From NCBI GenBank assembly GCA_019637315.1, contig JAHBVU010000020.1, positions 1 through 64,000 of the forward strand: a stretch of 64,000 nucleotides of DNA, given 5' to 3'. The DNA is from Gemmatimonadales bacterium (GTDB lineage Bacteria > Gemmatimonadota > Gemmatimonadetes > Gemmatimonadales > GWC2-71-9). This document shows positions 1 to 64,000 of this stretch, piece after piece. The notes beneath the pieces were generated by a model that saw only the letters and a program-made list of their open reading frames with translations, searched no databases and had not been told where the DNA came from. Both the position numbers and the translations under genes were made by a program. Numbering within the stretch: position 1 is the first letter of the stretch; each line of letters starts with the position of its first letter.

Positions 1-332
1 ACGGCGACCCGGCGCTTTCGACGACGGGTCAACGATGAGCCGATCTCCCGGGGAGTTGCCCCCAGCGCCAGAAGCGAGCGCAGCAGCAAATCGATCGACA
101 CCGACGGGTCGCCCGCTTCCATCTTGGCCACCCGTGACTGGCTGGAACCCACGCGCTTCGCGAGGGCGGCCTGGGTCAGTCGTCGTGCCGTTCGCCGAGT
201 GCGCAGCGCTTCCGCCAGCGACAGACGCAGTTCGACAAAGGCTGCCTCTTCGGGGCTCAGGCCCAGAAACTCCGCCGCCGTTCCGACCTGCCAGCCGTGC
301 GCTTCCAGTCTGGTCCGCGTTGCCTTGTTCAT
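1..332 (-). CDS. higA: HigA-like XRE antitoxin, partial at left edge
   Basis: The frame opens with ATG at 332 and stays open to the window edge, so at least 110 residues are present and the C-terminus is missing. Residues about 35-90 form a helix-turn-helix of the XRE/Cro class, with the pattern RRLTQAALAKRVGSSQSRVAKME followed by a run typical of the fifth helix. It starts inside the stop of the gene upstream (ATGA overlap at 329-332), the toxin-first order typical of HigBA systems. By family knowledge it neutralises the toxin and represses the shared promoter. It lies in an integron cassette on the strand opposite to the cassette direction, as is common for toxin-antitoxin cassettes. Confidence 0.85.
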   Translation of the reverse strand, partial: MNKATRTRLEAHGWQVGTAAEFLGLSPEEAAFVELRLSLAEALRTRRTARRLTQAALAKRVGSSQSRVAKMEAGDPSVSIDLLLRSLLALGATPREIGSSLTRRRKRRVA

Positions 333-679
333 GCGTCCTCCGAGTCCGCCATCAGCTGATCATAGCGCCGCAAGCGTCGGCGGCAGTTCGCGACAATCCC
401 AGCCGGGGTTTGTGCCGTCTTCTTGCTGAACACCTCGGCAATCACAATGGCATCGGTATCCAGCCGATAGATGATTCGCCAGGTGGCCTGCTCGTCCGGG
501 ATGCGTAGTTCATGGCAGCGCGGCGCAATGCTGGGCATCGGTCGCGAGTGCGGCAGGCTCAGCTTCTCGCCCCGCTGCAAGCGGCGCAGTAGCACCCCGG
601 CCTCGAGGCGGGCGGCTGCTGAGAAGGGCGGGGTTTTGACTTCCCCGCGAAGCCAGACGAGCGGTTTGTCCGCGCCCAT
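329..679 (-). CDS. higB: HigB/Gp49-like RelE-superfamily toxin
   Basis: This 116-residue protein matches the phage-derived Gp49-like (DUF891) toxins. It has the N-terminal KPLVWLRGEVKTPPF stretch, a middle segment PHSRPMPSIAPRCHELRI and the strand pair TWRIIYRLDTDAIVIAEVFSKK. These proteins are translation-dependent mRNA interferases. The gene overlaps the antitoxin by four bases and is preceded by a promoter whose spacer carries a palindrome. The predicted transcription start falls at or next to the ATG, so the message may be leaderless. Toxin activity is inferred from family; the fold assignment is firm. Confidence 0.85.
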   Translation of the reverse strand: MGADKPLVWLRGEVKTPPFSAAARLEAGVLLRRLQRGEKLSLPHSRPMPSIAPRCHELRIPDEQATWRIIYRLDTDAIVIAEVFSKKTAQTPAGIVANCRRRLRRYDQLMADSEDA

Positions 680-684
680 AGGGG

Positions 685-713
685 ATAGTATGTCGAATGT
701 GACATATCGTCAA
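685..713 (-). promoter_or_regulatory. higBA promoter with operator palindrome
   Basis: Read on the minus strand there is TTGACG (713-708), a 17-base spacer and TACTAT (690-685). Within the spacer and touching the -10 lie the arms TATGTC (689-694) and GACATA (701-706), a good candidate for antitoxin autoregulation. The -10 box ends six bases before the toxin ATG at 679. Confidence 0.65.
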
Positions 714-719
714 GGCGCC

Positions 720-855
720 GTCTAACGGGGGTTTGCAGCGGGCAGCCGGGCGGGCGTCCTCTTCCGAAGTCGCGGCCGCGCCCTCATGTTAGGTGTGGAT
801 GGCGCGGCCGCTCAGCTCCTCGAGCGGCCGCCGCTGAAACCCAAAGTCGTTAGGC
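720..855 (+). repeat. Integron attC site 1 (136 nt)
   Basis: The site opens with GTCTAAC (R'', 720-726) and closes with GTTAGGC (R', 849-855), both fitting RYYYAAC and GTTRRRY. The arms fold: GGGTTTGCAGCGGGCAGCCG near the left pairs with the complement of CGGCCGCCGCTGAAACCC near the right, with extra unpaired bases on one side. An inner GCGGCCGCGCC pairs with GGCGCGGCCGC. This is the geometry of a folded attC recognised by an integron integrase. It ends the cassette carrying the HigBA pair. Confidence 0.88.
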
Positions 856-874
856 GTCAACGTTGATAGACTCG

Positions 875-1744
875 ATGAGCCCGGATGAACTGCATTCACG
901 GTTGCACGAGCGTGTCTTGGCGTGGCGTGTCAGCGTCGAGGATGTAGTCCACACAGCCAGTTCCGTCGTCGCATTTGGTCGCCGCGATCGACAGCCAGTC
1001 GTCATCAAGCTTGCGAGGCCCTCCAGCGACGAATGGTGCTCGGGACAGGTGCTAGAGGCTTTCGCGGGCCGAGGTGTGGTTCGAGTGCTGGAATACACGA
1101 ACGGCGCTGTGCTGCTTGAGCGGCTTCTGCCGGGGACAACCCTTGTGGATGCCGGCATCGAGGACAATGCCGCGATCGCGATCATCGCAGAGGTAGTCGG
1201 TCAGATGTCTCCCGATCCTCCACCGAGCACCGTGCCGACTATCCAAGTGTGGGGGGAAGGCTTCGAGCGGTATGCGGCGCTTGGCGGGTCCGAGATTCCT
1301 AAGCCGCTCGTAGAGGCAGCGCACCGAACCTATGGGGAACTATGTGCCTCCCAGGAGCATGTACGTCTGCTCCATGGCGATCTCCATCCTTCGAATGTGC
1401 TTCTTGATTCACAGCGAGGGTGGCTCGCAATCGACCCCAAGGGTGTTGTCGGCGAACTTGCATATGAAGTCGGAGCCGCACTCCGGAATCCTTGCGACCG
1501 TCCCGAGATTTTCGCTGCACCGAACACGCTCCGGAAGCGAGTCGATCATTTTGCACGCATACTACGGCTGGAGGCGACGCGCATTCTTGGGTGGGCGTTC
1601 GCTCAGGCGGTCCTCGCCGCCATCTGGGAGTTGGAAGACGACAGGAGTCTCACGACAGGCAAGGGTTGGCTTGCCTTCGCAAATACTGCTTATACGATGC
1701 TGGATCTAGATCACTCAAGCGGTTCGTGCCGCATTGACGCCTAA
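875..1744 (+). CDS. APH(6)-like streptomycin-type phosphotransferase cassette gene
   Basis: A 289-residue protein of the aminoglycoside/streptomycin 6-phosphotransferase family. It shows a kinase N-lobe (VVIKLARPSSDEW, with the ATP-binding Lys), the catalytic loop LLHGDLHPSNVLLD with Asp and Asn, and the metal-binding IDPKGVVGELAYEVG. The ATG at 875 was chosen over the in-frame TTG at 863; both lie just after the attC core. Its stop TAA lies inside the next attC core (GCCTAAC), which is usual for a compact integron cassette. The substrate cannot be read from sequence; resistance to streptomycin is the family expectation, not a demonstrated property. Confidence 0.85.
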   Translation: MSPDELHSRLHERVLAWRVSVEDVVHTASSVVAFGRRDRQPVVIKLARPSSDEWCSGQVLEAFAGRGVVRVLEYTNGAVLLERLLPGTTLVDAGIEDNAAIAIIAEVVGQMSPDPPPSTVPTIQVWGEGFERYAALGGSEIPKPLVEAAHRTYGELCASQEHVRLLHGDLHPSNVLLDSQRGWLAIDPKGVVGELAYEVGAALRNPCDRPEIFAAPNTLRKRVDHFARILRLEATRILGWAFAQAVLAAIWELEDDRSLTTGKGWLAFANTAYTMLDLDHSSGSCRIDA

Positions 1745-1768
1745 CAAGCAACCGTGTCTCGCTCCGTG

Positions 1769-2741
<973 letters not shown>

Positions 2742-2749
2742 GGGAGCCT

Positions 2750-2925
2750 CCCTGTTGGGTGATCTCGCTGCGGCCCGTCCTTGCGTCATCCGGGGTGCCC
2801 CCGCTCAACCGTTCGGGCTCGTCTCGAGGCCCACCCGACGCCCTCGCTTGTTACCGGTCTCGGGACCCAGGTTTGCCCGGGCTGTCGGCTGGGTTGTGCA
2901 GAGAGCTTACTTCAAATTGGACATA
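2750..2925 (-). ncRNA. IS110 bridge RNA (predicted)
   Basis: Read on the minus strand, the non-coding left end folds into two loops in the order known for IS621. Target loop: stem CCGACaGCCC (2888-2879) with GGGCGTCGG (2843-2835), apical hairpin GGTC-CCGA-GACC, left guide GCAAACC (2876-2870) and right guide TAACAAG (2853-2847). These two guides spell both halves of the occupied attC. Donor loop: stem GCCCG (2818-2814) with CGGGC (2777-2773), apical hairpin CGGGG-GCA-CCCCG, left guide ACGGTTG (2812-2806) identical to the element's right end, and right guide ending CAAG (2783-2780) matching its left end. The ends of the RNA are estimates. Confidence 0.82.
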
Positions 2926-3067
2926 CAAGGGTTTGCAGCGGGCAGCCGGGCGCGGTTCCTCTTCCGAAGTCGCGGCCGCGCCCCCATGTTGGTTAGAGGA
3001 TGGCGCGCCCGCTCAGCTCCCAGACGGCTGCCGCTGAAACCCAAAGTCGTTATGCCGTCGGCGCGGA

Positions 3068-3346
3068 TCAGTAGTGATAGCGGGCCTGCAGAAACTCCAC
3101 GCGATCGTCGAACACTTCATAGACGAGGCGGTCCGCTTCATTGATCCGGCGTGACCAGACATTGCCGCCAAGATGTTTGAGCGGTTCCGGTTTCCCGGGA
3201 CCAGTGAAGGGATCCCGCAAGACCGCCTCCAGCAGATCGAACACGCGCAGGGCCGTTTTGCGGTTGGTGTCCACCCAGTAGCGGAGATCCTCCAGGCATT
3301 CATCCTGGAGGACGGCCCGGCGCCGGTGTGGAGACCGGCGGGTCAG
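3068..3346 (-). CDS. yoeB: YoeB/Txe-family toxin
   Basis: The C-terminal part is a clear YoeB-type mRNA interferase: DPFTGPGKPEPLKH, VWSRRINEADRLVYEVF and the terminal ARYHY with catalytic His/Tyr. The only GTG-type start (3274) would give 68 residues and cut off the first helix. In-frame sequence continues upstream as RRAVLQDECLEDLRYWVDTN, which looks like the normal N-terminus, up to a CTG at 3346 that overlaps the antitoxin stop (CTGA). I therefore extended it to 92 residues with an uncommon CTG start; this is inference. Confidence 0.8.
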   Translation of the reverse strand: MTRRSPHRRRAVLQDECLEDLRYWVDTNRKTALRVFDLLEAVLRDPFTGPGKPEPLKHLGGNVWSRRINEADRLVYEVFDDRVEFLQARYHY

Positions 3347-3630
3347 GATGCCTCGCTCAGTCCGAGGTCCTGTCGAAGAGTCGCGAGGTCGCTCGCCTTG
3401 GTCCGGCCGCGTCGGCCGCGGGTCAAGGCGGCGAGCAATCGGGCCGCGTTCTGAGGCGATCGCAAGAGATAGGCAGTCTCCCGCAGGCTGGCCAATTCGT
3501 CGGCCGGAATGAGTGCCATGTCCTCGTGGCCACGGCGTTGAATGACGGCGGGCTCGCGCGAGCTCTCGACTTCGTCCCAGAGGGAGGCGAGGTTTTCACG
3601 GGCGTGGCTGTAGCTGGTCTTGACGGTCAT
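3343..3630 (-). CDS. yefM: YefM/Phd-family antitoxin
   Basis: A 95-residue YefM-type antitoxin beginning MTVKTSYSHARENLASLWDEV, followed by the Phd/YefM DNA-binding core (AVIQRRGHEDMALIPADELASLRETAYLLRS) and a flexible acidic/basic tail that would wrap the toxin. The start at 3630 has a good ribosome site (AGGAGG, seven bases upstream). The stop overlaps the proposed toxin start. The operator just upstream carries two TGTACA cores, the sequence known to be bound by YefM. Confidence 0.88.
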   Translation of the reverse strand: MTVKTSYSHARENLASLWDEVESSREPAVIQRRGHEDMALIPADELASLRETAYLLRSPQNAARLLAALTRGRRGRTKASDLATLRQDLGLSEAS

Positions 3631-3645
3631 CGGGCACCTCCTGTC

Positions 3646-3683
3646 TTGTACAGGACTATTGTACAATATGAGAGGATTGTCAA
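3646..3683 (-). promoter_or_regulatory. yefM-yoeB promoter/operator
   Basis: Two palindromes with the core TGTACA lie at 3646-3652 (TTGTACA) and 3659-3666 (TTGTACAA), 13 bases centre to centre. A consensus -35 TTGACA (minus strand, 3683-3678) precedes them; the palindromes cover the likely -10 region. TGTACA is the operator core described for E. coli YefM, so autoregulation by the complex is expected. Confidence 0.7.
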
Positions 3684-3688
3684 GGGCG

Positions 3689-3823
3689 GCATAACAGGGT
3701 TTGCAGCGGACAGCCGGGCGGGCCTCCGCTTCCGGAGTCGCGGCCGCGCCCCCATGTTAGTTGGAGGATGGCGCGGCCGCTCGGCTCCGTGCCGGCTGCC
3801 GCTGAAACCCAGAGTCGTTATGC
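3689..3823 (+). repeat. Integron attC site 3 (135 nt)
   Basis: R'' is GCATAAC (3689-3695) and R' is GTTATGC (3817-3823). R'' complements TTATGC at 3050, the first bases of the YefM/YoeB cassette, so this cassette spans 3050-3817. The arms GGGTTTGCAGCGGACAGCCG and CGGCTGCCGCTGAAACCC pair with two extrahelical bases, and the centre GCGGCCGCGCC pairs with GGCGCGGCCGC as in site 1. Confidence 0.88.
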
Positions 3824-3914
3824 CGCACGGCGTCGGTCACTTCCTCGCGAAGTTGCGAACCATCCGAGCCCCGGCTTACTTGAGAATGTCGTTATTCCGG
3901 ACCGAGGGATTACC

Positions 3915-4100
3915 ATGCCGAGTTCGCCGCAGCTGAAGCAACGCATTCTCGCCGCCGTCGATGATCTCCCCGCCGACGCGACGATCGAAGACGCCATTGA
4001 GCGGTTGATTTTCATCGCCCAAGTGGAGCGGGGCTTGGCCCAAGTCGAAGCCGGCCAGCTCATCCCCCATGAGGAGATTGTTAAGCGCTTCAGCCGGTGA
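3915..4100 (+). CDS. Orphan addiction-module antitoxin-like protein
   Basis: A 61-residue acidic helical protein starting MPSSPQLKQRILAAVDDLP and containing the segment TIEDAIERLIFIAQVERGLAQVEAG followed by PHEEIVKRF. The last part is the hallmark of short ParD/RelB-type antitoxins in which a toxin gene usually follows at once. No toxin follows here; the next sequence is a methyltransferase remnant. It starts 92 bases after attC 3, so it is likely the last cassette of the array, truncated with loss of its own attC. AGGGA sits eight bases before the ATG. Confidence 0.65.
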   Translation: MPSSPQLKQRILAAVDDLPADATIEDAIERLIFIAQVERGLAQVEAGQLIPHEEIVKRFSR

Positions 4101-4110
4101 CCCGCCTTGA

Positions 4111-4515
4111 TTGGACGCCCCAAGCGTCCGAGGTCTGTTCGAGACGCTCTACACCGATCCCCTTCGTCTCAAGGAGTTCCTTGCGGCAATGACCGGCATC
4201 AGCCATGGTGCCACCATGAAGATCGCCCGGGCGTACCCCTGGGCGAATCACCGAACCTTCGTCGATGTGGGCACTGCGCAGGGCGATCTGGCAGCTCAGA
4301 TCGTGCTGGCCAGCCGACACCTGCGGGGCGTCGGATTCGACCTGCCGGAAGTGGCGCCAGTGTTCGAGGAGTACGTCGCAGCGGTCGGTGCCGCCGACCG
4401 AAACATGCTGATCGAGACGGCGGGCGGTTTCGACTATACCGGGCAGCCCGGATGAAAGAGGCGGGATTCTCCAGCACTCGCGTGGAGCCTCTCGTGGGGC
4501 CTACTCAACCGAACG
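4111..4515 (+). pseudogene. Degraded SAM-dependent O-methyltransferase
   Basis: A fragment in one frame (4111-4455) carries the O-methyltransferase core: [22 protein letters not shown], the SAM-binding [15 protein letters not shown] and [17 protein letters not shown]. It breaks after FDYTG. In a shifted frame at 4452 the sequence [17 protein letters not shown]-like residues ([18 protein letters not shown]) resemble the normal C-terminus of the same family. The N-terminal dimerisation domain is missing and an internal segment has been lost, so I read it as a decayed gene left at the end of the cassette array. Confidence 0.65.
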
Positions 4516-5225
4516 ATCAACATCCGGCCTCGGCGCCATCGAGGCGGTCCCACGAACACCTGTTCTTCTTGGGCATGGCCGTGCTCCTGCTCGCCACGGT
4601 GTTCGTAGGCTTTGCGTCCTCCTATTACCTCGCCGGGATGGTCAACGCGTCCCTACCGAGTCGAATCATTCACGTCCACGCGCTCGTGGCCACCGCTTGG
4701 ATGCTGTTGTTTGCCGCGCAGGTGTCTCTGGCTTCCGCCCACGGCGTCGACCTGCATCGCCGCCTCGGGGTCATCGCTGTGCCACTGGCTTGCGCAATGG
4801 TCGTAACCGGTCTGATGGCTGGCGCAGATATTCTGAGGCGAGGCATTCCGCCAGGCCTCGAACATCTGCTCTTTCTCATCAACACCAATATGGTGCTGGT
4901 CTTCGCGGTGCTCATCGCGCTTGCCTACCGAATGCGAGGCGCTCCGCCCGCGCACAAGCGGCTGGTCGTGATGGCCCACGTCGCGCTCATGTTCGCAGGG
5001 TTCATTCGGTGGCCCGTCGAGTTCCTGTACCACAACATTCCCAGCGCCGCCCGCGCGCCCTACAGCTTCCTGCTCCTGATGGTTCTCTACGATCTCTGGA
5101 GCACGCGCAGGGTTCACCCTGTGACGCTGTGGGCCGGTGCCTTCCTCGTCTTCGTTTTCGAGGTCCAGTTCCTGGTAGCCGACACGATGGCTTGGCAAGC
5201 TTTCGCCGCATGGATCCGATCGTGA
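4452..5225 (+). CDS. Six/seven-helix membrane protein of unknown role
   Basis: About 257 residues with six or seven hydrophobic helices from residue 40 on ([89 protein letters not shown]). Conserved-looking His residues at IIHVHAL and [12 protein letters not shown] could bind haem or metal, but this is not shown. The ATG at 4452 makes the first 30 residues coincide with the methyltransferase remnant, so the true start may be further in. It overlaps the downstream hydrolase start by 16 bases. Confidence 0.6.
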
Positions 5226-6589
5226 CGCGCCGGACCCTCGTGCTTGTCATTGCGCTCTTCATCGTCGGCGCGTGCGGTGGCCAGGAGGGTGCGAAGACGG
5301 CGCGAGACGCTCAGGCGCTGCTTCGCGGTCTGCACGACGCAGGCAGTTTCGGCGGCGCGGTGATCCTGTCGCGCGACGGACGTATCGTGTACGAAGGGGC
5401 GTTCGGACGGGCGGATCGTACCCGCTCCTTCTCGCTCGACACCCCAGCGGACGGCGCATCGCTGGCAAAAACCGCAACCGCGGCCGCGATCTGGCGGCTC
5501 GTCGCCGCAGGCGCACTTGCGCTCGACGATCCGGTGCAACGATACGTCGCAGAGTTTCCCTATCCCGACGTGAGCATCCGGCATTTGCTCAGTCACACCG
5601 CGGGTCTGCCGGATTACGATCCCTTTCAGCCGGTGCTCGAGGGCGAACGACCGGTCGACAATCTCGAATTGCAGAACGTCATGCGGCGGCAATCGCCACG
5701 GCCGCTCTTTCCGCCCGGCTCGCAGTTCAGCTACTGCAACATCTGCTACGACACCCTGGCGCTGCTCATCGAACGGGTGACGCGCGCGTCCTATAGTGAG
5801 CACGTGGTAAAGGGAATGCTCGCCGAAGCAGGCGCGACGACAGCATTCTTGCGGCCGGCGCGCTTCGCCGATTGGCCTGGCGTGCGCACGCTCGGGTTCG
5901 ACTCGAGCCGGCCCGATGCGGCCGTCTTCGACGTGTTCGACAACGAGGCCATCTATGGCGGTTCGAACATCTATTTCTCGGCGCGCGACCTGCACGCCTG
6001 GGCGCGTGCGTGGGCGGAGCGGCGTGCCGTGCCGGCGGACGTCTGGGATCAGGCGCTGGTGCCTGCGCGTATCGACGGGCACCCATCGGCAATGACGCTG
6101 TCCAGTTGGTACTGCGCGACGGATCGCCTGCGCTGCTACTACACCGGTCACCACCAGGGGTTCTTCAACCTCGTCTACTGGGATGCCGCGCGAAACGTGA
6201 CCGCCGTGTTCGTCTCCAACAGCACCATCGCCCCGCCGCTGCATCCGTGGTTCATGCGAACGCTCATCGCGCTCGCGGAGGGGGGTGACGCCCTGCCAGC
6301 GCCAGCGGTTGCATCCGACAAGGACACGCAGGTCGACCTGGTCGCCGTGGCGGGGCGCTATCGTATCGAAGGCCTTGGCGAGGTTATGATCGACGCCGCG
6401 GGCGCCACGCCCGTTATGCAAGTCGGCGACGGGCCACGTTACCAGCTCTATCAGGTCGGCTACGGCTGGCTCTACGCGCCGGGCGTTGATGCCTACCTGA
6501 CATTGCCGTTGCCTGTCGGAGAGACGCAGCCGCGCCTGTCCTGGAATTCGGTGTTCCTCTCGGGCGACGGTGCGCGCATTTCGCAGTGA
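5210..6589 (+). CDS. Beta-lactamase-fold serine hydrolase lipoprotein
   Basis: A 459-residue class C/beta-lactamase-family (PF00144) hydrolase. The N-terminus is a lipoprotein signal ending in VGAC at about residue 20. The catalytic SxxK is SLAK within DGASLAKTATA, the second motif is YCN in FSYCNICYD, and DVSIRHLLSHTAGLPDYDP is the usual family landmark. The C-terminal 100 residues form a separate beta domain. The ATG at 5210 was chosen because it gives a complete lipoprotein signal; it lies inside the end of the membrane-protein gene. Substrate unknown: esterase, peptidase or penicillin-binding activity are all possible. Confidence 0.85.
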   Translation: MDPIVTRRTLVLVIALFIVGACGGQEGAKTARDAQALLRGLHDAGSFGGAVILSRDGRIVYEGAFGRADRTRSFSLDTPADGASLAKTATAAAIWRLVAAGALALDDPVQRYVAEFPYPDVSIRHLLSHTAGLPDYDPFQPVLEGERPVDNLELQNVMRRQSPRPLFPPGSQFSYCNICYDTLALLIERVTRASYSEHVVKGMLAEAGATTAFLRPARFADWPGVRTLGFDSSRPDAAVFDVFDNEAIYGGSNIYFSARDLHAWARAWAERRAVPADVWDQALVPARIDGHPSAMTLSSWYCATDRLRCYYTGHHQGFFNLVYWDAARNVTAVFVSNSTIAPPLHPWFMRTLIALAEGGDALPAPAVASDKDTQVDLVAVAGRYRIEGLGEVMIDAAGATPVMQVGDGPRYQLYQVGYGWLYAPGVDAYLTLPLPVGETQPRLSWNSVFLSGDGARISQ

Positions 6590-6654
6590 CTGTGTTCGGC
6601 GCTTGCTCGGGGAACCGGCCGGCGCCGTGAACGACTCGGTCACGGTCGGCGTCC

Positions 6655-9318
6655 CTAGCCGGTATTCCGCATCCCGGCAGCGACACCGTTTACCGTACTC
6701 AGGAAGGCCTCGAACAACGCCGGGTCCGCTCCCGGCTCGCGCAGCCGGCTCAACACCTCGGCCTGCACGAGATTGATCGGATCGACGTAGGGATTTCGTA
6801 CGTCGATCGACCGCCGCAGCACCTGGTTCTCCTCCAGTAGATGCGTGTGACCGGTCACCTGCAGCAAGACACGCTCGGTGCGTGCCAGGTCCTCGCGCAA
6901 CGCCACGCCGATCGGACGCAGGTGCGGCGGTACCAGCTCCGCGTCATAGACCGCCGCCACGTCCGGCGATGCCTTGGCCACAACCATCTCGATCAGGTCG
7001 AGGGTGGAACGAAAAAATGGCCAGCCCTGATACATGGCCCGGAGTTCCGCTGCGTGCCCAGCCTCGAGCGCCTGGTCGAGCGCGGCACCCACGCCGAGCC
7101 ACGAAGCGAGCAGCAAGCGCGTCTGAGTCCAGGCGAAGACCCAGGGTATCGCACGCAGCGACTTCACTCCGCCCCCGGAACGCCGGCGCGCCGGGCGGCT
7201 TCCGGTTCGCAGCCGACCCAGCTCCGGCTCGGGGGTGGCCGCGCGGAAATAGTCGATGAACTCCGGCATGTCGTAAACGATGCTGCGAAAATGCGCCCGC
7301 GACGCGTCGGCAAGCGCCTGCATCCGCACCCGCCACGCCTCCGGCACCGGCGGCGACTCCAGCAGCGAGGCTTCCAGCGTGGCCGTCGTGTACACCTCCA
7401 AGGTGCGGTCGGCGATTGCCGGCAGCCCGAACTTGGCATCGACCATCTCACCCTGTTCGGTAACGCGGATGGTGCCGTTGATGGAGCCCGGCGGTTGGGA
7501 CTGAATTGCCAAGTGTGTCGGACCTCCACCCCGGCCAACCGATCCACCACGACCGTGAAACAGGGTCAGCCGCACGCCATGCTGCCGCGCCACGGCGACC
7601 AATCGCTCCTGCGCAGCGTAAAGCTCCCATGCGGCGGCGAGGCGGCCGCCGTCTTTGGCAGAATCGGAGTAGCCGATCATCACCTCCAGGGCCGTGCCTA
7701 CGCGCTGGCGATACCAGGGCAGCGACAGCAGCGCGTCCACCATCGTTGCGGCCTGCTGCAAATCGTTCACCGTCTCGAAAAGGGGCACCACCCGGAGCGG
7801 TGGCTCGAGTCCCGCCCCCTCCAGCAGCGCGATCACGGCAAGCACATCCGAGGGTTGTGCGGCCATGGAGATTACGTAAGCGCCCAGGGCATCGCGAGGA
7901 AGCGTCGCGGCGGTACGGACGGTGTCGAGTACGTCGTCGACATCGTTGCCGAACCTGGAGCCGGTCGCGAGGGCATCCGCGATGACCCGGGTCGCGCCGC
8001 TCAGCTCCCCGCGCAGAAACGCTTGCCGGGCCTGTTCGTCCCAGGCGCGGTAGGAGCCATGCCCGGCTGAAGCCGTGAGCGCATCGAGCGCCTCGGTATG
8101 GTGATCCGCGTCCTGTCGCAGGTCGAGCGGAGCAAGCCACATGCCGAGGCTCGGGATCCGTCGGAGAATGTCGAGCAGGCGCCCGTCGGCCACGCGCGCC
8201 GCGCCGGTTTGGTGCAGCGAGCGATAGCAGAGTTGGAGCGGTTCGGCCAGCTCTGCTGCGTCGGCATAGTCGCCGGCATCGGCGCTGTAGGGCGCCCCAG
8301 ACGCCAGCAGGGCGCCCATGCGTTCGCGCATGGCAAGGAGGCGGGCGACCACGGGCTTGAGCAGCGCCCGGTACGGTTCCGGCGCGTCGCCCACCCTGCG
8401 GCGCAGCTCGTCGCTGGCCTTGTCCATCGAGAGCTCGCCCCGCAGGGCCGCGATCTCCTGGCGATACAGGTCGGCGGCCATCCAGCGTGCCAGCATCACG
8501 GCTTGCGCCGTCACCAGCGGGGTGACATTCGGGTTGCCATCGCGGTCGCCGCCGATCCAAGTGCCGAACCGGAGGGGTGCGGCATCCAGCGGCAGCTTCC
8601 TTCCGGTGGCGGCCTGCAGTGCACGGTCGAGTTCGCGCAGCGAGCGCGGCACCGCGTCCCAGAGGGTCCCTTCGAACGACACCAGCCCCCACTTGACCTC
8701 GTCAAACGGCGTCGGTGCCTCACGGCGGACTTCGTTGGTGAGCCAGAGGCTGGTCACCTCGGCCGCGAGAGCGCGGGTCAGCTCTTCCTGCTCCCCCGGG
8801 GTGAGGTCGGTGCGGTCGCGCTCGCCCAGGAGCTCGGCGATGCGCCGCTGAGTCCGCCTGACGGTGCGTCGCACCACTTCGGTCGGGTGCGCCGTGATGA
8901 CCAGCTCGACGTGCAGCGATTGCACCGCCGCATGCAGCGCGTCGGGTGTTACCCCGGCGCCGAGGATCCGCCGGAAGCTCTCGACCAGCGAGCCCCGCTG
9001 CGGCGCCTGGTCTGGTGTGCGCAGGTAGTCACGCCGCCGGCGGATGCGGTGGTGCTGTTCGGCGATATTGGCCAGGCCGAGAAAATGGGCAAAGGCCCGG
9101 GCTACGGTGAGCGACTGGGGTGTGGAGAGCGCCTGCAGGGTGCGGGTCAGCTCCTCGCGCGCCACTCTGCCTCCGCGGGCGTCTTTGGCAAGGACGCGCA
9201 CCCGTTCGACCGTCTCGAACAGCGCGTTCCCCTCCTGCTCGCGCAACGTGGCGCCGAGCAACTCGCCGAGGAGGCGGACGTCAGCATGAAGCGGGGCATG
9301 GGGAGAGGCGAGGGGCAT
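6655..9318 (-). CDS. ppc: Phosphoenolpyruvate carboxylase
   Basis: An 887-residue enzyme forming oxaloacetate from PEP and bicarbonate, replenishing the TCA cycle. Diagnostic motifs are all present: ITAHPTEVVRRT with the catalytic His (about residue 141), FHGRGGSVGRGGGPTHLAI, the SQPPGSINGTIRVTEQGEM region and the C-terminal GMRNTG that closes the active site. Length fits the family. An upstream TTG at 9375 would add 19 residues; the ATG at 9318 matches the usual N-terminus. The last gene before it, the serine hydrolase, converges on it with a weak hairpin (CCGTGA/TCACGG, 6625-6645) between. Confidence 0.95.
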   Translation of the reverse strand: MPLASPHAPLHADVRLLGELLGATLREQEGNALFETVERVRVLAKDARGGRVAREELTRTLQALSTPQSLTVARAFAHFLGLANIAEQHHRIRRRRDYLRTPDQAPQRGSLVESFRRILGAGVTPDALHAAVQSLHVELVITAHPTEVVRRTVRRTQRRIAELLGERDRTDLTPGEQEELTRALAAEVTSLWLTNEVRREAPTPFDEVKWGLVSFEGTLWDAVPRSLRELDRALQAATGRKLPLDAAPLRFGTWIGGDRDGNPNVTPLVTAQAVMLARWMAADLYRQEIAALRGELSMDKASDELRRRVGDAPEPYRALLKPVVARLLAMRERMGALLASGAPYSADAGDYADAAELAEPLQLCYRSLHQTGAARVADGRLLDILRRIPSLGMWLAPLDLRQDADHHTEALDALTASAGHGSYRAWDEQARQAFLRGELSGATRVIADALATGSRFGNDVDDVLDTVRTAATLPRDALGAYVISMAAQPSDVLAVIALLEGAGLEPPLRVVPLFETVNDLQQAATMVDALLSLPWYRQRVGTALEVMIGYSDSAKDGGRLAAAWELYAAQERLVAVARQHGVRLTLFHGRGGSVGRGGGPTHLAIQSQPPGSINGTIRVTEQGEMVDAKFGLPAIADRTLEVYTTATLEASLLESPPVPEAWRVRMQALADASRAHFRSIVYDMPEFIDYFRAATPEPELGRLRTGSRPARRRSGGGVKSLRAIPWVFAWTQTRLLLASWLGVGAALDQALEAGHAAELRAMYQGWPFFRSTLDLIEMVVAKASPDVAAVYDAELVPPHLRPIGVALREDLARTERVLLQVTGHTHLLEENQVLRRSIDVRNPYVDPINLVQAEVLSRLREPGADPALFEAFLSTVNGVAAGMRNTG

Positions 9319-9520
9319 GGCGGCTCGTCGAGGGTCGATTCGTACAACCAAACGGCGATCGATGGGCGCTGGCAAGCCCTCGAGCTACCCGGTGCGGAGC
9401 CGCTCGGCGGCGGCAGACACGCTGCCAAGCTTCGCGGCTCGGGACGCTCTTGCGCGAGCACCGGTCAAGAGACGAGCATTGAGAACGATCGCTCGAGCCT
9501 CAACGCTGGGGTGTCACGGT

Positions 9521-10591
9521 ATGACGAACCTGAACCGACGCGACTTTGCTGCCATCGGCCTCTCGACGCTCTGGGCCGGGCGCATACCGGGTGCAACCTA
9601 TCAACTCCGGACGGACCATCGAGCCGACCTCGTCATTCGGCCGTTCAGATCGAACGACGCGGAGGCCGTTGGTCGCCTCGTCGACGCCGAGTACCTGAAC
9701 GATGCCGACCGCGCGAGTAGTTTGCACGCGATCAACCGGGGCCTGCACCTTCCGTCAGGGCGGAACAACGGCTGGCGGACGACTCTGGTAGCTGAGCAGG
9801 ACGGGACCGTAGTCGGGGTGGGTTCCTCGAGTGCGTTTGCCCTCGGCCGGAACGCACGAACACACACGATCGTCGCGCCATCACACCGGCGGCAGGGGAT
9901 CGGCACGCGTCTGTATCAGGAAATTGCTCCTCTCGTACGTGCGCAGGGACGAACGCCGGTCGCGTCGATTGCTGGTCGTGAAGGTGTCGCATTTCGTTTC
10001 GCCTCGTCCTGCGGCATGCGACCGCTGATGCGGTCGCGCCAGCTCACGCTGGACCTCACCTCTTGGGCGGTCGACCTCTGGTGCAGGCATGCCATCGAAC
10101 AGGCAAGCCCGTACGCCCTGGTGCCCAGCTCGCAGGTTACGCCCGACGTGTTCTTCGGTGCGCTCGGCGCGGCCTACCACTACATGCATGAGCGATGGTC
10201 GGACATCCAGGTCGAGACGCCGGCTCAGTCTCGGGCCACCTGGCAGGCGCGCGTCAGCGAAACCTCCGGTGTCGTGGCACTCGAAGGCCAGCGCGCGGTA
10301 GGGGTCGGCAATTACTTCGCCAACCGTGCCGTCGAGGGCGGGGTCGTGGTGTTCCCGACCGGCGTTTGTCGCGCGCTGCCTTCATTGGATCACGAGCGCG
10401 CCCTGACTGCCCGGTTGCTCGGTGACCGACTGCTTGCTGCGCGCACGGCAGGGAATCGCGAGGCCATTCTCGAGTTCGACGACGACGATGGCCGCTTGCT
10501 GTCGGTCATGGCCAGCATCCCGGTTTCGAGCATCAACGAATCATTCACGCTGACGGCAGGGCTGACGAGCCACTGGCCCAACCGCCCGTAG
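9521..10591 (+). CDS. Two-domain GNAT acetyltransferase with Tat-like N-terminus
   Basis: A 356-residue protein whose residues about 35-155 form a GNAT N-acetyltransferase domain, with the acetyl-CoA loop HRRQGIGTRLYQE. The second half looks like a degenerate repeat of the same fold, as in two-domain GNATs. Unusually the protein opens with NLNRRDFAAIGLSTLWAG, which resembles the start of a twin-arginine signal though the hydrophobic stretch is short. Cytoplasmic acetyl-CoA makes export unlikely, so this may be a fusion with an old signal peptide. Substrate unknown. Confidence 0.75.
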   Translation: MTNLNRRDFAAIGLSTLWAGRIPGATYQLRTDHRADLVIRPFRSNDAEAVGRLVDAEYLNDADRASSLHAINRGLHLPSGRNNGWRTTLVAEQDGTVVGVGSSSAFALGRNARTHTIVAPSHRRQGIGTRLYQEIAPLVRAQGRTPVASIAGREGVAFRFASSCGMRPLMRSRQLTLDLTSWAVDLWCRHAIEQASPYALVPSSQVTPDVFFGALGAAYHYMHERWSDIQVETPAQSRATWQARVSETSGVVALEGQRAVGVGNYFANRAVEGGVVVFPTGVCRALPSLDHERALTARLLGDRLLAARTAGNREAILEFDDDDGRLLSVMASIPVSSINESFTLTAGLTSHWPNRP

Positions 10592-10639
10592 CGTTTCCGT
10601 TCGGGCCGGAGCGAAGCGGTCGCGGCAAGACAGGACGCT

Positions 10640-13081
10640 TCACCCGCTTCCGTTGCGGGGAAGGAGGTCGTGGATTGCCTGGACCAGCACATCGACCGCG
10701 AACGGCTTGTCCAGGAAGGTGATGCCGGCGAGGGTCTCCTTCGGAAGGATCTCTTCTCCGGCGTAACCGGACATGAGCACGATGGCCAGATCTGGGTGGA
10801 TGGCGCGAAGGCTGCGAACCAGCTCGGAGCCAGAGACCAGTGGCATCACGACATCGCTGACGAGAACGTCGGGAAGGCTGTCCTGGGCCAGGCGAATCGC
10901 CTCTTCACCGTTTGATGCCGTGACCACCTCGGCGCCAGCTCGGCGGAGGACTTTGGTCAGCACAGTTCGCAACTGGATCTGGTCCTCGACTAACAGGACC
11001 CGAACCCCGTCCAGACGGGTGGCGACGGCGGTGGCGGCGGCCGGAGCGGGCGCGTCGGTGGGCTCCTCTGTCGTCCAGGCGGGAAGGCAGACGGTGAAAA
11101 CGCTGCCCACACCGGGTGCGCTTTCGATCGACACGGATCCGCCCATTTCCTCGGCGAGGTACTTGACGGTGTTCAGGCCGATCCCGGTGCCGTGGTCCTT
11201 GGTCGTATAGAAGGCATCGAAGATCCGCGGCTGGATCTGCTCGGGGATTCCCACCCCGTCGTCGCGAATGACGAGCCGCACTTGTTCTCCGGGACCGGGC
11301 TCCACCTGCACCTCCACCACACCGCTCCGCCCGGTCGCCTCCACCGCATCGCGGGCATTCACCACCAGGTTGAACAACACCTGCTCGAACTGATGGGGCG
11401 ACATGCGCACGTCCGGAACTCCTTCCTCCAGATGGAAGGTAAGTTCGCATCCTGGTCCGACCAGGCGCCGCAGCAACGAGGCCATTTCGGTAATCGCGAC
11501 GGCCGGATTGAAGGTACGCGGTTCTCCTTGCGACCGTTTGGTGAAGTCGAGGAGGCGCCGAATCAGCGCAGCAGCCCGTCGGCTGGTCTGACCGAGGAGA
11601 TCCAGATCTGCGAGGGCCTCGTGGTTGCCGCGCAACTCATGGCGCAGCAGGTCCGCCTGGATGTCGATGACGGCGAGCAGGTTGTTGAAGTCGTGCGCGA
11701 TCCCACCAGAGACCCGCCCCACGACCTCCAGTTTCTGCGCCTCGGCGAGCTGGGCCTGAAGGAGGAGGCGGTCGCTGATGTCGCGCAGGACGACGGTGCT
11801 GCGCATTTCTCCGGAATCGGCCTCGTAGGTGCGGCTCGTGACCTCGCAGGGAACTCGGTGGCCCGCCTTGTGGATCCACGACAGTTCGCCGGTGAATTCC
11901 CCGGTCTCGGCCCGGCGCACCAGGCCATCGCGCCATCGAGGGTCGGCGTCGTCCTGTACGAGCGAACGTCCTCCCGCCAGAAGTTCCGCCTCCGTATACC
12001 CGAGAATCCTGCATGCAGCGGGGTTGGCCGCGAGGATCTCGCCCGTGGGCTTGCCGAGAATGATGCCGTCGAGCGCCTGCATGAACAGCTGGTGATATCT
12101 GTCCTCGGCCTCGGCGATCGTGAGGGTGCGGAGGCGCTGCGCATTGTAGTGGCCCGACAGCAGCGCGCTGACTCTGACGCAGAACGATGCGAACGCGTCA
12201 TCCCAGTACAACATCGGGTGCGTACCGAGCACGGTGATCCCGTCGGACTCCGCTCCGTTTCCCGCGAAGGGGATGATCGCGACGTGGCTCGCGCCGCAGG
12301 TGTCACTGGCGAGCCTGAGCCCCGGGACGTCCGCGATCGGGCACCGCACGGGTCGCTCCGGGGTACTGTCGCGACACAACAGCAGGAGTGCCGCTACCCA
12401 CTCGTCGATGTCTTCCTGCGCTGGTCCGATGAAGCCGCTCGTGCTCGCGATCGTCCAATCGGCGCCGCTCCGAACCACCACCAGGTGGCAAGGGACGTCG
12501 GCGGCGTCGGTCAGGGCGCGAGCGGCGCGGGCCACTGCGTCAGCCGGAGTCGCCGGAGCGACCGGCTCCGCCATGGTTGCCAGCAGGGTCTCGCGGCGGG
12601 ACGCCAGGACCTCGAGGGTCGTTTCCACTGCTGCGGACAGCACTCCGACGACCTTGCCGGCACTGTCCCGCAGCGGAGAATAGGAGAAGGTGAAGTAGCG
12701 CGCCTCCAGAAAGCCCCGTCGCGCGAGGGGGAGCAGGGCATTCTCCATCATGACGGCGCGGCCGCTCCGGTACACTTCATCCAGGATTGGGCCGACGTAC
12801 CCCCAGAGTTCCCGGAAGGCATCGGGGCCGGTCTGCCACACCGCGGGGTGCTTGTCCCCGAGGATCGGGATATAGCCGTCGTTGTAGATGAGGTGGAAGT
12901 CAGGCCCCCATCCGAGCATCATTGGGATACGTGCATCCAGCGCCAGGTGAACCTGGGCCCGAAGGTCGGCCGGCCACTGGTCCGGCGGCCCGATTGCCGT
13001 GGACGTCCAATCGAACGCATCGAGCACCCCGGCCATCTCAGCGGCTTGTGGGAAGCGATGCGGGGCCTGGGATGGAGCCAT
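10640..13081 (-). CDS. Hybrid sensor histidine kinase with receiver domain
   Basis: An 813-residue soluble hybrid kinase. Order: an N-terminal PAS-like sensor (about 20-155), a GAF-like region (165-310), a second PAS (325-440; HQLFMQALDGIIL), the HisKA H-box VSGGIAHDFNNLLAVI with His near 465, a HATPase domain (NLVVNARDAVE; DDGVGIP; GTGIGLNTV), and a C-terminal receiver (VLLVEDQ, phospho-acceptor Asp in VLVSDVVMP, Lys in FLDKPF). No membrane helix is seen. No DNA-binding partner is adjacent, so output probably passes to a phosphotransfer protein elsewhere. Confidence 0.92.
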   Translation of the reverse strand: MAPSQAPHRFPQAAEMAGVLDAFDWTSTAIGPPDQWPADLRAQVHLALDARIPMMLGWGPDFHLIYNDGYIPILGDKHPAVWQTGPDAFRELWGYVGPILDEVYRSGRAVMMENALLPLARRGFLEARYFTFSYSPLRDSAGKVVGVLSAAVETTLEVLASRRETLLATMAEPVAPATPADAVARAARALTDAADVPCHLVVVRSGADWTIASTSGFIGPAQEDIDEWVAALLLLCRDSTPERPVRCPIADVPGLRLASDTCGASHVAIIPFAGNGAESDGITVLGTHPMLYWDDAFASFCVRVSALLSGHYNAQRLRTLTIAEAEDRYHQLFMQALDGIILGKPTGEILAANPAACRILGYTEAELLAGGRSLVQDDADPRWRDGLVRRAETGEFTGELSWIHKAGHRVPCEVTSRTYEADSGEMRSTVVLRDISDRLLLQAQLAEAQKLEVVGRVSGGIAHDFNNLLAVIDIQADLLRHELRGNHEALADLDLLGQTSRRAAALIRRLLDFTKRSQGEPRTFNPAVAITEMASLLRRLVGPGCELTFHLEEGVPDVRMSPHQFEQVLFNLVVNARDAVEATGRSGVVEVQVEPGPGEQVRLVIRDDGVGIPEQIQPRIFDAFYTTKDHGTGIGLNTVKYLAEEMGGSVSIESAPGVGSVFTVCLPAWTTEEPTDAPAPAAATAVATRLDGVRVLLVEDQIQLRTVLTKVLRRAGAEVVTASNGEEAIRLAQDSLPDVLVSDVVMPLVSGSELVRSLRAIHPDLAIVLMSGYAGEEILPKETLAGITFLDKPFAVDVLVQAIHDLLPRNGSG

Positions 13082-13233
13082 GGCGGTGAGGGATCAGAGG
13101 TGGATACACACGCGGAACAGTGAGTCGAACGCGCATGTCGCCCCGAGAATGTACGTCATCCGCCGAGATGCCGCTTGCAGGGCGGGGTCCGGGGGGGCCT
13201 GGCCCTGAAGCCGAGCGGAGTCAGCTTGTGCGC

Positions 13234-13422
13234 ATGGCCATGATTCTTGCCGTTGTCACCCTTTCGCTGCTGCTCGGCGCATTGGGGTTCTGCTCGCCAT
13301 CAGCCCGGGCGAGCCACGGGTTTGTGAGTTCTGGAGCGAGTTTGCTCCGATCCCGGGGCAGAAGGCGCCCGTCGTGCGCGGCAGACGGGAATCGAAACTC
13401 GTACCGAAGGCGGAACGCATGA
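13234..13422 (+). other. Doubtful small ORF in a 337-base gap
   Basis: The gap 13082-13418 has no convincing gene. It does hold a 62-codon frame whose first 25 residues (MAMILAVVTLSLLLGALGFC) look like a signal or membrane segment and whose stop overlaps the next start as ATGA. The rest of the product is arginine-rich and without family features, and the ribosome site is poor. It could be a leader coupled to the amidohydrolase or chance. Confidence 0.25.
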
Positions 13423-14774
13423 TTCGCAAGGGATGGAGACGCCTCACGCTGCTCCTCATGCTCGCCACCGTCTCATGTGGCAGCCCTCGATTGCCGATCA
13501 CGGTAGCGATCGTGAATGTCACGGTAATCGATGAAATGGGGCCGCGGCCTCACCAGACCGTGCTTATCTCGCATGACAGGATCGTACGCGTGGAGACGGG
13601 CCCGGACGCCGCAGTCCCGGAAGCTGCGGAGGTCGTCGACGGCACGGGGAGATATCTGATTCCAGGGCTCTGGGACATGCACACGCACGTCACCATGTTC
13701 GGCTCCGGGTCCGAGGCACTGGCTCTCTATGTGGCCAATGGGGTAACGGGGATCCGCGACATGGGAGCGGTGCGATTGGCGGAGGCCAAGGCACTGCGCG
13801 ACGGGATTGCGGACGGGCGGGTCGTGGGACCACGAATGTTCATTGCCACTCCAATCGTGGAGAACGCTGCTTGGCTTGCGGCAGCTCGGGACTTGTATGA
13901 CAAGGCCGGAGCATCGACGGAGTGGGCGCAGGAGCGCTTTGGGCCCCGTACTTCCGAGGAAGCGGTCCGATGGCTGGACTCGATTGTGACGTTTGGGGTG
14001 GACCACCTGAAGATCCGGAGCTGGCCGGAGCGGGAGGTCGCGACTGCCTTGATTGTGCGGGCCCGAGAGCATGGGCTGCCCGTGGCCGCCCACGCCAACT
14101 GGCCCTTCCCGCCGGAGGGCCTGGCAAGCGTCGAGCACGGGCTGTGGCCACCGCATGAAGTCTCCGACACGGCGCGGAGGACGCTATGGGAGCTCCTCAA
14201 GACACACAACGTCACTTTCGTCACCACTCTCACGTACTGGCCAGGGCGGCTCTCTCCCGTTGATGCGCTGATCGACGACCTCCATCCTGAACGGAATCCG
14301 GCGGTTCGGTACGTGCCGCGGGGGACCCGTGAGGCATGGCGCGGCGACCTGGAAGCACGGAGAGGGGAGTCTCCGATGGATTGGTCTGCTGCCTATCAGG
14401 CGGAGCTTCGTAACCTCAAAGAGATGCGGGCGGCGGGTGTAACGATCATGCCTGGCTCCGATCCCGGTTCACAGCACTCGCTACCTGGGTTTGGTCTCCA
14501 CGAGGAGCTTGCACTTCTAGTCGAGTTGGGAGGTATCCCGCCACTCGAGGCACTTCGAGCCGCCACGAACGCGCCGGCTCGTTTCCTCGGTGTCGAGGAT
14601 TCGCTTGGGTCAGTAAGTCCAGGACAGCTGGCCAACCTGGTCCTCCTCAATGCGAACCCACTGGACGACATTCGCCACACGCGGCAAATCCATGCCGTGG
14701 TGCTGCAGGGAATCCTGCTGGATCGAGAGAGACTCGACCGCCTCTTGCTCGAGGTGGAACGTGCGGCCCGGTGA
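13419..14774 (+). CDS. Exported amidohydrolase (imidazolonepropionase/prolidase-like)
   Basis: A 451-residue metal-dependent amidohydrolase with an N-terminal lipoprotein signal (LLLMLATVSCGS). The metal site begins with HTH in LIPGLWDMHTHV; the barrel continues with KIRS (carbamylated-Lys position), AHANWP, EHGLW and the Asp in IMPGSDPG; the sandwich strand SPGQLANLVLLNANPL closes it. Similar lipoproteins in soil bacteria act on peptides or cyclic amides, but the substrate is not deducible. Start at 13419 gives the full signal. Confidence 0.85.
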   Translation: MIRKGWRRLTLLLMLATVSCGSPRLPITVAIVNVTVIDEMGPRPHQTVLISHDRIVRVETGPDAAVPEAAEVVDGTGRYLIPGLWDMHTHVTMFGSGSEALALYVANGVTGIRDMGAVRLAEAKALRDGIADGRVVGPRMFIATPIVENAAWLAAARDLYDKAGASTEWAQERFGPRTSEEAVRWLDSIVTFGVDHLKIRSWPEREVATALIVRAREHGLPVAAHANWPFPPEGLASVEHGLWPPHEVSDTARRTLWELLKTHNVTFVTTLTYWPGRLSPVDALIDDLHPERNPAVRYVPRGTREAWRGDLEARRGESPMDWSAAYQAELRNLKEMRAAGVTIMPGSDPGSQHSLPGFGLHEELALLVELGGIPPLEALRAATNAPARFLGVEDSLGSVSPGQLANLVLLNANPLDDIRHTRQIHAVVLQGILLDRERLDRLLLEVERAAR

Positions 14775-14820
14775 CGTCATGGTGGGTTCGCATCTCGTCG
14801 GATCTCGGACCATCACCGAC

Positions 14821-14942
14821 GTCTATCCGGCCTGTCCCCGAGCTATTCCGGTTTGCCAGGTTGCGGTCCTGTACCCATGTTGTTCGGGATGGCATGGCCG
14901 CTCCGTTTCGCGAGCGGTCGTAGGTGCCCAGAGTCGCTAGCA
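14821..14942 (+). repeat. Decayed attC-like sequence
   Basis: This stretch keeps several blocks of the attC family seen at 720-855 and 3689-3823: GGTTTGCCAGGTTGC for GGTTTGCAGCGGGC, CCCATGTTGTTCGGGATGGC for CCCATGTTAGTTGGAGGATGGC, GGCCGCTC, and CCCAGAGTCGCTAGCAC for CCCAGAGTCGTTATGCC. Both core sites have lost the consensus. It lies just before the antiporter gene and would be a relic rather than a working site. Confidence 0.5.
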
Positions 14943-14957
14943 CCTCACGGTAACCAG

Positions 14958-16670
14958 ATGATGTCGTATCTCGCACAGATCCTCATACTGCTGGCCATGG
15001 CAACAGCCGTCGTGGTTGCCTTTCAGCGACTCCACATCCCGACGAGTCTGGGATATCTGCTGGTTGGTGTGATCCTCGGGCCGCACACGCTGGGGCCGAC
15101 GGTTTCGATACCCGCGATCGGGACCCTGGCCGAGTTCGGCGTTGTCTTCCTGCTGTTTACCATCGGGCTGAACTTCTCCCTGCCGCAGTTGCAAACGCTG
15201 CGGCACCAGGTCTTCGGACTGGGAACCGGGCAGGTCGTATTCACAACCCTGCTGGTTGGAGTCATCGTGTGGCTCACCGGGCAGCCTGTTGCCGTCGCAT
15301 TCGTATTCGGTGCGGTCTTCGCTCAGTCATCGACCACCATCATTGCGAGTCTCCTGAAGGAGCGGGGTGAGGAGAATACCCAGCACGGCCGCCTCGGACT
15401 CGCGATGTCTGTATTTCAGGACGTCACCGCAGTCCCGTTTCTCGTCGTCATACCCGTGTTGGGCACGTCGGTCGCTGCGGGGGTACTGGCCGCCACGCTC
15501 GGTTGGGCGATTGCGAAGGCCGTTTTCGCGTTCGTACTGGTGTTCATTGTCGGTCGCTGGCTGCTGCGGCCGCTCTTCCACTCGATCTCGGAGCGCCGAT
15601 CTCTCGAAGTATTTACGCTGGCTGTCCTGCTGATCGCCCTGCTCGCGGCCTGGACCACGAGCAGCCTCGGGCTTTCGCTGGCGCTGGGCGGCTTCCTTGC
15701 CGGGATGATGTTGGGAGAAACGGAGTTCCGCCACCAGGTGGAATCCAGTATACGCCCATTCCGTGATGTTCTGCTCGGTTTGTTCTTCATCGGGATAGGC
15801 ATGCGCTTCGACCCGGGTGCGATACCTCCGATCTGGCATTGGGCTCTACTCGGCGCGCTGCTCATTCTGGCAAGCAAGACGCTGATTGTCGCCGCGATGG
15901 TGCGCAGGTCGGGGGTGTACGCCCCAGTTGCCTGGCGCACCGGCTTGCTGTTGAGCGTGGGTGGTGAGTTCGGTCTTGCCCTGATTGCCATCGCGTCGGA
16001 TTCAAACGTAATCGGCATGCCACTGGGCCAGATTGCGATAACCTCAGTGCTGCTTGCCATGGTCGGCGGCGCCGTTCTGATTCGCTTCAACGGTGCAATC
16101 GCCTCCCGGCTGGTCAGGGCCCCGCGTGCTGAGGCGCCCACGAGGCCTGAGTTACCGGAAACGCTGGAACAGCAGGTCGTGATCGGTGGTTATGGCCGCG
16201 TAGGTCACACCGTCGCTGTGCTGCTGCATTCACACGGTATTCCATTCCTCGCGTTCGATACCGATCCGAATCGGGTTGCACAAGGAAGAGCGGATGGTCA
16301 TCGAGTGTACTTCGGCGACATCTCCGATTCGGGATTGCTGGCAGCCATCCATGTTGAGCGTGCATCGCTGGTCATCTTTGCCACCGACGGTTCGACCACA
16401 GCCTTGCGTGCTCTTGCGTACCTGCATAGGTCCTGTCCGCAGGTACCTGTTGTTGCGAGAGCACGGGATCTCGCAACGAGTGCGCAGCTGCTTCAGGCCG
16501 GCGCGGTACACGCATATCCCGAAACCATCGAAGCGAGCCTGCGTCTCGGTGCGACGGCGCTGCAGATACTTCGCGTGCCGGCGGCCGAGATCGATCAGAT
16601 CATCCAGAGCGTGCGGGATCGGGGCTACAGGCCCGTGTTGGAAGGTGAACCGGAGCAGGGTGATCGTTGA
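14958..16670 (+). CDS. Kef-type cation/proton antiporter with RCK domain
   Basis: A 570-residue CPA2-family transporter. Residues 1-385 form 12 or so membrane helices with the family landmarks LGYLLVGVILGPHTLG, FLLFTIGLNFSL and SVGGEFGLALIA. A TrkA-N/RCK domain follows (VVIGGYGRVGHTVAVLL, Rossmann GxGxxG, then FDTDPNRV and FGDISD), where NAD(H) or glutathione-type ligands gate related systems. KefB/KefC export potassium during electrophile stress; the ion and ligand here are not proven. The start at 14958 (first of two ATGs) matches the first helix. Confidence 0.9.
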   Translation: MMSYLAQILILLAMATAVVVAFQRLHIPTSLGYLLVGVILGPHTLGPTVSIPAIGTLAEFGVVFLLFTIGLNFSLPQLQTLRHQVFGLGTGQVVFTTLLVGVIVWLTGQPVAVAFVFGAVFAQSSTTIIASLLKERGEENTQHGRLGLAMSVFQDVTAVPFLVVIPVLGTSVAAGVLAATLGWAIAKAVFAFVLVFIVGRWLLRPLFHSISERRSLEVFTLAVLLIALLAAWTTSSLGLSLALGGFLAGMMLGETEFRHQVESSIRPFRDVLLGLFFIGIGMRFDPGAIPPIWHWALLGALLILASKTLIVAAMVRRSGVYAPVAWRTGLLLSVGGEFGLALIAIASDSNVIGMPLGQIAITSVLLAMVGGAVLIRFNGAIASRLVRAPRAEAPTRPELPETLEQQVVIGGYGRVGHTVAVLLHSHGIPFLAFDTDPNRVAQGRADGHRVYFGDISDSGLLAAIHVERASLVIFATDGSTTALRALAYLHRSCPQVPVVARARDLATSAQLLQAGAVHAYPETIEASLRLGATALQILRVPAAEIDQIIQSVRDRGYRPVLEGEPEQGDR

Positions 16671-16850
16671 CGAACGTGTTGGCACAAGCGAGTACCTAGC
16701 GGTCGATCGTCGTGAAGTCGCGCAAGTGCTCCAGTCGCGGAATGCGCGGAACCACGGCTCAGCTCCTGTCTTGACTCTTCCGTCGTTCCTGTGGCAGCTT
16801 GATTGTCGTGAGCAGCTCGAGTAACGCGTTGCTGCCTCTCAGGAGATCAT

Positions 16851-17312
16851 ATGGATGAGAAATCGCTCTTCTCTGGATTCTGGACCCAGGAGTCGAGGAC
16901 CACTCGTAACGTACTGGCGAGGATACCTGAAGGGTCTTACTACCGTCCCGATCCCAAGTCGCGCACAGCACAGGAGATTGCCTGGCAAATCGTATGTGAA
17001 GAGAGGATGATCATCGACACCCTCGAAACCGGCAAGTTCGAATGGTCACCGCTTGCTATGCCCGCGACGATGCGGGAGGTGCTCGAGGCGTACGACAATC
17101 ACAGTGCCGGCATGGCCCAGCGATGGAACGCTCTCCCGTCAGAGCGGTGGGAGGGCTCGCTCGAGTTCCTCGGTCGAGAACGGCCTGCCGCGCCGATGGC
17201 CTGGAGCTTTCTCTTCGACATTGTGCATCATCGCGGTCAGATCACGACGTACCTGCGGCCGATGGGATCAACGGTGCCCCAGATTTACGGACCGAGCGCC
17301 GACGAGCCATGA
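16851..17312 (+). CDS. DinB-family protein
   Basis: A 153-residue four-helix-bundle protein of the DinB/YfiT superfamily. The metal ligands expected in this fold are visible: His/Glu in AQEIAWQIVCEERMI and the HH of FDIVHHRGQITTYLRPMG. Many such proteins are thiol-dependent S-transferases (bacillithiol, mycothiol) or have unknown roles. AGGAG lies six bases before the ATG. A 180-base gap upstream shows nothing I can name. Confidence 0.82.
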   Translation: MDEKSLFSGFWTQESRTTRNVLARIPEGSYYRPDPKSRTAQEIAWQIVCEERMIIDTLETGKFEWSPLAMPATMREVLEAYDNHSAGMAQRWNALPSERWEGSLEFLGRERPAAPMAWSFLFDIVHHRGQITTYLRPMGSTVPQIYGPSADEP

Positions 17313-17384
17313 GCCTATCGCGAATCGGCTGCGCCTCGTACGACCAGTCGTGATGAACGCTCTCACCCTTGAGAAGGCGGCAGC

Positions 17385-17882
17385 ATGAGATCGGAGCTCA
17401 ACAAAGCGCGCGTTCTCGGCCTGACAGATGGCGAGTACGCCGGACAGCCTGGGGTGCTGCATGATCGGTTCCTCATCACCGGCCAGGAAACCAGTGGGCG
17501 CTTTGCCTTGGTGGAGCATCTGCTGCCTCCGCGGGCGCTTGCGGCGCCGTTGCACAGACACAGCAACGAGGACGAGTACAGCTTCGTGCTCGAAGGCACC
17601 GTCGGCGCACTGCTCGGTGAGGAGGAGGTGTACGGCAAGGCAGGGGAACTCATCTTCAAGCCCCGGGGTCAGTGGCATACGTTCTGGAATGCTGGGGATA
17701 CCCCAGCCCGCATTCTCGAGATCATCTCTCCTGGTGGTTTCGAGCAGGCGTTTCGCGACCTGGACGCACTCGGCGGCAACCTGACCCCTGAAGCGGTTGC
17801 GGCCATCGCCCAGCGCTACGCGGTGGACGTGGATTTCGAGGGTACCGGCCCTATCGCCGAGCGGCACGGCTTGTCGATGTAG
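17385..17882 (+). CDS. Cupin-domain protein
   Basis: A 165-residue single-domain cupin. Motif 1 is present as HRHSNEDEYSFVLEGTV with the His/His/Glu metal ligands, and motif 2 as PRGQWHTFWNAGDTPARIL with the second His. It may be a small dioxygenase, an isomerase or a ligand-binding protein; nothing adjacent decides this. It follows the DinB gene by 72 bases in the same direction, so the two could share a transcript. Confidence 0.85.
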   Translation: MRSELNKARVLGLTDGEYAGQPGVLHDRFLITGQETSGRFALVEHLLPPRALAAPLHRHSNEDEYSFVLEGTVGALLGEEEVYGKAGELIFKPRGQWHTFWNAGDTPARILEIISPGGFEQAFRDLDALGGNLTPEAVAAIAQRYAVDVDFEGTGPIAERHGLSM

Positions 17883-17990
17883 GGTGGCTCACGAGATCAC
17901 CGCTGGCCATCACACCACGACGTTCGTACCTGGGGATATCCCCGGGTTGCTGCAATCTCGTCTTCATTCCTACTTGAGGCTGCGCGATCG

Positions 17991-18890
17991 ATGACGGATC
18001 CAAAATACGTGCTGTTGCTCGCGCTGGTCGCGGTCACGATCGGCTTCACGTACGTCTGGGTCACGGCGGTTCGGCGGGCGCATGGGTCCTTCACCTTCCC
18101 GGCCGCTCGGCAGCTGCTGGTGGGCGCCGTAACCAATTTCTTCGACACCTTGGGTATCGGGTCGTTTGCGCCGACCACGGCGTGGTTTCGCTTTACTCGC
18201 TCCGTTCCGGACGAGAAGATCCCCGGCACGCTCAATGTAGGCCATACCCTCCCAACCATCGCGCAGGCGCTGATCTACATCCAGATCGTCGAGGTGGAGT
18301 TTACCACGATGGCCGTTCTCATCCTGGCGGCGGTCGTCGGGTCGTGGACCGGTGCCGGATTCGTGGTGCGATGGCCTCGGCGACGGATCCAGTGGGGTAT
18401 GGGCATTGCGCTACTGGTCGCTGCCGTGCTCTTCCTGATGCGGAACCTCGATCTCGGACCAGGTGGCGGGACGGCGCTGGAACTGCGCGGCACCCTGCTT
18501 GGGATCGGAATCGTCGGGAACTTCGTGCTTGGTGCGCTGATGACACTGGGTATCGGACTCTACGCCCCGTGCCTGATCATGATCAGTCTGCTGGGCATGA
18601 ACCCCATTGCCGCCTTTCCGATCATGATGGGGTCGTGCGCGTTCCTGATGCCGATTGCCAGCCTCCGATTCATCCGGGTCGATCGGTACGAGATCCGGTC
18701 GGCGGTAGGCCTCGCCGTCGGCGGCATCCCCGCCGTGCTCCTCGCTGCCTACATCGTCAAATCGCTGCCACTCACGGCGCTGCGCTGGCTGGTGATGATC
18801 GTCGTGCTCTACGCAGCGATCACGATGCTGCGGGCGGCTGCGCGCGCGGAACCCGAAAGTGATACGGCAGGCCCCCCCACGAACGAATGA
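17991..18890 (+). CDS. TauE/SafE-family sulfite/organosulfonate exporter
   Basis: A 299-residue membrane protein with about eight hydrophobic helices and the internal repeat typical of PF01925 (VGAVTNFFDTLGIGSFAPTTA near the N-terminus; GTLLGIGIVGNFVLGALMTLGIGLYAP in the second half). Relatives export sulfite, sulfoacetate or taurine breakdown products, but many are uncharacterised. The 179 bases after it, before the next converging gene, show no feature. Confidence 0.88.
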   Translation: MTDPKYVLLLALVAVTIGFTYVWVTAVRRAHGSFTFPAARQLLVGAVTNFFDTLGIGSFAPTTAWFRFTRSVPDEKIPGTLNVGHTLPTIAQALIYIQIVEVEFTTMAVLILAAVVGSWTGAGFVVRWPRRRIQWGMGIALLVAAVLFLMRNLDLGPGGGTALELRGTLLGIGIVGNFVLGALMTLGIGLYAPCLIMISLLGMNPIAAFPIMMGSCAFLMPIASLRFIRVDRYEIRSAVGLAVGGIPAVLLAAYIVKSLPLTALRWLVMIVVLYAAITMLRAAARAEPESDTAGPPTNE

Positions 18891-19069
18891 ACGAGGGTCC
18901 TGCCCGACCAGTGGCATATCGGGCGGCTGCGCGCGGCCTTGCGGGAGTCGACGCGCCCGCTCTTGGATACGAATGCGTACAGTGGCGGCGTCGGAGAGGG
19001 CCACCCTTGTCGTATCCGACGCCAGGGGAGTTGAACGGTCAGGGACACTCCAGGGCGCGAGATCCGCTC

Positions 19070-19540
19070 TCACGCTCCCGGGAGTTCGACCTGCGGAAAG
19101 AGCGTTCGGATCGTTCGCCGGGGTTGGGGCATGATCATCTCCACCTTCTTGTCCGCCGGAACAAAGATCACGATCCAGAATATCTCCGGTATCTGAGCAT
19201 GACGCGATGCACGAACATAGACCTTGGCGCCGCCACCCTCGGGATGATCGAACATCTGCTCCCCGATCACCGCTACTTCGGGGCCCATGTCCCGTAAAAT
19301 TGCATTACCGGCCTCGCGTAAGCCACGCGGGCTTTCGAACATCTCACGCAGCGTTGATCCGGCATGTGGCCAGACCTGCTCCGCATTCGCGGTGAGATAC
19401 CAGGTCAGGACCTGGCGTGGCAACGCCATGCCGTCCCTGGCGTTCGTTTGCGCAGCAAGCTTATGGCTTGACGGCATGGCCGAGATGATAGCCGCGCATA
19501 GTACGGCGCCTGAAAGTCGGAGCGCTGTCGAAGGTCGCAT
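19070..19540 (-). CDS. Small exported protein of unknown function
   Basis: From the ATG at 19540 the product has 156 residues with an N-terminal signal peptide (LSGAVLCAAIISAMPSSHKLAAQ, cleavage likely after LAAQ). The mature part contains QVLTWYLTANAEQVWPHAG, an internal MGPEVAVIGEQMF and a strand-rich end (KVYVRASRHAQIPEIFWIVIFVPADKKVEMI), looking like a small alpha+beta fold. I do not recognise the family. In-frame sequence continues upstream to 19822 but lacks a ribosome site and is arginine/serine-rich, so I rejected it. Confidence 0.65.
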   Translation of the reverse strand: MRPSTALRLSGAVLCAAIISAMPSSHKLAAQTNARDGMALPRQVLTWYLTANAEQVWPHAGSTLREMFESPRGLREAGNAILRDMGPEVAVIGEQMFDHPEGGGAKVYVRASRHAQIPEIFWIVIFVPADKKVEMIMPQPRRTIRTLFPQVELPGA

Positions 19541-19928
19541 GGGGGGATCCTGTGAAGTCGGAGATAGTCTCGGGGTCCCGCAGAGCCCAGAGACCGGCGT
19601 TCGACTAACGTCGCTCCTCGCCGTACGTGCGTCAAGAGAAGTTCCGGTCGAATGGGCGCCAGGCAGACTCCGGCGGGCTCGCGATACAGGTCTGCCGCGG
19701 TCGCGTCCCCCTTCCGGAGAGTCGGCGGTGCCGTCATGTTGGAGGAACATCTGCGAAAGCGATGGACTCAGGGGTTCGACTGGTGGTTCCTGCACTCGAG
19801 GTGTTGACATGAAAGACCGCAATCCTGGTCGACAACCCGGTCCGGTTCGGCGTGACTAGGCAATATCAGGTCTACGCCGAGATGTACAGCATCGACTCGA
19901 TCTTCAGTGACCCTGCCGAGGCGAGAGC
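19541..19928. other. Divergent intergenic region, nothing recognised
   Basis: These 388 bases separate the small exported protein from the esterase read in the opposite direction. Both promoters should lie here. I see no clear sigma70 promoter, repeat or RNA. The open frames in it have no signal of being genes. Confidence 0.5.
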
Positions 19929-21299
19929 ATGGCTGCTAAGGTGACGCGGACGCGGCGCATCTGGGCCTTGTCCTGGGTCGGGGTGGCGTTCGGGCTACTG
20001 TGGCTGGCGTTAGCGGTCGTGGCCAGCTTCCGCTACACCGGACGTGACGGGCGGATCGATGCTGTCCGGCAATACTGGGACGTGATGGCGTTGCCCGGAA
20101 GCGAGCTGTCGCTGCCGATGATCGTCGTTGCCGCGGTCGTTCTGCTGGTGCTGCTGGCTGTTGGTGCGCATCGGTCGAGGGCGGGTGGCGCGGGTGTCGC
20201 ACTGACGCTGGCTGCTGTGGCACTCTTGGCTTTGAGCCTCGCACGGGCCGGCGGCGAGCCAGGCCGGATCCAGCGCACGCTCGAAGGGGGGCTGGGTGCT
20301 GCCTTCCTGGACGAGATTCCTCCGGAGCGCCGAACCGGGGCAACCGCGCCGCTCCGGTTTTCCGAGTGGGCCAGGCCTCTGAACTTCGACACGCAGGGCA
20401 TCGAGACCATTGCCGACATCCCGTACGGCGCGTACGGTGAGCGTAACCAGCTCGATCTGTTGCGGGCTGCCGACAACGCGGGAACAGGGCGCCCCGTGCT
20501 GTTGCACATGCATGGGGGCGGGTATGCCTTCGGTCGCAAGAACCTGTCGGCCCTGCCGCTGTTGCATCGGATGGCGCGGGCCGGCTGGATCGTCGTGACG
20601 ATCAACTATCGGTTGGCGCCCGAGGCGCGCTGGCCGGCGCCGCTGGTCGATGCCAAGCTGGCAGTGGCCTGGATTCGGCAGCACATCGCCGAGTACGGCG
20701 GCGACCCCGCCTTCATCGTTGCCACAGGCGGTTCAGCCGGAGGCAATCTGAGCTTGTTCCTTGCGTTGAAGGCAGGCGAGAGGGATCTGCAGCCCGGCTT
20801 CGAGGACGTCGATACGCGGATCCAGGCTGCGGTTCCGTACTACGCCGGCTTGGAAGACTATGACTTTGCCAATCTCGGTGACCTGCTCGTCAACCACCTG
20901 CGCAACAATGTGCTGCCGGCCGAGCGCCGTGACGATCCTGCGGCCTGGGCCGAGCTGCTGCCGGCCACCTTCATGCACGCTGCCGCACCGCCGGTGCTGA
21001 TTGTAACTGGTACGCACGACGCGCTGGCGCTGATCGAAGGCGCGCGCCAGTTTGCGGCGCGCTTGCAGGCCGTCTCTCAGTCGCCCGTGCTGCTGGCGGA
21101 GGTGCACGGCGGCTTTCATGGCTTCGATGATACCGCCTCGCTGCGTACCCAGGCTGTGGCGCGTGGCGTCCACCAGTTCCTCGAGCATGTGTACGCCCGG
21201 TGGCAGTCAGTCGCTGCCGGCACCTCGCCGCCTGCGGCTGCCGGTGGTGGCGCAGCCGGGATGAGCCAATCTGGAGGGAACTCGCGCGTGACGAGATGA
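19929..21299 (+). CDS. Membrane-anchored HSL-family esterase
   Basis: A 456-residue protein with three membrane helices in residues 10-105 followed by an alpha/beta hydrolase of the hormone-sensitive-lipase type. The oxyanion motif HMHGGGYAFG, the nucleophile elbow GGSAGGN, the acid in GTHDALAL and the His in GGFHGFDD are all present. The C-terminus is a Gly/Ala/Ser-rich tail. The catalytic domain probably sits outside the membrane. It acts on acyl esters by family; the physiological substrate is unknown. The next gene follows by 22 bases. Confidence 0.88.
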   Translation: MAAKVTRTRRIWALSWVGVAFGLLWLALAVVASFRYTGRDGRIDAVRQYWDVMALPGSELSLPMIVVAAVVLLVLLAVGAHRSRAGGAGVALTLAAVALLALSLARAGGEPGRIQRTLEGGLGAAFLDEIPPERRTGATAPLRFSEWARPLNFDTQGIETIADIPYGAYGERNQLDLLRAADNAGTGRPVLLHMHGGGYAFGRKNLSALPLLHRMARAGWIVVTINYRLAPEARWPAPLVDAKLAVAWIRQHIAEYGGDPAFIVATGGSAGGNLSLFLALKAGERDLQPGFEDVDTRIQAAVPYYAGLEDYDFANLGDLLVNHLRNNVLPAERRDDPAAWAELLPATFMHAAAPPVLIVTGTHDALALIEGARQFAARLQAVSQSPVLLAEVHGGFHGFDDTASLRTQAVARGVHQFLEHVYARWQSVAAGTSPPAAAGGGAAGMSQSGGNSRVTR

Positions 21300-21321
21300 G
21301 CCTTACAAGGATTCTCTCGTC

Positions 21322-23700
21322 ATGCGCCGTTTGTTGGTCGCCTTCGGCTTACTGGCCGCCTGTTCGTCATCTCCCACTACTCCAGCACCTGCGCCGCCGC
21401 CGCCGCCGCCACCTCCTCCGCCCCCAGCCGCGGTGGCCTCCGTGGCGGTCGAGCCTGGCACGGCTTCGGTCGTGCCTGGCGGGACCGTCACGCTGACGGC
21501 AACGCCACGGGATGCGGGTGGAGCCGCGTTGCAGGGTCGGACGGTGACTTGGGCCACCAGCAACGCGACGATTGCGAGCGTCTCCAGTGCCGGGGTGGTC
21601 ACCGGTGTGGCGGCAGGGGGCCCGGTGACGATCACCGCGACCAGCGAGGGTCAGAGCGGATCGGCCCAGGTCACGGTCACCCCGCCCCCGGTCGCGACGG
21701 TGGCCGTTGCGCCGGGAACCAGCGCCCTCACCATAGGTGCCACGGCCACACTCGTCGCGACGGTACGGGATGCCGCCGGTGCGCCCCTGACGGGTCGCAC
21801 GGTCAGCTGGGCCTCGAGCAACGAGGAGGTGGCGACGGTCTCCGAGACGGGCCTCGTCACCGCGGTCGCTATTGGTGGACCAGTGACGATCACGGCGACG
21901 AGTGAGGGCGTCAACGGAACCGCGCAAGTGACGGTTGAGCCTGTTGCATCGGCCTCCTGGGCTTCCAGCACCGAGGCACGAATCAGCACGATCGATCCCG
22001 TCATCAGCTTCTCGGCGTTCTCGGGTGTGGTGGTGGGGACGGATGGCAGCGCGCTCGCCACCAGCCAGACGCAAGTATTCGAGCGGGCGGCCAACGGAGC
22101 CTGGAACACGACCGGCACGACGCTGCCCGGGATCGGCGCCGTGATCAGTGCGCACATCGATCCGGCCGGTCGCGGGTGGGTCAGCGGAACCAATGGGGTA
22201 CTGTACCGTCGCACGGCACCCGGAGTCTGGGTTCAGGAGGTGACGGGTACCAGCTCTCAGGCCATCTATGCGGTTGCCATTCGCGCGGACGGCAGCGGGG
22301 TCGCGGTCGGGAATCCCGGGGGCACGATCCGGATGCGCAGCGCAGCGGGTGTCTGGAGTGCGGCGGCCTCAGGGACCTCCGCCCTGCTGGGGAGCGTTGC
22401 AGTCGGAGGCCCAAGCTTTGCGCTTGCTGCAGGTACACCGATAACCAGTACAGCGGGGACCGTGCTTCGCTGGAACGGTACTGCCTGGGCAGCGCTCGCG
22501 CTCCCAGTCAGTCCGTTCCGGCCCCGCCACATCGTCCTGGTGAGTGATACCGAGGCCTACATCACGGGCGTCTCCGGCGGGGCGGTTGGTACGGACAACA
22601 GGGTCGTGATTCTCCGCTGGAACGGTACGGCGCTTACGGTTCTGCACCAGGGTCCGGTCACCCCCTGGATCAACATCGCAAGTGCCACTCGCTGCCCGAA
22701 TGGCGCCATCTATGTCGCCGAGTCGTTCGGTCGGATCCTCCGCGTCGCTGGGGGAACGGTCGAGGAGTTCGTCGCCCCGCGGGCCCTCTATGCCGACTTT
22801 GCCGCGATCCTCTGCGAACCCGACAATCGCCTGGTGGTGGCTGTCGATGCATTCGAGCGCTTGGTGCTTCGGCAGGCCGGGAGCGGGTGGGAGACGCTCC
22901 GCTGGCTGCCTGATCTGACGACGGTTGCGCTCGGCGGTGGGGGCAACGAGGTGATGGCGACGAACGGCAGCGTCGCGCGGCGGGCGGGCGGGCAGTGGGT
23001 CCGCAACGGCCGGCCGCGGACCAGCATCCCGACCCAGGGCGTGGCATCGAAACTCTGGGCTTCTGGCACCAGCGCCGTGATCGGTGGCGAACCTGCCGGT
23101 CACTTCACAGGCACGGAATGGGTCTGGGGGCCGGACGTGCCAGCCCGAGGGGCGCAGGCCATTTGGGGCGCCTCGCCGACGCAAGTCTTTGCTGTGGGGC
23201 AGGCCGGTGTGATCGACGTGTTCAATGGCGCAGCATGGAGTACGACGCCGATTCCGGCCGGTGGCCCGTCCGCGCTGACGCGACTCCGCGGCGCAGGAGG
23301 CTTTGCCCTCGGCCATGGTGGTGCTGCGCCGTCCGGAGTCCAATGGAACGGAACCTCTTGGAGCGTCTTTGCCGCAACGCCCCCCGGCGGTTGGGGTGAG
23401 ATCGAGGTCTTTTCGTCTACTGACGTGATCAACGTCAACGCGTCAGGTATCGCCGCGTGGAACGGCGCCAGCTGGACCTTGCGACCCAATTCTGCCGTCA
23501 CCGGGACCATTCGTGCTGTCGTGGCCCGATCGGCGAACGACGTTTACGTGTTTCGGGACGCCGATATTCTCCACTACAACGGCGCCACGCTTGCTACGGT
23601 GGGAACGGTGAACGGAACTGTGCGCGCGGCAGCGCGTCATGGCAACGAGGTGATCGCCGTAGGCGATGGCGGCTTGGTCCTGCGGGCGACGCTGCCGTGA
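21322..23700 (+). CDS. BIG2 lipoprotein with propeller-like C-terminus
   Basis: A 792-residue surface lipoprotein: signal LLVAFGLLAAC with Cys at about 14, a polyproline linker of eleven Pro, two BIG2 (Ig-like) domains (about 35-115 and 118-205; each with VSWASSNEEVATVSETGLVTAV-like strands), then about 580 residues of repeated strands such as WNGTAWAALALP, WNGTALTVLH and WNGTSWSVFA. The repeats suggest a beta-propeller. Such proteins bind surfaces or ligands outside the cell. It shares its plan with the two lipoproteins at 27.2-31.2 kb. Confidence 0.82.
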   Translation: MRRLLVAFGLLAACSSSPTTPAPAPPPPPPPPPPPAAVASVAVEPGTASVVPGGTVTLTATPRDAGGAALQGRTVTWATSNATIASVSSAGVVTGVAAGGPVTITATSEGQSGSAQVTVTPPPVATVAVAPGTSALTIGATATLVATVRDAAGAPLTGRTVSWASSNEEVATVSETGLVTAVAIGGPVTITATSEGVNGTAQVTVEPVASASWASSTEARISTIDPVISFSAFSGVVVGTDGSALATSQTQVFERAANGAWNTTGTTLPGIGAVISAHIDPAGRGWVSGTNGVLYRRTAPGVWVQEVTGTSSQAIYAVAIRADGSGVAVGNPGGTIRMRSAAGVWSAAASGTSALLGSVAVGGPSFALAAGTPITSTAGTVLRWNGTAWAALALPVSPFRPRHIVLVSDTEAYITGVSGGAVGTDNRVVILRWNGTALTVLHQGPVTPWINIASATRCPNGAIYVAESFGRILRVAGGTVEEFVAPRALYADFAAILCEPDNRLVVAVDAFERLVLRQAGSGWETLRWLPDLTTVALGGGGNEVMATNGSVARRAGGQWVRNGRPRTSIPTQGVASKLWASGTSAVIGGEPAGHFTGTEWVWGPDVPARGAQAIWGASPTQVFAVGQAGVIDVFNGAAWSTTPIPAGGPSALTRLRGAGGFALGHGGAAPSGVQWNGTSWSVFAATPPGGWGEIEVFSSTDVINVNASGIAAWNGASWTLRPNSAVTGTIRAVVARSANDVYVFRDADILHYNGATLATVGTVNGTVRAAARHGNEVIAVGDGGLVLRATLP

Positions 23701-23785
23701 CGGCCTGCGCGGTCGCCATGCGAGGCGCGCCGACCGCCCTCCCATGAGTCATGGCGAAGTTCGATCTCAGCGACAGCGGGTAGAC

Positions 23786-24511
23786 TTATGATACCGCCTG
23801 CCGATCCGGGTTCGCGCTGTCGCTCGCAATCCGGCCGTCCACGAAGTGCACCACGCGGTCGCACCGCGCCGCGAGCCGTTCGTCGTGTGAGACGATGATG
23901 AACGTTGTGTGGTACCGCTCATTGAAGCTGCGCATCAGCTGAAAGACCTTCTCACCCGACTCGCTGTCCAGGTTGCCCGTCGGTTCATCGGCCAGGACCA
24001 GCGGCGGGCGCAGCATCAGCGCGCGCGCAATCGCCACGCGCTGCTGTTGCCCGCCGGACAGGTCGCTCGACAGGTAGTTCGCGCGATCCGACAACCCCAC
24101 CTCATCGAGTAGTTCCGCCGCGCGGGCGGTCATCTCGTCGTTTCGCCTGCCGCGCAGCGCGAGCATCGGCAGCAGCACGTTCTCCAACGCAGTGAACGCC
24201 GTCAGCAGGTGATGGAACTGGAAGACGAACCCGATTCCTTCACCGCGGAGCCGAGTCGTCCCGGCCTCATCCAGCGTGCCCGTGTCCACCCCTCGGTACC
24301 AGAGGCGTCCAGAGGTGGGGGTGTCGAGGAGACCGATCAGGTTGAGCAAGGTGGACTTGCCCGATCCGGACGGGCCGGTGAAGGCAACGAACTCGCCAGC
24401 GTCGATTGCGAGGTCGATGCCGCGCAGCGCGTGCGTCACCACGCGCCCGCCATATGCCTTCGTGACGCCCTGGAGCCTGAGCAGCGGTTCAGCCTCTCCG
24501 TCAGGTGTCAT
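23786..24511 (-). CDS. MacB/LolD-type ABC transporter ATPase
   Basis: A 241-residue ATP-binding subunit with Walker [10 protein letters not shown], the signature [15 protein letters not shown], Walker [12 protein letters not shown] and the H-loop [10 protein letters not shown]. It matches the MacB/LolD class that powers FtsX-type permeases. The ATG at 24511 follows the permease stop by one base, so translation is coupled; an upstream ATG inside the permease is less likely. It is the last gene of a three-gene operon. Confidence 0.92.
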
Positions 24512-24512
24512 C

Positions 24513-25739
24513 TCAGCCGGACCGGATGGCATCGGCAGGATTCATCCGCGCGGCGCGCCGTGCGGGAAGCAGCGCGGAGACCGTACCGACCACGATCGCG
24601 ATCGTGGCAGATCGGAGGTAGAGTGCAGCGTCGAGGTCCACCGGGAAGGTCGGGCTTCCGTCGGGGTTGGTCGATGTCGACGCGAAAAAAGTGCCGAGGC
24701 CCACGCCGATGCCGATGCCGATAGTCGACCCGATGGCGCCGAGGATGGCGCCCTGCGCGAGGAAGATGCGGAGGACCTGCCGGGTCGACGTGCCCGTGGC
24801 TCGGAGGATGCCGATTTCCCGCGACTTCTGAACCACCGACACCGCAAGCACACTGGCAATGCCCAGGGCGACAGCGAGAACGACGAAGGTTTGGATCATG
24901 ATGCTCGAGGCGCTTTGCGAGCGCAGCCCGCGCAGCAGCTGGGCGTTGGTCGTCATCCAGCTGTCGGCGACGAGCCCGGTGCGGCCCACGATCTCCTCGG
25001 CTATGCCGTCCGCAGCATAGATGTCGGCCACGCGGGCTTCGATGCCGGAGGCCCCGCCCTCGATGCGGAACAGGCTCTGGGCCGTGCGCAGCGATGCGAA
25101 GACCCACCGCTCATTGAGGTCCCGGTTGCCGATGTCGAAGATCCCGGCCACGGTATAGGCGGCAAGCATGGAGGCGGTGTCGGCTCCGACCTGCAGCCGC
25201 ACCCGCCCACCCACGCCCACGCCCAGATCGCGGGCGAGCTCCACTCCGATCACTACTTTGAGTCCGTCGAGGTCGAGCCGGCCCGAGACGAGCAGGCTGT
25301 CGAGGGGAACGATCTGCCGGTACGTCTCGGGCTCGATGCCGCGCAGCGCGACGGCATTGGCGCCGCTGCCGCGCATGGCAATCGCGGCGCCGCTGATCGT
25401 AGGCGTGGTTGCCAGCACGCCCGGTACGTTCTCCATGGCTCGCCGGGCCTGCTGCCACTGCACGATGCTCTGCACCCGCTGGGCCGGCCGCTCGATCCGC
25501 ACCTCGCGCACGCCGGCGTCATCCGCGCTGAGCAGGCGCGGCACCTCTTCGCGCGGGCGCACCACGATGTGCGGCTGCGAGCCAAGCGTGGTTGCAATGA
25601 GCCGGCGCTGCAGCCCGCCGATCAGCGCCGACAGGAAGACGATGACCCCGACGCCGACCGCGATGCCGGAAAGTATCAGCGCCGTTTGGGTCCGCCCCTC
25701 GCGCAGGTAGCGAAGTGCGACGATCAGCTCGAACGGCAT
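24513..25739 (-). CDS. FtsX/LolE-type ABC transporter permease
   Basis: A 408-residue permease with the four-helix MacB/FtsX plan: a first helix after [23 protein letters not shown], a large periplasmic MacB-PCD-like domain (about 45-270) and three C-terminal helices ending [18 protein letters not shown], a classic FtsX-family ending. It lies between the membrane fusion protein and the ATPase with almost no spacing. The set resembles MacAB-type machines that move peptides, lipoproteins or macrolides from the periplasmic face. Confidence 0.9.
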
Positions 25740-25740
25740 G

Positions 25741-26919
25741 CTAGTTCCTGACGCGAACCCGCGCCCCCGGTTGCACCGACGCGGGCAGTACGAACTCTCC
25801 CTCGACCAGACCGCCCACGACTTCGATATGGGCCTCACCGATGATGCCCACCTCGATCCGGCGTCGCTCGGCCTGACCGCCGTTGTCGACCAGCACCCAG
25901 GGCTCCGGCGTGCCCAGACCCCGCACCGCTGCCCTCGGCACGACCAGCACGTCGGGGCGACTCGCGACCTCGATGTTCACCGACACCGTCATGTCCGGTA
26001 TGAGGTGCGCGGGCGGCTCGCTCACGCTGAACCGGACCTCAACAGTGCCCTGTGCGGGGTCGATCGCGGGTGCGATCCAGGTGATCCGGGCCCCGAAGCG
26101 CTCGGCAGGATAGGCATCGGCGGAGATGAGGGCGCTGGCACCGAGGCGGAGATCCGCGAGGTTGTCCTCGCTCGCGTAGGCAACGATCTCGGGGCTCGCC
26201 GCCGCCGCCAGCTGAAGGAGAGGCTGCCCTGGCGTCGCAACGACGCCAGGGTCCACCAGGCGCGCGATCACCGTCCCGGCCTCAGGCGCCGTGATGCGCG
26301 TGTTTGCGAGCCGAGCCTCAGCTGCCGCAAGGGCTGCCTGCGCTCGTTCCTCCTCGGCGAAGTTTCCGGCGGCCGCCCGGGCCTGGGCGGCGGTGGCAAT
26401 CGCACGGGCGTCCTCGGCCGCCTTCACCGCCGCTTCCACCTCGCGCGTGCTGACTGCGCCTGCCTCGTATAGACGGCGCGTCCGTTCCAAGTCACGCTCG
26501 GCTTGCGCGAGCGCAGTGGCTGCCTGGGTGCGCACCGCCTGCGCCTGTCCGCTTGCGCTCACCAGCGCGGCGCGAGCCTCGGCGACCGCTGCCCGGGCCT
26601 GCGCGTCGTCGAGTTGCACGAGCAGTTGTCCGGCCCGGACTTGCTCGCCCTCGCGAACGAGGACCCGTTGGACGATGCCCGTCGTCGTCGCCCCGACGCT
26701 GGGGCGCGTCGGGGGCCGCACCCGCCCGGTCAGCACCATGACGCGTGTGACGTCACGTCGCTCGACGCGCGTGGCTTCCACGGCATCGGAGCACCCGAGC
26801 ACGAGAGCGAGCGGCGCGGGGGCGAGCGCCAGCAGCGCGAGGAGCCACCATCGACGGCGTCGAGGCCTGATGTCATTGGATACCGCCGCGCGCGGTTGGC
26901 GCGTGGATCTGGGGGTCAT
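25741..26919 (-). CDS. Periplasmic membrane-fusion (HlyD/MacA-type) adaptor
   Basis: A 392-residue adaptor with an N-terminal lipoprotein-like signal (LLALLALAPAPLALVLGCS), a biotinyl-lipoyl hairpin interrupted by a long alanine-rich coiled coil (about 100-200; EARAALVSASGQAQAVRTQA), and barrel and proximal domains toward the C-terminus. First gene of the efflux operon with the permease and ATPase. No outer membrane TolC-type partner is encoded here. The 243-base upstream region is shared with the divergent M23 lipoprotein gene. Confidence 0.9.
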   Translation of the reverse strand: MTPRSTRQPRAAVSNDIRPRRRRWWLLALLALAPAPLALVLGCSDAVEATRVERRDVTRVMVLTGRVRPPTRPSVGATTTGIVQRVLVREGEQVRAGQLLVQLDDAQARAAVAEARAALVSASGQAQAVRTQAATALAQAERDLERTRRLYEAGAVSTREVEAAVKAAEDARAIATAAQARAAAGNFAEEERAQAALAAAEARLANTRITAPEAGTVIARLVDPGVVATPGQPLLQLAAAASPEIVAYASEDNLADLRLGASALISADAYPAERFGARITWIAPAIDPAQGTVEVRFSVSEPPAHLIPDMTVSVNIEVASRPDVLVVPRAAVRGLGTPEPWVLVDNGGQAERRRIEVGIIGEAHIEVVGGLVEGEFVLPASVQPGARVRVRN

Positions 26920-27162
26920 GACACGAATCTAGCCGCGCTGCCTGCTGCCGCGTATCGGCCCCCGACGCTCCGGAGCCGGCTCGGGCTGTACCGGCAGAGC
27001 AGAGGTGACCAGGCTGCGGATGACAGCACGAGTCATGGCCACGGGACGAACGGACTGGGTAACTCGAGGTCGGCCTGGCGGGAAACGCTCCGGTGTTCCG
27101 CCCTTGTCCACTTTGGCGGATGATTGTCGCCGTGAGGGCAACCCTCACTCTGCGAGCCGGCT

Positions 27163-28563
27163 ATGTTCCCCCCGCTGTCCCGGGCGATCTCACTTGTGCT
27201 GCCGGCTCTGCTGTTGACTGTTCTCGCGTGTGGCGGCGGTGCCGGCCCGTCGCCCCCCCCGGCTCCCCCCCCGCCGCCGCCGCCCCCGCCACCGCCGGCC
27301 GCGCCGGTGGTGGCGACGGTCGAGGTTACCCCCGCGACGGCGAGCCTGCTGGTGGGTGGTGCCGTGAGCTTGAGTGCTTCGGCGAAGGATGCCGCCGGGG
27401 CGGCTATTGCTGGCAAAACGTTCACCTGGACGAGCCAGGCGCAGACCGTTGCCACTGTCACCCAGAGCGGTGCGGTGACCACGCTAGCTCCGGGGACTGC
27501 GGTTATCACGGCCTCGGTAGATGGGCGGACTGGTCAGGCCTCGGTCGAGGTGGTCGATCCGCTCGTCATTCCAGTCTTCGGCCGTCCGTTCGGTGCCGGG
27601 GTGGACTACTTCACGACCAACCTGCACGACCATGACATTCCGCAGTCGTTTTTCGACAACGGCCGGAAGGTCAGCTTCTGGGGCGAACAGTACGACATTC
27701 TCGGCTACGAGGGTCACGAGGGGTACGACTGGCGGATGGCCGAGGGGACACCAATTCTGGCCGCGGCTGCCGGATCGGTGGTTGCCGCAGTGAGTCCGGC
27801 GTTCTTCTGCCCTGTCACCAACACCACGATCCCGGAAGACGGCAACGGCCTGGTGGTGATCGAACACCAGCTGCCTGGAGGTGTCCGGCTCCGGAGCCTT
27901 TACGCCCACCTGAGTCGCCGCGATGTGGCGCCTGGCCAGCCGGTGACTGCCGGCCAGCAGATCGGCTTGAGCGGCAATGTCGGTTGCTCTCTCAATCCCC
28001 ACCTCCACTTCGCGGTGTTCCGGCTGACGCAGACGAACAATGGTCAGCCCTCGCTGATTGATCCGTATGGATGGGAGGGACCAGGCCCGGATCCCTGGGT
28101 CGGCAATCCGGGAGGCGCAAGCAGCATTCGCCTTTGGAAGCAGGGCCAGGCGCCCGAACTCTTCTCCCGTCACACCCGGCCGGTCAACAACGCTGGGGGA
28201 TCGGTGTTCTTCGGCCTGACCGAGGCCCGCGCGATGGGGTACCGGGACGACATCAATCCGAACAATGAGTACGTGGAGATTTCCCGGGATCCCGCCTTCG
28301 CCCCGGCGAGCCTGGACATCGGAGGTGCCACGATTCGCACCCGCGCAGGGACCCAGTACACGGTGCCGGCAGGCACGCTCCTCTCCGGTGCCACGCCGGC
28401 GATCCGGATCTATACCGGCCCGGGTACCAATTCCCCAACCATCCTCTACATGGGCAAGTCCGCGGGAATCTACGACAATCGCCGCGAGTGCATTTCCGTG
28501 TTCAACGCAGCGGGCCTGATTCGCAACCAGCTAGCCATGGGAGTCGACGGATGCAGCCCGTAA
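27163..28563 (+). CDS. BIG2 lipoprotein with M23 metallopeptidase domain
   Basis: A 466-residue lipoprotein: signal LPALLLTVLAC, a glycine/proline linker with eleven consecutive Pro, one BIG2 domain (about 45-125), then an M23/LytM peptidase domain. Zinc ligands are visible as HEGYDWR (H-x3-D) and HLHF, with YAHLSRRDVAPGQPVTAGQQIGLSGNVG between. M23 enzymes cut peptidoglycan cross-bridges or serve as inactive activators; both metal motifs are intact here. The last 100 residues are an extra beta domain. It overlaps the start of the next lipoprotein gene by 13 bases. Confidence 0.85.
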   Translation: MFPPLSRAISLVLPALLLTVLACGGGAGPSPPPAPPPPPPPPPPPAAPVVATVEVTPATASLLVGGAVSLSASAKDAAGAAIAGKTFTWTSQAQTVATVTQSGAVTTLAPGTAVITASVDGRTGQASVEVVDPLVIPVFGRPFGAGVDYFTTNLHDHDIPQSFFDNGRKVSFWGEQYDILGYEGHEGYDWRMAEGTPILAAAAGSVVAAVSPAFFCPVTNTTIPEDGNGLVVIEHQLPGGVRLRSLYAHLSRRDVAPGQPVTAGQQIGLSGNVGCSLNPHLHFAVFRLTQTNNGQPSLIDPYGWEGPGPDPWVGNPGGASSIRLWKQGQAPELFSRHTRPVNNAGGSVFFGLTEARAMGYRDDINPNNEYVEISRDPAFAPASLDIGGATIRTRAGTQYTVPAGTLLSGATPAIRIYTGPGTNSPTILYMGKSAGIYDNRRECISVFNAAGLIRNQLAMGVDGCSP

Positions 28564-31193
28564 GCTCGGCATGGCGCCGATTGATTGCTTCGCTGGTCCT
28601 GGCGGCGGCCTGCGGTGGTGCTGAGACCGGTGGGCCGACACCGCCTGCGCCTCCACCTCCGCCCCCGCCGACGCCGGTGGCATCGGTCGAGGTTGCGCCG
28701 CCGGGCTCTCCTGTGTTGGTGGGCGCTCAGGTGCAGCTGAGTGCCATACCCAGAAGCGCAGCAGGTGCGGCGCTTTCGGGTCGCACGGTCGCCTGGCGAT
28801 CCGATCATCCGGTCATCGCCTCCGTCGGGAGCACGACCGGCCTCGTGACCGGGCACGTCCCTGGGTCCGCAACGATCGTGGCGACCGCCGAGGGCGTGTC
28901 GGGCACGGTGCAAGTGACTGTCGTGGCGGTCGCGGCCCGCGTGGTTCTCGATCGCGACACCGCAGTCGTCCAGCTGGGAGCGACCCTCCAGCTTGCTGCG
29001 GAAGTCCAGGATGCGGAGGGTGATGTCATTGCCGGGCGGACCGTGGCGTGGACGACGACGGCGCCGACGGTCGCGACGGTCTCGGCAACCGGGGTGGTGA
29101 CGGCTGCGCAGACTGGTCAGGCGCGGATCGTTGCGACGGTCGACGCGGTGGCCGATACCGTCCTCGTCGTGGTGGCGCCTGGCCCGCTCGTGCTGACCCT
29201 GGGCACCGCGGCGGCAGTGACCCGAACCGTCGGTCCCGCAGGAGATACACTTAGGACGACGGCACCGGACGGAACAGGTTATACCCTGGTGATTCCGCCG
29301 GCTGCGTTGGAGCAACCGGTTGCGATCACCATGACTCCGATCACGGCTGCGCAAGGCGTTCCGCTGAGCGGCGGGCTTGCCGGGGGTGTGGATCTCAAGC
29401 CCTCGGGAACCAGCTTCCTCTTCCCGGCAACGCTCTCAATCAGTACCTCGCGGACGCCTGGGGCCGGGCAGCAGCTGGTGGGCATTGCCTACTCCGGTAC
29501 CGGGGATCAGGTCCAGCTGGCAACCGCGGAGGCGAGCGGCGGTGTCATTTCGATCCCGGTGAGCCACTTCAGCGGAGCCGGCGCCGGTTTCGGAACGGCG
29601 CAGGACATTGCCACCCTTTACCTGTCGCAGAGGCTGGATGCCACCAATGCCGACTCCTACGTCGCGGGCCTGGTCAACGCCGCCGCCTCGACGCCGCGGG
29701 ATCCGCTCGCTGAATTGGGCATCTATCTGGCTTGGTTCGATCACGTCGTCCTTCCACGGATGAAGGCGGTGACGACAGATGCGCAGCTTGCAGGTGCCAT
29801 AGCGGTGTACAACAGCTGGACCATCGCGGGCGACCGAATCGGCTTGAGCCGGTCAGTGCCCCAGGGCGAGAGTCACCCGGACTGGGCATCCCGGCGGGGA
29901 CAATGGCGCACTGACGCCGCCGGGAAACTCAAGGACGCGATCCGGGGCAACCTGGCCCTCTGCGCTCAGCCTGGTCTGGCCAGCGCCCGGGTCACGGCCC
30001 TGGACAATGCGCTCTTCTGGTATCGATTGGCGAGCTGGTCATACAATCTGGCTACCGCGGAGTACGGTCTGGATCTCGCATGGCTCACAGCAAACCTCTG
30101 CGCGACGGTGGTGGCGGAGGGCGTCACCCTGGCTGACCCACTGGCGAGCGGGCCGAACCCGCTGACGCTCACCTTCAAGCTGTCGTTCCCCGGTGGTCAG
30201 GTGACCCTGCCCGCCAACTTCTTCGTGACCCCGACGCTGACGAGCGGATCAGGTACCCTGCCTACCGCCACCGCGGAGTCGCCTCCGGGCTACTACGAGG
30301 GCACCGTCATTCCGACCGGAGCCGGAGCAGCACAGCTGACGCTGCGAGCCTGCTACGCAGGGTCACCTCGCACCATCTTCCTTCTACTCGGCGACCCCAA
30401 CGAGGTCTGCGGAGTTACGCTCGTTGAGCGAGGCGGCACGCCCGAGTATCTGGTGCGTCACCATACCGACGTCCGATTCTCGCCCGAACCCGAGTCGGGT
30501 CCAGACTGCAGCGCGACGACGAGCCGCCTGGCTGGCCTTACCGCGAATCTGAGCGAGTCGGGAGCCTGCCGTATCTACGGGCTCGACGTGGCCGGTCGAG
30601 CATCGCTCGCGGGATCTGCGACGCAAATGGCCCTCGAGGCAGAGGTGAGTCGCTCGTCGGGTTCGCAAGAGGCCCATGAGGTGACTGCCCAGGCGTTCTC
30701 CACCCTCACCGATCGGGTGGTGATCACGGGTCCCGGGCTGGCAGGTACCCAGGGTGTGATACGCTTTCGTCTGGAAGTGACGGGGTCCGTAACCACGACC
30801 GGACCCTGTACGCCGATCCTCGACATGATCGAGGCACGATGGACGATTCAGACCAGGCTTCAGCCGCAGCTACAGCCGTTTGGCGGCGGGTCGCAGCAGG
30901 CGTTTGCGACAGTGCGTGGCCTGGCTGGACCGTGTGCTGGCCAGACGACGGGACCGGTACCGCCAGTCAGCCTCGTCAGCAATGAAGTGACCTTTACCTA
31001 CGGGGCGCCCATCTACCTGTTTCACTCCCTGGCGTTGTTCACCGAAACCCGGCGACCGAGCCCGGGACAGGTTCCTGCCGCGAGTGCGCGCGGGCAGGTG
31101 ACCTTCCGGTGGCTCGGTATCCAGGGCCTTCCTCCCGGTGCTACGGTCACCTCGGCAACCGGCATCGATTGGAACAGGCCCGCGCCGCCCTGA
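28551..31193 (+). CDS. Large BIG2 surface lipoprotein
   Basis: An 880-residue lipoprotein starting at the ATG inside the end of the M23 gene. Signal LIASLVLAAAC, a short Pro-rich linker, two BIG2 domains (about 40-210), a ZU5-like or DUF-type segment (TLVIPPAALEQPVAITMTPIT) and a long C-terminal region without recognised domain, with Cys pairs that could form disulphides. It ends 30 bases before a solo attC site. The gene pair probably forms one transcript. Role at the cell surface, perhaps adhesion or matrix binding, is inferred. Confidence 0.78.
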   Translation: MQPVSSAWRRLIASLVLAAACGGAETGGPTPPAPPPPPPPTPVASVEVAPPGSPVLVGAQVQLSAIPRSAAGAALSGRTVAWRSDHPVIASVGSTTGLVTGHVPGSATIVATAEGVSGTVQVTVVAVAARVVLDRDTAVVQLGATLQLAAEVQDAEGDVIAGRTVAWTTTAPTVATVSATGVVTAAQTGQARIVATVDAVADTVLVVVAPGPLVLTLGTAAAVTRTVGPAGDTLRTTAPDGTGYTLVIPPAALEQPVAITMTPITAAQGVPLSGGLAGGVDLKPSGTSFLFPATLSISTSRTPGAGQQLVGIAYSGTGDQVQLATAEASGGVISIPVSHFSGAGAGFGTAQDIATLYLSQRLDATNADSYVAGLVNAAASTPRDPLAELGIYLAWFDHVVLPRMKAVTTDAQLAGAIAVYNSWTIAGDRIGLSRSVPQGESHPDWASRRGQWRTDAAGKLKDAIRGNLALCAQPGLASARVTALDNALFWYRLASWSYNLATAEYGLDLAWLTANLCATVVAEGVTLADPLASGPNPLTLTFKLSFPGGQVTLPANFFVTPTLTSGSGTLPTATAESPPGYYEGTVIPTGAGAAQLTLRACYAGSPRTIFLLLGDPNEVCGVTLVERGGTPEYLVRHHTDVRFSPEPESGPDCSATTSRLAGLTANLSESGACRIYGLDVAGRASLAGSATQMALEAEVSRSSGSQEAHEVTAQAFSTLTDRVVITGPGLAGTQGVIRFRLEVTGSVTTTGPCTPILDMIEARWTIQTRLQPQLQPFGGGSQQAFATVRGLAGPCAGQTTGPVPPVSLVSNEVTFTYGAPIYLFHSLALFTETRRPSPGQVPAASARGQVTFRWLGIQGLPPGATVTSATGIDWNRPAPP

Positions 31194-31222
31194 TCCGCGC
31201 TCGACGCCCGCTGTGGCCTGAC

Positions 31223-31358
31223 GTGTAACCGTCAGTTGCAGCGGGCAGCCGGGTGAGCCTACTCTTCCAGCGACGCCGCTCCGTTCCCAGACGATCGGCG
31301 GGGTGGCGCGGCCGCTCAGCTTCATGAACACTGCTGCTCGAGGCTGACGTCGTTAGGC
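31223..31358 (+). repeat. Solo integron attC site (136 nt)
   Basis: The site ends in a perfect R' GTTAGGC (31352-31358); its left core GTGTAAC (31223-31229) departs from RYYYAAC at one base. It shares GTTGCAGCGGGCAGCCGGG and GGTGGCGCGGCCGCTCAGCTTC with the sites in the array 27 kb away and has the same 136-nt length as sites 1 and 2. It lies between the BIG2 lipoprotein and a hypothetical gene. Confidence 0.78.
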
Positions 31359-31371
31359 GGTTGCCGGGGAG

Positions 31372-31884
31372 GTGAAGGTGAGGCCGCGACGAATCGAGGT
31401 CAACGACCTGATGCAAACGGGCTACGTCTATCGATTGACGGAGCCTGTGGGTCGCAACTTCCACCCGGACTTCCGACCTGAACTCACCCCGAAGCAGATG
31501 CTGAGGCTGGGCGTATTCGGTGGGAAGTACATGACCGATTGCGCCGGAGAGTATCCTGACGACTGGTTCGCGAACGCCAAGCTGTGCCCCGAACGACGCG
31601 ACCCCGCGCTCAACTGTTTCGGCGTCAACGCCTCCCAGCCCCTTACCGTCTGGCAAGCGAAGGGATGGATCTATCAAGAGGACCCGCGGGGGTGGTTTCA
31701 ATGGTACTGCCGATACTATCTGGGGAGACGGTGCCCGGACGACGAGCGGCAGATTCGACGGTGGCAAGGGGTTCGACGGCACGCTGCCCAGCTTGCCCGA
31801 CACTGCCGGCCGCGTGATTTGAACTGCCGACGCAAACAGCGACAGGCGCTGCTCCACTGGGCCTACGACTCACGACGGATATGA
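31372..31884 (+). CDS. Uncharacterised cassette-type protein
   Basis: A 170-residue basic protein starting with GTG 13 bases after the attC core, behind GGGGAG. It has Trp- and Cys-rich blocks (MTDCAGEYPDDWFANAKLC; WFQWYCRYYLGRRCPDDERQIRRWQGVRRH) and no membrane segment. The residue pattern looks like a conserved hypothetical family often seen near integrons and mobile regions, but I cannot name a domain or function. Its position after attC suggests it entered as a cassette. Its stop overlaps the next start (ATGA). Confidence 0.7.
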   Translation: MKVRPRRIEVNDLMQTGYVYRLTEPVGRNFHPDFRPELTPKQMLRLGVFGGKYMTDCAGEYPDDWFANAKLCPERRDPALNCFGVNASQPLTVWQAKGWIYQEDPRGWFQWYCRYYLGRRCPDDERQIRRWQGVRRHAAQLARHCRPRDLNCRRKQRQALLHWAYDSRRI

Positions 31885-33359
31885 GTAGCGGGAGCCTCAT
31901 CCTTCTTACCGGAGCCACCGGCTACGTCGGCGGTCGACTGCTGCCGCTACTCGTGGAGAGCGGCCGGCACGTTCGGTGCCTGGCTCGGCAGCCTGAACGG
32001 CTGGCGGCGCGGGTTCCGCCTGGTGTCGAGGTTGTATCCGGCGATGTGCTCGATGCAGCATCGCTTGCGCGGGCCATGCAGGGGGTCGACGCCGCGTACT
32101 ACTTGGTGCACTCCATGGGCACGACGGGCGATTTCGAGGCGCAAGACCGGCTGGGAGCGGAGAGTTTCGCGGCCGCGGCTCGAGCTGCGGGCGTGCGGCG
32201 AATCATCTATCTCGGCGGCCTCGGCCAGGACGACGCAGGGTTGTCGGCCCACTTGCGCAGCAGGCACGAAGTGGGAGATCGGCTGCGCGCGCACGGCGTG
32301 CCGGTGATCGAGCTGCGCGCGTCCATCATCATCGGATCGGGCAGCTTGTCTTTCGAGATGATTCGTTCCCTGGTGGAGCGATTGCCGGTGATGGTGACGC
32401 CGCGGTGGGTTCGGGCAAAGTCACAACCCATCGCCATTGAAGACGTTCTGGCTTACCTCTGCGGCGTCCTGGCGGTCGATACCGGCGATCGCAGCCTTAC
32501 GATCGAGATTGGCGGCCCCGACCAGGTCTCCTATGGTGAACTGATGCACGAGTATGCGCGGCAGCGAGGGCTGCGGCGCTGGATGATCCCGGTGCCCTTC
32601 CTGACCCCCCGGCTCTCCAGCCTCTGGCTCGGCCTGGTCACACCATTGTATGCCCGAGTTGGCCGCAAGCTGATCGACAGCCTGCGTCATCCGACGGTGG
32701 TGCAGGACGATACCGGCATGCGCTTGCTTCCAATCCGGCCGATTGGGGTGCGGGAAGCGATTGCGCGCGCGCTGCGAAACGAAGACTCGGCCTTCGCCCA
32801 GACCCGCTGGTCTGACGCCTTGTCGGCCGCGGGGGCGCCTCGGCAGTGGGGAGGGGTCCGGTTCGGCAATCGGCTGGTGGATTCTCGGAGCATGGTTGTG
32901 GCAAGTGAGCCCGCCGCCGTGTTCGCCGCCGTGGAGCGCATCGGGGGTGCGACGGGGTGGTACTACGCCGACTGGCTCTGGACCCTGCGCGGCTGGCTGG
33001 ATCTGCTGCTGGGCGGAGTCGGGATGCGTCGGGGGCGTCGTGATCGACAACGTCTGTTGGCGGGAGACTCGCTGGATTGCTGGCGGGTCGAGTCCATCGA
33101 GCCGGGCAGGCGGTTGCGCCTGGCGGCTGAGATGAAACTGCCAGGTCGGGCGTGGCTGGAGTTCGAGGTGCTGCCACATGCTGAAGGATCCGAGCTGCGC
33201 CAGACGGCCACGTTCGATCCGCTTGGACTTCTCGGGGTCGCCTATTGGTATGGCATCTGGCCGCTCCATCAGCTCGTGTTCGCAGGGATGTTGCGAGGTG
33301 TTGCCCGCGCAGCCGGCAGACCGGCGACAGGACGCGCTGACGAGAGCGCCCACACCTGA
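31881..33359 (+). CDS. NAD(P)-binding SDR-like protein fused to DUF2867
   Basis: A 492-residue protein with an N-terminal extended-SDR/NmrA-type Rossmann domain (LLTGATGYVGGRLLP; GDVLD; YYLVHSMG; RRIIYLGGLG) up to about residue 300 and a C-terminal DUF2867 domain (about 325-480; VFAAVERIGGATGWYYADWLWTLRGWLDLLLGGVGMRRGR). Proteins with this pairing occur widely in environmental bacteria and are annotated as epimerases or complex-I-like assembly factors without proof. The four-base overlap with the upstream gene suggests coupled translation. Confidence 0.85.
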   Translation: MSSGSLILLTGATGYVGGRLLPLLVESGRHVRCLARQPERLAARVPPGVEVVSGDVLDAASLARAMQGVDAAYYLVHSMGTTGDFEAQDRLGAESFAAAARAAGVRRIIYLGGLGQDDAGLSAHLRSRHEVGDRLRAHGVPVIELRASIIIGSGSLSFEMIRSLVERLPVMVTPRWVRAKSQPIAIEDVLAYLCGVLAVDTGDRSLTIEIGGPDQVSYGELMHEYARQRGLRRWMIPVPFLTPRLSSLWLGLVTPLYARVGRKLIDSLRHPTVVQDDTGMRLLPIRPIGVREAIARALRNEDSAFAQTRWSDALSAAGAPRQWGGVRFGNRLVDSRSMVVASEPAAVFAAVERIGGATGWYYADWLWTLRGWLDLLLGGVGMRRGRRDRQRLLAGDSLDCWRVESIEPGRRLRLAAEMKLPGRAWLEFEVLPHAEGSELRQTATFDPLGLLGVAYWYGIWPLHQLVFAGMLRGVARAAGRPATGRADESAHT

Positions 33360-33378
33360 GCGGTCAAGGAGTCAGATC

Positions 33379-34257
33379 ATGATGACGCTCGTGCGCAAGT
33401 ATGCGTCGGCGAGCTATTTCATCCTGGCATTCGCCCTCTCATGGGGTGGCGTGGGCGTACTGATCGCTCCGGGCGAAGTTCCCGCACCTCCAGCGCGCGC
33501 CGATCAGCTGTTTCCGTTCGTCTATCTTGCCATGCTGGTAGGACCCGCGGTGGCAGGTGTCGCGATGACCGCCATCACGCAGGGTTCCGATGGCCTGCGC
33601 TCGTATCGCATGCGCTTGGTCCGATGGCGTGTCCCCCTGCGGTGGTACATGATGGCGCTGCTCACGGCGCCGCTCGTTCTGGGCGCCACGGTGGCAGGGT
33701 TGTCGCTGCTGTCGGCGGCGTTCACGCCGGCGATATTGCACGGCAGTACCGCAGCAATCGGGCCGGCCACGGCCGGCAGCGTGACCTCGTTACTGCTGTT
33801 CGGTGTTGCGGTGGGGGTTGGTGCTGGCATCTTCGAGGAACTGGGGTGGACCGGCTTTGCCGTCGCCAGCATGCGCGAGCGCCATGGTGTTCACCGCACC
33901 GGGATCCTGGTCGGTTTGCTGTGGGGGGCGTGGCATTTCCTGGCGGTGTACTGGGGAAGCGCCGAGGCCTTCGGCTCGGTGCCGAGGCCCGTGTTCATGT
34001 TGGTGGCGCTGTTTGCCTACCTGCCGCCCTACCGCGTGCTGATGGTCCGCGTCTACGCCAAGACCGAAAGCCTGCTGCTCGCAATCCTCATGCACGCGAG
34101 CCTCACCGCCAGCATGATCGTGCTGAGACCGGACGTCGCAGGGACTGCCGCCGTGGTCTATAACCTGTCCTTCGGCGCCGCCCTCTGGCTGCTCGTCGGG
34201 CTGACGGCGGGCTGGGCTCCGCATCGGGCTCAAGGGCGCGACGATACTCGACAGTGA
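33379..34257 (+). CDS. CPBP-family intramembrane metalloprotease
   Basis: A 292-residue membrane protein with about eight helices and the CPBP/CAAX-protease signature: EELGWTGFAVASM (the EE motif, with Trp where EExxxR members have Arg nearby), LLWGAWHFLAV (FxxxH-type motif) and the distal His in LMHASLTASM. Bacterial members process or protect against bacteriocins or act as immunity-like proteins. The start at 33379 gives a complete first helix and is preceded by AAGGAG. Confidence 0.85.
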   Translation: MMTLVRKYASASYFILAFALSWGGVGVLIAPGEVPAPPARADQLFPFVYLAMLVGPAVAGVAMTAITQGSDGLRSYRMRLVRWRVPLRWYMMALLTAPLVLGATVAGLSLLSAAFTPAILHGSTAAIGPATAGSVTSLLLFGVAVGVGAGIFEELGWTGFAVASMRERHGVHRTGILVGLLWGAWHFLAVYWGSAEAFGSVPRPVFMLVALFAYLPPYRVLMVRVYAKTESLLLAILMHASLTASMIVLRPDVAGTAAVVYNLSFGAALWLLVGLTAGWAPHRAQGRDDTRQ

Positions 34258-34426
34258 CCGTCGTCTCCGCCTGCCGAACGCGGCCATCTGGTGGCAGCGC
34301 ACAGGCTCCATTTTGGGTTATTATGTGTCATATCCGAGAACGCCTCCGCGTGGCGAGGACTCGCTTCGCGGCTATCCTTGAGACCTTACCGATCCAGACG
34401 TCGGTGAGGGGATTGGAGTGGCAGCG

Positions 34427-35452
34427 ATGAAGGTTGAGGCCTCAGGGCTTGTTCCGTTCCTTCTCCTGACGGTCTTCTGGTCTGCGCAGCTATCTGCACA
34501 GCGACCGCTTCCCATCATCGATGTTCATCTGCACGCGCATCCTGTCGACGGTCAGGGCCCGCCGCCAGTCGCGATGTGTACACCGATTCCTGCATTTCCC
34601 GCGTGGGATCCATCCCAGCCGTACGGCGCCTTCATCATGGGGATGCTCAAGCAGCCTCCCTGCAGCGATCCCGTCTGGTCGCCCGTGACCGACCAGGCGC
34701 TGATGGCGGGGACCCTCGAGGTGCTCGAGCGGAGGAACATCATCGGCGTCCTGAGCGGAGCCGCCGATCGGGTGGCGAAGTGGCGCGCTGCAGCCCCGGG
34801 CCGGATCATTCCGGCTCTCGAGTTCAGCGTTGTCGAACATGCAGCGGTCACCCCGGATTCCCTGCGCCGCCTCCACGCCGCGGGGCAGCTGGCCGTACTC
34901 GGCGAAGTCACCAACCAGTATGCCGGTGTTGCGCCCGACGACCCGCGGATGGCGCCTTACTGGGCCCTGGCGGAGGAGCTCGATATCCCGGTCGGGATTC
35001 ATGTTGGCACCGGTCCGCCCGGCGTGATCTACCTTGGTGCCAGCGGCTACCGGGCTCGACTGCACAGTGCGCTGACCATGGAGGAGGTGCTGGTCCGCCA
35101 TCCGCGGCTTCGGGTCTATCTCATGCACGCCGGGTTCCCACTGCTCGATGACCTCTTGGTTGTGCTCTACGCGCACCCGCAAGTCCATGTGGACGTCGGC
35201 GTCATTGCCTTCACACAGCCGCGCCCCGTGCTCTACCGATATCTCCAGGGGATCGTGGAGGCTGGCTTCGGCAATCGCATCATGTTCGGCTCGGATCAGA
35301 TGGTCTGGCCCGGGGCAATCGAGCGTGCCCTCGCCGCCATCGAGCAGGCACCATTCCTTTCCACAGCGCAGAAGCGGGATATTCTCTATCACAATGCAGC
35401 GCGATTTCTGAGGCTCAGTGAGAGTGAGATTGCCCGTCATCATGGCAAGTAG
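34427..35452 (+). CDS. Exported amidohydrolase-2 family protein
   Basis: A 341-residue TIM-barrel metal hydrolase (PF04909 type) with a signal peptide (LVPFLLLTVFWSAQLSAQ). Landmarks are HLHAHP after strand one, GIHVGTGPP, YLMHAGFPLLDDLLVVLYAHPQVHVDVG, and MFGSDQMVWPGAIE with the catalytic Asp. Relatives are decarboxylases or lactone hydrolases; the substrate is not deducible. An in-frame GTG lies nine bases upstream; I chose the ATG with GGAG eight bases before it. Confidence 0.85.
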   Translation: MKVEASGLVPFLLLTVFWSAQLSAQRPLPIIDVHLHAHPVDGQGPPPVAMCTPIPAFPAWDPSQPYGAFIMGMLKQPPCSDPVWSPVTDQALMAGTLEVLERRNIIGVLSGAADRVAKWRAAAPGRIIPALEFSVVEHAAVTPDSLRRLHAAGQLAVLGEVTNQYAGVAPDDPRMAPYWALAEELDIPVGIHVGTGPPGVIYLGASGYRARLHSALTMEEVLVRHPRLRVYLMHAGFPLLDDLLVVLYAHPQVHVDVGVIAFTQPRPVLYRYLQGIVEAGFGNRIMFGSDQMVWPGAIERALAAIEQAPFLSTAQKRDILYHNAARFLRLSESEIARHHGK

Positions 35453-35520
35453 GCTGACGGGCGCGAGCGGCATCCTCGTGCCCGCTGGTCGCGGCCGATG
35501 CGGCCGAGTAGTCCGGAAGA

Positions 35521-36441
35521 TTGTCTGTACCGGACTTGCGTTTTTCGGTCGCTTGCTCAGGTTCGCCAGAGGCGTTGCCGGGTGGTGGTTCGGTCGCGCC
35601 GATACAGCGGGCTGATATCGGCGGTGGTGTCTCGCTGTCCTATGTTGAGCGCGGCACGGGTCAGCCCGTGGTCCTCGTTCACGGCAGTCTGGCAGACCTC
35701 AGCTACTGGGAGCAATCACAACAGCTTGCCATGCTCGGCGACAGGCATCGTGTCATCGCCTACAGCCGCCGCAACAACTATCCGAACACAAATGTGCCAA
35801 CCGGCAACCACTCTCCATTGGTCGAAGCTGCCGACCTTGCCAGATTCCTGGAGGTGCTGGAGACGGGACCGGTTCACCTGGTCGGTCACTCCTACGGCGC
35901 GTACACCGCGCTGGTGTTTGCGATGGAGCATCCAGCTCAGCTGCACAGCCTCATCCTGGCAGAGCCACCGCTGATCTCGTGGCTGCCCGAGATTCGGGGC
36001 GGAGCCGGAATCTTTGAGGGCTTCATGGCCAAGGTCTGGGATCCCCTGGCGGAGGCATTTCGCAGCGGCGGCGACGAAGGCGGGTTGGACTTTACCGCGC
36101 GGTGGTACTTTCAGCAGCCTTTTGGAGAGGTGGATCCGTCCTGGCAGAAGCTGTTTCGCGACAACGTCACTGAATGGCGGGAGCTCGCCTTCTCACGCGC
36201 AACATACCCGAAGCTGGACTTCGAACGGGTCAGGGGCATCTCGGTTCCAACACTCCTTCTGTCTGGCGGGAAGAATCTGGGTGGCTTCAATGATCTCATC
36301 GATGCCCACCTCGAGCATCTTATCCGCGGAGCCGAACGAGTCACCATTCCCGACGCGAGTCACGAGATGTTTCTGGACGCGCCTCGGGTCACCGCCGATC
36401 TGATGCTGCAACACTTCGCCCGCCAGCGTCCCGTCCACTAG
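35521..36441 (+). CDS. Alpha/beta hydrolase
   Basis: A protein of up to 306 residues with the alpha/beta-hydrolase core: VVLVHGSLAD (oxyanion loop), nucleophile elbow LVGHSYGAY, PEVPTLLL-type strand SVPTLLLSGGKN and catalytic His in IPDASHEMFLD. The start is uncertain: TTG at 35521 is used because no ATG lies before the conserved core; the first 30 residues look non-conserved. The substrate is unknown. Confidence 0.8.
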   Translation: MSVPDLRFSVACSGSPEALPGGGSVAPIQRADIGGGVSLSYVERGTGQPVVLVHGSLADLSYWEQSQQLAMLGDRHRVIAYSRRNNYPNTNVPTGNHSPLVEAADLARFLEVLETGPVHLVGHSYGAYTALVFAMEHPAQLHSLILAEPPLISWLPEIRGGAGIFEGFMAKVWDPLAEAFRSGGDEGGLDFTARWYFQQPFGEVDPSWQKLFRDNVTEWRELAFSRATYPKLDFERVRGISVPTLLLSGGKNLGGFNDLIDAHLEHLIRGAERVTIPDASHEMFLDAPRVTADLMLQHFARQRPVH

Positions 36442-36513
36442 ATTCCCCAACGTTGGTGTCGACGCAGGCCGGCTCGAGACCCCCGCTGTCAAGCCGCGGC
36501 TGGAGAACGAACG

Positions 36514-36846
36514 ATGAGTCCGACCTCGGTCCTTCGCGTGATCAAGGCCGTCCATACGCTGGTCTGGGCTGTGTTTGCCTCCTCGATCCTGGCGATTCCG
36601 GTGGCTGCGTTCTCTGGTCGCTTGCGCCTTGCGTGGCTGCTGGTCGGGTTCGTGGCAGTCGAGGTGCTCGTGCTTGCTGCCAATCGCTTGCGGTGCCCGC
36701 TGACAGACCTGGCGGCCCGGTATACAGCCGAGCGGCAGGATAACTTCGACATCTATTTGCCGTTGTGGCTGGCACGTCATAACAAGGCCGTCTTCGGCAC
36801 GCTGTACCTTGCTGGGACGATCTATACGGCTGTTCGGTCAATCTGA
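36514..36846 (+). CDS. Small membrane protein
   Basis: 110 residues with three hydrophobic segments (TLVWAVFASSILAIPVAAF, AWLLVGFVAVEVLVLAANRL and the C-terminal VFGTLYLAGTIYTAV). Between them CPLTDLAARYTAERQDNFDIYLPLWLARHNK is a conserved-looking loop similar to DUF2784-type proteins. No function is known. It starts 72 bases after the hydrolase, same strand. Confidence 0.65.
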   Translation: MSPTSVLRVIKAVHTLVWAVFASSILAIPVAAFSGRLRLAWLLVGFVAVEVLVLAANRLRCPLTDLAARYTAERQDNFDIYLPLWLARHNKAVFGTLYLAGTIYTAVRSI

Positions 36847-36882
36847 ACTGAACCTCGATTGACTGGCCAACAGGGGGCGTCA

Positions 36883-37494
36883 ATGCAGCGAGTCGGCTGG
36901 GTTGTCATGGTTGTGCTCTCGAGTCTCGTGGCGGCGTATGTTGGGATCCTGCTCCTGATGCCTCAGCTGGGCCCTCCCTTCCTGAACGAGATGCGCTCGA
37001 GCCGACCGCTTGCCATGTATGCACACTTCGCCGGCGGGATGTGGGCGCTGGCAGTCGGCCCCTGGCAGTTCCATCAGCGGCTTCGTGATCGCGCGCTGTC
37101 GTGGCACCGATGGCTGGGGCGCTCCTATGTTCTGGCGGTTGGGCTGGGCGGGCTTGGCGCACTGTCGCTTGCTCCATTCGCACAGACCGGGGTCGTGGCG
37201 AGTATCGGCTTCGGTGCGCTCGGCGTGCTGTGGCTGTGGTTCACTGCGGCGGCGTTACGTCAGATCCGGCGTGGAAATCGTGAAGCGCATCGGCAGTGGA
37301 TGGTTCGGAGCTTTGCGCTGACCCTGGCAGCGGTGACCTTGCGCGTCTACCTGCCGTTCAGCTTCGCGGCACAGGTCCCGTTCGAGGCCGCCTATCCCAC
37401 GATTGCCTGGCTCTGCTGGGTGCCAAACCTGATCGTGGCTGAGTGGTACCTCAAACGACGTCGCGGGCTCCCGTCGGCCCAAACGAGCACCTGA
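36883..37494 (+). CDS. DUF2306-family membrane protein
   Basis: 203 residues with five or six helices. The conserved HFAGGMWALAVGPWQFHQRLR and SWHRWLGRSYV segments fit DUF2306, a family of small bacterial membrane proteins that may bind haem through these His residues (not demonstrated). The ATG at 36883 was preferred to the one at 36859 because CAGGGGG precedes it and the first helix begins there. The 231 bases downstream hold no gene; a small hairpin (TCGGT/ACCGA) is all I see. Confidence 0.75.
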   Translation: MQRVGWVVMVVLSSLVAAYVGILLLMPQLGPPFLNEMRSSRPLAMYAHFAGGMWALAVGPWQFHQRLRDRALSWHRWLGRSYVLAVGLGGLGALSLAPFAQTGVVASIGFGALGVLWLWFTAAALRQIRRGNREAHRQWMVRSFALTLAAVTLRVYLPFSFAAQVPFEAAYPTIAWLCWVPNLIVAEWYLKRRRGLPSAQTST

Positions 37495-37725
37495 CGGGTG
37501 CACAGGCGAATGGCCTCATCGGTGCAGGGGAGGGCCGTCACTTGCGGTGGAGCTTGCGCAGCTAACCCGGACGGCGTTGGGCAGCGACAGCGGATTTGGG
37601 GTTTGAGGCAGGCACTCGCTTAGCCATATTGGCAAGGCCTCGCCCCTTTGGGTCGGTTCGGACCGATGGCGGTTGGCGGGGTTTGAAGCGGCTCGACACG
37701 ATGCCACCAGCTGAGGATATGTCAG

Positions 37726-38700
37726 ATGCCAAACCGCACCCGGGGCAGTGGTGCCACTGAAGAAGGCACGTCTCGCCTCCCACGACTTGGTTCCCTGCTC
37801 GTTCCCTTAGATCTCACTCCAGTATCGGATCGCGTGGTTGGGCGACTTGCCCGGCTCCCGCTTGCCCCCGGTGCTCGCATTACCCTGTTGCATGTCGTTC
37901 CCGACAGCCTGCCGGCAGGCGCCCAGAGGCGTGCCGAACGCGACGCCAAGCGCGTGTTGGCCGATACGCGGGCGAGCCTGGTGAAGGGCCTATCCAAAGG
38001 TATTGCCGTGCAGACGGTCGTCCGCTTCGGCGCCGCTGCGCGCGAAATCAGCGCCAATGCTGCAGCAACCGATGCCGATCTCGTGGTCATGGGCCGCGGT
38101 GGCGAGCGCGGTCTGCGCGACCACTTCCTTGGATCAACCGCCGAACGTGTCATCCGACAGGTGCAGCGCCCGGTACTCGCGGTACGCCTGCTTCCGCGTA
38201 AGGCCTATCAGAGGCCCGCCCTTGCCCTGGAGCTCGATCAGGCGCCTGAGGCGGTTCTTGCCCTGGCGCTTCGTCTGCTCGCTCCCCCTCGACCGAGCAT
38301 CTCGGTTATTCATGCTGCCGAACGGCCCTATCGAGGGCTCGTTTATCCGAGCCTGTCTCAGTTGGATGCGGAGGAGGATCGTGAGCACTACCGACAAAGG
38401 GCGATCGATGCACTGAGGCGACGCCTCAACAACGCATTGACACAGGTGAAGGCTCCGATGACGGAGGTGCCGGCATGGCGATTCCACGTCCGGGTCGGTG
38501 ACCCGAGGAACGTCGTTTCGAGTGTCGTGCGGAAGGAGCATGTTGACCTTCTGGCGCTCGCAACACGCGGCTACCGAGGCCTCGCGCACGCCTTCCTTGG
38601 CACTGTCGCCGGCGACCTGTTACGACAAGTGACCTGCGACGTGCTGATGGTGCCGCCGCCCCAACGGGCCCGAGTTGGCTCGCGAGATTCCGGGGAATGA
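37726..38700 (+). CDS. Tandem universal stress protein
   Basis: 324 residues made of two Usp domains. Each has the nucleotide-loop motif GxxGx9G(S/T): GRGGERGLRDHFLGSTAE in the first and ATRGYRGLAHAFLGTVAG in the second, each after a DLVVMG- or DLLALA-type strand. Tandem Usp proteins bind ATP and respond to stress or stasis. It converges with the amidase gene 15 bases away, leaving little room for a separate terminator. Confidence 0.88.
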   Translation: MPNRTRGSGATEEGTSRLPRLGSLLVPLDLTPVSDRVVGRLARLPLAPGARITLLHVVPDSLPAGAQRRAERDAKRVLADTRASLVKGLSKGIAVQTVVRFGAAAREISANAAATDADLVVMGRGGERGLRDHFLGSTAERVIRQVQRPVLAVRLLPRKAYQRPALALELDQAPEAVLALALRLLAPPRPSISVIHAAERPYRGLVYPSLSQLDAEEDREHYRQRAIDALRRRLNNALTQVKAPMTEVPAWRFHVRVGDPRNVVSSVVRKEHVDLLALATRGYRGLAHAFLGTVAGDLLRQVTCDVLMVPPPQRARVGSRDSGE

Positions 38701-38715
38701 GCCCGGCCCGAGCAG

Positions 38716-40149
38716 TCAGAAGTTGGCAACGTGGATCCGAGGCCGCCGCTGCCGCCATGGCATCGCCTCTTCCAGGGCCGCCGCGACTCGAAGCAGCAGA
38801 TCCTCGCGACCATATCGGGCCACCAGTTGAATCCCGAGCGGGAGCCCCTCAGAGGACTCTGCCAGCGGCAGACTGATGGCCGGCTGCCCCGTGAGGTTGA
38901 AGAGCGCCGTGAATGGCACCTTGGTAAACACCCGCTCGAGCCAGGCCGGACCATCGAGCGTGCGATCATCCGCATTCATCCAACCGAGCGGCCACGCCGG
39001 CTCCGCATTCGTTGGCGTGACGAGCAGGTCGACAGCCTCGAACCAGGCGCCGACAGTCCGGTTGACCGCATTGCGGTTGGCATCCGCCTGCATCACATCG
39101 CTTGCTGTCAGCCGCTGCGCATGGTGGTAGAGGGCCAGCGTGGTTGCCTCGACGGTGTCGAGGTTCAGGGGCCGGCCGAGTGCTGCGCTGAGCTGGCCCA
39201 GGCCGTGACCGGCAAAGGCCGCGAAGTAGGTGGTCACCGCATGAGTGAGGGCCTCCCGCGGCACCGGCGGGTCCTCTGCTCGCACACTGTGCCCCATCTC
39301 AGTCAGCAGCTTCGCAACCGCTTCAACGGCAGCAATCAGCTCGGCATGAACCGGAAAGCCATTCGGAGGTGCTACCGACCAGGCGACTCGCAGCCGTTCA
39401 ACCGGCGAACCTATCTCATCACGGTACGGCCGCGCCGGCGGCGCCAGCCAGAAGAGTTCGCCGGGAGCCGATCCGTGTACCGCATCCAGTAGCGCAGCGG
39501 AGTCGCGAACCGTGCGACTCACGGCGAACTCGATCCCCATACCGCCAATCGGACAGTCGCCATCCGGACCGATGGCCACGCGACCGCGAGTCGGCTTGAG
39601 ACCAACCAGGCCACAGCTGGCGGCCGGGACCCGTATCGAACCGCCGCCGTCATTGGCGTGCGCAAACGGAACGGCCCCGGCCGCCACCAGGGCAGCCGAC
39701 CCGCCACTCGATCCGCCGGGGCTCCGCGAGAGGTCCCAGGGATTCCGAGTTGCGCCGTTGGCGATCGGTTCCGTGGTTGCATTGCAGCCCATCTCGGGCG
39801 TGTTGGTGCGCCCAAGAATGGCGAGCCCCGCACCACGGAATCGGCTCATCAGTACCGAATCATGCGGAAAGGCCAAGCCCCTGGCGAGTCGGGAACCCAT
39901 CTCATGCGTGACGCCCCCCGCATGGGCAACGAGATCTTTGACCAGGAACGGCACGCCCGCGAACGGCCCGTCCCCTGCTGCGTCGAGCGGTCGATCGAAC
40001 AGGTTGCCGACGACGGCATTGATGGCGGGATTGACGGCCGCAATCGCACTGCGCGCGGCCGCCTCCACCTCCTGACGAGAAACCTGCCCCGAATGGATCA
40101 GATCCGCGAGCGAACTCGCGTCCTCCGCACTGTACTCGCGCTGATGCAT
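38716..40149 (-). CDS. Amidase-signature family hydrolase
   Basis: A 477-residue amidase with the Ser-cisSer-Lys triad: Lys in GVPFLVKDLVAHAG, the glycine/serine-rich SPGGSSGGSAALVAAGAVPFAHANDGGGSIRVPA carrying the cis-Ser and nucleophilic Ser, then LVGLKPTRGRV. Length and layout fit single-domain amidases rather than GatA, which is usually followed by GatB; no gatB or gatC is nearby. Substrate unknown. It starts at ATG 40149. Confidence 0.9.
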   Translation of the reverse strand: MHQREYSAEDASSLADLIHSGQVSRQEVEAAARSAIAAVNPAINAVVGNLFDRPLDAAGDGPFAGVPFLVKDLVAHAGGVTHEMGSRLARGLAFPHDSVLMSRFRGAGLAILGRTNTPEMGCNATTEPIANGATRNPWDLSRSPGGSSGGSAALVAAGAVPFAHANDGGGSIRVPAASCGLVGLKPTRGRVAIGPDGDCPIGGMGIEFAVSRTVRDSAALLDAVHGSAPGELFWLAPPARPYRDEIGSPVERLRVAWSVAPPNGFPVHAELIAAVEAVAKLLTEMGHSVRAEDPPVPREALTHAVTTYFAAFAGHGLGQLSAALGRPLNLDTVEATTLALYHHAQRLTASDVMQADANRNAVNRTVGAWFEAVDLLVTPTNAEPAWPLGWMNADDRTLDGPAWLERVFTKVPFTALFNLTGQPAISLPLAESSEGLPLGIQLVARYGREDLLLRVAAALEEAMPWRQRRPRIHVANF

Positions 40150-40333
40150 GGTTCGACCTCGAGCCCGTCAGGTGTGGGCCTGTAAATGGGAGCCTGATGA
40201 TACTACCTGTGGTGTCAACTACCCCCTGGCTGGCGTCGGGAATGTTGCTGCCCGGGTATTGGGAGTATTGTTGAGGTGCGTCCCTGACCCTGATGGTCGG
40301 GATCACGATCACTCGAGCACCAGACCGCTCAGT

Positions 40334-40693
40334 ATGGCCACGATAGCCAGTGCAGTCGTTGTTCTCGTCGCCGCCCTGCATGCCTACTTCCTGGTGCTGG
40401 AGATGTTCCTCTGGGACAAGCCGGTTGGGCTGCGAGTGTTCCGGCAGAGCCGGGAGCGCGCGCTTGCGACCAAGGTGCTCGCCGCCAACCAGGGGCTCTA
40501 CAACGGCTTTCTCGCGGCCGGCCTGCTGTGGGGTGTTGCGCGGGGAACGGACGGTGTTGACGTCACTGTATTCTTCCTCTCCTGCGTAATCATCGCAGGC
40601 GTGTTCGGAGCACTGACGGTGAGTCGCCGGATCTTCGTCGTGCAGGCGCTGCCCGCGCTGCTCGGTCTGGTCCTGATCCTGACCGGCCGATAA
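40334..40693 (+). CDS. DUF1304 membrane protein
   Basis: 119 residues with four helices and the family pattern LVAALHAYFLVLEMFLWDKP near the N-terminus, ANQGLYNGFLAAGLLWG in the middle and VVQALPALLGLVLIL at the end. DUF1304 proteins are conserved small integral membrane proteins of unknown function. The ATG at 40334 sits exactly at the first helix. The next gene follows by 15 bases. Confidence 0.85.
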   Translation: MATIASAVVVLVAALHAYFLVLEMFLWDKPVGLRVFRQSRERALATKVLAANQGLYNGFLAAGLLWGVARGTDGVDVTVFFLSCVIIAGVFGALTVSRRIFVVQALPALLGLVLILTGR

Positions 40694-40708
40694 CGAGCGA
40701 ATTCATCG

Positions 40709-41209
40709 ATGGAGACGGCAGTGAGAACAGCTGCGCACAACCGCTGGTGGCGAATCGGGGAGGTCGTACTCGGCGTGCCCCTGCTCGCCGCGATGCTGCT
40801 GCAATGGCTGGTGCCTGTGGCGCTGCCGACCGGGGGGCATCGCGGTGTCACGATCGCCGCCGGTGTCGTCCTGTCGATCATGGGATTGCAGGTCATTCGC
40901 GCGGCCCGCCGCGAGCTGGCGCGGTACCGTCAGCCGACCGATCCGGGGCATCCGACGGAACGCCTGGTGACCACGGGGATCTTTGCGTACTCGCGGAATC
41001 CGCTCTACGTCGGCGCGGTGCTCTTCCTGATCGGCCTGGCACTGGCTGCAGGCTTGACCTGGATGCTCGTGCTGCTGCCGCTCACCGTAGCGGCCTGCTA
41101 CTTCATTCTGATTGCGCCCGAGGAACGGTATCTCACGGCGACCTTCGGGGTCGAGTACGCCGGGTACGTCCGCACCGTCTGCCGTTGGATGGGCCGACCC
41201 GCCAGCTGA
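40709..41209 (+). CDS. Isoprenylcysteine-methyltransferase-like membrane protein
   Basis: 166 residues with four helices. The C-terminal half carries the ICMT/PEMT-type SAM-binding signature: TTGIFAYSRNPLYVG and APEERYLTATFGVEYAGYVRTVCRW. Bacterial homologues methylate unknown lipids or small molecules. It is closely spaced between the DUF1304 gene and the epoxide-hydrolase-like gene, and the three probably form an operon. Confidence 0.85.
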   Translation: METAVRTAAHNRWWRIGEVVLGVPLLAAMLLQWLVPVALPTGGHRGVTIAAGVVLSIMGLQVIRAARRELARYRQPTDPGHPTERLVTTGIFAYSRNPLYVGAVLFLIGLALAAGLTWMLVLLPLTVAACYFILIAPEERYLTATFGVEYAGYVRTVCRWMGRPAS

Positions 41210-41242
41210 GCCGTCCCTGTCCTCTCCGCAGCCAGAGCCGGT

Positions 41243-42091
41243 ATGGATCTCGACGCAGTAACCACGATGGTGGACCTGGCCGGCGAACGCTTTCCCGTGG
41301 TCGATACCGGCAGCGGCCGTCCGGTCCTGCTGCTGCACGGGTTTCCCGACTCTCGTCACCTCTGGCGCTATCAGATACCGGCGCTCGTCGAGGCCGGCTA
41401 CCGCGCCATCGCCCCAGACTTGCGTGGCTTCGGAGAGGCGCCGAGGCCGGCGGAGGTCCGGGCGTATCGGCGACCGTTCCTGGTGGCAGACGTGCTCAAC
41501 CTGCTCGATCGCATGGAACTCGAGCGCGTCGCGCTCGTGGGGCATGACTGGGGTGCGTCGCTGAGCTGGAGCGTGGCCGGTTCGTATCCGGATCGGATCG
41601 AGCGGCTGGCGGTGCTGTCGGTTGGTGCGCCAACGAGCCCGGGATGGGAGACGATCCCGCAGCGGGAAAAGTCGTGGTACTTCGACTTCTTCTGCAAGGT
41701 CGGATACGCCGAGGCCATGCTCGTCCGGAACGACTGGAAGCTGTTCCGCGACTGGAGTCGAGGACAGGGCGACCAGGAACGCTACCTGCGCGATCTGGCG
41801 CGACCCGGCGCACTGACAGCCGGTCTCAACTGGTACCGCGCCGCGTTCATGCCTCCGTTGCCTGGTGAGGAACCGCTGCCCAGTTTGCCTGCCTGGGATC
41901 AGGTGCAGTGTCCGACGCTCGGCGTCTGGAGCGAGGGTGATCCGTTTCTGCTCGAGGCGCAGGTCGCCATGTCGGGCCCGATGGTCAACGCATCGTGGCG
42001 CTACGAGCGGGTGGCCGAGGCGGGGCACTGGCTGATGCTGGATCAGCCGGTGCGCCTCAATGCGTTGCTGCTCGATTTTCTGGGGAGTTGA
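41243..42091 (+). CDS. Epoxide-hydrolase-like alpha/beta hydrolase
   Basis: 282 residues. The nucleophile elbow is VGHDWGASLSW, with Asp instead of Ser, as in epoxide hydrolases and haloalkane dehalogenases. The oxyanion loop LLLHGFPDSRHLWRYQ and the His in VAEAGHWLMLDQP complete the set. The cap domain and HGFP motif favour an epoxide hydrolase. It converges on the DUF6065 gene with nine bases between. Confidence 0.88.
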   Translation: MDLDAVTTMVDLAGERFPVVDTGSGRPVLLLHGFPDSRHLWRYQIPALVEAGYRAIAPDLRGFGEAPRPAEVRAYRRPFLVADVLNLLDRMELERVALVGHDWGASLSWSVAGSYPDRIERLAVLSVGAPTSPGWETIPQREKSWYFDFFCKVGYAEAMLVRNDWKLFRDWSRGQGDQERYLRDLARPGALTAGLNWYRAAFMPPLPGEEPLPSLPAWDQVQCPTLGVWSEGDPFLLEAQVAMSGPMVNASWRYERVAEAGHWLMLDQPVRLNALLLDFLGS

Positions 42092-42100
42092 ACGGCGCAG

Positions 42101-42874
42101 TTACTTCTTGCGCTTGGCGTCGCCGCCGGGTGGGGCGAACTCCCGAACCGTCAGCGCGGAGCGATGATCGTACGGCGTCTTCGACCCGTCGGGCTCCTGG
42201 CCGCGGTGATACCGCTTCTGCCACTTCTCGGCCCGCGCCTCGCTGCCCTCGACTTTGAGATCGTCAATGAAGGTGGCGCGTGATTCGACCCACTCGTCGT
42301 ACTTCGCTTTGGTACGCGGGTCGGCCGCGAGGGTCGAAAGCTCCGGACGGGTTCCCTCGAGCATACCGATCGAGACCGGAACGATGAAGCAGAAGGGCTC
42401 GCCCTTCTCGAACCGGATCGTGACATCCGGCCGAGTGAAGCGCCAGTTCATCGTGAAGGGATAGGGCGCCCAGGAGGTCTCGATCACCCCGGCCAGCGCC
42501 GCGATACCATCCTTCGGATCGTTCGGCGGCCCCATGGCCATCAGGGAGATCCCGGCTTCGGTCCGGAACAGGTAGCCCGTGTGGAACGTCAGCACTCCGA
42601 CGCCGAAGTGGCTGATGACGGCGTCCGCCGGTCCTTCGAGGATCTTGACCGTCGCATCTTCCATCCGAGTGCCGCCATTCCAGGTGGCCTCGAAGGTAAC
42701 GGGCGACAAGAGTTCCCATCCGAACGAGTTCGCGATGGTGAGTGGCAGACAACGATAGGCAAACCGATGAGGCGAGTCGTCCATCCACTGGCGTCGAACC
42801 TCGCCCGGCCGGATGACCGGGGCTTCGTCCGTCAGTCGGTAGGCGATCAGTCGCTTGGTGCCGAGGTTCTTCAT
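42101..42874 (-). CDS. DUF6065-like protein
   Basis: 257 residues, soluble, starting MKNLGTKRLIAYRLTDEAP with RRQWMDDSPHRFAYRCLPLTIAN and SFGWELLSPVTFEATWNGG following. This N-terminal pattern fits DUF6065, whose members lie near oxidoreductase or natural-product genes but have no proven function. The C-terminal 50 residues are strongly charged (EARAEKWQKRYHRGQEPDG; KRKK). The start lies seven bases after the stop of the Tat-type epimerase gene, so the two are likely co-transcribed. Confidence 0.65.
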   Translation of the reverse strand: MKNLGTKRLIAYRLTDEAPVIRPGEVRRQWMDDSPHRFAYRCLPLTIANSFGWELLSPVTFEATWNGGTRMEDATVKILEGPADAVISHFGVGVLTFHTGYLFRTEAGISLMAMGPPNDPKDGIAALAGVIETSWAPYPFTMNWRFTRPDVTIRFEKGEPFCFIVPVSIGMLEGTRPELSTLAADPRTKAKYDEWVESRATFIDDLKVEGSEARAEKWQKRYHRGQEPDGSKTPYDHRSALTVREFAPPGGDAKRKK

Positions 42875-42881
42875 GGGTGGG

Positions 42882-44039
42882 TTACCCCTGTCGTGCGTGC
42901 CAGGCGGCGAGCAGCTCACGCTCCCGGGCGCGTGACATTCCCGCGGCGCGCTTGGCTCGCTCGGCGGCCGGACGTGCTTTATCCCACTCGAGCGTGTCGA
43001 GTGCCGTGACGGCAAGGGGGCGGAAGGTCAGCCCGGCGTCGACCGCTCGCTGGACGCTGACATAGGAAAGCGGGTCTCCGGGCGACCAAGCCGGGACTTC
43101 GCTCCAGATGGCCGCCTTCTGCTCCGCAAGGAAGGTCTCCGGCACCCAGGTCAGTGTCACGGGCGTTGCGGTCACGGCCCGGCAGGCGGCGAGCGATTCG
43201 ACCATGGAGAGGCGCGTGCCGGGGCCGGTGGCGTTGTAGTCGCCCAGCGTGCGATTCTCGACGAGGCGGACGATCCACTCGGTCAGGTCGCGCTGGTCGA
43301 TGATCTGTGAGGAATGGTTCGGATTCCCCGGACACAGCACTTCGCCGCCCTCGTCGATCCGGACCGGCCAGTAAGTGTAGCGATCGGTCGGATCGGTCGG
43401 GCCCACGATCAGGCCCGGTCGCACGACCGTGGTCCGACCGGGAAACGCGGCGTGCGTCAGGTTCTCGGCGATGGCCTTGGAGAGCCCGTAGGGCACCGCC
43501 TCACCGTCCTTCCAATTGGGCGGCGGTGCGAACCGCTCGGATGTCTCGTCGACCGCCGGCTTGGTCAGCACGGTGCCGGCGGTGGCGTAGCTCATCGTTG
43601 CCGTGCGATAGGCTGAAATCGACGAGACGAAGAGATAGTGGTCGGTCGAGTCCTTGAGCGCCTTGACGCTCCGCGCGACCCATCGGTAGTCACGAGCGTT
43701 GTTGTCGAGGACGGCGTCCCATTTGCGCTTACTGAGCACGCTGAGGTCGCCCTCGCGATCGGCAATCAGGTGTTCAACGCCAGCGACCTTGGCCTGGCTC
43801 CGTCCGCGGGTCAGGATCGTGACCTCGTGACCCCGCTCGACGGCATACCGAACCATGTGGGGTCCGATGAAGCCGGTGCCGCCCAGCATCAGGAGCTTCT
43901 TGGGCGCCCCGGTCCGGTCGGTCGACGGACGCTCGGGCCGTGCCGGTTCTGTCTGGGTCCGGCCTTCGGTCGAGCCTAACGCCAGGCCGGTGCCGATCAC
44001 GGTGGCGGTACGAAGAAAATCGCGTCGGGACGCGGGCAT
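42882..44039 (-). CDS. Tat-exported NAD-dependent epimerase-like protein
   Basis: 385 residues. The N-terminus MPASRRDFLRTATVIGTGLALGS is a classic twin-arginine signal (SRRDFL). The mature part is an extended SDR/epimerase: LLMLGGTGFIGPHMVRYA (NAD-binding), VSSISAYRT, and YGLSKAIAE with the catalytic Tyr and Lys. Tat export fits a protein folded with its nucleotide cofactor. The biological substrate, perhaps a sugar nucleotide or quinone-like compound, is unknown. GAGG lies before the ATG. Confidence 0.85.
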   Translation of the reverse strand: MPASRRDFLRTATVIGTGLALGSTEGRTQTEPARPERPSTDRTGAPKKLLMLGGTGFIGPHMVRYAVERGHEVTILTRGRSQAKVAGVEHLIADREGDLSVLSKRKWDAVLDNNARDYRWVARSVKALKDSTDHYLFVSSISAYRTATMSYATAGTVLTKPAVDETSERFAPPPNWKDGEAVPYGLSKAIAENLTHAAFPGRTTVVRPGLIVGPTDPTDRYTYWPVRIDEGGEVLCPGNPNHSSQIIDQRDLTEWIVRLVENRTLGDYNATGPGTRLSMVESLAACRAVTATPVTLTWVPETFLAEQKAAIWSEVPAWSPGDPLSYVSVQRAVDAGLTFRPLAVTALDTLEWDKARPAAERAKRAAGMSRARERELLAAWHARQG

Positions 44040-44308
44040 CAGGGATCCTCGAATAGGGGTGAAATCTGCCACCAAAGATATCCGTTTACCGGCAGGGTGC
44101 ACTGGGTCAGCGGCCGGCAACGCGGCAGCCGCACGCCCGATCGTGGATCGAACAGGAGACGTCGACGGGGGCGGCAGTAACATCCAGATGGTGATGTTCG
44201 TATATAGGCAGGGGCTCGTTCCATGCTCCGCTACTGCCGGTCGGTTCGGTGGTGCCAGGAACGCTGTCGTATTGCCGGTCATTCATTTCAACCATTCGTC
44301 GAGCCATC

Positions 44309-45250
44309 ATGATCATGTCGCCGCGTTCCGTTACCGCGCTGTTCCGAGGACTTCCGCTCCTCCTGGTCCTCGCAGCCTCCACCCTCAGCGCTCAGGCGCC
44401 GCCGCAGCCCAGAACTGATTTTCCGAAGGCACCCCCGCTGCCGGACCTCACCGGCAAGGTGGCCCTGATCACCGGTTCGACCGACGGACTCGGCCGCGAC
44501 GTGGCCCGCCGGCTGGCGCAGGCGGGAGCTCATGTACTGATCACCGGGAGAAGCGAGGAACGCGGCAAGGCTCTCGTCGATGAGATCAATAGGAGTGGTC
44601 GGGGCAGTGCCAAGTTCTATCAGGCCGATCTCGCCTCGCTCGATGCGACCCGTCGCCTCGCCGCGTCGGTCCGTCGCGACAACAAACGCCTCGACCTGCT
44701 GATCAACAACGCCGGGGTCGGGTTCATTTTTGACAGCACGAGGAAGTTCAGCGCTGAAGGGCACGAGATGCACTTCGCGGTGAACTACCTGGCCCACTAT
44801 CTCCTGACCAAGGAACTGCAGTCGCTGGTCGTGGCGAGTGCTCCGTCTCGCATCATCAACGTTTCGTCGGGGTCGCAGACGGCCATCGACTTCGATGATG
44901 TCATGATGGCAAAGGGGTACAACGGAGGGCGCGGCTATGCGCAGAGCAAGCTGGCGCAGATCATGATGACCATCGACATGGCACCCGAGCTCGAGCGGCA
45001 GGGTGTGCTGACCTATTCACTTCACCCGGCCACGACCATGGGAACCACGATGGCGCTTGCCCTCAAAGTGAACCCGCGATCGACCATCGCTGAGGGAGTC
45101 GAGTCAGTGGTCAACGCGGTGACCACGACCGAGCCATCGGGTACATACTTCAATCAGCTGAAGCCGGTCAAGGCGCATGCGCAGGCGTACGATGTCGAGG
45201 CGCGCGACAAGCTCCGCACTCTGGCTGAACGTCTGATCGCCCCCAAGTAG
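44309..45250 (+). CDS. Short-chain dehydrogenase with signal peptide
   Basis: 313 residues. Classical SDR of the retinol dehydrogenase/WWOX-like type: TGSTDGLGRDVARR (cofactor), NNAGVGF, active-site Ser in INVSSGSQT, and YAQSKL (YxxxK). Unexpectedly it opens with a hydrophobic signal-like stretch ending SAQ (LLLVLAASTLSAQAPP), so it may be exported or membrane-anchored outside the cytoplasm. A second ATG six bases on (44315) is equally possible. The 269-base upstream gap contains TATATA near 44200 but no full promoter I trust. Confidence 0.82.
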   Translation: MIMSPRSVTALFRGLPLLLVLAASTLSAQAPPQPRTDFPKAPPLPDLTGKVALITGSTDGLGRDVARRLAQAGAHVLITGRSEERGKALVDEINRSGRGSAKFYQADLASLDATRRLAASVRRDNKRLDLLINNAGVGFIFDSTRKFSAEGHEMHFAVNYLAHYLLTKELQSLVVASAPSRIINVSSGSQTAIDFDDVMMAKGYNGGRGYAQSKLAQIMMTIDMAPELERQGVLTYSLHPATTMGTTMALALKVNPRSTIAEGVESVVNAVTTTEPSGTYFNQLKPVKAHAQAYDVEARDKLRTLAERLIAPK

Positions 45251-45272
45251 CCGTCGATCGGACCAGGCGCGC

Positions 45273-45302
45273 TCAGGCGGGGGTGATCGAAGCCCCGCCT
45301 GA
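45273..45302. terminator. Hairpin between convergent SDR and AcnX genes
   Basis: TCAGGCGGGG (45273-45282) and CCCCGCCTGA (45293-45302) pair perfectly over 10 bp with a 10-base loop. It covers the last codons of the small AcnX subunit and can serve either strand. No long T run follows. Confidence 0.55.
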
Positions 45303-45695
45303 GGCGGCCTGAAGCCGAATCCTCCCCCTTACAGTCGCGACCGCACGATAGGCGTCGCTCGGCAGGACCACGACTGGGACCGTTTTCTGATAAAGCGCTT
45401 CCGCAACCAGCGCGCCGAGTGCAATGATGGGGTCGGTCGTACCGAGAAGGATGGCGGACGGGCCGGTTCCGGCCCGGATCAGCTCAGCCAGCACACTCGA
45501 ACTCGAACTCGAGCCGCGACCGGCCGGCAAGAGGAGAATGCTACCAGCAACGGGCTGCCCGTGCTGCGGGTGGTGCGTGTCGGTGATGATGCCGGTCGCT
45601 TCGTGCACACCACCCCAGAACGAGAGCGGCTCGTCCAGTACCAGCAGGGGGCCGGCTGCCTCCCCAGCGATCAGCACTTCGGCGTCGCTGATCAT
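45273..45695 (-). CDS. Aconitase X small (swivel) subunit
   Basis: 140 residues of the DUF126/aconitase X swivelling domain: LVLDEPLSFWGGVHEATGIITDTHHPQHG and LLLPAGRGSSSSSSVLAELIR, ending with TVPVVVLP. The Ser-rich loop is characteristic and helps bind substrate. It works with the large subunit, whose stop overlaps its start (ATGA at 45692-45695). In bacteria the two-subunit form is associated with cis-3-hydroxy-L-proline dehydration. Confidence 0.9.
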   Translation of the reverse strand: MISDAEVLIAGEAAGPLLVLDEPLSFWGGVHEATGIITDTHHPQHGQPVAGSILLLPAGRGSSSSSSVLAELIRAGTGPSAILLGTTDPIIALGALVAEALYQKTVPVVVLPSDAYRAVATVRGRIRLQAASGGASITPA

Positions 45696-46960
45696 TGATC
45701 CTCCCAGACCGACTCATCGCGCCAGACCCTCCCCGCAACCGCGGATTCCACACACTCCTCGAGGCTGGCAAAGACGACCTGATAGCCGAGGTTGTTCGGA
45801 GCGTACCAGGCCCACTTGGCCGAGTTGGTCATCACGGCGCCAGGCCGCCCCGACAGGATCGGGGTGATGTAAGTGCAGGTATCAGTCACGATCTGAAGCC
45901 CGGTGCTCCGCAGCTCTTCTTCCCAGCCTTCGTCGCGAATCCGCGCCAGGGTATCCCGCCCGGTTGAGACAAAGAACTCGACCTCTGTCGCAATGCGTCG
46001 GCCGCCCAGCAACTCGCGCAGCTGAACAAACTCGGCGTGTGAGAAGTGGGGGGTGCCGACGCTGACGGCGCCGAGCTGTCGGGTCGTGGTCGAGGTCAGG
46101 GCACGCACAGCGTCGCGGAGGTCGCTCCGTCCGATCTCGAACGTCACCTCGGGCGCTGCACCGCCGAGCGCAGCGGCTTCGGTCGGGGCTTCGGGGGTCA
46201 CACCGGCGACGTGAAACATCGCAACCGACCCCGATGATGCTGCTGCGGCGCCGAGTGCCTTGAGCTGATCCTCCGAGGCCGAGTCAAGGCCCACGATGAC
46301 CGGAATCCGGCCGCCAACCAGCGGACCAAGCACGTGGCCCAGAGCGGCAAACGTGGTGTCGCGCTCGAGCAGGCGGGTTGGCACCTGGCGCAGGCGGACC
46401 ACGACGCGAGCCCGACGCCCGGCGTCCGTATGGAGGCCGACCATCGGGACATGGCCCACGATGGCGGCACAAATGTCGATGAAATCGCCGTAGCGTTCGG
46501 TCCGCGCACCAAGTACACTGTTGGCAAACACGATGGCGTTCGACTCGGCCCAGGCAATCTGCTCACCAAGTCCAGGGCGGTCCCGCAGTTGATAGGGTGC
46601 GCAGGTCCAGGTTTGCCGACAGCCCATGGCCTGATAGTACCGCATCATGGCGCGAGCGGCAGCGGCGACCTCGGCCTTGCCACGGAACAGCTCCGGGTGG
46701 AGCAGGTCCACGGCACCGACGTTGAGGGTGGTTGGCACCGTTACCGTGCCACCGCCGTCCGCGAGGGTGCGGGCGAAATCGACGCTGGCCGGGCCGTGAT
46801 ACAGGCATCCGTCGATATGGGCTCGTGAAATGGCTGTCAGATTCGTGGCGCCCGTCATCTCGGCCATGCGCACCACCAGCCGCATGGCGAGCGCCGCCGC
46901 CGGGCCGGCTTCGCCCGACAGCTGTGCTCGCTGTGGGTCGGTCAGCTGAAGGTCTGCCAT
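45692..46960 (-). CDS. Aconitase X catalytic subunit
   Basis: 422 residues of DUF521/AcnX. It shows YHGPASVDFARTLADGGG, VPTTLNVGAVDL, the Fe-S Cys in CRQTWTCAPYQL, NSVLGARTERYGDF and the C-terminal TDTCTYITPILSG and MTNSAKWAWYAPNN. Archaeal members dehydrate phosphomevalonate; bacterial two-subunit members dehydrate cis-3-hydroxyproline. No hydroxyproline transporter or delta1-pyrroline reductase is next to it, so the substrate is inferred only. The start at 46960 drops a Cys/His-rich leader that looks unreal. Confidence 0.88.
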   Translation of the reverse strand: MADLQLTDPQRAQLSGEAGPAAALAMRLVVRMAEMTGATNLTAISRAHIDGCLYHGPASVDFARTLADGGGTVTVPTTLNVGAVDLLHPELFRGKAEVAAAARAMMRYYQAMGCRQTWTCAPYQLRDRPGLGEQIAWAESNAIVFANSVLGARTERYGDFIDICAAIVGHVPMVGLHTDAGRRARVVVRLRQVPTRLLERDTTFAALGHVLGPLVGGRIPVIVGLDSASEDQLKALGAAAASSGSVAMFHVAGVTPEAPTEAAALGGAAPEVTFEIGRSDLRDAVRALTSTTTRQLGAVSVGTPHFSHAEFVQLRELLGGRRIATEVEFFVSTGRDTLARIRDEGWEEELRSTGLQIVTDTCTYITPILSGRPGAVMTNSAKWAWYAPNNLGYQVVFASLEECVESAVAGRVWRDESVWEDQ

Positions 46961-47202
46961 CTCATTGGCCGGTTGGGGGTGGCATCGTTGCTGGCACGAG
47001 CAGAACAGGTGAAGTCCCGTCGGCAACGATAGGTGTGGCGGGTAGAGCCAGCAAGTCGGTACGGCTCCGGCGACAGCCGCGAGGAGTCGAGTGCTTGATA
47101 TTCGGCGTGAAGGAGTAGATTTACGGGTACTTCCGCGAACATCGGGCCCGTGCCGTATCCTGGCGGGTCGACCATGCTTGACCGTCCCGTCGGAGAGATC
47201 AG

Positions 47203-49251
47203 ATGACTTGCTTGCGTTGTCTCACGTCGTCACTGCTGGCGTTCGTGGTGCTGGCGCCCGCCGCACATGCGCAGACCCCGGTTGAGGGTCGGATTACCTA
47301 CGAGGACTATCTCAACGCCGAGGCGCCGCGAGACTTCTTTCGGGGCGGCAGTCCGCAGATGTCGCCGGACGGGAAGCGGGTTGCGTACTCGCGCTGGTGG
47401 ATCGACAAGATGGCCGATCGCTGGCGGCAGTCGATCTGGCTGGTGGACGCCGACGGCAGCCGCAATCGGTGGCTAGTCGACGCGGGTGGACACACCTGGT
47501 CGCCGGACGGGACCCGACTGGCGTTCGTCAAGCAGGGCGAACCGACGGGCGCGCAGATCTTCGTTCGATACATGGATGACGAAGGCGCGGTGACGCAGAT
47601 CACTCGGGTCGAGACCGGGGCAGGGAATCTGACCTGGTCGCCGGATGGCCAGTGGATTGCCTACACCGCGCTGGTACGGGAGGCGCCGGCCTGGACCAGC
47701 ACCATTCCCGGCAAGCCTGCGGGAGCAACCTGGACCGCGCCACCCAAGATCGTCGATCGGCTCAACTACCGTGCGGATTGGGTCGGTTACGTCGATGCTG
47801 GCTACGCACAAGTCTTTGTCGTGCCCGCATCAGGCGGCACCCCGACGCAGTTGACCACGGGGTCATGGAATCACGGCCAACTGGCCTGGTCGCGCGACGG
47901 CAGGGAGATCCTCTTCACGAGCCTCCGGGTTCCTGACGCGGAGTACGAGTGGCGGGAGTCGGAGATCTATGCCGTCAACGTCGGCAGCAAGGCCGTCAGG
48001 CAGCTGACTCGGCGCAAGGGTCCCGACTCGGGTCCGGTGGTGTCGCCCGATGGCAGGTTCGTCGCGTATCAGGGCTTCGATTGGACCGACGATACCTATA
48101 TCACCAACAAGCTGTACGTGATGGGGATCGACGGCAGCAATCCTCGGCAGCTGGCCCGAAGCCTGGATCGCTCGCCGGAGAATGTAAGCTGGGCTGCGGA
48201 CGGATCGGGCCTCTACTTCATTGCCCAGGATCTCGGCCAGAGCCATCTCTTCTATGCGCCGGTCAACGGGGGAGAGGCTCGCAAGCTGAGCAAGGGCGAC
48301 GTTTTCCTGAGCCAGCTGAGCGCAGCGGGCGCTCGCGGGGCGGCCATCCTCAATACGGTCGAATCGCCGGGTGACATCGTCGTCTTCGACCTCGCAACCC
48401 CAACTCCGCGCAAGGTCACCGATCTCAATGGCGATGTGCTGGCCGGCAAGAGGCTGGGGACGGTCGAGGAGATCTGGTATCCCTCGGTCGAAGGCCTCAA
48501 GATCCAGGGGTGGGTCGTCAAGCCGCCCGACTTCGATCCCTCGAAGAAGTATCCCCTGATGCTGGCGATCCATGGCGGCCCGCATGGGATGTACGCCAGC
48601 ACCTTGTCCTATATGTGGTGGGAGTGGCAAATCTACGCGGGCATGGGATACGTCGTGCTCCACACCAATCCGCGCGGCAGCTCGGGGTACGGCAGCGCCT
48701 TCGGGAACGCCATCAAGAATGCCTACCCGGGTAAAGATTACAACGACCTGATGGCCGGGGTCGATACCGTGATCAATCGGGGTTACATCGATACCAGCAA
48801 GCTCTATGTCTACGGATGCAGTGGCGGCGGCGTGCTCACGGCCTGGGTCGTCGGTCACACCGATCGGTTTACCGCCGCATCATCCGAGTGCCCGGTCACG
48901 AACTGGCTCTCGTTCGTCGGAACGACGGATGGAGCCGGCTGGTACCGCAACTTTGCCAAGCTGCCGTGGGAGGATCCGTCGGAGCATCTCCGTCGGTCGC
49001 CGCTCATGTATGTTGGCAACGTCAAGACACCGACCCTGCTCATCACCGGGGAGGGCGACCTGCGGACGCCGATGCCGCAGACCGAGGAGTACTACATGGC
49101 CCTCAAGATGCAGAAGGTCCCGACGGCCATGGTACGGCTCCAGGACGAGTGGCATGCCTACTTCAATCGCCCGTCAAACTTCCTGCATACCCTGAACCTG
49201 CGGGAGCGGTGGTTCCAGAAGTACAGTCAGCCGAGGCCGACGATTCCCTGA
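47203..49251 (+). CDS. Exported S9-family prolyl oligopeptidase
   Basis: 682 residues with a signal peptide (SLLAFVVLAPAAHAQ), a WD40-like beta-propeller (about 30-410; repeated SPDG and WSPDG motifs) and a C-terminal alpha/beta hydrolase. The nucleophile lies in YGCSGGGVLTAW (the usual GGSYGG is replaced), the acid in TGEGDLRTPMPQ and the His in DEWHAYF. It cleaves peptides in the periplasm or outside the cell. AGAGATCAG precedes the ATG. Confidence 0.92.
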   Translation: MTCLRCLTSSLLAFVVLAPAAHAQTPVEGRITYEDYLNAEAPRDFFRGGSPQMSPDGKRVAYSRWWIDKMADRWRQSIWLVDADGSRNRWLVDAGGHTWSPDGTRLAFVKQGEPTGAQIFVRYMDDEGAVTQITRVETGAGNLTWSPDGQWIAYTALVREAPAWTSTIPGKPAGATWTAPPKIVDRLNYRADWVGYVDAGYAQVFVVPASGGTPTQLTTGSWNHGQLAWSRDGREILFTSLRVPDAEYEWRESEIYAVNVGSKAVRQLTRRKGPDSGPVVSPDGRFVAYQGFDWTDDTYITNKLYVMGIDGSNPRQLARSLDRSPENVSWAADGSGLYFIAQDLGQSHLFYAPVNGGEARKLSKGDVFLSQLSAAGARGAAILNTVESPGDIVVFDLATPTPRKVTDLNGDVLAGKRLGTVEEIWYPSVEGLKIQGWVVKPPDFDPSKKYPLMLAIHGGPHGMYASTLSYMWWEWQIYAGMGYVVLHTNPRGSSGYGSAFGNAIKNAYPGKDYNDLMAGVDTVINRGYIDTSKLYVYGCSGGGVLTAWVVGHTDRFTAASSECPVTNWLSFVGTTDGAGWYRNFAKLPWEDPSEHLRRSPLMYVGNVKTPTLLITGEGDLRTPMPQTEEYYMALKMQKVPTAMVRLQDEWHAYFNRPSNFLHTLNLRERWFQKYSQPRPTIP

Positions 49252-49260
49252 CCGAGCCGA

Positions 49261-49310
49261 CTCGAGGTCGGCCCCTATCGAGGTCGGCCCCTCAGGGCGC
49301 CGGCCTCGAG
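49261..49310. terminator. Long hairpin between convergent genes
   Basis: CTCGAGGTCGGC (49261-49272) pairs with GCCGGCCTCGAG (49299-49310), 12 bp with one G-T pair. The loop holds a repeat of CGAGGTCGGCCCCT. It lies between the peptidase and the SRPBCC gene and could terminate either. Confidence 0.5.
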
Positions 49311-49337
49311 ATCGGTGAGTCCTGCCTGACGCGGCAG

Positions 49338-49790
49338 TCAGTTCCAGTTGTCGATCTTGAGATCGCGCGGAGCTGGACTGCCGCGACCCGTTTCTACCAA
49401 CGATCGCAAGCTGAGAAGAAAGACGGCCCACTTCATACTGCAGTGGCCCATGAAGTCGCCTGCCTCCGGCCAGTTCAGGTGGCCAAAGATGATCAGCGTC
49501 ATGTCGCCCTCCTGGGTCAGACGGAAGCTGATATCGGTGCCAATCCATTCTGGCGGACCCGCCTGAACTCGCCAGGACACATCATCGAGCGCGGCCCGGG
49601 TAACCTCAATGGTCATCTTACCCTTCTCAACCCCGTGATCGCTGAAACGAACGGTCACGATGCCGCCCGTAGCGGCTGACCCTGTCGTCTCCTCTGTCCA
49701 CCAGCCGGCGATGCCCTCCACTGTCGTGAGCGCCCGGCTAACCTGGTCAACGGGGGCCTTGATACCAATGCGATGGATGATGTCGGGCAC
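49338..49790 (-). CDS. SRPBCC/AHSA1-like ligand-binding protein
   Basis: 150 residues of the START/Bet v1-like fold: IIHRIGIKAPVDQVSRALTTVEGIAGWWTEET at the N-terminus, then GGIVTVRFSDHG, VSWRVQAGPPEWIGTDISF and the long C-terminal helix (FMGHCSMKWAVFLLSLRSLVETG). Such proteins bind hydrophobic ligands and are often paired with small DNA-binding regulators. It starts with GTG at 49790 and is transcribed away from the HxlR gene across a shared operator. Confidence 0.85.
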   Translation of the reverse strand: MPDIIHRIGIKAPVDQVSRALTTVEGIAGWWTEETTGSAATGGIVTVRFSDHGVEKGKMTIEVTRAALDDVSWRVQAGPPEWIGTDISFRLTQEGDMTLIIFGHLNWPEAGDFMGHCSMKWAVFLLSLRSLVETGRGSPAPRDLKIDNWN

Positions 49791-49824
49791 AGAGCACCTC
49801 GAGCGTGGGGTGTTGGGGTCATTG

Positions 49825-49862
49825 CTTGCATGAAGCTAGTAATGATGCTTGTCCCATGCAAG
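49825..49862. promoter_or_regulatory. Inverted-repeat operator in the HxlR divergent region
   Basis: Perfect arms CTTGCATG (49825-49832) and CATGCAAG (49855-49862), 30 bases centre to centre, flank an inner AAGC...GCTT pair. The spacing places both arms on the same face of DNA. It lies between the divergent SRPBCC and HxlR genes, a natural site for HxlR control of both. Confidence 0.6.
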
Positions 49863-49883
49863 TTTGCCCGTTAGAGTCATTCT

Positions 49884-50357
49884 ATGCTGGGGCGAAGCTA
49901 TGATCGGGAAGTCTGTTCCGCGGCGCGCGCGCTGGAGATTGCCGGGGAGCGGTGGAGCCTGCTGATCCTGCGGAACGCTATGTTTGCGGGTATGACCCGG
50001 TTTACTGACTTCGAACAGGGCCTTGGGATTGCCCCCAATGTTCTGGCGACTCGGCTCGAGGGTTTCGTCGCCGAAGGCCTGATGGAAACGGTCGCGGCGG
50101 CCAGTGGACACGCGGAGTATCGGCTCACTGACAAGGGTCTCGACTTCAAGCCCGTGATCATCGCCCTGACGGAGTGGGGCGATCGCTGGGCTGCGCCCGA
50201 CGGTGCCCCGATCGCGTATCGACACAGTGGTTGCGAGGGAACGGTCGGAGTGCATTTGCAGTGCGGAGAGTGCGGTACCGAGCCGTCGCTCGAGGAGGTG
50301 GTTGCTCGGCCGACGCCGGCCATGGCGCTGGCCCGTCGTCGGCGCGGACTCGGGTGA
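49884..50357 (+). CDS. HxlR-family winged-helix regulator
   Basis: 157 residues with the HxlR core CSAARALEIAGERWSLLILRNAMFAGMTRFTDFEQGLGIAPNVLATRLEGFVAEGLM, the recognition helix and wing following. The C-terminal part has a CxxC (CGECG) that could sense thiol stress or bind metal. It starts 93 bases from the divergent SRPBCC gene and is coupled by a GTGA overlap to the hydrolase gene. Known HxlR proteins respond to aldehydes or quinones. Confidence 0.9.
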   Translation: MLGRSYDREVCSAARALEIAGERWSLLILRNAMFAGMTRFTDFEQGLGIAPNVLATRLEGFVAEGLMETVAAASGHAEYRLTDKGLDFKPVIIALTEWGDRWAAPDGAPIAYRHSGCEGTVGVHLQCGECGTEPSLEEVVARPTPAMALARRRRGLG

Positions 50358-51133
50358 GACACGCGGTTTCTGCGGACGGGACGAGGATTGCGTACCGGGT
50401 GTCCGGATCGGGTGAGCCCCTGCTGCTCGTCAGCGGTCAGAGCCTCGATCATCGGATGTGGCACACGCTGGTGCCCCGCCTGTCCGCTCATTACGCTGCC
50501 ATCACCTTCGATCATCGTGGCACCGGCCATAGCGACAAGCCCGACACACCTGCATACACCACTCGCCTCTTTGCGGAGGATGCCGTGGCCGTGCTCGATG
50601 CGGTTGGTGCGCTCAAGGCGCATCTGTTCGGCTTTTCGATGGGCGGCCGCGTCTGCCAGTGGCTTGCAGCTGACTACGCGAGCCGAGTCGGTGCGCTCGT
50701 GCTGGCCGCAACGACGGCCGGCAACTCGCGGGGTGTGGCACGGGACCGGCGGGTGACAGCGCTGCTGCAGAGCGGCAACATGGAGGCGCTCGATCGTCTC
50801 TTCTACTCGCCAGAGTACCTGGCCGGAGGCGGTCGGCCGTGGCGTGTTTCGGACACGCCGCCCTTCGCAAGGCGGCTGCACTATCAGGCCAGTGAGACCC
50901 ATGATGCCTGGTCAGCGTTGGTGTCGATCGATCGGCCCACGCTGATCCTGCACGGTGCTGAGGATCAGGTAACGCCGCCGGACAACGCCAGGCGCATGGC
51001 CGACGCGATTGCCGGCTCCGAACTCCTGCTCATCCCCGGCGGTCGACACGGGATCGTGGCTGAACTCGACCATGCCACCATCCAGGCAGTGATCGACTTT
51101 CTCCGGCGCCATCCGATTGGCGCCTTGGGGTGA
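50354..51133 (+). CDS. Alpha/beta hydrolase coupled to HxlR
   Basis: 259 residues starting with GTG inside the HxlR stop (GTGA). The fold shows PLLLVSGQSLDHRMW, FDHRGTGHSDKP, the nucleophile GFSMGGRVCQWLA, the acid in LHGAEDQVTPPD and His in IPGGRHGIVAE. It resembles 3-oxoadipate enol-lactonase-like hydrolases. Coupling to the regulator suggests it detoxifies or cleaves the compound that the regulator senses. Confidence 0.88.
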   Translation: MRHAVSADGTRIAYRVSGSGEPLLLVSGQSLDHRMWHTLVPRLSAHYAAITFDHRGTGHSDKPDTPAYTTRLFAEDAVAVLDAVGALKAHLFGFSMGGRVCQWLAADYASRVGALVLAATTAGNSRGVARDRRVTALLQSGNMEALDRLFYSPEYLAGGGRPWRVSDTPPFARRLHYQASETHDAWSALVSIDRPTLILHGAEDQVTPPDNARRMADAIAGSELLLIPGGRHGIVAELDHATIQAVIDFLRRHPIGALG

Positions 51134-51307
51134 ACCTGCGGATGCGCTGCCCAGCATGATCGATGCGACTCGAGTCACCCCGCGAGCGGTGGCGTGGATC
51201 GCGACGCTGTGGTCGTGGTCATGGTTGCTGCGCTCCGCCGCCGGCGTGGCTCAGAACGCCTTTGGTAGCCGGGTGGTTGAGATCTCACGCTGAAATCGAG
51301 TCTGTCA

Positions 51308-51868
51308 ATGAAGACACAGTACTTTACCGCGACGACGCTGGACGGCTATATCGCGACGGATGACCATTCGCTAGACTGGCTTTTCCCGCTGGCTCGTCTC
51401 GAGGATACCGGGTACCCCGCGTTCATTGCCGAGGTTGGTGCGCTGGCGATGGGGTCCGCGACCTATCAGTGGTTGTTACAGCACGTCGTCAAACCTGGCG
51501 CGGAGGATCAGGCACCTTGGCCCTACACGCAGCCCGTCTGGGTCTTCAGCCGTCGTCGGCTGCCCGCACCCCCGGACGCTCAGATTCGGTTCGTATCGGG
51601 TGATGTGAGGCCCGTTCATCAGGAGATGGCTGCGCAGGCAGGTTCGAAGAATATCTGGATCGTCGGGGGAGGCGATCTCGTCGGTCAGTTCTTCGATGTG
51701 GGCCTGCTCGACGAACTGATCGTTCAGATCGGCTCAGTCACGTTGGGGTCGGGTCGGCCGCTGCTGCCTCGAAGGATCGAAAGTCCCGCTCTCCAACTCC
51801 GTTCTGTTCGACGAGTCGGTCCTGGCATGGCAGAGCTGCACTACGACGTGACCTCTCCATCCCGCTAG
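51308..51868 (+). CDS. RibD C-terminal/dihydrofolate-reductase-like protein
   Basis: 186 residues with the RibD-C/DHFR fold: FTATTLDGYIATDDHSLDWLF at the N-terminus, GALAMGSATYQWLL, PVWVFSRR and the NADPH-binding loop IWIVGGGDLVGQFFDVGLLDELIVQI. Stand-alone members are NADPH reductases with unknown substrate. The 175 bases before it hold no convincing gene. A GC-rich hairpin follows the stop. Confidence 0.85.
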   Translation: MKTQYFTATTLDGYIATDDHSLDWLFPLARLEDTGYPAFIAEVGALAMGSATYQWLLQHVVKPGAEDQAPWPYTQPVWVFSRRRLPAPPDAQIRFVSGDVRPVHQEMAAQAGSKNIWIVGGGDLVGQFFDVGLLDELIVQIGSVTLGSGRPLLPRRIESPALQLRSVRRVGPGMAELHYDVTSPSR

Positions 51869-51890
51869 CATCCGTTTCTTGAAGGACGAG

Positions 51891-51912
51891 GGCGGGGCCT
51901 TTTCGCCCCGCC
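51891..51912 (+). terminator. GC-rich hairpin after the RibD-like gene
   Basis: GGCGGGGC (51891-51898) and GCCCCGCC (51905-51912) pair perfectly around a CTTTTC loop. A long T run does not follow, so strength is uncertain. Confidence 0.6.
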
Positions 51913-51925
51913 GCCCAGCCGTCTC

Positions 51926-51954
51926 TTGCAAACCTGTTCAAAACTTGTTATTAT
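51926..51954 (+). promoter_or_regulatory. Sigma70-type promoter for the outer membrane protein gene
   Basis: TTGCAA (51926-51931) is followed by a 17-base spacer and TATTAT (51949-51954). The A/T-rich run stands out in this GC-rich sequence. It lies 65 bases before the ATG of the beta-barrel gene. Confidence 0.7.
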
Positions 51955-52018
51955 CCTATTCACGTCAGCCGGCAGTGGCCGATGTGAGTCAAAAACGTCC
52001 ATTTCAGGAGATGTTCGT

Positions 52019-52573
52019 ATGAAAGCCTGGTTTCCCCTGGTTGCGACCGGTGCCCTCATGGTCGCTGCGCCGCTCGCGGCCCAGGCGCAGGGCCCGAAGG
52101 TCATGTTGGAGGCACGAGGTGGCGCGGTCGTCCCCACCTTCGACATCGCCGACGTCGCCAAGACCGGAGCGTCCTTCGGCGGAACGATCGGTTATCAGCT
52201 CTCGCCCAAGTGGGCTCTGCTCGGTGAGTTCGACTATGGCATGCATAAGGACAAGGCCACCGGTCTGGTCGACATCAAGACGACGCACCTGGTTGCCAAG
52301 CTCGGCTACGCCGTGACGCCGTACCGTGAGCGGGGCTGGAACGTGATGCTCAACCTGGGTGCAGGTCTGGTGAACTTCAGCGTCGAGGGCGCCCCCGAGT
52401 CGTTCACGTACCCCGCCATCAACGCTGGTGCCAAGCTGGCGTACAACTTCAATCCGTCAGTGGCGTTCGTGCTTTCTCCGCAGGGCGACATTGCGTTCAG
52501 CAAAGAGAGTGAGCTGGGCACCTCGAATGCCTGGGTGTGGCCGGTAACCGCCGGTTTCCGATTCAACTTCTAA
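52019..52573 (+). CDS. Outer membrane beta-barrel protein
   Basis: 184 residues with a signal peptide (LVATGALMVAAPLAAQAQ). The mature part has alternating amphipathic strands (VMLEARGGAVVPTF, GGTIGYQLSPKWALLGEFDYGM, HLVAKLGYAVTPY, AVAFVLSPQGDIAFS) and ends in the outer-membrane signature GFRFNF with a terminal Phe. An eight-stranded OmpA/OmpW-type barrel is likely. A strong promoter precedes it and CAGGAG lies eight bases before the ATG. Confidence 0.85.
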   Translation: MKAWFPLVATGALMVAAPLAAQAQGPKVMLEARGGAVVPTFDIADVAKTGASFGGTIGYQLSPKWALLGEFDYGMHKDKATGLVDIKTTHLVAKLGYAVTPYRERGWNVMLNLGAGLVNFSVEGAPESFTYPAINAGAKLAYNFNPSVAFVLSPQGDIAFSKESELGTSNAWVWPVTAGFRFNF

Positions 52574-52594
52574 ACTCTGGAAGGTCAGGTCGTC

Positions 52595-52822
52595 ATGCGG
52601 GCGCTCGATATCCTTGCCGCAGTACTGTTGGTGGTCGGTGGTCTCAACTGGGGCCTGGTGGCAGTAGCGAACTTCGACCTCGTCGCAGCCGTGACAGGAG
52701 CCGGCGGGTTCGGAGCCAAGAACGCCCTGAGCAGCCTGGTGTACGCCCTGGTCGGGCTCGCGGCGGTATACTACGGCCTCAACTGGAAGGCGAGTCACCG
52801 CCGGTGGTTGACGGCCGAGTAA
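52595..52822 (+). CDS. DUF378 small membrane protein
   Basis: 75 residues with two helices and the family pattern LDILAAVLLVVGGLNWGLVAVANFDLVAAV and LVYALVGLAAVYYGLNW. DUF378 proteins are short integral membrane proteins without known function. It follows the barrel gene by 21 bases and is followed by a hairpin, so the pair forms a two-gene unit. Confidence 0.88.
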   Translation: MRALDILAAVLLVVGGLNWGLVAVANFDLVAAVTGAGGFGAKNALSSLVYALVGLAAVYYGLNWKASHRRWLTAE

Positions 52823-52835
52823 GTCGGGTCGGGTC

Positions 52836-52860
52836 GGGCGCCGCGAGGGTGGCGGCGCCC
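52836..52860 (+). terminator. Hairpin after the DUF378 gene
   Basis: GGGCGCCGC (52836-52844) and GCGGCGCCC (52852-52860) pair perfectly over 9 bp with a 7-base loop, ending the barrel-DUF378 unit. No T run follows. Confidence 0.6.
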
Positions 52861-52974
52861 GAGCCGTGCCCCATGGAGTACGGCAGGCAAAACGAGCCCG
52901 CCGCCGCTACAATTGCATCACACCCGGCACGATCCGGGTCCGTCCTGTCCTGACACCGCGAGCAGCTCGACGTG

Positions 52975-53892
52975 ATGGTTCCTCCAAATAACGGTGCGTT
53001 GTCGATCGGCGCTCTGTCGGCCGCGACCGGCGTCCCGACCGAGACGATTCGGACCTGGGAGCGGCGGTATGGTTACCCCGTTGCCGAGCGGAAACCGTCA
53101 GGGCACCGCGTCTACCCGATGGCCACCGTCTCGCGTCTTCGACTGATGTCACAGGCCCTTGCCCGCGGACACCGGGCGGCCGAGGTGGTTGGGGCGTCGG
53201 AGACTGCCCTCGAAGCATTGCTCGCTGCGGTGCCCGGCTTGCCCGAGCCCGACACGCCTGACACGGTGCCGTCGCCCGAGAACGTCAGTGAGTTTCTCGA
53301 TGCAATTCATCGGTTCGACGCGGATCGACTCCGCCGCGCCTTTCAAACCGACTGGGCGCGATTCGGCCCGATCACCTTTCTCGAGCATCGGGCGGCCCCG
53401 CTGCTCGCCGCGGTCGGCGACGCCTGGGCTCGAGGTGTGCTCGACGTTCGCCATGAACACTTCGCCTCGATGTGTCTCGGAGATTTCCTGCGGATGGTTC
53501 GGGCCCCGTATGACGAGCGCGCCCGCGGCCCGGTCCTCGCGCTGGCCACCCTGCCGGGTGAGCTGCACGGGCTCGGCCTGCAAATGGCCGCGCTCGTCGT
53601 AGCGTTGACTGGTCGTCGCGGCCTGATACTGGGTGTCGACACGCCACCCGGGCAGATCGTGTCCCTCGCGCGGGAGGTCGCGCTCGAGGCCGTCGGCCTC
53701 AGCTTCGCGCCGCCTCGGCGTCGGGAGACCCCGCGGGCGCTGGTCGAGCTGCGCGATCAGTTGCCCGACTCGGTGTCACTCGTGGTAGGGGGCGGCGGCG
53801 CGCCGCGCCAGTCTCCGCAAGCAGGCATCGACATAGTCCCTACCTTGGGAGACCTCGATACCTGGTTGCGCAGCCGGTCGCCAAAACACTGA
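52975..53892 (+). CDS. CarH/LitR-like MerR regulator with B12-binding domain
   Basis: 305 residues. Residues 8-75 are a MerR winged helix (LSIGALSAATGVPTETIRTWERRYGYP; GHRVYP). The middle bundle has W-x9-EH: Trp in DAWARGVLDVRHEHFAS followed exactly nine residues on by Glu-His. Then ELHGLG fits the E/DxHxxG cobalamin motif. Both features define CarH-type adenosylcobalamin photoreceptors. Known members repress carotenoid genes in the dark and are released by light. No carotenoid genes lie in the window, so its targets are elsewhere or different. A GTG three bases upstream is possible. Confidence 0.88.
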   Translation: MVPPNNGALSIGALSAATGVPTETIRTWERRYGYPVAERKPSGHRVYPMATVSRLRLMSQALARGHRAAEVVGASETALEALLAAVPGLPEPDTPDTVPSPENVSEFLDAIHRFDADRLRRAFQTDWARFGPITFLEHRAAPLLAAVGDAWARGVLDVRHEHFASMCLGDFLRMVRAPYDERARGPVLALATLPGELHGLGLQMAALVVALTGRRGLILGVDTPPGQIVSLAREVALEAVGLSFAPPRRRETPRALVELRDQLPDSVSLVVGGGGAPRQSPQAGIDIVPTLGDLDTWLRSRSPKH

Positions 53893-54043
53893 TCGGCGTG
53901 CCGCACCAGTGGCAACGGCTCACCACCTGCGCCACGGCCGGCGGCTCCTGACAAGCCTGGTCTGCCCCGCCAGCTTCCCTCGTCTGGCGGGGCGTCAAAC
54001 TGGCGGGTAAGTTCACGGTTCCCCCACAGTTCAAGGCAGGCCC

Positions 54044-55531
54044 ATGAAACGGCGCGCGTTCGTCGGTTCTACGCTGGCCACCATCTCGATTCCCGGACTT
54101 TCTGAGTCCGGGGTCTGGCAGCGGGTACGTCAGGATCCGGGTGACATCGAGGCAGTAACGGGTGACGGTCGGAAGGTCACCCTGCGCGGCATGGCCGTGC
54201 GGGAGCTAGCACAGGGGTTGGAGGGGCGACTGCTGCATGCGCGAAGCGAGGGGTATGAGACCGCGCGTCACATCCTCAATCCGGCCATCGACAAGCGGCC
54301 GGCCCTGATTGCGCAGCCCGGTGACGTCGATGCGGTTCGACGGGCAGTGCAGTTCGCGCGTGAGTATGGACTGTTGCTTGCCGTGAAATGCGGCGGCCAC
54401 AGCTTCTCAGGACAATCGACCTGCGATGGCGGCCTGATGATTGACCTGCAGCGGATTCGTTCCGTGCGGGTGGATCCGACAGCGCGACGTGCTGTCGTTG
54501 CTGGTGGCAACCTGCTGGGCGCTGTCGATGCCGCCACCACACCGCACGGTCTGGTCACTCCGCTCGGTACGGTGTCGCACACCGGCGTTGGAGGCCTCAC
54601 GACCGGAGGCGGCTTCGGGCGCCTGGCAAGACGGTACGGCCTCTCGGTCGACAATCTGGTCGGGGTCGAAGTCGTCACGGCGGATGGCCGACTGCTCCGC
54701 GCCGATGCAAACGAGAATGCGGATCTCTTCTGGGGCGTGCGCGGCGGTGGCGGGAACTTCGGCATCGTGACGGCGTTCACGTTTGCCCTCCATCCCATGC
54801 AGCGGGACGTCATCAGCGGGGGCTTGGTCTATCCCTACTCCAAGGCACGGGATGCCTGGGAGCTGTACGGGGAGTACACCGTCAGGGCTCCCGACGATCT
54901 CTTTCTCGGCATCGTGCAGACCCTTCCGCCTGGCGGTGGTGAGGGAAACGTGCTGCTCGAGGTCTGCTACTCGGGGCCGGAGCGAGATGCCAGTCGCGCC
55001 ATGGCGCCCTTGGCCAAGCTGGGTCGGCCCGTCGCTGATGCCCGTAAGACAATGCCCTATGTCACAGCGCAGAAAGCGGACGATAACACCGATCCTCGCG
55101 CGCTCTCGATGTACCTCAAGAGCGGCTTTACTCGCAACATCGACTCACGGATGGCCGCCGAGATATCCCGTGCGCTCGAAGGACGTCCGGATCGCCTGAC
55201 GATGGTCTTCGCGGCTCAGTGCGGCGGCGCTATCGGCCGGGTGGCAGAGTCCGCGACCGCCTTTGCCAACCGGGACGCGGAGCAGACCATCCTTGCCGCG
55301 GTGGGATGGTCACCCAAGGCGCCGGCAGCTCCGCATCTGGCATATGCCCGCGAGTACTGGAAAGTCGTTGAGCCCTTTACCAACGGCTTTTACGTCAACG
55401 ATCTGTCGGGAGAAGAGCGCTCAGCCATCGAGGCCAACTATCGAGGGAACTTTGCCCGTCTGAGCCGGCTCAAGACAAAGTACGACCCTACCAATCTGTT
55501 CCGCCTCAACGCCAATATCCTGCCGGGTTAG
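54044..55531 (+). CDS. BBE-type FAD-linked oxidoreductase
   Basis: 495 residues of the berberine-bridge/PCMH flavoprotein class. The start MKRRAFVGSTLATISI has twin arginines and a weak hydrophobic stretch, possibly a Tat signal. The FAD domain shows CGGHSFSGQSTCDGGLMIDLQRIRSV, where His normally forms the 8-alpha-N1 bond to FAD, and VGGLTTGGGFGRLARRYGLSVDNL. The usual second-link Cys before GVGGL is replaced (SHTGVGGL), so FAD is probably attached once only. The BBE tail RLKTKYDPTNLFRLNANI is intact. Substrates in this class are alcohols, sugars or natural products. Confidence 0.9.
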   Translation: MKRRAFVGSTLATISIPGLSESGVWQRVRQDPGDIEAVTGDGRKVTLRGMAVRELAQGLEGRLLHARSEGYETARHILNPAIDKRPALIAQPGDVDAVRRAVQFAREYGLLLAVKCGGHSFSGQSTCDGGLMIDLQRIRSVRVDPTARRAVVAGGNLLGAVDAATTPHGLVTPLGTVSHTGVGGLTTGGGFGRLARRYGLSVDNLVGVEVVTADGRLLRADANENADLFWGVRGGGGNFGIVTAFTFALHPMQRDVISGGLVYPYSKARDAWELYGEYTVRAPDDLFLGIVQTLPPGGGEGNVLLEVCYSGPERDASRAMAPLAKLGRPVADARKTMPYVTAQKADDNTDPRALSMYLKSGFTRNIDSRMAAEISRALEGRPDRLTMVFAAQCGGAIGRVAESATAFANRDAEQTILAAVGWSPKAPAAPHLAYAREYWKVVEPFTNGFYVNDLSGEERSAIEANYRGNFARLSRLKTKYDPTNLFRLNANILPG

Positions 55532-55543
55532 GCTACCCAGGAA

Positions 55544-55572
55544 CTGATCGGCACCGCGCCGGTGCCGATCAG
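55544..55572. terminator. Strong hairpin between convergent genes
   Basis: CTGATCGGCACC (55544-55555) and GGTGCCGATCAG (55561-55572) form a perfect 12-bp stem with a 5-base loop. It lies 13 bases after the oxidoreductase stop and 16 before the end of the converging membrane-protein gene, so it can act on both. Confidence 0.7.
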
Positions 55573-55587
55573 CCGCCCACGGAGATG

Positions 55588-56151
55588 TTACGCTGCCGGC
55601 CAGCGCCAACCGAAGACGCCGCCAGTGAGTGCGGCGAAGATCAGAGCGTCAAAAAGGGACTTGAGTGTCGTCGTCCAGCTCCGGTTGAACCAGATCGACT
55701 GCTGGATCTGAGCCAGGCCGTAACCGGCAAAGGCAACAGCTCCCGTGATCCGGAAGACGCGCAGGTATGCTTCGCCAGGGGGCAGGACGTGCCCTGCAAC
55801 ATACGCGGCAAAGATTCCCACCACGATACAGAAGATGAACCACTGTCCCAGTTGCTTCCCGATGTTGAACATACCGTTCGGCATCACCGTCATCTGGATG
55901 ACCGGGCCTTGGTTCAGCTTCTCGAGATACTCGGCTGAGCGCATCTCGGCGGAGCTCTGAGCCCGCGGCATGACGTAGTCTCCCGGCGGAATCGCGAACG
56001 GCCGGAGCGCGGCACGCACGCCATCCTCGTCGGGCACGCGACGCACGTCGGAGTTGTGATAGGTGAGCACCATGTGAATCACAGAGCTCGCAATGAACAC
56101 TGCAACCGCGGAAACGAGGATCGGAAGCCACAGCGAAGCCAATGAAACCAT
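55588..56151 (-). CDS. Membrane protein of unknown function
   Basis: 187 residues with four hydrophobic helices ([56 protein letters not shown]-like; [17 protein letters not shown]). A cytosolic or periplasmic loop of about 75 residues contains [34 protein letters not shown] know of no function. It lies 87 bases after the glycosyltransferase on the same strand and might be read from the lasso operon, though a link to it is not evident. Confidence 0.7.
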
Positions 56152-56238
56152 CACTGCCTCCTGGGAGGGGAAGGCCGGCCGAGATGGCCGGACCCCAGAA
56201 GGTGCGGCGCGATCAGAGAGGGCGCAAGAGAGGGTAAG

Positions 56239-57504
56239 TCAGCGGGGAAGCAGCGACTCGATCACGTCGCACGCGGCGCTGGCGCCTCCCTCGGCGCGGA
56301 CCTGCGCCGCCACCGCCTGAGCCCTGTCATGGCAGATCGGGTCGTCGAGCAGTCGGCGCAGTTCGCGGGCGACGCGCCTGGCCCGATACCGGGAGGGTAG
56401 CAGGGTGCGCGAACACCCCAACCGGGCAACTCGATGAGCGTTGTCCGGCTGATCGTGAGAGAACGGCACGGTCAGCATGGGTCGACCGGATCGCAGGGCC
56501 TGATGCAGGGTGCCGATCCCACCCTGATGGACGATGGCCGCCGCATGAGGGAAAAGAGCTGCATGAGGGGCATAGGGCTCGAGACGCACGGTATCGGGGA
56601 CGGTGCCGATGGGTTGGTTCCCCGCATGCGCACCGACCAGCAGAACTGCTCGAACACCAAGGATTTGAACCGCAGCCAGGCTCTCCTCGAAGAAGGTCCC
56701 GGCGGCAGCCACGGCCGCACTTCCCAGGGTGAAAACAACTGGCGCCGGGCCCGCCGCCAGGAAATCGATCAGCGCGGCGGACAGTGGTTGCTCCGCATCG
56801 ACGCCGTTGTACTGCACGGCCCCAGTTACCGTTACGTTCTCTGGCCAGTCGGGCTTCGGCTCGGCCAGCACGCTCGAGAACAGCGCGATAACGGCTGCCG
56901 GGGAATGCTGTCCTTCGGCCAGCGGGTTGAGCGTTGTCGGGAGACCCAGGGCACGGCGACGGTCCTCGACGGGGCGGACCCAACGGCGCGTCATTGCCTT
57001 GCCCAGCCGGGTGAAGAGACTGGCGACGCCGGGAATAGCCTCGAGACCCTTGGTCCACGGTGCGCCCGGGGCAACCGGCATATCGTAGCGCGAAAGAAAC
57101 GAAATCGGCGCCAGGACTGTCGAAACCCAGGGGATCGCGGCCTTCTCGGCCAAGTAGACGGCGGCAAACGACAAGGGATGGGTCACCACCAGGTCCGCAT
57201 CGGCGAGCAGCGGCGCGATATCCGCCTCGGAGTCCGCCAGTGCGGGCATCATGATCTCACGAATCAGATACTCCGTCCCGCGGGCCGGGTCCATGATGCG
57301 GGCGATGGTCGCGATGTCGTTCAGGTCGCCGTCCGGCCGGACGGCATGGAACTCGAGCCCCTCGCGCTCGACCAGATCGCGGGCGTAGCCCGGCATGGCG
57401 AGGACCGGATGATGACCGCGCGCGCGGAGCTCGAGCGCGAGGCCAACGTAGGGAAAGACGTCGCCATAGGAGCCGAAGCTGGTGAGAACGATTCGATGAC
57501 CCAT
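56239..57504 (-). CDS. MGT/GT1-type glycosyltransferase next to the lasso genes
   Basis: 421 residues of the macrolide-glycosyltransferase-like GT-B family. The N-domain begins MGHRIVLTSFGSYGDVFPYVGLALELRARGH and the C-domain has VVFTLGSAAV and the donor-binding HQGGIGTLHQALRSGRPMLTVPFSHDQPDNA. Enzymes of this class move a hexose from a nucleotide sugar to natural products, lipids or sterols. It starts 100 bases after the cyclase gene on the same strand with no terminator seen between. That suggests membership of the lasso operon and possible glycosylation of the peptide; the acceptor is not proven. Confidence 0.88.
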   Translation of the reverse strand: MGHRIVLTSFGSYGDVFPYVGLALELRARGHHPVLAMPGYARDLVEREGLEFHAVRPDGDLNDIATIARIMDPARGTEYLIREIMMPALADSEADIAPLLADADLVVTHPLSFAAVYLAEKAAIPWVSTVLAPISFLSRYDMPVAPGAPWTKGLEAIPGVASLFTRLGKAMTRRWVRPVEDRRRALGLPTTLNPLAEGQHSPAAVIALFSSVLAEPKPDWPENVTVTGAVQYNGVDAEQPLSAALIDFLAAGPAPVVFTLGSAAVAAAGTFFEESLAAVQILGVRAVLLVGAHAGNQPIGTVPDTVRLEPYAPHAALFPHAAAIVHQGGIGTLHQALRSGRPMLTVPFSHDQPDNAHRVARLGCSRTLLPSRYRARRVARELRRLLDDPICHDRAQAVAAQVRAEGGASAACDVIESLLPR

Positions 57505-57604
57505 GTCCTGCCTGCGGCGTCAGCTGACGCGATGGTGCCTCAGCGGTTGCAGTAATCTGCCCAGACCGCAGGTCGTGGCGCCATACGTTCGCCCGCAAGC
57601 GCGC

Positions 57605-59287
57605 CTACAAGGGCGGCTCCAGATTGGGCTGAAAGTCCATTGCCGGGACACCCAGCTGCAGTCGCTGCAGCCAGCACTCCATGGTCGCCGCCATGAAGAA
57701 ATGAGGTGCCGACTCAACAACGCCGGCGCTGGCCCGGCGCACCTCGTTGGCCCAGGCAATGCCATCGACGATACCCAAGTCTGCCAGGAGTGGAGCATAG
57801 GTCAGCAGGGAGAACCACGGACGACTGTTCCGAAGACCCGAGTCGAAGGCGGCCTGATTGGATCCTTTGTCTCGTCTCAGACGAACAGGCTCCGGCAGGA
57901 TACCCCTCATGATCCGACGTTGCAGGACGCGATCCAATCCCGCAGTTCGGCGCAAGCCATGAGGCATCATCAAGGCAAACTCGAGGAACGGCCGATCGAG
58001 CAACGGGTGACTCGTGCAGGTGGTTCGCTCGGCTGAGTCGGTTTCCCCGATGACGGCGGCCTGAAGGAAGGCCTCCTCCCAGAGGATTGCCCGTCCCAGA
58101 GGTAGTCCCGTCGTGTCGACGAGGCCGACCGGCCCCGGACGGCTCGCCCTCGGCGTACCATGCCGCTGGAGGTAGTCCCGACGAATCCAGGCAGGCAGTG
58201 GAGAATGAAGCGCACCTACCCCGAACCCCCGCTGCCGCCGAACCTGCCTCGAGATGACCGGGAGCACCCAGTTGCGAATCCAGAACGTCGCGGGGCGGGC
58301 GGCCGGGTCTCCCGACATCCAGGTGCGCAGCTCACGGAGGAAGCCGGGGAGGCGGCCGGCCAGCAGCTCGTCTGCCAGGTGCAGTGGAGGACAGTCCTCC
58401 GATCCGAAGGCCACGTCTCCGCCAACGCCGGTGAGCAGCGTCGTAACGCCGTGCTGGTGCAGGATGCGAGTATAGGCATCGCGCTGAGCCCGATGAATCT
58501 CGGTCCCGGGTTCAGCTGCGAAGCGATCGGGGACAGTATGGAAAGGCGGATACTCGTCGATATCGATCGTGTGGCGATTGATTCCCAGCACCGCAGCGGC
58601 GTGGGACGATAGCGTATCGTCCGTCCCGCCGGACAAGCCTGAGCGACTCACGAAGGTGATCGCCTCGACGCGACGACCAAGCCTGCCAGCCAGCGCAGCG
58701 ACCGAGGTTGAATCGAGTCCACCGGACAGCTCGCACCAAGTGTTCCCGCTCTCCGGCACGTGGCGCTCGATCGCACCCGTCAGAATGTCTCGCAGACCCT
58801 CCGCCCAGTCGGCCTCTCGGGCGTGGCGGGTCAGCAGTTGCGCGGCAGGCGGAGCCCATGGTCGCCCTTTTGCGGGTGGCCGTTCTGGAGACCATTGCCA
58901 GGTTTGGCCAGCCATCAGGCGTGAGACACCAAGATATGGCGTCCGTTCGGATGCCAGGGAGGCGGTCGCGATGGCATCGGCGAGATACGCGTGGTCGAGG
59001 GCGACCGGCCCGATCATCGCGACCAGATCGCTCAGGCGAGACGCGAACGAGGCCACGCCATCCGTGACGGTGTAGAACGCCTGCTGGATTCCGAGACTGT
59101 CCTGAAGCAGCAGGACGCTGCGCCGCTCTCGGTCAACCAGCGCTGCGGCGTACTGCCCCAGCACATGCCGGCTCAGATCAGGTCCCCACTTCGCGTAGGC
59201 ACCTGCGATCTGGCGGGCGGGCGGGTCTGACGAATGGGTGGGTTGCGGGAGGTCTCGTGCGTTGGTGATGGCGCCTGCGGCCATCAC
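57605..59287 (-). CDS. Lasso peptide cyclase (asparagine-synthetase-like, protein C)
   Basis: 560 residues from the GTG at 59287. It has an N-terminal glutaminase-like fold remnant (GAYAKWGPDLSRHVLGQYAAALVDRERRSVLLLQDSLGIQQAFY) and the ATP pyrophosphatase domain with SGGLDSTSVAALAGRLG. Protein C activates the Asp side chain as an AMP ester and closes the macrolactam with the core N-terminus. Homology appears to continue upstream in the same frame (RFAGQLHPDGRLVWF... back to about 59383) where only a GTC, not ATG/GTG/TTG, stands at the expected start behind GGGGAG. The true start is thus unclear. Confidence 0.9.
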   Translation of the reverse strand: MMAAGAITNARDLPQPTHSSDPPARQIAGAYAKWGPDLSRHVLGQYAAALVDRERRSVLLLQDSLGIQQAFYTVTDGVASFASRLSDLVAMIGPVALDHAYLADAIATASLASERTPYLGVSRLMAGQTWQWSPERPPAKGRPWAPPAAQLLTRHAREADWAEGLRDILTGAIERHVPESGNTWCELSGGLDSTSVAALAGRLGRRVEAITFVSRSGLSGGTDDTLSSHAAAVLGINRHTIDIDEYPPFHTVPDRFAAEPGTEIHRAQRDAYTRILHQHGVTTLLTGVGGDVAFGSEDCPPLHLADELLAGRLPGFLRELRTWMSGDPAARPATFWIRNWVLPVISRQVRRQRGFGVGALHSPLPAWIRRDYLQRHGTPRASRPGPVGLVDTTGLPLGRAILWEEAFLQAAVIGETDSAERTTCTSHPLLDRPFLEFALMMPHGLRRTAGLDRVLQRRIMRGILPEPVRLRRDKGSNQAAFDSGLRNSRPWFSLLTYAPLLADLGIVDGIAWANEVRRASAGVVESAPHFFMAATMECWLQRLQLGVPAMDFQPNLEPPL

Positions 59288-59415
59288 GAAGAACGGACGG
59301 CCATTGATCGTCGTGACGACCGGGTCGGGTCGTGCGAACCAGACGAGGCGCCCGTCCGGGTGGAGTTGTCCCGCGAAGCGGACCGGCTCGGATGCTCCCC
59401 GCGGTTCGGACGGGG

Positions 59416-60168
59416 TTACTGGAGAACGGCGATCGGGGTGAATCGGGCGACCTCGTGGGGCTGGTGGAGCAGCGGTGTGTCGCCGAGTTCAACCCATGCG
59501 TGGGCGATGAAGGGGCTGGTGCAGACGCCGATGACGTGGCGGATGGCACAGCCGCGCTCGCGCAGAAACGAATAGAGCGCCAGCGAGCGGGGCAGGCAGT
59601 CGTTCCGGCCTCGTCGGGAGATGAGAAACATCTCGGCACGGCGGAATGCAGCCAGCAGGCGCTCGACAGGAGGCGGATCTGCCGACCCGCGCGCGCCGGC
59701 AGCCGCGCGCGCGGTTGCTCCGGCGTAGGCGGAGGGCAGACCACCGACCGCCAGGCTGAGGCTGGTTCGAAGACAGGCGAGCCAGGCATGGAGGGAAGCC
59801 GGCAGGAGATGGAGGATTCGCGGCCTCCGTGCGTGGTTGACAGGCGGAATGTCACGAGTGCCGTTGCCGGCGGGGGCTGCGGCTGGGCGAATCAGGCCCC
59901 GCTGTTCGCAGTCGCTGATGAACCGGTCCAGATCGGCGGCAAGCCGATCGGGCTCGACATCGAACCGAGTGGTGAGTTGCGCACCTAGAGAACTGCGATC
60001 GTTCCCGGCTGTGATCCCGGACCACATTGCCATGGCCGAGCCGGTCAGGCTGAGATAGGACCCCGACCGGAGGCAGAGAATGGTGACGAGATCACCCGAA
60101 TCGAGCCACCTGACGTGTGGTGATGCCTCCCAGCGCGCCGACGGCCGGTCCTGCTGCGCCTCGGACAC
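59416..60168 (-). CDS. Lasso peptide leader peptidase with fused RRE (protein B)
   Basis: 250 residues starting with GTG. Residues 15-95 form a PqqD-like RiPP recognition element (VRWLDSGDLVTILCLRSGSYLSLTGSAMAMWS) that would bind the leader. Residues about 110-245 form the transglutaminase-like lasso B2 protease: Cys in GRNDCLPRSLALYSFLRERG, His in SPFIAHAWVELGD and the acid following. It removes the leader so that the core N-terminus is freed for cyclisation. It follows the precursor stop by 33 bases, and its fused form is the proteobacterial-style arrangement. Confidence 0.92.
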   Translation of the reverse strand: MSEAQQDRPSARWEASPHVRWLDSGDLVTILCLRSGSYLSLTGSAMAMWSGITAGNDRSSLGAQLTTRFDVEPDRLAADLDRFISDCEQRGLIRPAAAPAGNGTRDIPPVNHARRPRILHLLPASLHAWLACLRTSLSLAVGGLPSAYAGATARAAAGARGSADPPPVERLLAAFRRAEMFLISRRGRNDCLPRSLALYSFLRERGCAIRHVIGVCTSPFIAHAWVELGDTPLLHQPHEVARFTPIAVLQ

Positions 60169-60201
60169 AGGGCTGGCGTGCCAGGTAGTGAGAGGGAGAC
60201 G

Positions 60202-60402
60202 CTACTGCTTCCAGCTGCGCCCCTGCTCAGAGCTTCCGTCATGGAACGGGCCGGCAGACGACCAGCCGGTCAGGCCCGTTCCTGATCCGATGTCCAGAAT
60301 CTCGGGTGACGAGTACGGGAGCCGTGGTGCCGGCTGGGAGGACTCGGCGTTCGACTCGTTGTCGAGGGTCGGGGACTGGTGAGATACGTCGCGATCGTTC
60401 AT
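60202..60402 (-). CDS. Lasso peptide precursor (protein A)
   Basis: 66 residues with GGAG six bases before the ATG. The leader obeys the RRE-binding rule: Tyr30, Pro33, Ile35 (usually Leu), Gly39 and Thr45, the penultimate leader residue. Cleavage after Gly46 leaves the core WSSAGPFHDGSSEQGRSWKQ. Asp55 is core position 9, so Trp1 would form a nine-residue ring with Asp9 and leave an 11-residue tail in which Arg16, Trp18 or Lys19 could act as plugs. Trp at position 1 is known from fusilassin. The placing next to B and C genes supports the call; the mature structure is predicted only. Confidence 0.9.
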   Translation of the reverse strand: MNDRDVSHQSPTLDNESNAESSQPAPRLPYSSPEILDIGSGTGLTGWSSAGPFHDGSSEQGRSWKQ

Positions 60403-60521
60403 GGGGAGCTCCAGTATGAATCGGGCAAGCCGTTTCTGGAATCACCTTTCAACTTAGGTTCGGGCGGGGCGGGCGCAAGGGCGTCGGTGGTGGTCGGACG
60501 CCCCATGTGTGATCGTCGCGC

Positions 60522-63221
60522 CTAGTCGCCGCGGAGCACGCTGCCCGGGGGCACCCGCGCCGCCCGAACTGCCGGCAGGAAGCTCGCGATGAAGGCCACC
60601 AAACCGGTCAACAGGATCACGGCAACGAATGTCAGCGGATCGGTGGGGCTGACGCCCTCGAGTACTCGGCTCAGGAGACCGGTCAGTCCGAGCGCGAGCG
60701 CGGTGCCGATCGCGATACCGGCCGCGGTCTGTCGGAGGCCCGGCCACAGTCCGGCGCGGAGCAGTTCGATCGGTGGCGCGCCGAGTGCTGCGCGAATGCC
60801 AAACTCCTGGCGGCGGACGGCAACGGCGTGGGAGACGATCCCGAAGATCCCGATTGCCGCGAGGCCGAGTGCGATGATGCCAAAGCTGCTCAGTAAGCGC
60901 ATCGCAAAGTGCGGCGCGGCAATCGACGCACCCACGATCTCCTCCATGGTGCGGATCTCCGAGATCGGAAGCCGCGGGTCGACCTGACGTACAACGTTGC
61001 GCACTGGAGCGATGAGGGCCTTGGGATCGCCGTCGGTTCGGATGGCCAGGCTCAAGCTGCGAATCGTGCTGCCCGGTGCCCGAGCGAACTGAGCGACGGT
61101 CACGTAGAAGCCGGGTTTGATGGTGCTCTTCAGGGTGTTGTGGTGAACGTCCTCGACCACGCCGACGATATGGTAAGGAGGCGCGGCAAGACCTAGTGAA
61201 CTGCCGATCAGAACGCGGGTGCCCAGCGCGGAGCGTCCCCCCAGGTAGCGATCGACGAAGGTCCGATTCACGACCATTGCGAGCGGCCCGTTCAGGTCGT
61301 CGCCGCTGTCGAGGAGGCGTCCTTCGAGCAGGCGATAGCCCATTGCCTCGAGCCCACCTGGCGTCACGATCTGCCAGTCGCCCGGGGTGCCCTGGTTTGG
61401 CGGCGGGGTATAGCCTTCGACGGCCATGCCCCAGTCGCCCATATCCGTGGCGAGGGGGAGGAGACGCACCGCACCGACCGAGCGGACTCCCGGAATCCGG
61501 CCGACTTCAGCCGTCAGCGTATTCCAGAACCCCGCCACCGCTGCGGAGTCGCCGTACCAGGTCGACGGGGTCGACAGGCGCATGGTCAGTACGCCACGCG
61601 GATCGAAACCCGGGTCGAGCGCCAGCAGGTTCCGGACGGTGCGCACCAGCAGCCCCGCACCCGTGACGAGTACCACTGCAAGGGCAATCTCCGCCGTGAC
61701 CAGCGTCTGGCGCCAGCGCAATCGGCCCTTGCCTGCTGACGCGCGGTGGCCGGACTCACGCAGCTCGTCGGCCGGGTCGAGCTGGCGCACCTGCAGCGAC
61801 GGCAGAATGCCGGTGAGAATGGCGGTCAGTGTGGCGATCAGGAGCGCGACGCCCAGGAGAAGCGGATCGATCCGCGCCTCCGCTACGCGCGGCAGTGACG
61901 TCATTCCGAGCTGCCGGATGGCGGCAACGGTGAGCCAGGCGATCACGATGCCGGCAACCGCGCCGGCCGCGGCGAGCACGCCGGTTTCGATGAAGAGGAG
62001 CCGTACGAGGCGGGCCTGTCCGGCGCCCAATGCGGTACGGACGGCGAGCTCACGCCGCCGCCGCTCGCCGCGCACGAGCAGCAGGCCGGCCACGTTGGCG
62101 CAAGCGATCAGCAGCACGATGCCCACGGCGCCGAGCAGGACGAGCAGCGGCTGGCGGACCTCGCCGCTCACGAGGTCGTCGACCGGAATCGTGAAGGCGC
62201 GGAACCCGAAGGCGGCGGTGTAGATGTTGTCGCGGACGAACCCGGCAACCCGTTCACGCAGCTGCGCGTCGGCCTGCGCCGCCGTCGCGCCTGGGGCCAG
62301 GCGTGCCACCGCATAGAAGTTGTGGCTGCCGCCTCCCGGGTTCATGGCGGGCCCGGGGACTGCACCTTGCTGCGCAGCATCGGTTGCCAGCGGCAGGTAG
62401 ACATCCGTGGCTCCGTCGGCGCCGAAATCGAGCGGCAGCTTGAAGCCGGGAGGCAGGACACCAAGGAGCGATGCGCTCGCTCCGTTGACCTCGATGGTGC
62501 CGCCGACGATCGCCGGGTCGGCGCCGAATCGTCGAGACCACAGTTCATGACTGATCACGGCAACGGCCGGGCCGCCCGGCCGGTCCTCGTCCTCGGTAAA
62601 CCCGCGGCCGCGAATCGGGGTCACCCCCAGGACGCGGAACAGGTCGGCCCCCACCTGGGCGCTGCGAACCCGTTCCGGCTGGTCGCCGCCGGTGAGATTG
62701 ACCGCGCCGCTCGCGAACAGAGCGATGCTGGCAAAGGCGGGTATCTCGGCTTGCCACGCTTCGTACTCATCGTACGAGAGCCAGGTGCGATCGACGTCCT
62801 TCCATGCGCTCCAGACCGTGACGATACCGGCAGGGTTCTCGTACGGCAGCGGCGTGAGGAGCGCGCTGCGCACCACCGCGAACAGCGCAGTTGCTGCGCC
62901 GATGCCGACGCCGAGGGCGAGCACGACGATGGTCGTCAGGCCTGCGTCGCGGCGGAGCGAACGAATGGCAAAGGCAAGATCCTTGAGCACAGACTCGATC
63001 CGGCTGCCACCCCGCTCGTCTCGCACCTCCTCGGCCACCCTGGTCGTGTTGCCGAAAGCACGGATTGCCGTCTGTCGGGCATCCTTGGGCGCCTCACCCT
63101 GATCGATCCGGTACTCCGTTTCGAGATCCAGATGGTGGCGGATCTCTTCGGCGAGCTCGCGATCGGCTCGGCGTCGCCCTATCAGCGCCTCGAGAGCCGA
63201 ACGAATGGAGGACCAGGCCAT
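60522..63221 (-). CDS. ADOP-type FtsX/MacB-like permease
   Basis: 899 residues. An N-terminal cytosolic segment (about 1-70, DRELAEEIRHHLDLETEYRIDQGEAPKDARQTAIRAFGN) is typical of the ADOP family found in Acidobacteria and Gemmatimonadota. Two FtsX/MacB halves follow, each with a periplasmic MacB-PCD domain and four helices, ending PAVRAARVPPGSVLRGD. There is no fused ATPase; a separate one must drive it if it is an active transporter. It starts seven bases after the PadR stop and lies 119 bases upstream of the lasso precursor, same strand. Confidence 0.9.
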   Translation of the reverse strand: MAWSSIRSALEALIGRRRADRELAEEIRHHLDLETEYRIDQGEAPKDARQTAIRAFGNTTRVAEEVRDERGGSRIESVLKDLAFAIRSLRRDAGLTTIVVLALGVGIGAATALFAVVRSALLTPLPYENPAGIVTVWSAWKDVDRTWLSYDEYEAWQAEIPAFASIALFASGAVNLTGGDQPERVRSAQVGADLFRVLGVTPIRGRGFTEDEDRPGGPAVAVISHELWSRRFGADPAIVGGTIEVNGASASLLGVLPPGFKLPLDFGADGATDVYLPLATDAAQQGAVPGPAMNPGGGSHNFYAVARLAPGATAAQADAQLRERVAGFVRDNIYTAAFGFRAFTIPVDDLVSGEVRQPLLVLLGAVGIVLLIACANVAGLLLVRGERRRRELAVRTALGAGQARLVRLLFIETGVLAAAGAVAGIVIAWLTVAAIRQLGMTSLPRVAEARIDPLLLGVALLIATLTAILTGILPSLQVRQLDPADELRESGHRASAGKGRLRWRQTLVTAEIALAVVLVTGAGLLVRTVRNLLALDPGFDPRGVLTMRLSTPSTWYGDSAAVAGFWNTLTAEVGRIPGVRSVGAVRLLPLATDMGDWGMAVEGYTPPPNQGTPGDWQIVTPGGLEAMGYRLLEGRLLDSGDDLNGPLAMVVNRTFVDRYLGGRSALGTRVLIGSSLGLAAPPYHIVGVVEDVHHNTLKSTIKPGFYVTVAQFARAPGSTIRSLSLAIRTDGDPKALIAPVRNVVRQVDPRLPISEIRTMEEIVGASIAAPHFAMRLLSSFGIIALGLAAIGIFGIVSHAVAVRRQEFGIRAALGAPPIELLRAGLWPGLRQTAAGIAIGTALALGLTGLLSRVLEGVSPTDPLTFVAVILLTGLVAFIASFLPAVRAARVPPGSVLRGD

Positions 63222-63228
63222 GAGAACC

Positions 63229-63561
63229 TCAGGCGAAGCGAAGGACGCGCTCGACCGCTCCGGCTGAGCGGCGCCAGTCGGCAACAGCGGAGTCGAGCGC
63301 TCGGCGCCCCGCCGGAGTCAGGTGGTAGTACCGGGCCCGGCGGTTGTTCTCGCTGGGTCGCCATTCTGCACGGATCAGGTCGCGGCGGAGCAGCCGCTGC
63401 AAGGCGGGGTAGAGGGAGCCCTGATTGACATCGAACACGTCACCCGAAACCTGCCGGAGTCGGAACGAAAGACCCCAGCCGTGGGACGTCTCGGCAGAGA
63501 GCAGCCTGAGGATCAGCATCTCCAGGGTGCCCTGGAGAACATCGGAGCGAGGGTCGGCCAT
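63229..63561 (-). CDS. PadR-family transcriptional regulator
   Basis: 110 residues: winged helix LQGTLEMLILRLLSAETSHGWGLSFRLRQVSGDVFDVNQGSLYPALQRLLRRDLIRAEW and a C-terminal dimer helix. The pair PadR-ADOP permease is a recurrent module in this lineage, in which PadR presumably represses the permease operon in response to a small ligand. The seven-base gap to the permease supports co-transcription. Confidence 0.92.
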   Translation of the reverse strand: MADPRSDVLQGTLEMLILRLLSAETSHGWGLSFRLRQVSGDVFDVNQGSLYPALQRLLRRDLIRAEWRPSENNRRARYYHLTPAGRRALDSAVADWRRSAGAVERVLRFA

Positions 63562-63620
63562 GCTCCTTTAGACGGGCGACAGGTCGAAATAGTTGCAACG
63601 GGGGGGTCGAGCGGGGAGGA

Positions 63621-64000
63621 TCAGGCCTCGAAGCGGATCGGTTGGGCCCCCTCCCAGACGACTCGACGCCCGATTTCTGGCAGGAGGTCGAGCCCCTCGA
63701 CGACCGTCAGGATATGGTTACCGCGGAGGCGACCGAACTTGCTGGCAAAAACGGTGGTGCCGTACGGGAACAGGATCTCGGTCTCGCTGATGCCCTTGGG
63801 GTACAGCAGGATCTGCCCCGGGGCTGGCTGGTCCGTGGCATTCTCCTCGCCCACCCCGGTTTCGAGATCGCCGTACGGTACCCAGGCTGCTTCGCCGCTC
63901 CAGCGGGCCTGCAGCAGCGAGCCGGTCAGTGGCAGCAGGCCCAGAAATGCCGCGACCGATCGGGGCGCGCGCTCTCGTTCGAGCTGCGCGGTCAGAACGA
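63621..64000 (-). CDS. DUF3830 cyclophilin-like protein, partial at right edge
   Basis: The frame is open to the right edge, so at least 125 C-terminal residues are seen and the start is missing. The sequence fits DUF3830: AAFLGLLPLTGSLLQARWSGEAAWVP, then ILLYPKGISETEILFPYGTTVFASKFGRLRGNHILTVVEG and a final VVWEGAQPIRFEA. Members have a cyclophilin-like beta-barrel and unknown function. A GTG at 63854 would cut off conserved sequence and is not the real start. Confidence 0.8.
   Translation of the reverse strand, partial: VLTAQLERERAPRSVAAFLGLLPLTGSLLQARWSGEAAWVPYGDLETGVGEENATDQPAPGQILLYPKGISETEILFPYGTTVFASKFGRLRGNHILTVVEGLDLLPEIGRRVVWEGAQPIRFEA

Follow-up and report, generated by a model that had tools for sequence, protein, structure and literature searches.

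The 64-kb stretch of DNA analysed here, called the window, carries a compact A-B-C operon on the minus strand. The gene for a fused B protein lies directly downstream of a short precursor gene on the same strand, and the gene for cyclase C comes next. The features of the locus are as follows.

60202..60402, minus strand: precursor A, 66 aa, consisting of a 46-aa leader and a 20-aa core
60265..60315, minus strand: leader recognition segment YSSPEILDIGSGTGLTG, recognised by sequence, with the same register in class relatives and in Pedobacter
60205..60264, minus strand: core WSSAGPFHDGSSEQGRSWKQ, with a predicted Trp1-Asp9 isopeptide ring and a putative plug
59416-60168, minus strand: fused B, 250 aa, with a PqqD/RRE domain at about 33-93 and a transglutaminase-like leader peptidase at 134-247
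57605 to about 59383, minus strand: cyclase C, Asn_synthase preceded by a glutaminase-like domain at the N terminus, with a length of about 592 aa when counted from the homologous start
59381..59383, minus strand: GTC codon at the expected start of C, the start position of relatives
56239..57504, minus strand: MGT-type glycosyltransferase (MGT/EryCIII-like), downstream of C on the same strand after a 100-nt gap
60522-63284: FtsX/MacB-like permease with a PadR neighbour, identified by sequence and not by profile

The open reading frame of precursor A runs from 60402 to 60202, starts with ATG and matches its description in the sequence-only reading exactly. It encodes MNDRDVSHQSPTLDNESNAESSQPAPRLPYSSPEILDIGSGTGLTG / WSSAGPFHDGSSEQGRSWKQ (leader / core), and a Shine-Dalgarno-like GGAG lies 6 nt upstream of the ATG. 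It is known that lasso leaders follow the rule YxxPx[LIV] with a penultimate Thr (PMC10368454). The segment YSSPEILDIGSGTGLTG conforms to this rule at -17, -14, -12 and -2, and its residues Tyr-17, Pro-14, Ile-12, Gly-8 and Thr-2 are those of a canonical lasso leader. When the strict leader pattern was combined with a core of 12-35 aa at the end of the ORF, precursor A was its single occurrence in the 64-kb window. First-order Markov random sequence of equal composition gave 0.017 occurrences per 64 kb, and in 60 random windows the leader pattern never came together with Asp/Glu at core positions 7-9. A chance ORF is ruled out by this expectation. The ORF, the leader register and the adjacent B and C genes bear out the earlier claim that a lasso precursor satisfying the RRE leader rule is encoded here.

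The cleavage site and the core were assigned because of the Y(-17)/P(-14)/[LI](-12)/T(-2) register. This register is shared with class relatives and with Pedobacter, in agreement with the proposed 20-residue core having Asp at position 9. Asp9 is the sole acid at core positions 7-9, and the placement of Trp at position 1 and of the acid at position 9 is fusilassin-like by sequence. The positions claimed for a Trp1-Asp9 ring thus stand, but the ring itself is still a prediction, as are its closure and the threading of the core. Trp18 or Arg16 could possibly act as the plug.

A lasso B2 protein was present in 119 of the 394 genomes of the window's class. The survey covered 97 lasso-type loci of this class, and precursors near the enzymes were found by means of the leader pattern. 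Dozens of relatives have Tyr-17, Pro-14, [LIV]-12, Gly-8 and Thr-2 in the register of the window, a likeness to which the search pattern itself contributes in part. In the 58 precursors that combine the strict leader with an acid at core positions 7-9, core residue 1 was Gly in 22, Lys in 12, Ala in 6, Val in 4, Thr in 4, Ser in 2 and Trp in 2, with six other residues occurring once each. The two with Trp1 are the window precursor and L136 (WGLASASDGGSILGN...), which agrees with the statement that Trp-first lasso peptides, known in fusilassin/fuscanodin, are few. The tail of the core is indeed polar, but this is less unusual than had been suggested, polar and charged tails being frequent among lasso precursors of the class (e.g. 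KVDNVGRTDGGTWPTRRT). A first residue other than Gly and a polar tail are both common in the class, and the window core is less novel in these two respects than claimed. A protein search for homologues of the precursor in the 394 class genomes gave noise-level matches only.

Several other observations came from the same survey. The genome contains a second, split-B lasso cluster (G000:C3, about 149600-152400; L033:4475-7351, minus strand) with the precursor MSKLTYVKPSVTKMGSVTEKTE/GGFKAEIMEMFSLRAAN and Glu9, close versions of which exist in a congener (G178, L062) and in a family member (G190, L021). A Lys-first family of 18-aa cores, KVDNxGxxDGGxxPxRRT (Asp9-Gly10-Gly11), is present in multiple copies in order-level relatives, with 1-3 precursors per cluster (L091, L093, L098, L110, L119, L128, L129). 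About 24 of the 97 loci, some of them cut by contig ends, have an RRE and/or a B2-type peptidase and no recognisable C nearby; these include L066, L068-L072, L074-L077, L027, L029 and L140. Lasso-like leaders with cores having no Asp/Glu at 7-9 were seen at L029 (NGFQTSLSCYSCS), L027 (NFNWCWMYPNFPGCSPPS) and L140 (MFADVYVNGRS). The loci of this C-less set possibly represent another RiPP type.

The RRE (B1/PqqD) and the transglutaminase-like peptidase (B2) that a lasso cluster requires are both present in the window, in fused form. The B protein scored 38.5 bits with PF05402 and 73.9 bits with PF13471, both over cut-off, and 63.7 bits with NF033537 (NCBIfam lasso B2, cut-off 33); an alternative naming of its domains is PqqD-Transglut_core3. 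Cys191 and His223 are conserved and the B2 Cys/His/Trp are kept in comparison with about 99 homologues. Among the surveyed loci of the class only the window has the fused form, the two parts of B lying in separate frames in the others. No fused-B relatives were detected in 395 Bacteroidota genomes, and among solved structures fused B had a marginal match to TfuB1 only (E 0.8).

Cyclase C scored 78.8 bits with PF00733, over cut-off, as expected for the asparagine-synthetase-like cyclase of a lasso cluster. Its motifs SGGLDS and GVGGD (SGGxDS, GxGGD) are intact and are invariant or nearly so in about 67 homologues. The start of the gene is less regular. Homology and an open frame extend from the Arg at 59380, and at the homologous start Pedobacter has MN-RFLAKLQTDGDLV where the window has V-RFAGQLHPDGRLV; class relatives begin M-R-M-FAGAIRLDGG. 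From the stop at 59491 down to 59287, the C frame contains no ATG, GTG or TTG. Standard starts in the frame are confined to GTG 59287 and its neighbour ATG 59284, some 32 codons into the homologous region, and GGGGAG lies 11 nt upstream of the GTC codon. It could be that the cluster is decaying: with the start lost, any translation would begin at GTG 59287, the cyclase would be truncated and probably inactive, and no lasso peptide would be made. The GTC at the position where relatives start agrees with such decay. However, the frame is open and conserved throughout, the N-terminal stretch upstream of 59287 included, and the protein retains its invariant catalytic residues. The data are explained equally well by one wrong base in the assembly, or by a start at GTC or some other non-standard codon in coupling with the stop of B, and decay is considered distinctly unlikely. 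Assembly error and non-standard start are favoured over start loss because the remainder of the C gene is intact.

The relatives of C are distant. The best match is encoded by Pedobacter sp. ANT_H27B plasmid pA27BH1 (NZ_MN657144.1), with 28.7% identity over 95% (E 7e-51), and the fused B of this plasmid is 31% identical to that of the window over 92%. Upstream of it is a 61-aa ORF, MEPNDLKSTKDQTLVKKQVSEIPNYMKPQIITIAKVGLVTH / GSRDSVDDDPGTSGYKYTKT, which is 28% identical to precursor A and its one known homologue. In 298 genomes of the window's own phylum no relative of C was as near as that of Pedobacter. The best was G224:C86 (L112), the class cyclase nearest to window C, which lies beside several near-identical precursors (GTTGVNTDACGCSVP...). 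A search of 84,980 species genomes for close relatives returned distant ones only (21-38% over parts), and IMG/VR gave none; no solved structure matched C. In a tree of 73 cyclases, made by a short search with no bootstrap, window C and Pedobacter C were paired with an SH-aLRT of 99, apart from the class groups. No paper on the window cluster or the Pedobacter cluster was found.

The two clusters have much in common. Both have the order A-B(fused)-C and a precursor with a long leader containing YxxPxI and Thr-2 in the same register, both encode a 20-aa core with an acid at position 9, and neither has a recognised exporter adjacent. The Pedobacter cluster differs in lying on a plasmid of Bacteroidota and in the normal ATG start of its C, in contrast to GTC in the window. 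Its core GSRDSVDDDPGTSGYKYTKT has Gly1 and Asp at 7, 8 and 9, whereas the window core has Trp1 and Asp9 only. Loss of Asp/Glu at core 7-9 in aligned precursors, which had been put forward as the point on which the ring assignment could fail, was looked for in the Pedobacter relative and not found, a result that favours the assignment. The divergence of C from the lasso cyclases of the class (25-28% identity) and its scores under the cut-offs of the NCBIfam lasso-cyclase models are in line with a non-lasso RiPP, in which B removes the leader and C forms some other amide bond. This is extremely unlikely in view of the ring acid at 9 and the canonical leader, and because both the A-B-C order and a ring acid recur in Pedobacter. 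The putative fused-B lineage is rare: the pA27BH1 cluster is the only other member found, and searches of 395 Bacteroidota genomes and of 298 genomes from the window's phylum added none.

The surroundings of the operon are consistent with an accessory element. In a congener the permease-PadR pair is kept and adjoins an unrelated gene in place of the lasso cluster, and the glycosyltransferase is missing from five congeners. Both observations suit a cluster that this genome seems to have acquired as an accessory. Its GC content does not stand out and gives no sign of recent transfer. In this genome the family of the permease has 14 strong matches, an abundance that may point to Gemmatimonadota. 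An ORF for an IS110-like transposase, seemingly frameshifted, was noted by eye at 1650-2789 of the window. No lasso exporter (ABC, D gene) was recognised in 54-66 kb, and near the cluster, where the neighbours are the glycosyltransferase and the permease, no isopeptidase, TonB receptor or immunity gene was recognised. An antibiotic role is not assumed, no exporter or immunity genes having been recognised. The glycosyltransferase could be part of the lasso operon, and its position, its absence from the congeners and the many Ser residues of the core would suit further glycosylation of the lasso peptide. Hexosylated lasso peptides do exist, as in pseudomycoidin (PMC9266682), but that modification relies on an unrelated nucleotidyltransferase-like protein. 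Moreover, small molecules are the usual substrates of MGT enzymes, the first set of lasso loci that was tested had no such gene, and the Pedobacter cluster has none next to it, which makes glycosylation highly unlikely.

The locus is very probably a lasso peptide operon of three genes (A, fused B and C) that belongs to a rare fused-B lineage and seems to have been acquired as an accessory element. By analogy with the established lasso pathway, the RRE half of B would bind the leader through Tyr-17, Pro-14 and Ile-12, and the peptidase half would cut after Thr-2-Gly-1. C would then, in an ATP-dependent manner, adenylate Asp9 and join the amine of Trp1 to it around the prefolded tail. The predicted product has a 9-residue ring and an 11-residue loop and tail, the tail possibly held by Trp18 or Arg16, and its computed monoisotopic mass is 2214.983 Da ([M+2H]2+ 1108.499). 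A wider proposal is that the window and the Pedobacter plasmid represent a small, horizontally scattered lineage of three-gene clusters with a fused RRE-peptidase, whose products would be polar lassos of 20 residues. In the window the lasso would have a Trp1-Asp9 ring and might be glycosylated by the neighbouring transferase, and translation of C would begin at a non-standard codon. This proposal is speculative and rather unlikely.

Among the records searched the window core seems to be new, but each part of the cluster is of a known class. The cluster is a real but fairly ordinary member of the predicted lasso type; what sets it apart is chiefly the Trp-first core and the location of its nearest enzyme relatives, which are on a Pedobacter plasmid and not in its own bacterial class. 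The understanding of lasso biosynthesis is unchanged by it. The class, in which the other clusters sampled have split enzymes, gains from it a predicted core that begins with Trp and an enzyme that fuses leader binding and peptidase, and the lasso machinery of the class is shown to belong to more than one lineage. Trp1 would also be a demanding test of the first residues accepted by a cyclase.

The proteobacterial benenodin-type clusters of Sphingopyxis and Novosphingobium have, like the window, a single B2-annotated B protein and no ABC transporter, but they carry an isopeptidase and a TonB receptor that are absent from the window, and their C falls in a separate clade. The split-B clusters found in the class to which the window belongs, G000:C3 (core GGFKAEIMEMFSLRAAN) of the same genome among them, share with it the leader register and the B2 and C families, and in some subgroups polar tails such as KVDNVGRTDGGTWPTRRT are frequent. 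Unlike the window they have separate B1 and B2, mostly Gly1 or Lys1, and a C that is only 25-28% identical. The actinobacterial fusilassin/fuscanodin of Thermobifida fusca has Trp1, as does the window core; it differs in its split B1/B2, its hydrophobic tail and its acid, Glu9, in contrast to the fused B, polar tail and Asp9 of the window. Its ring consists of 9 residues (PMC13352647), the size that is predicted for the window product.
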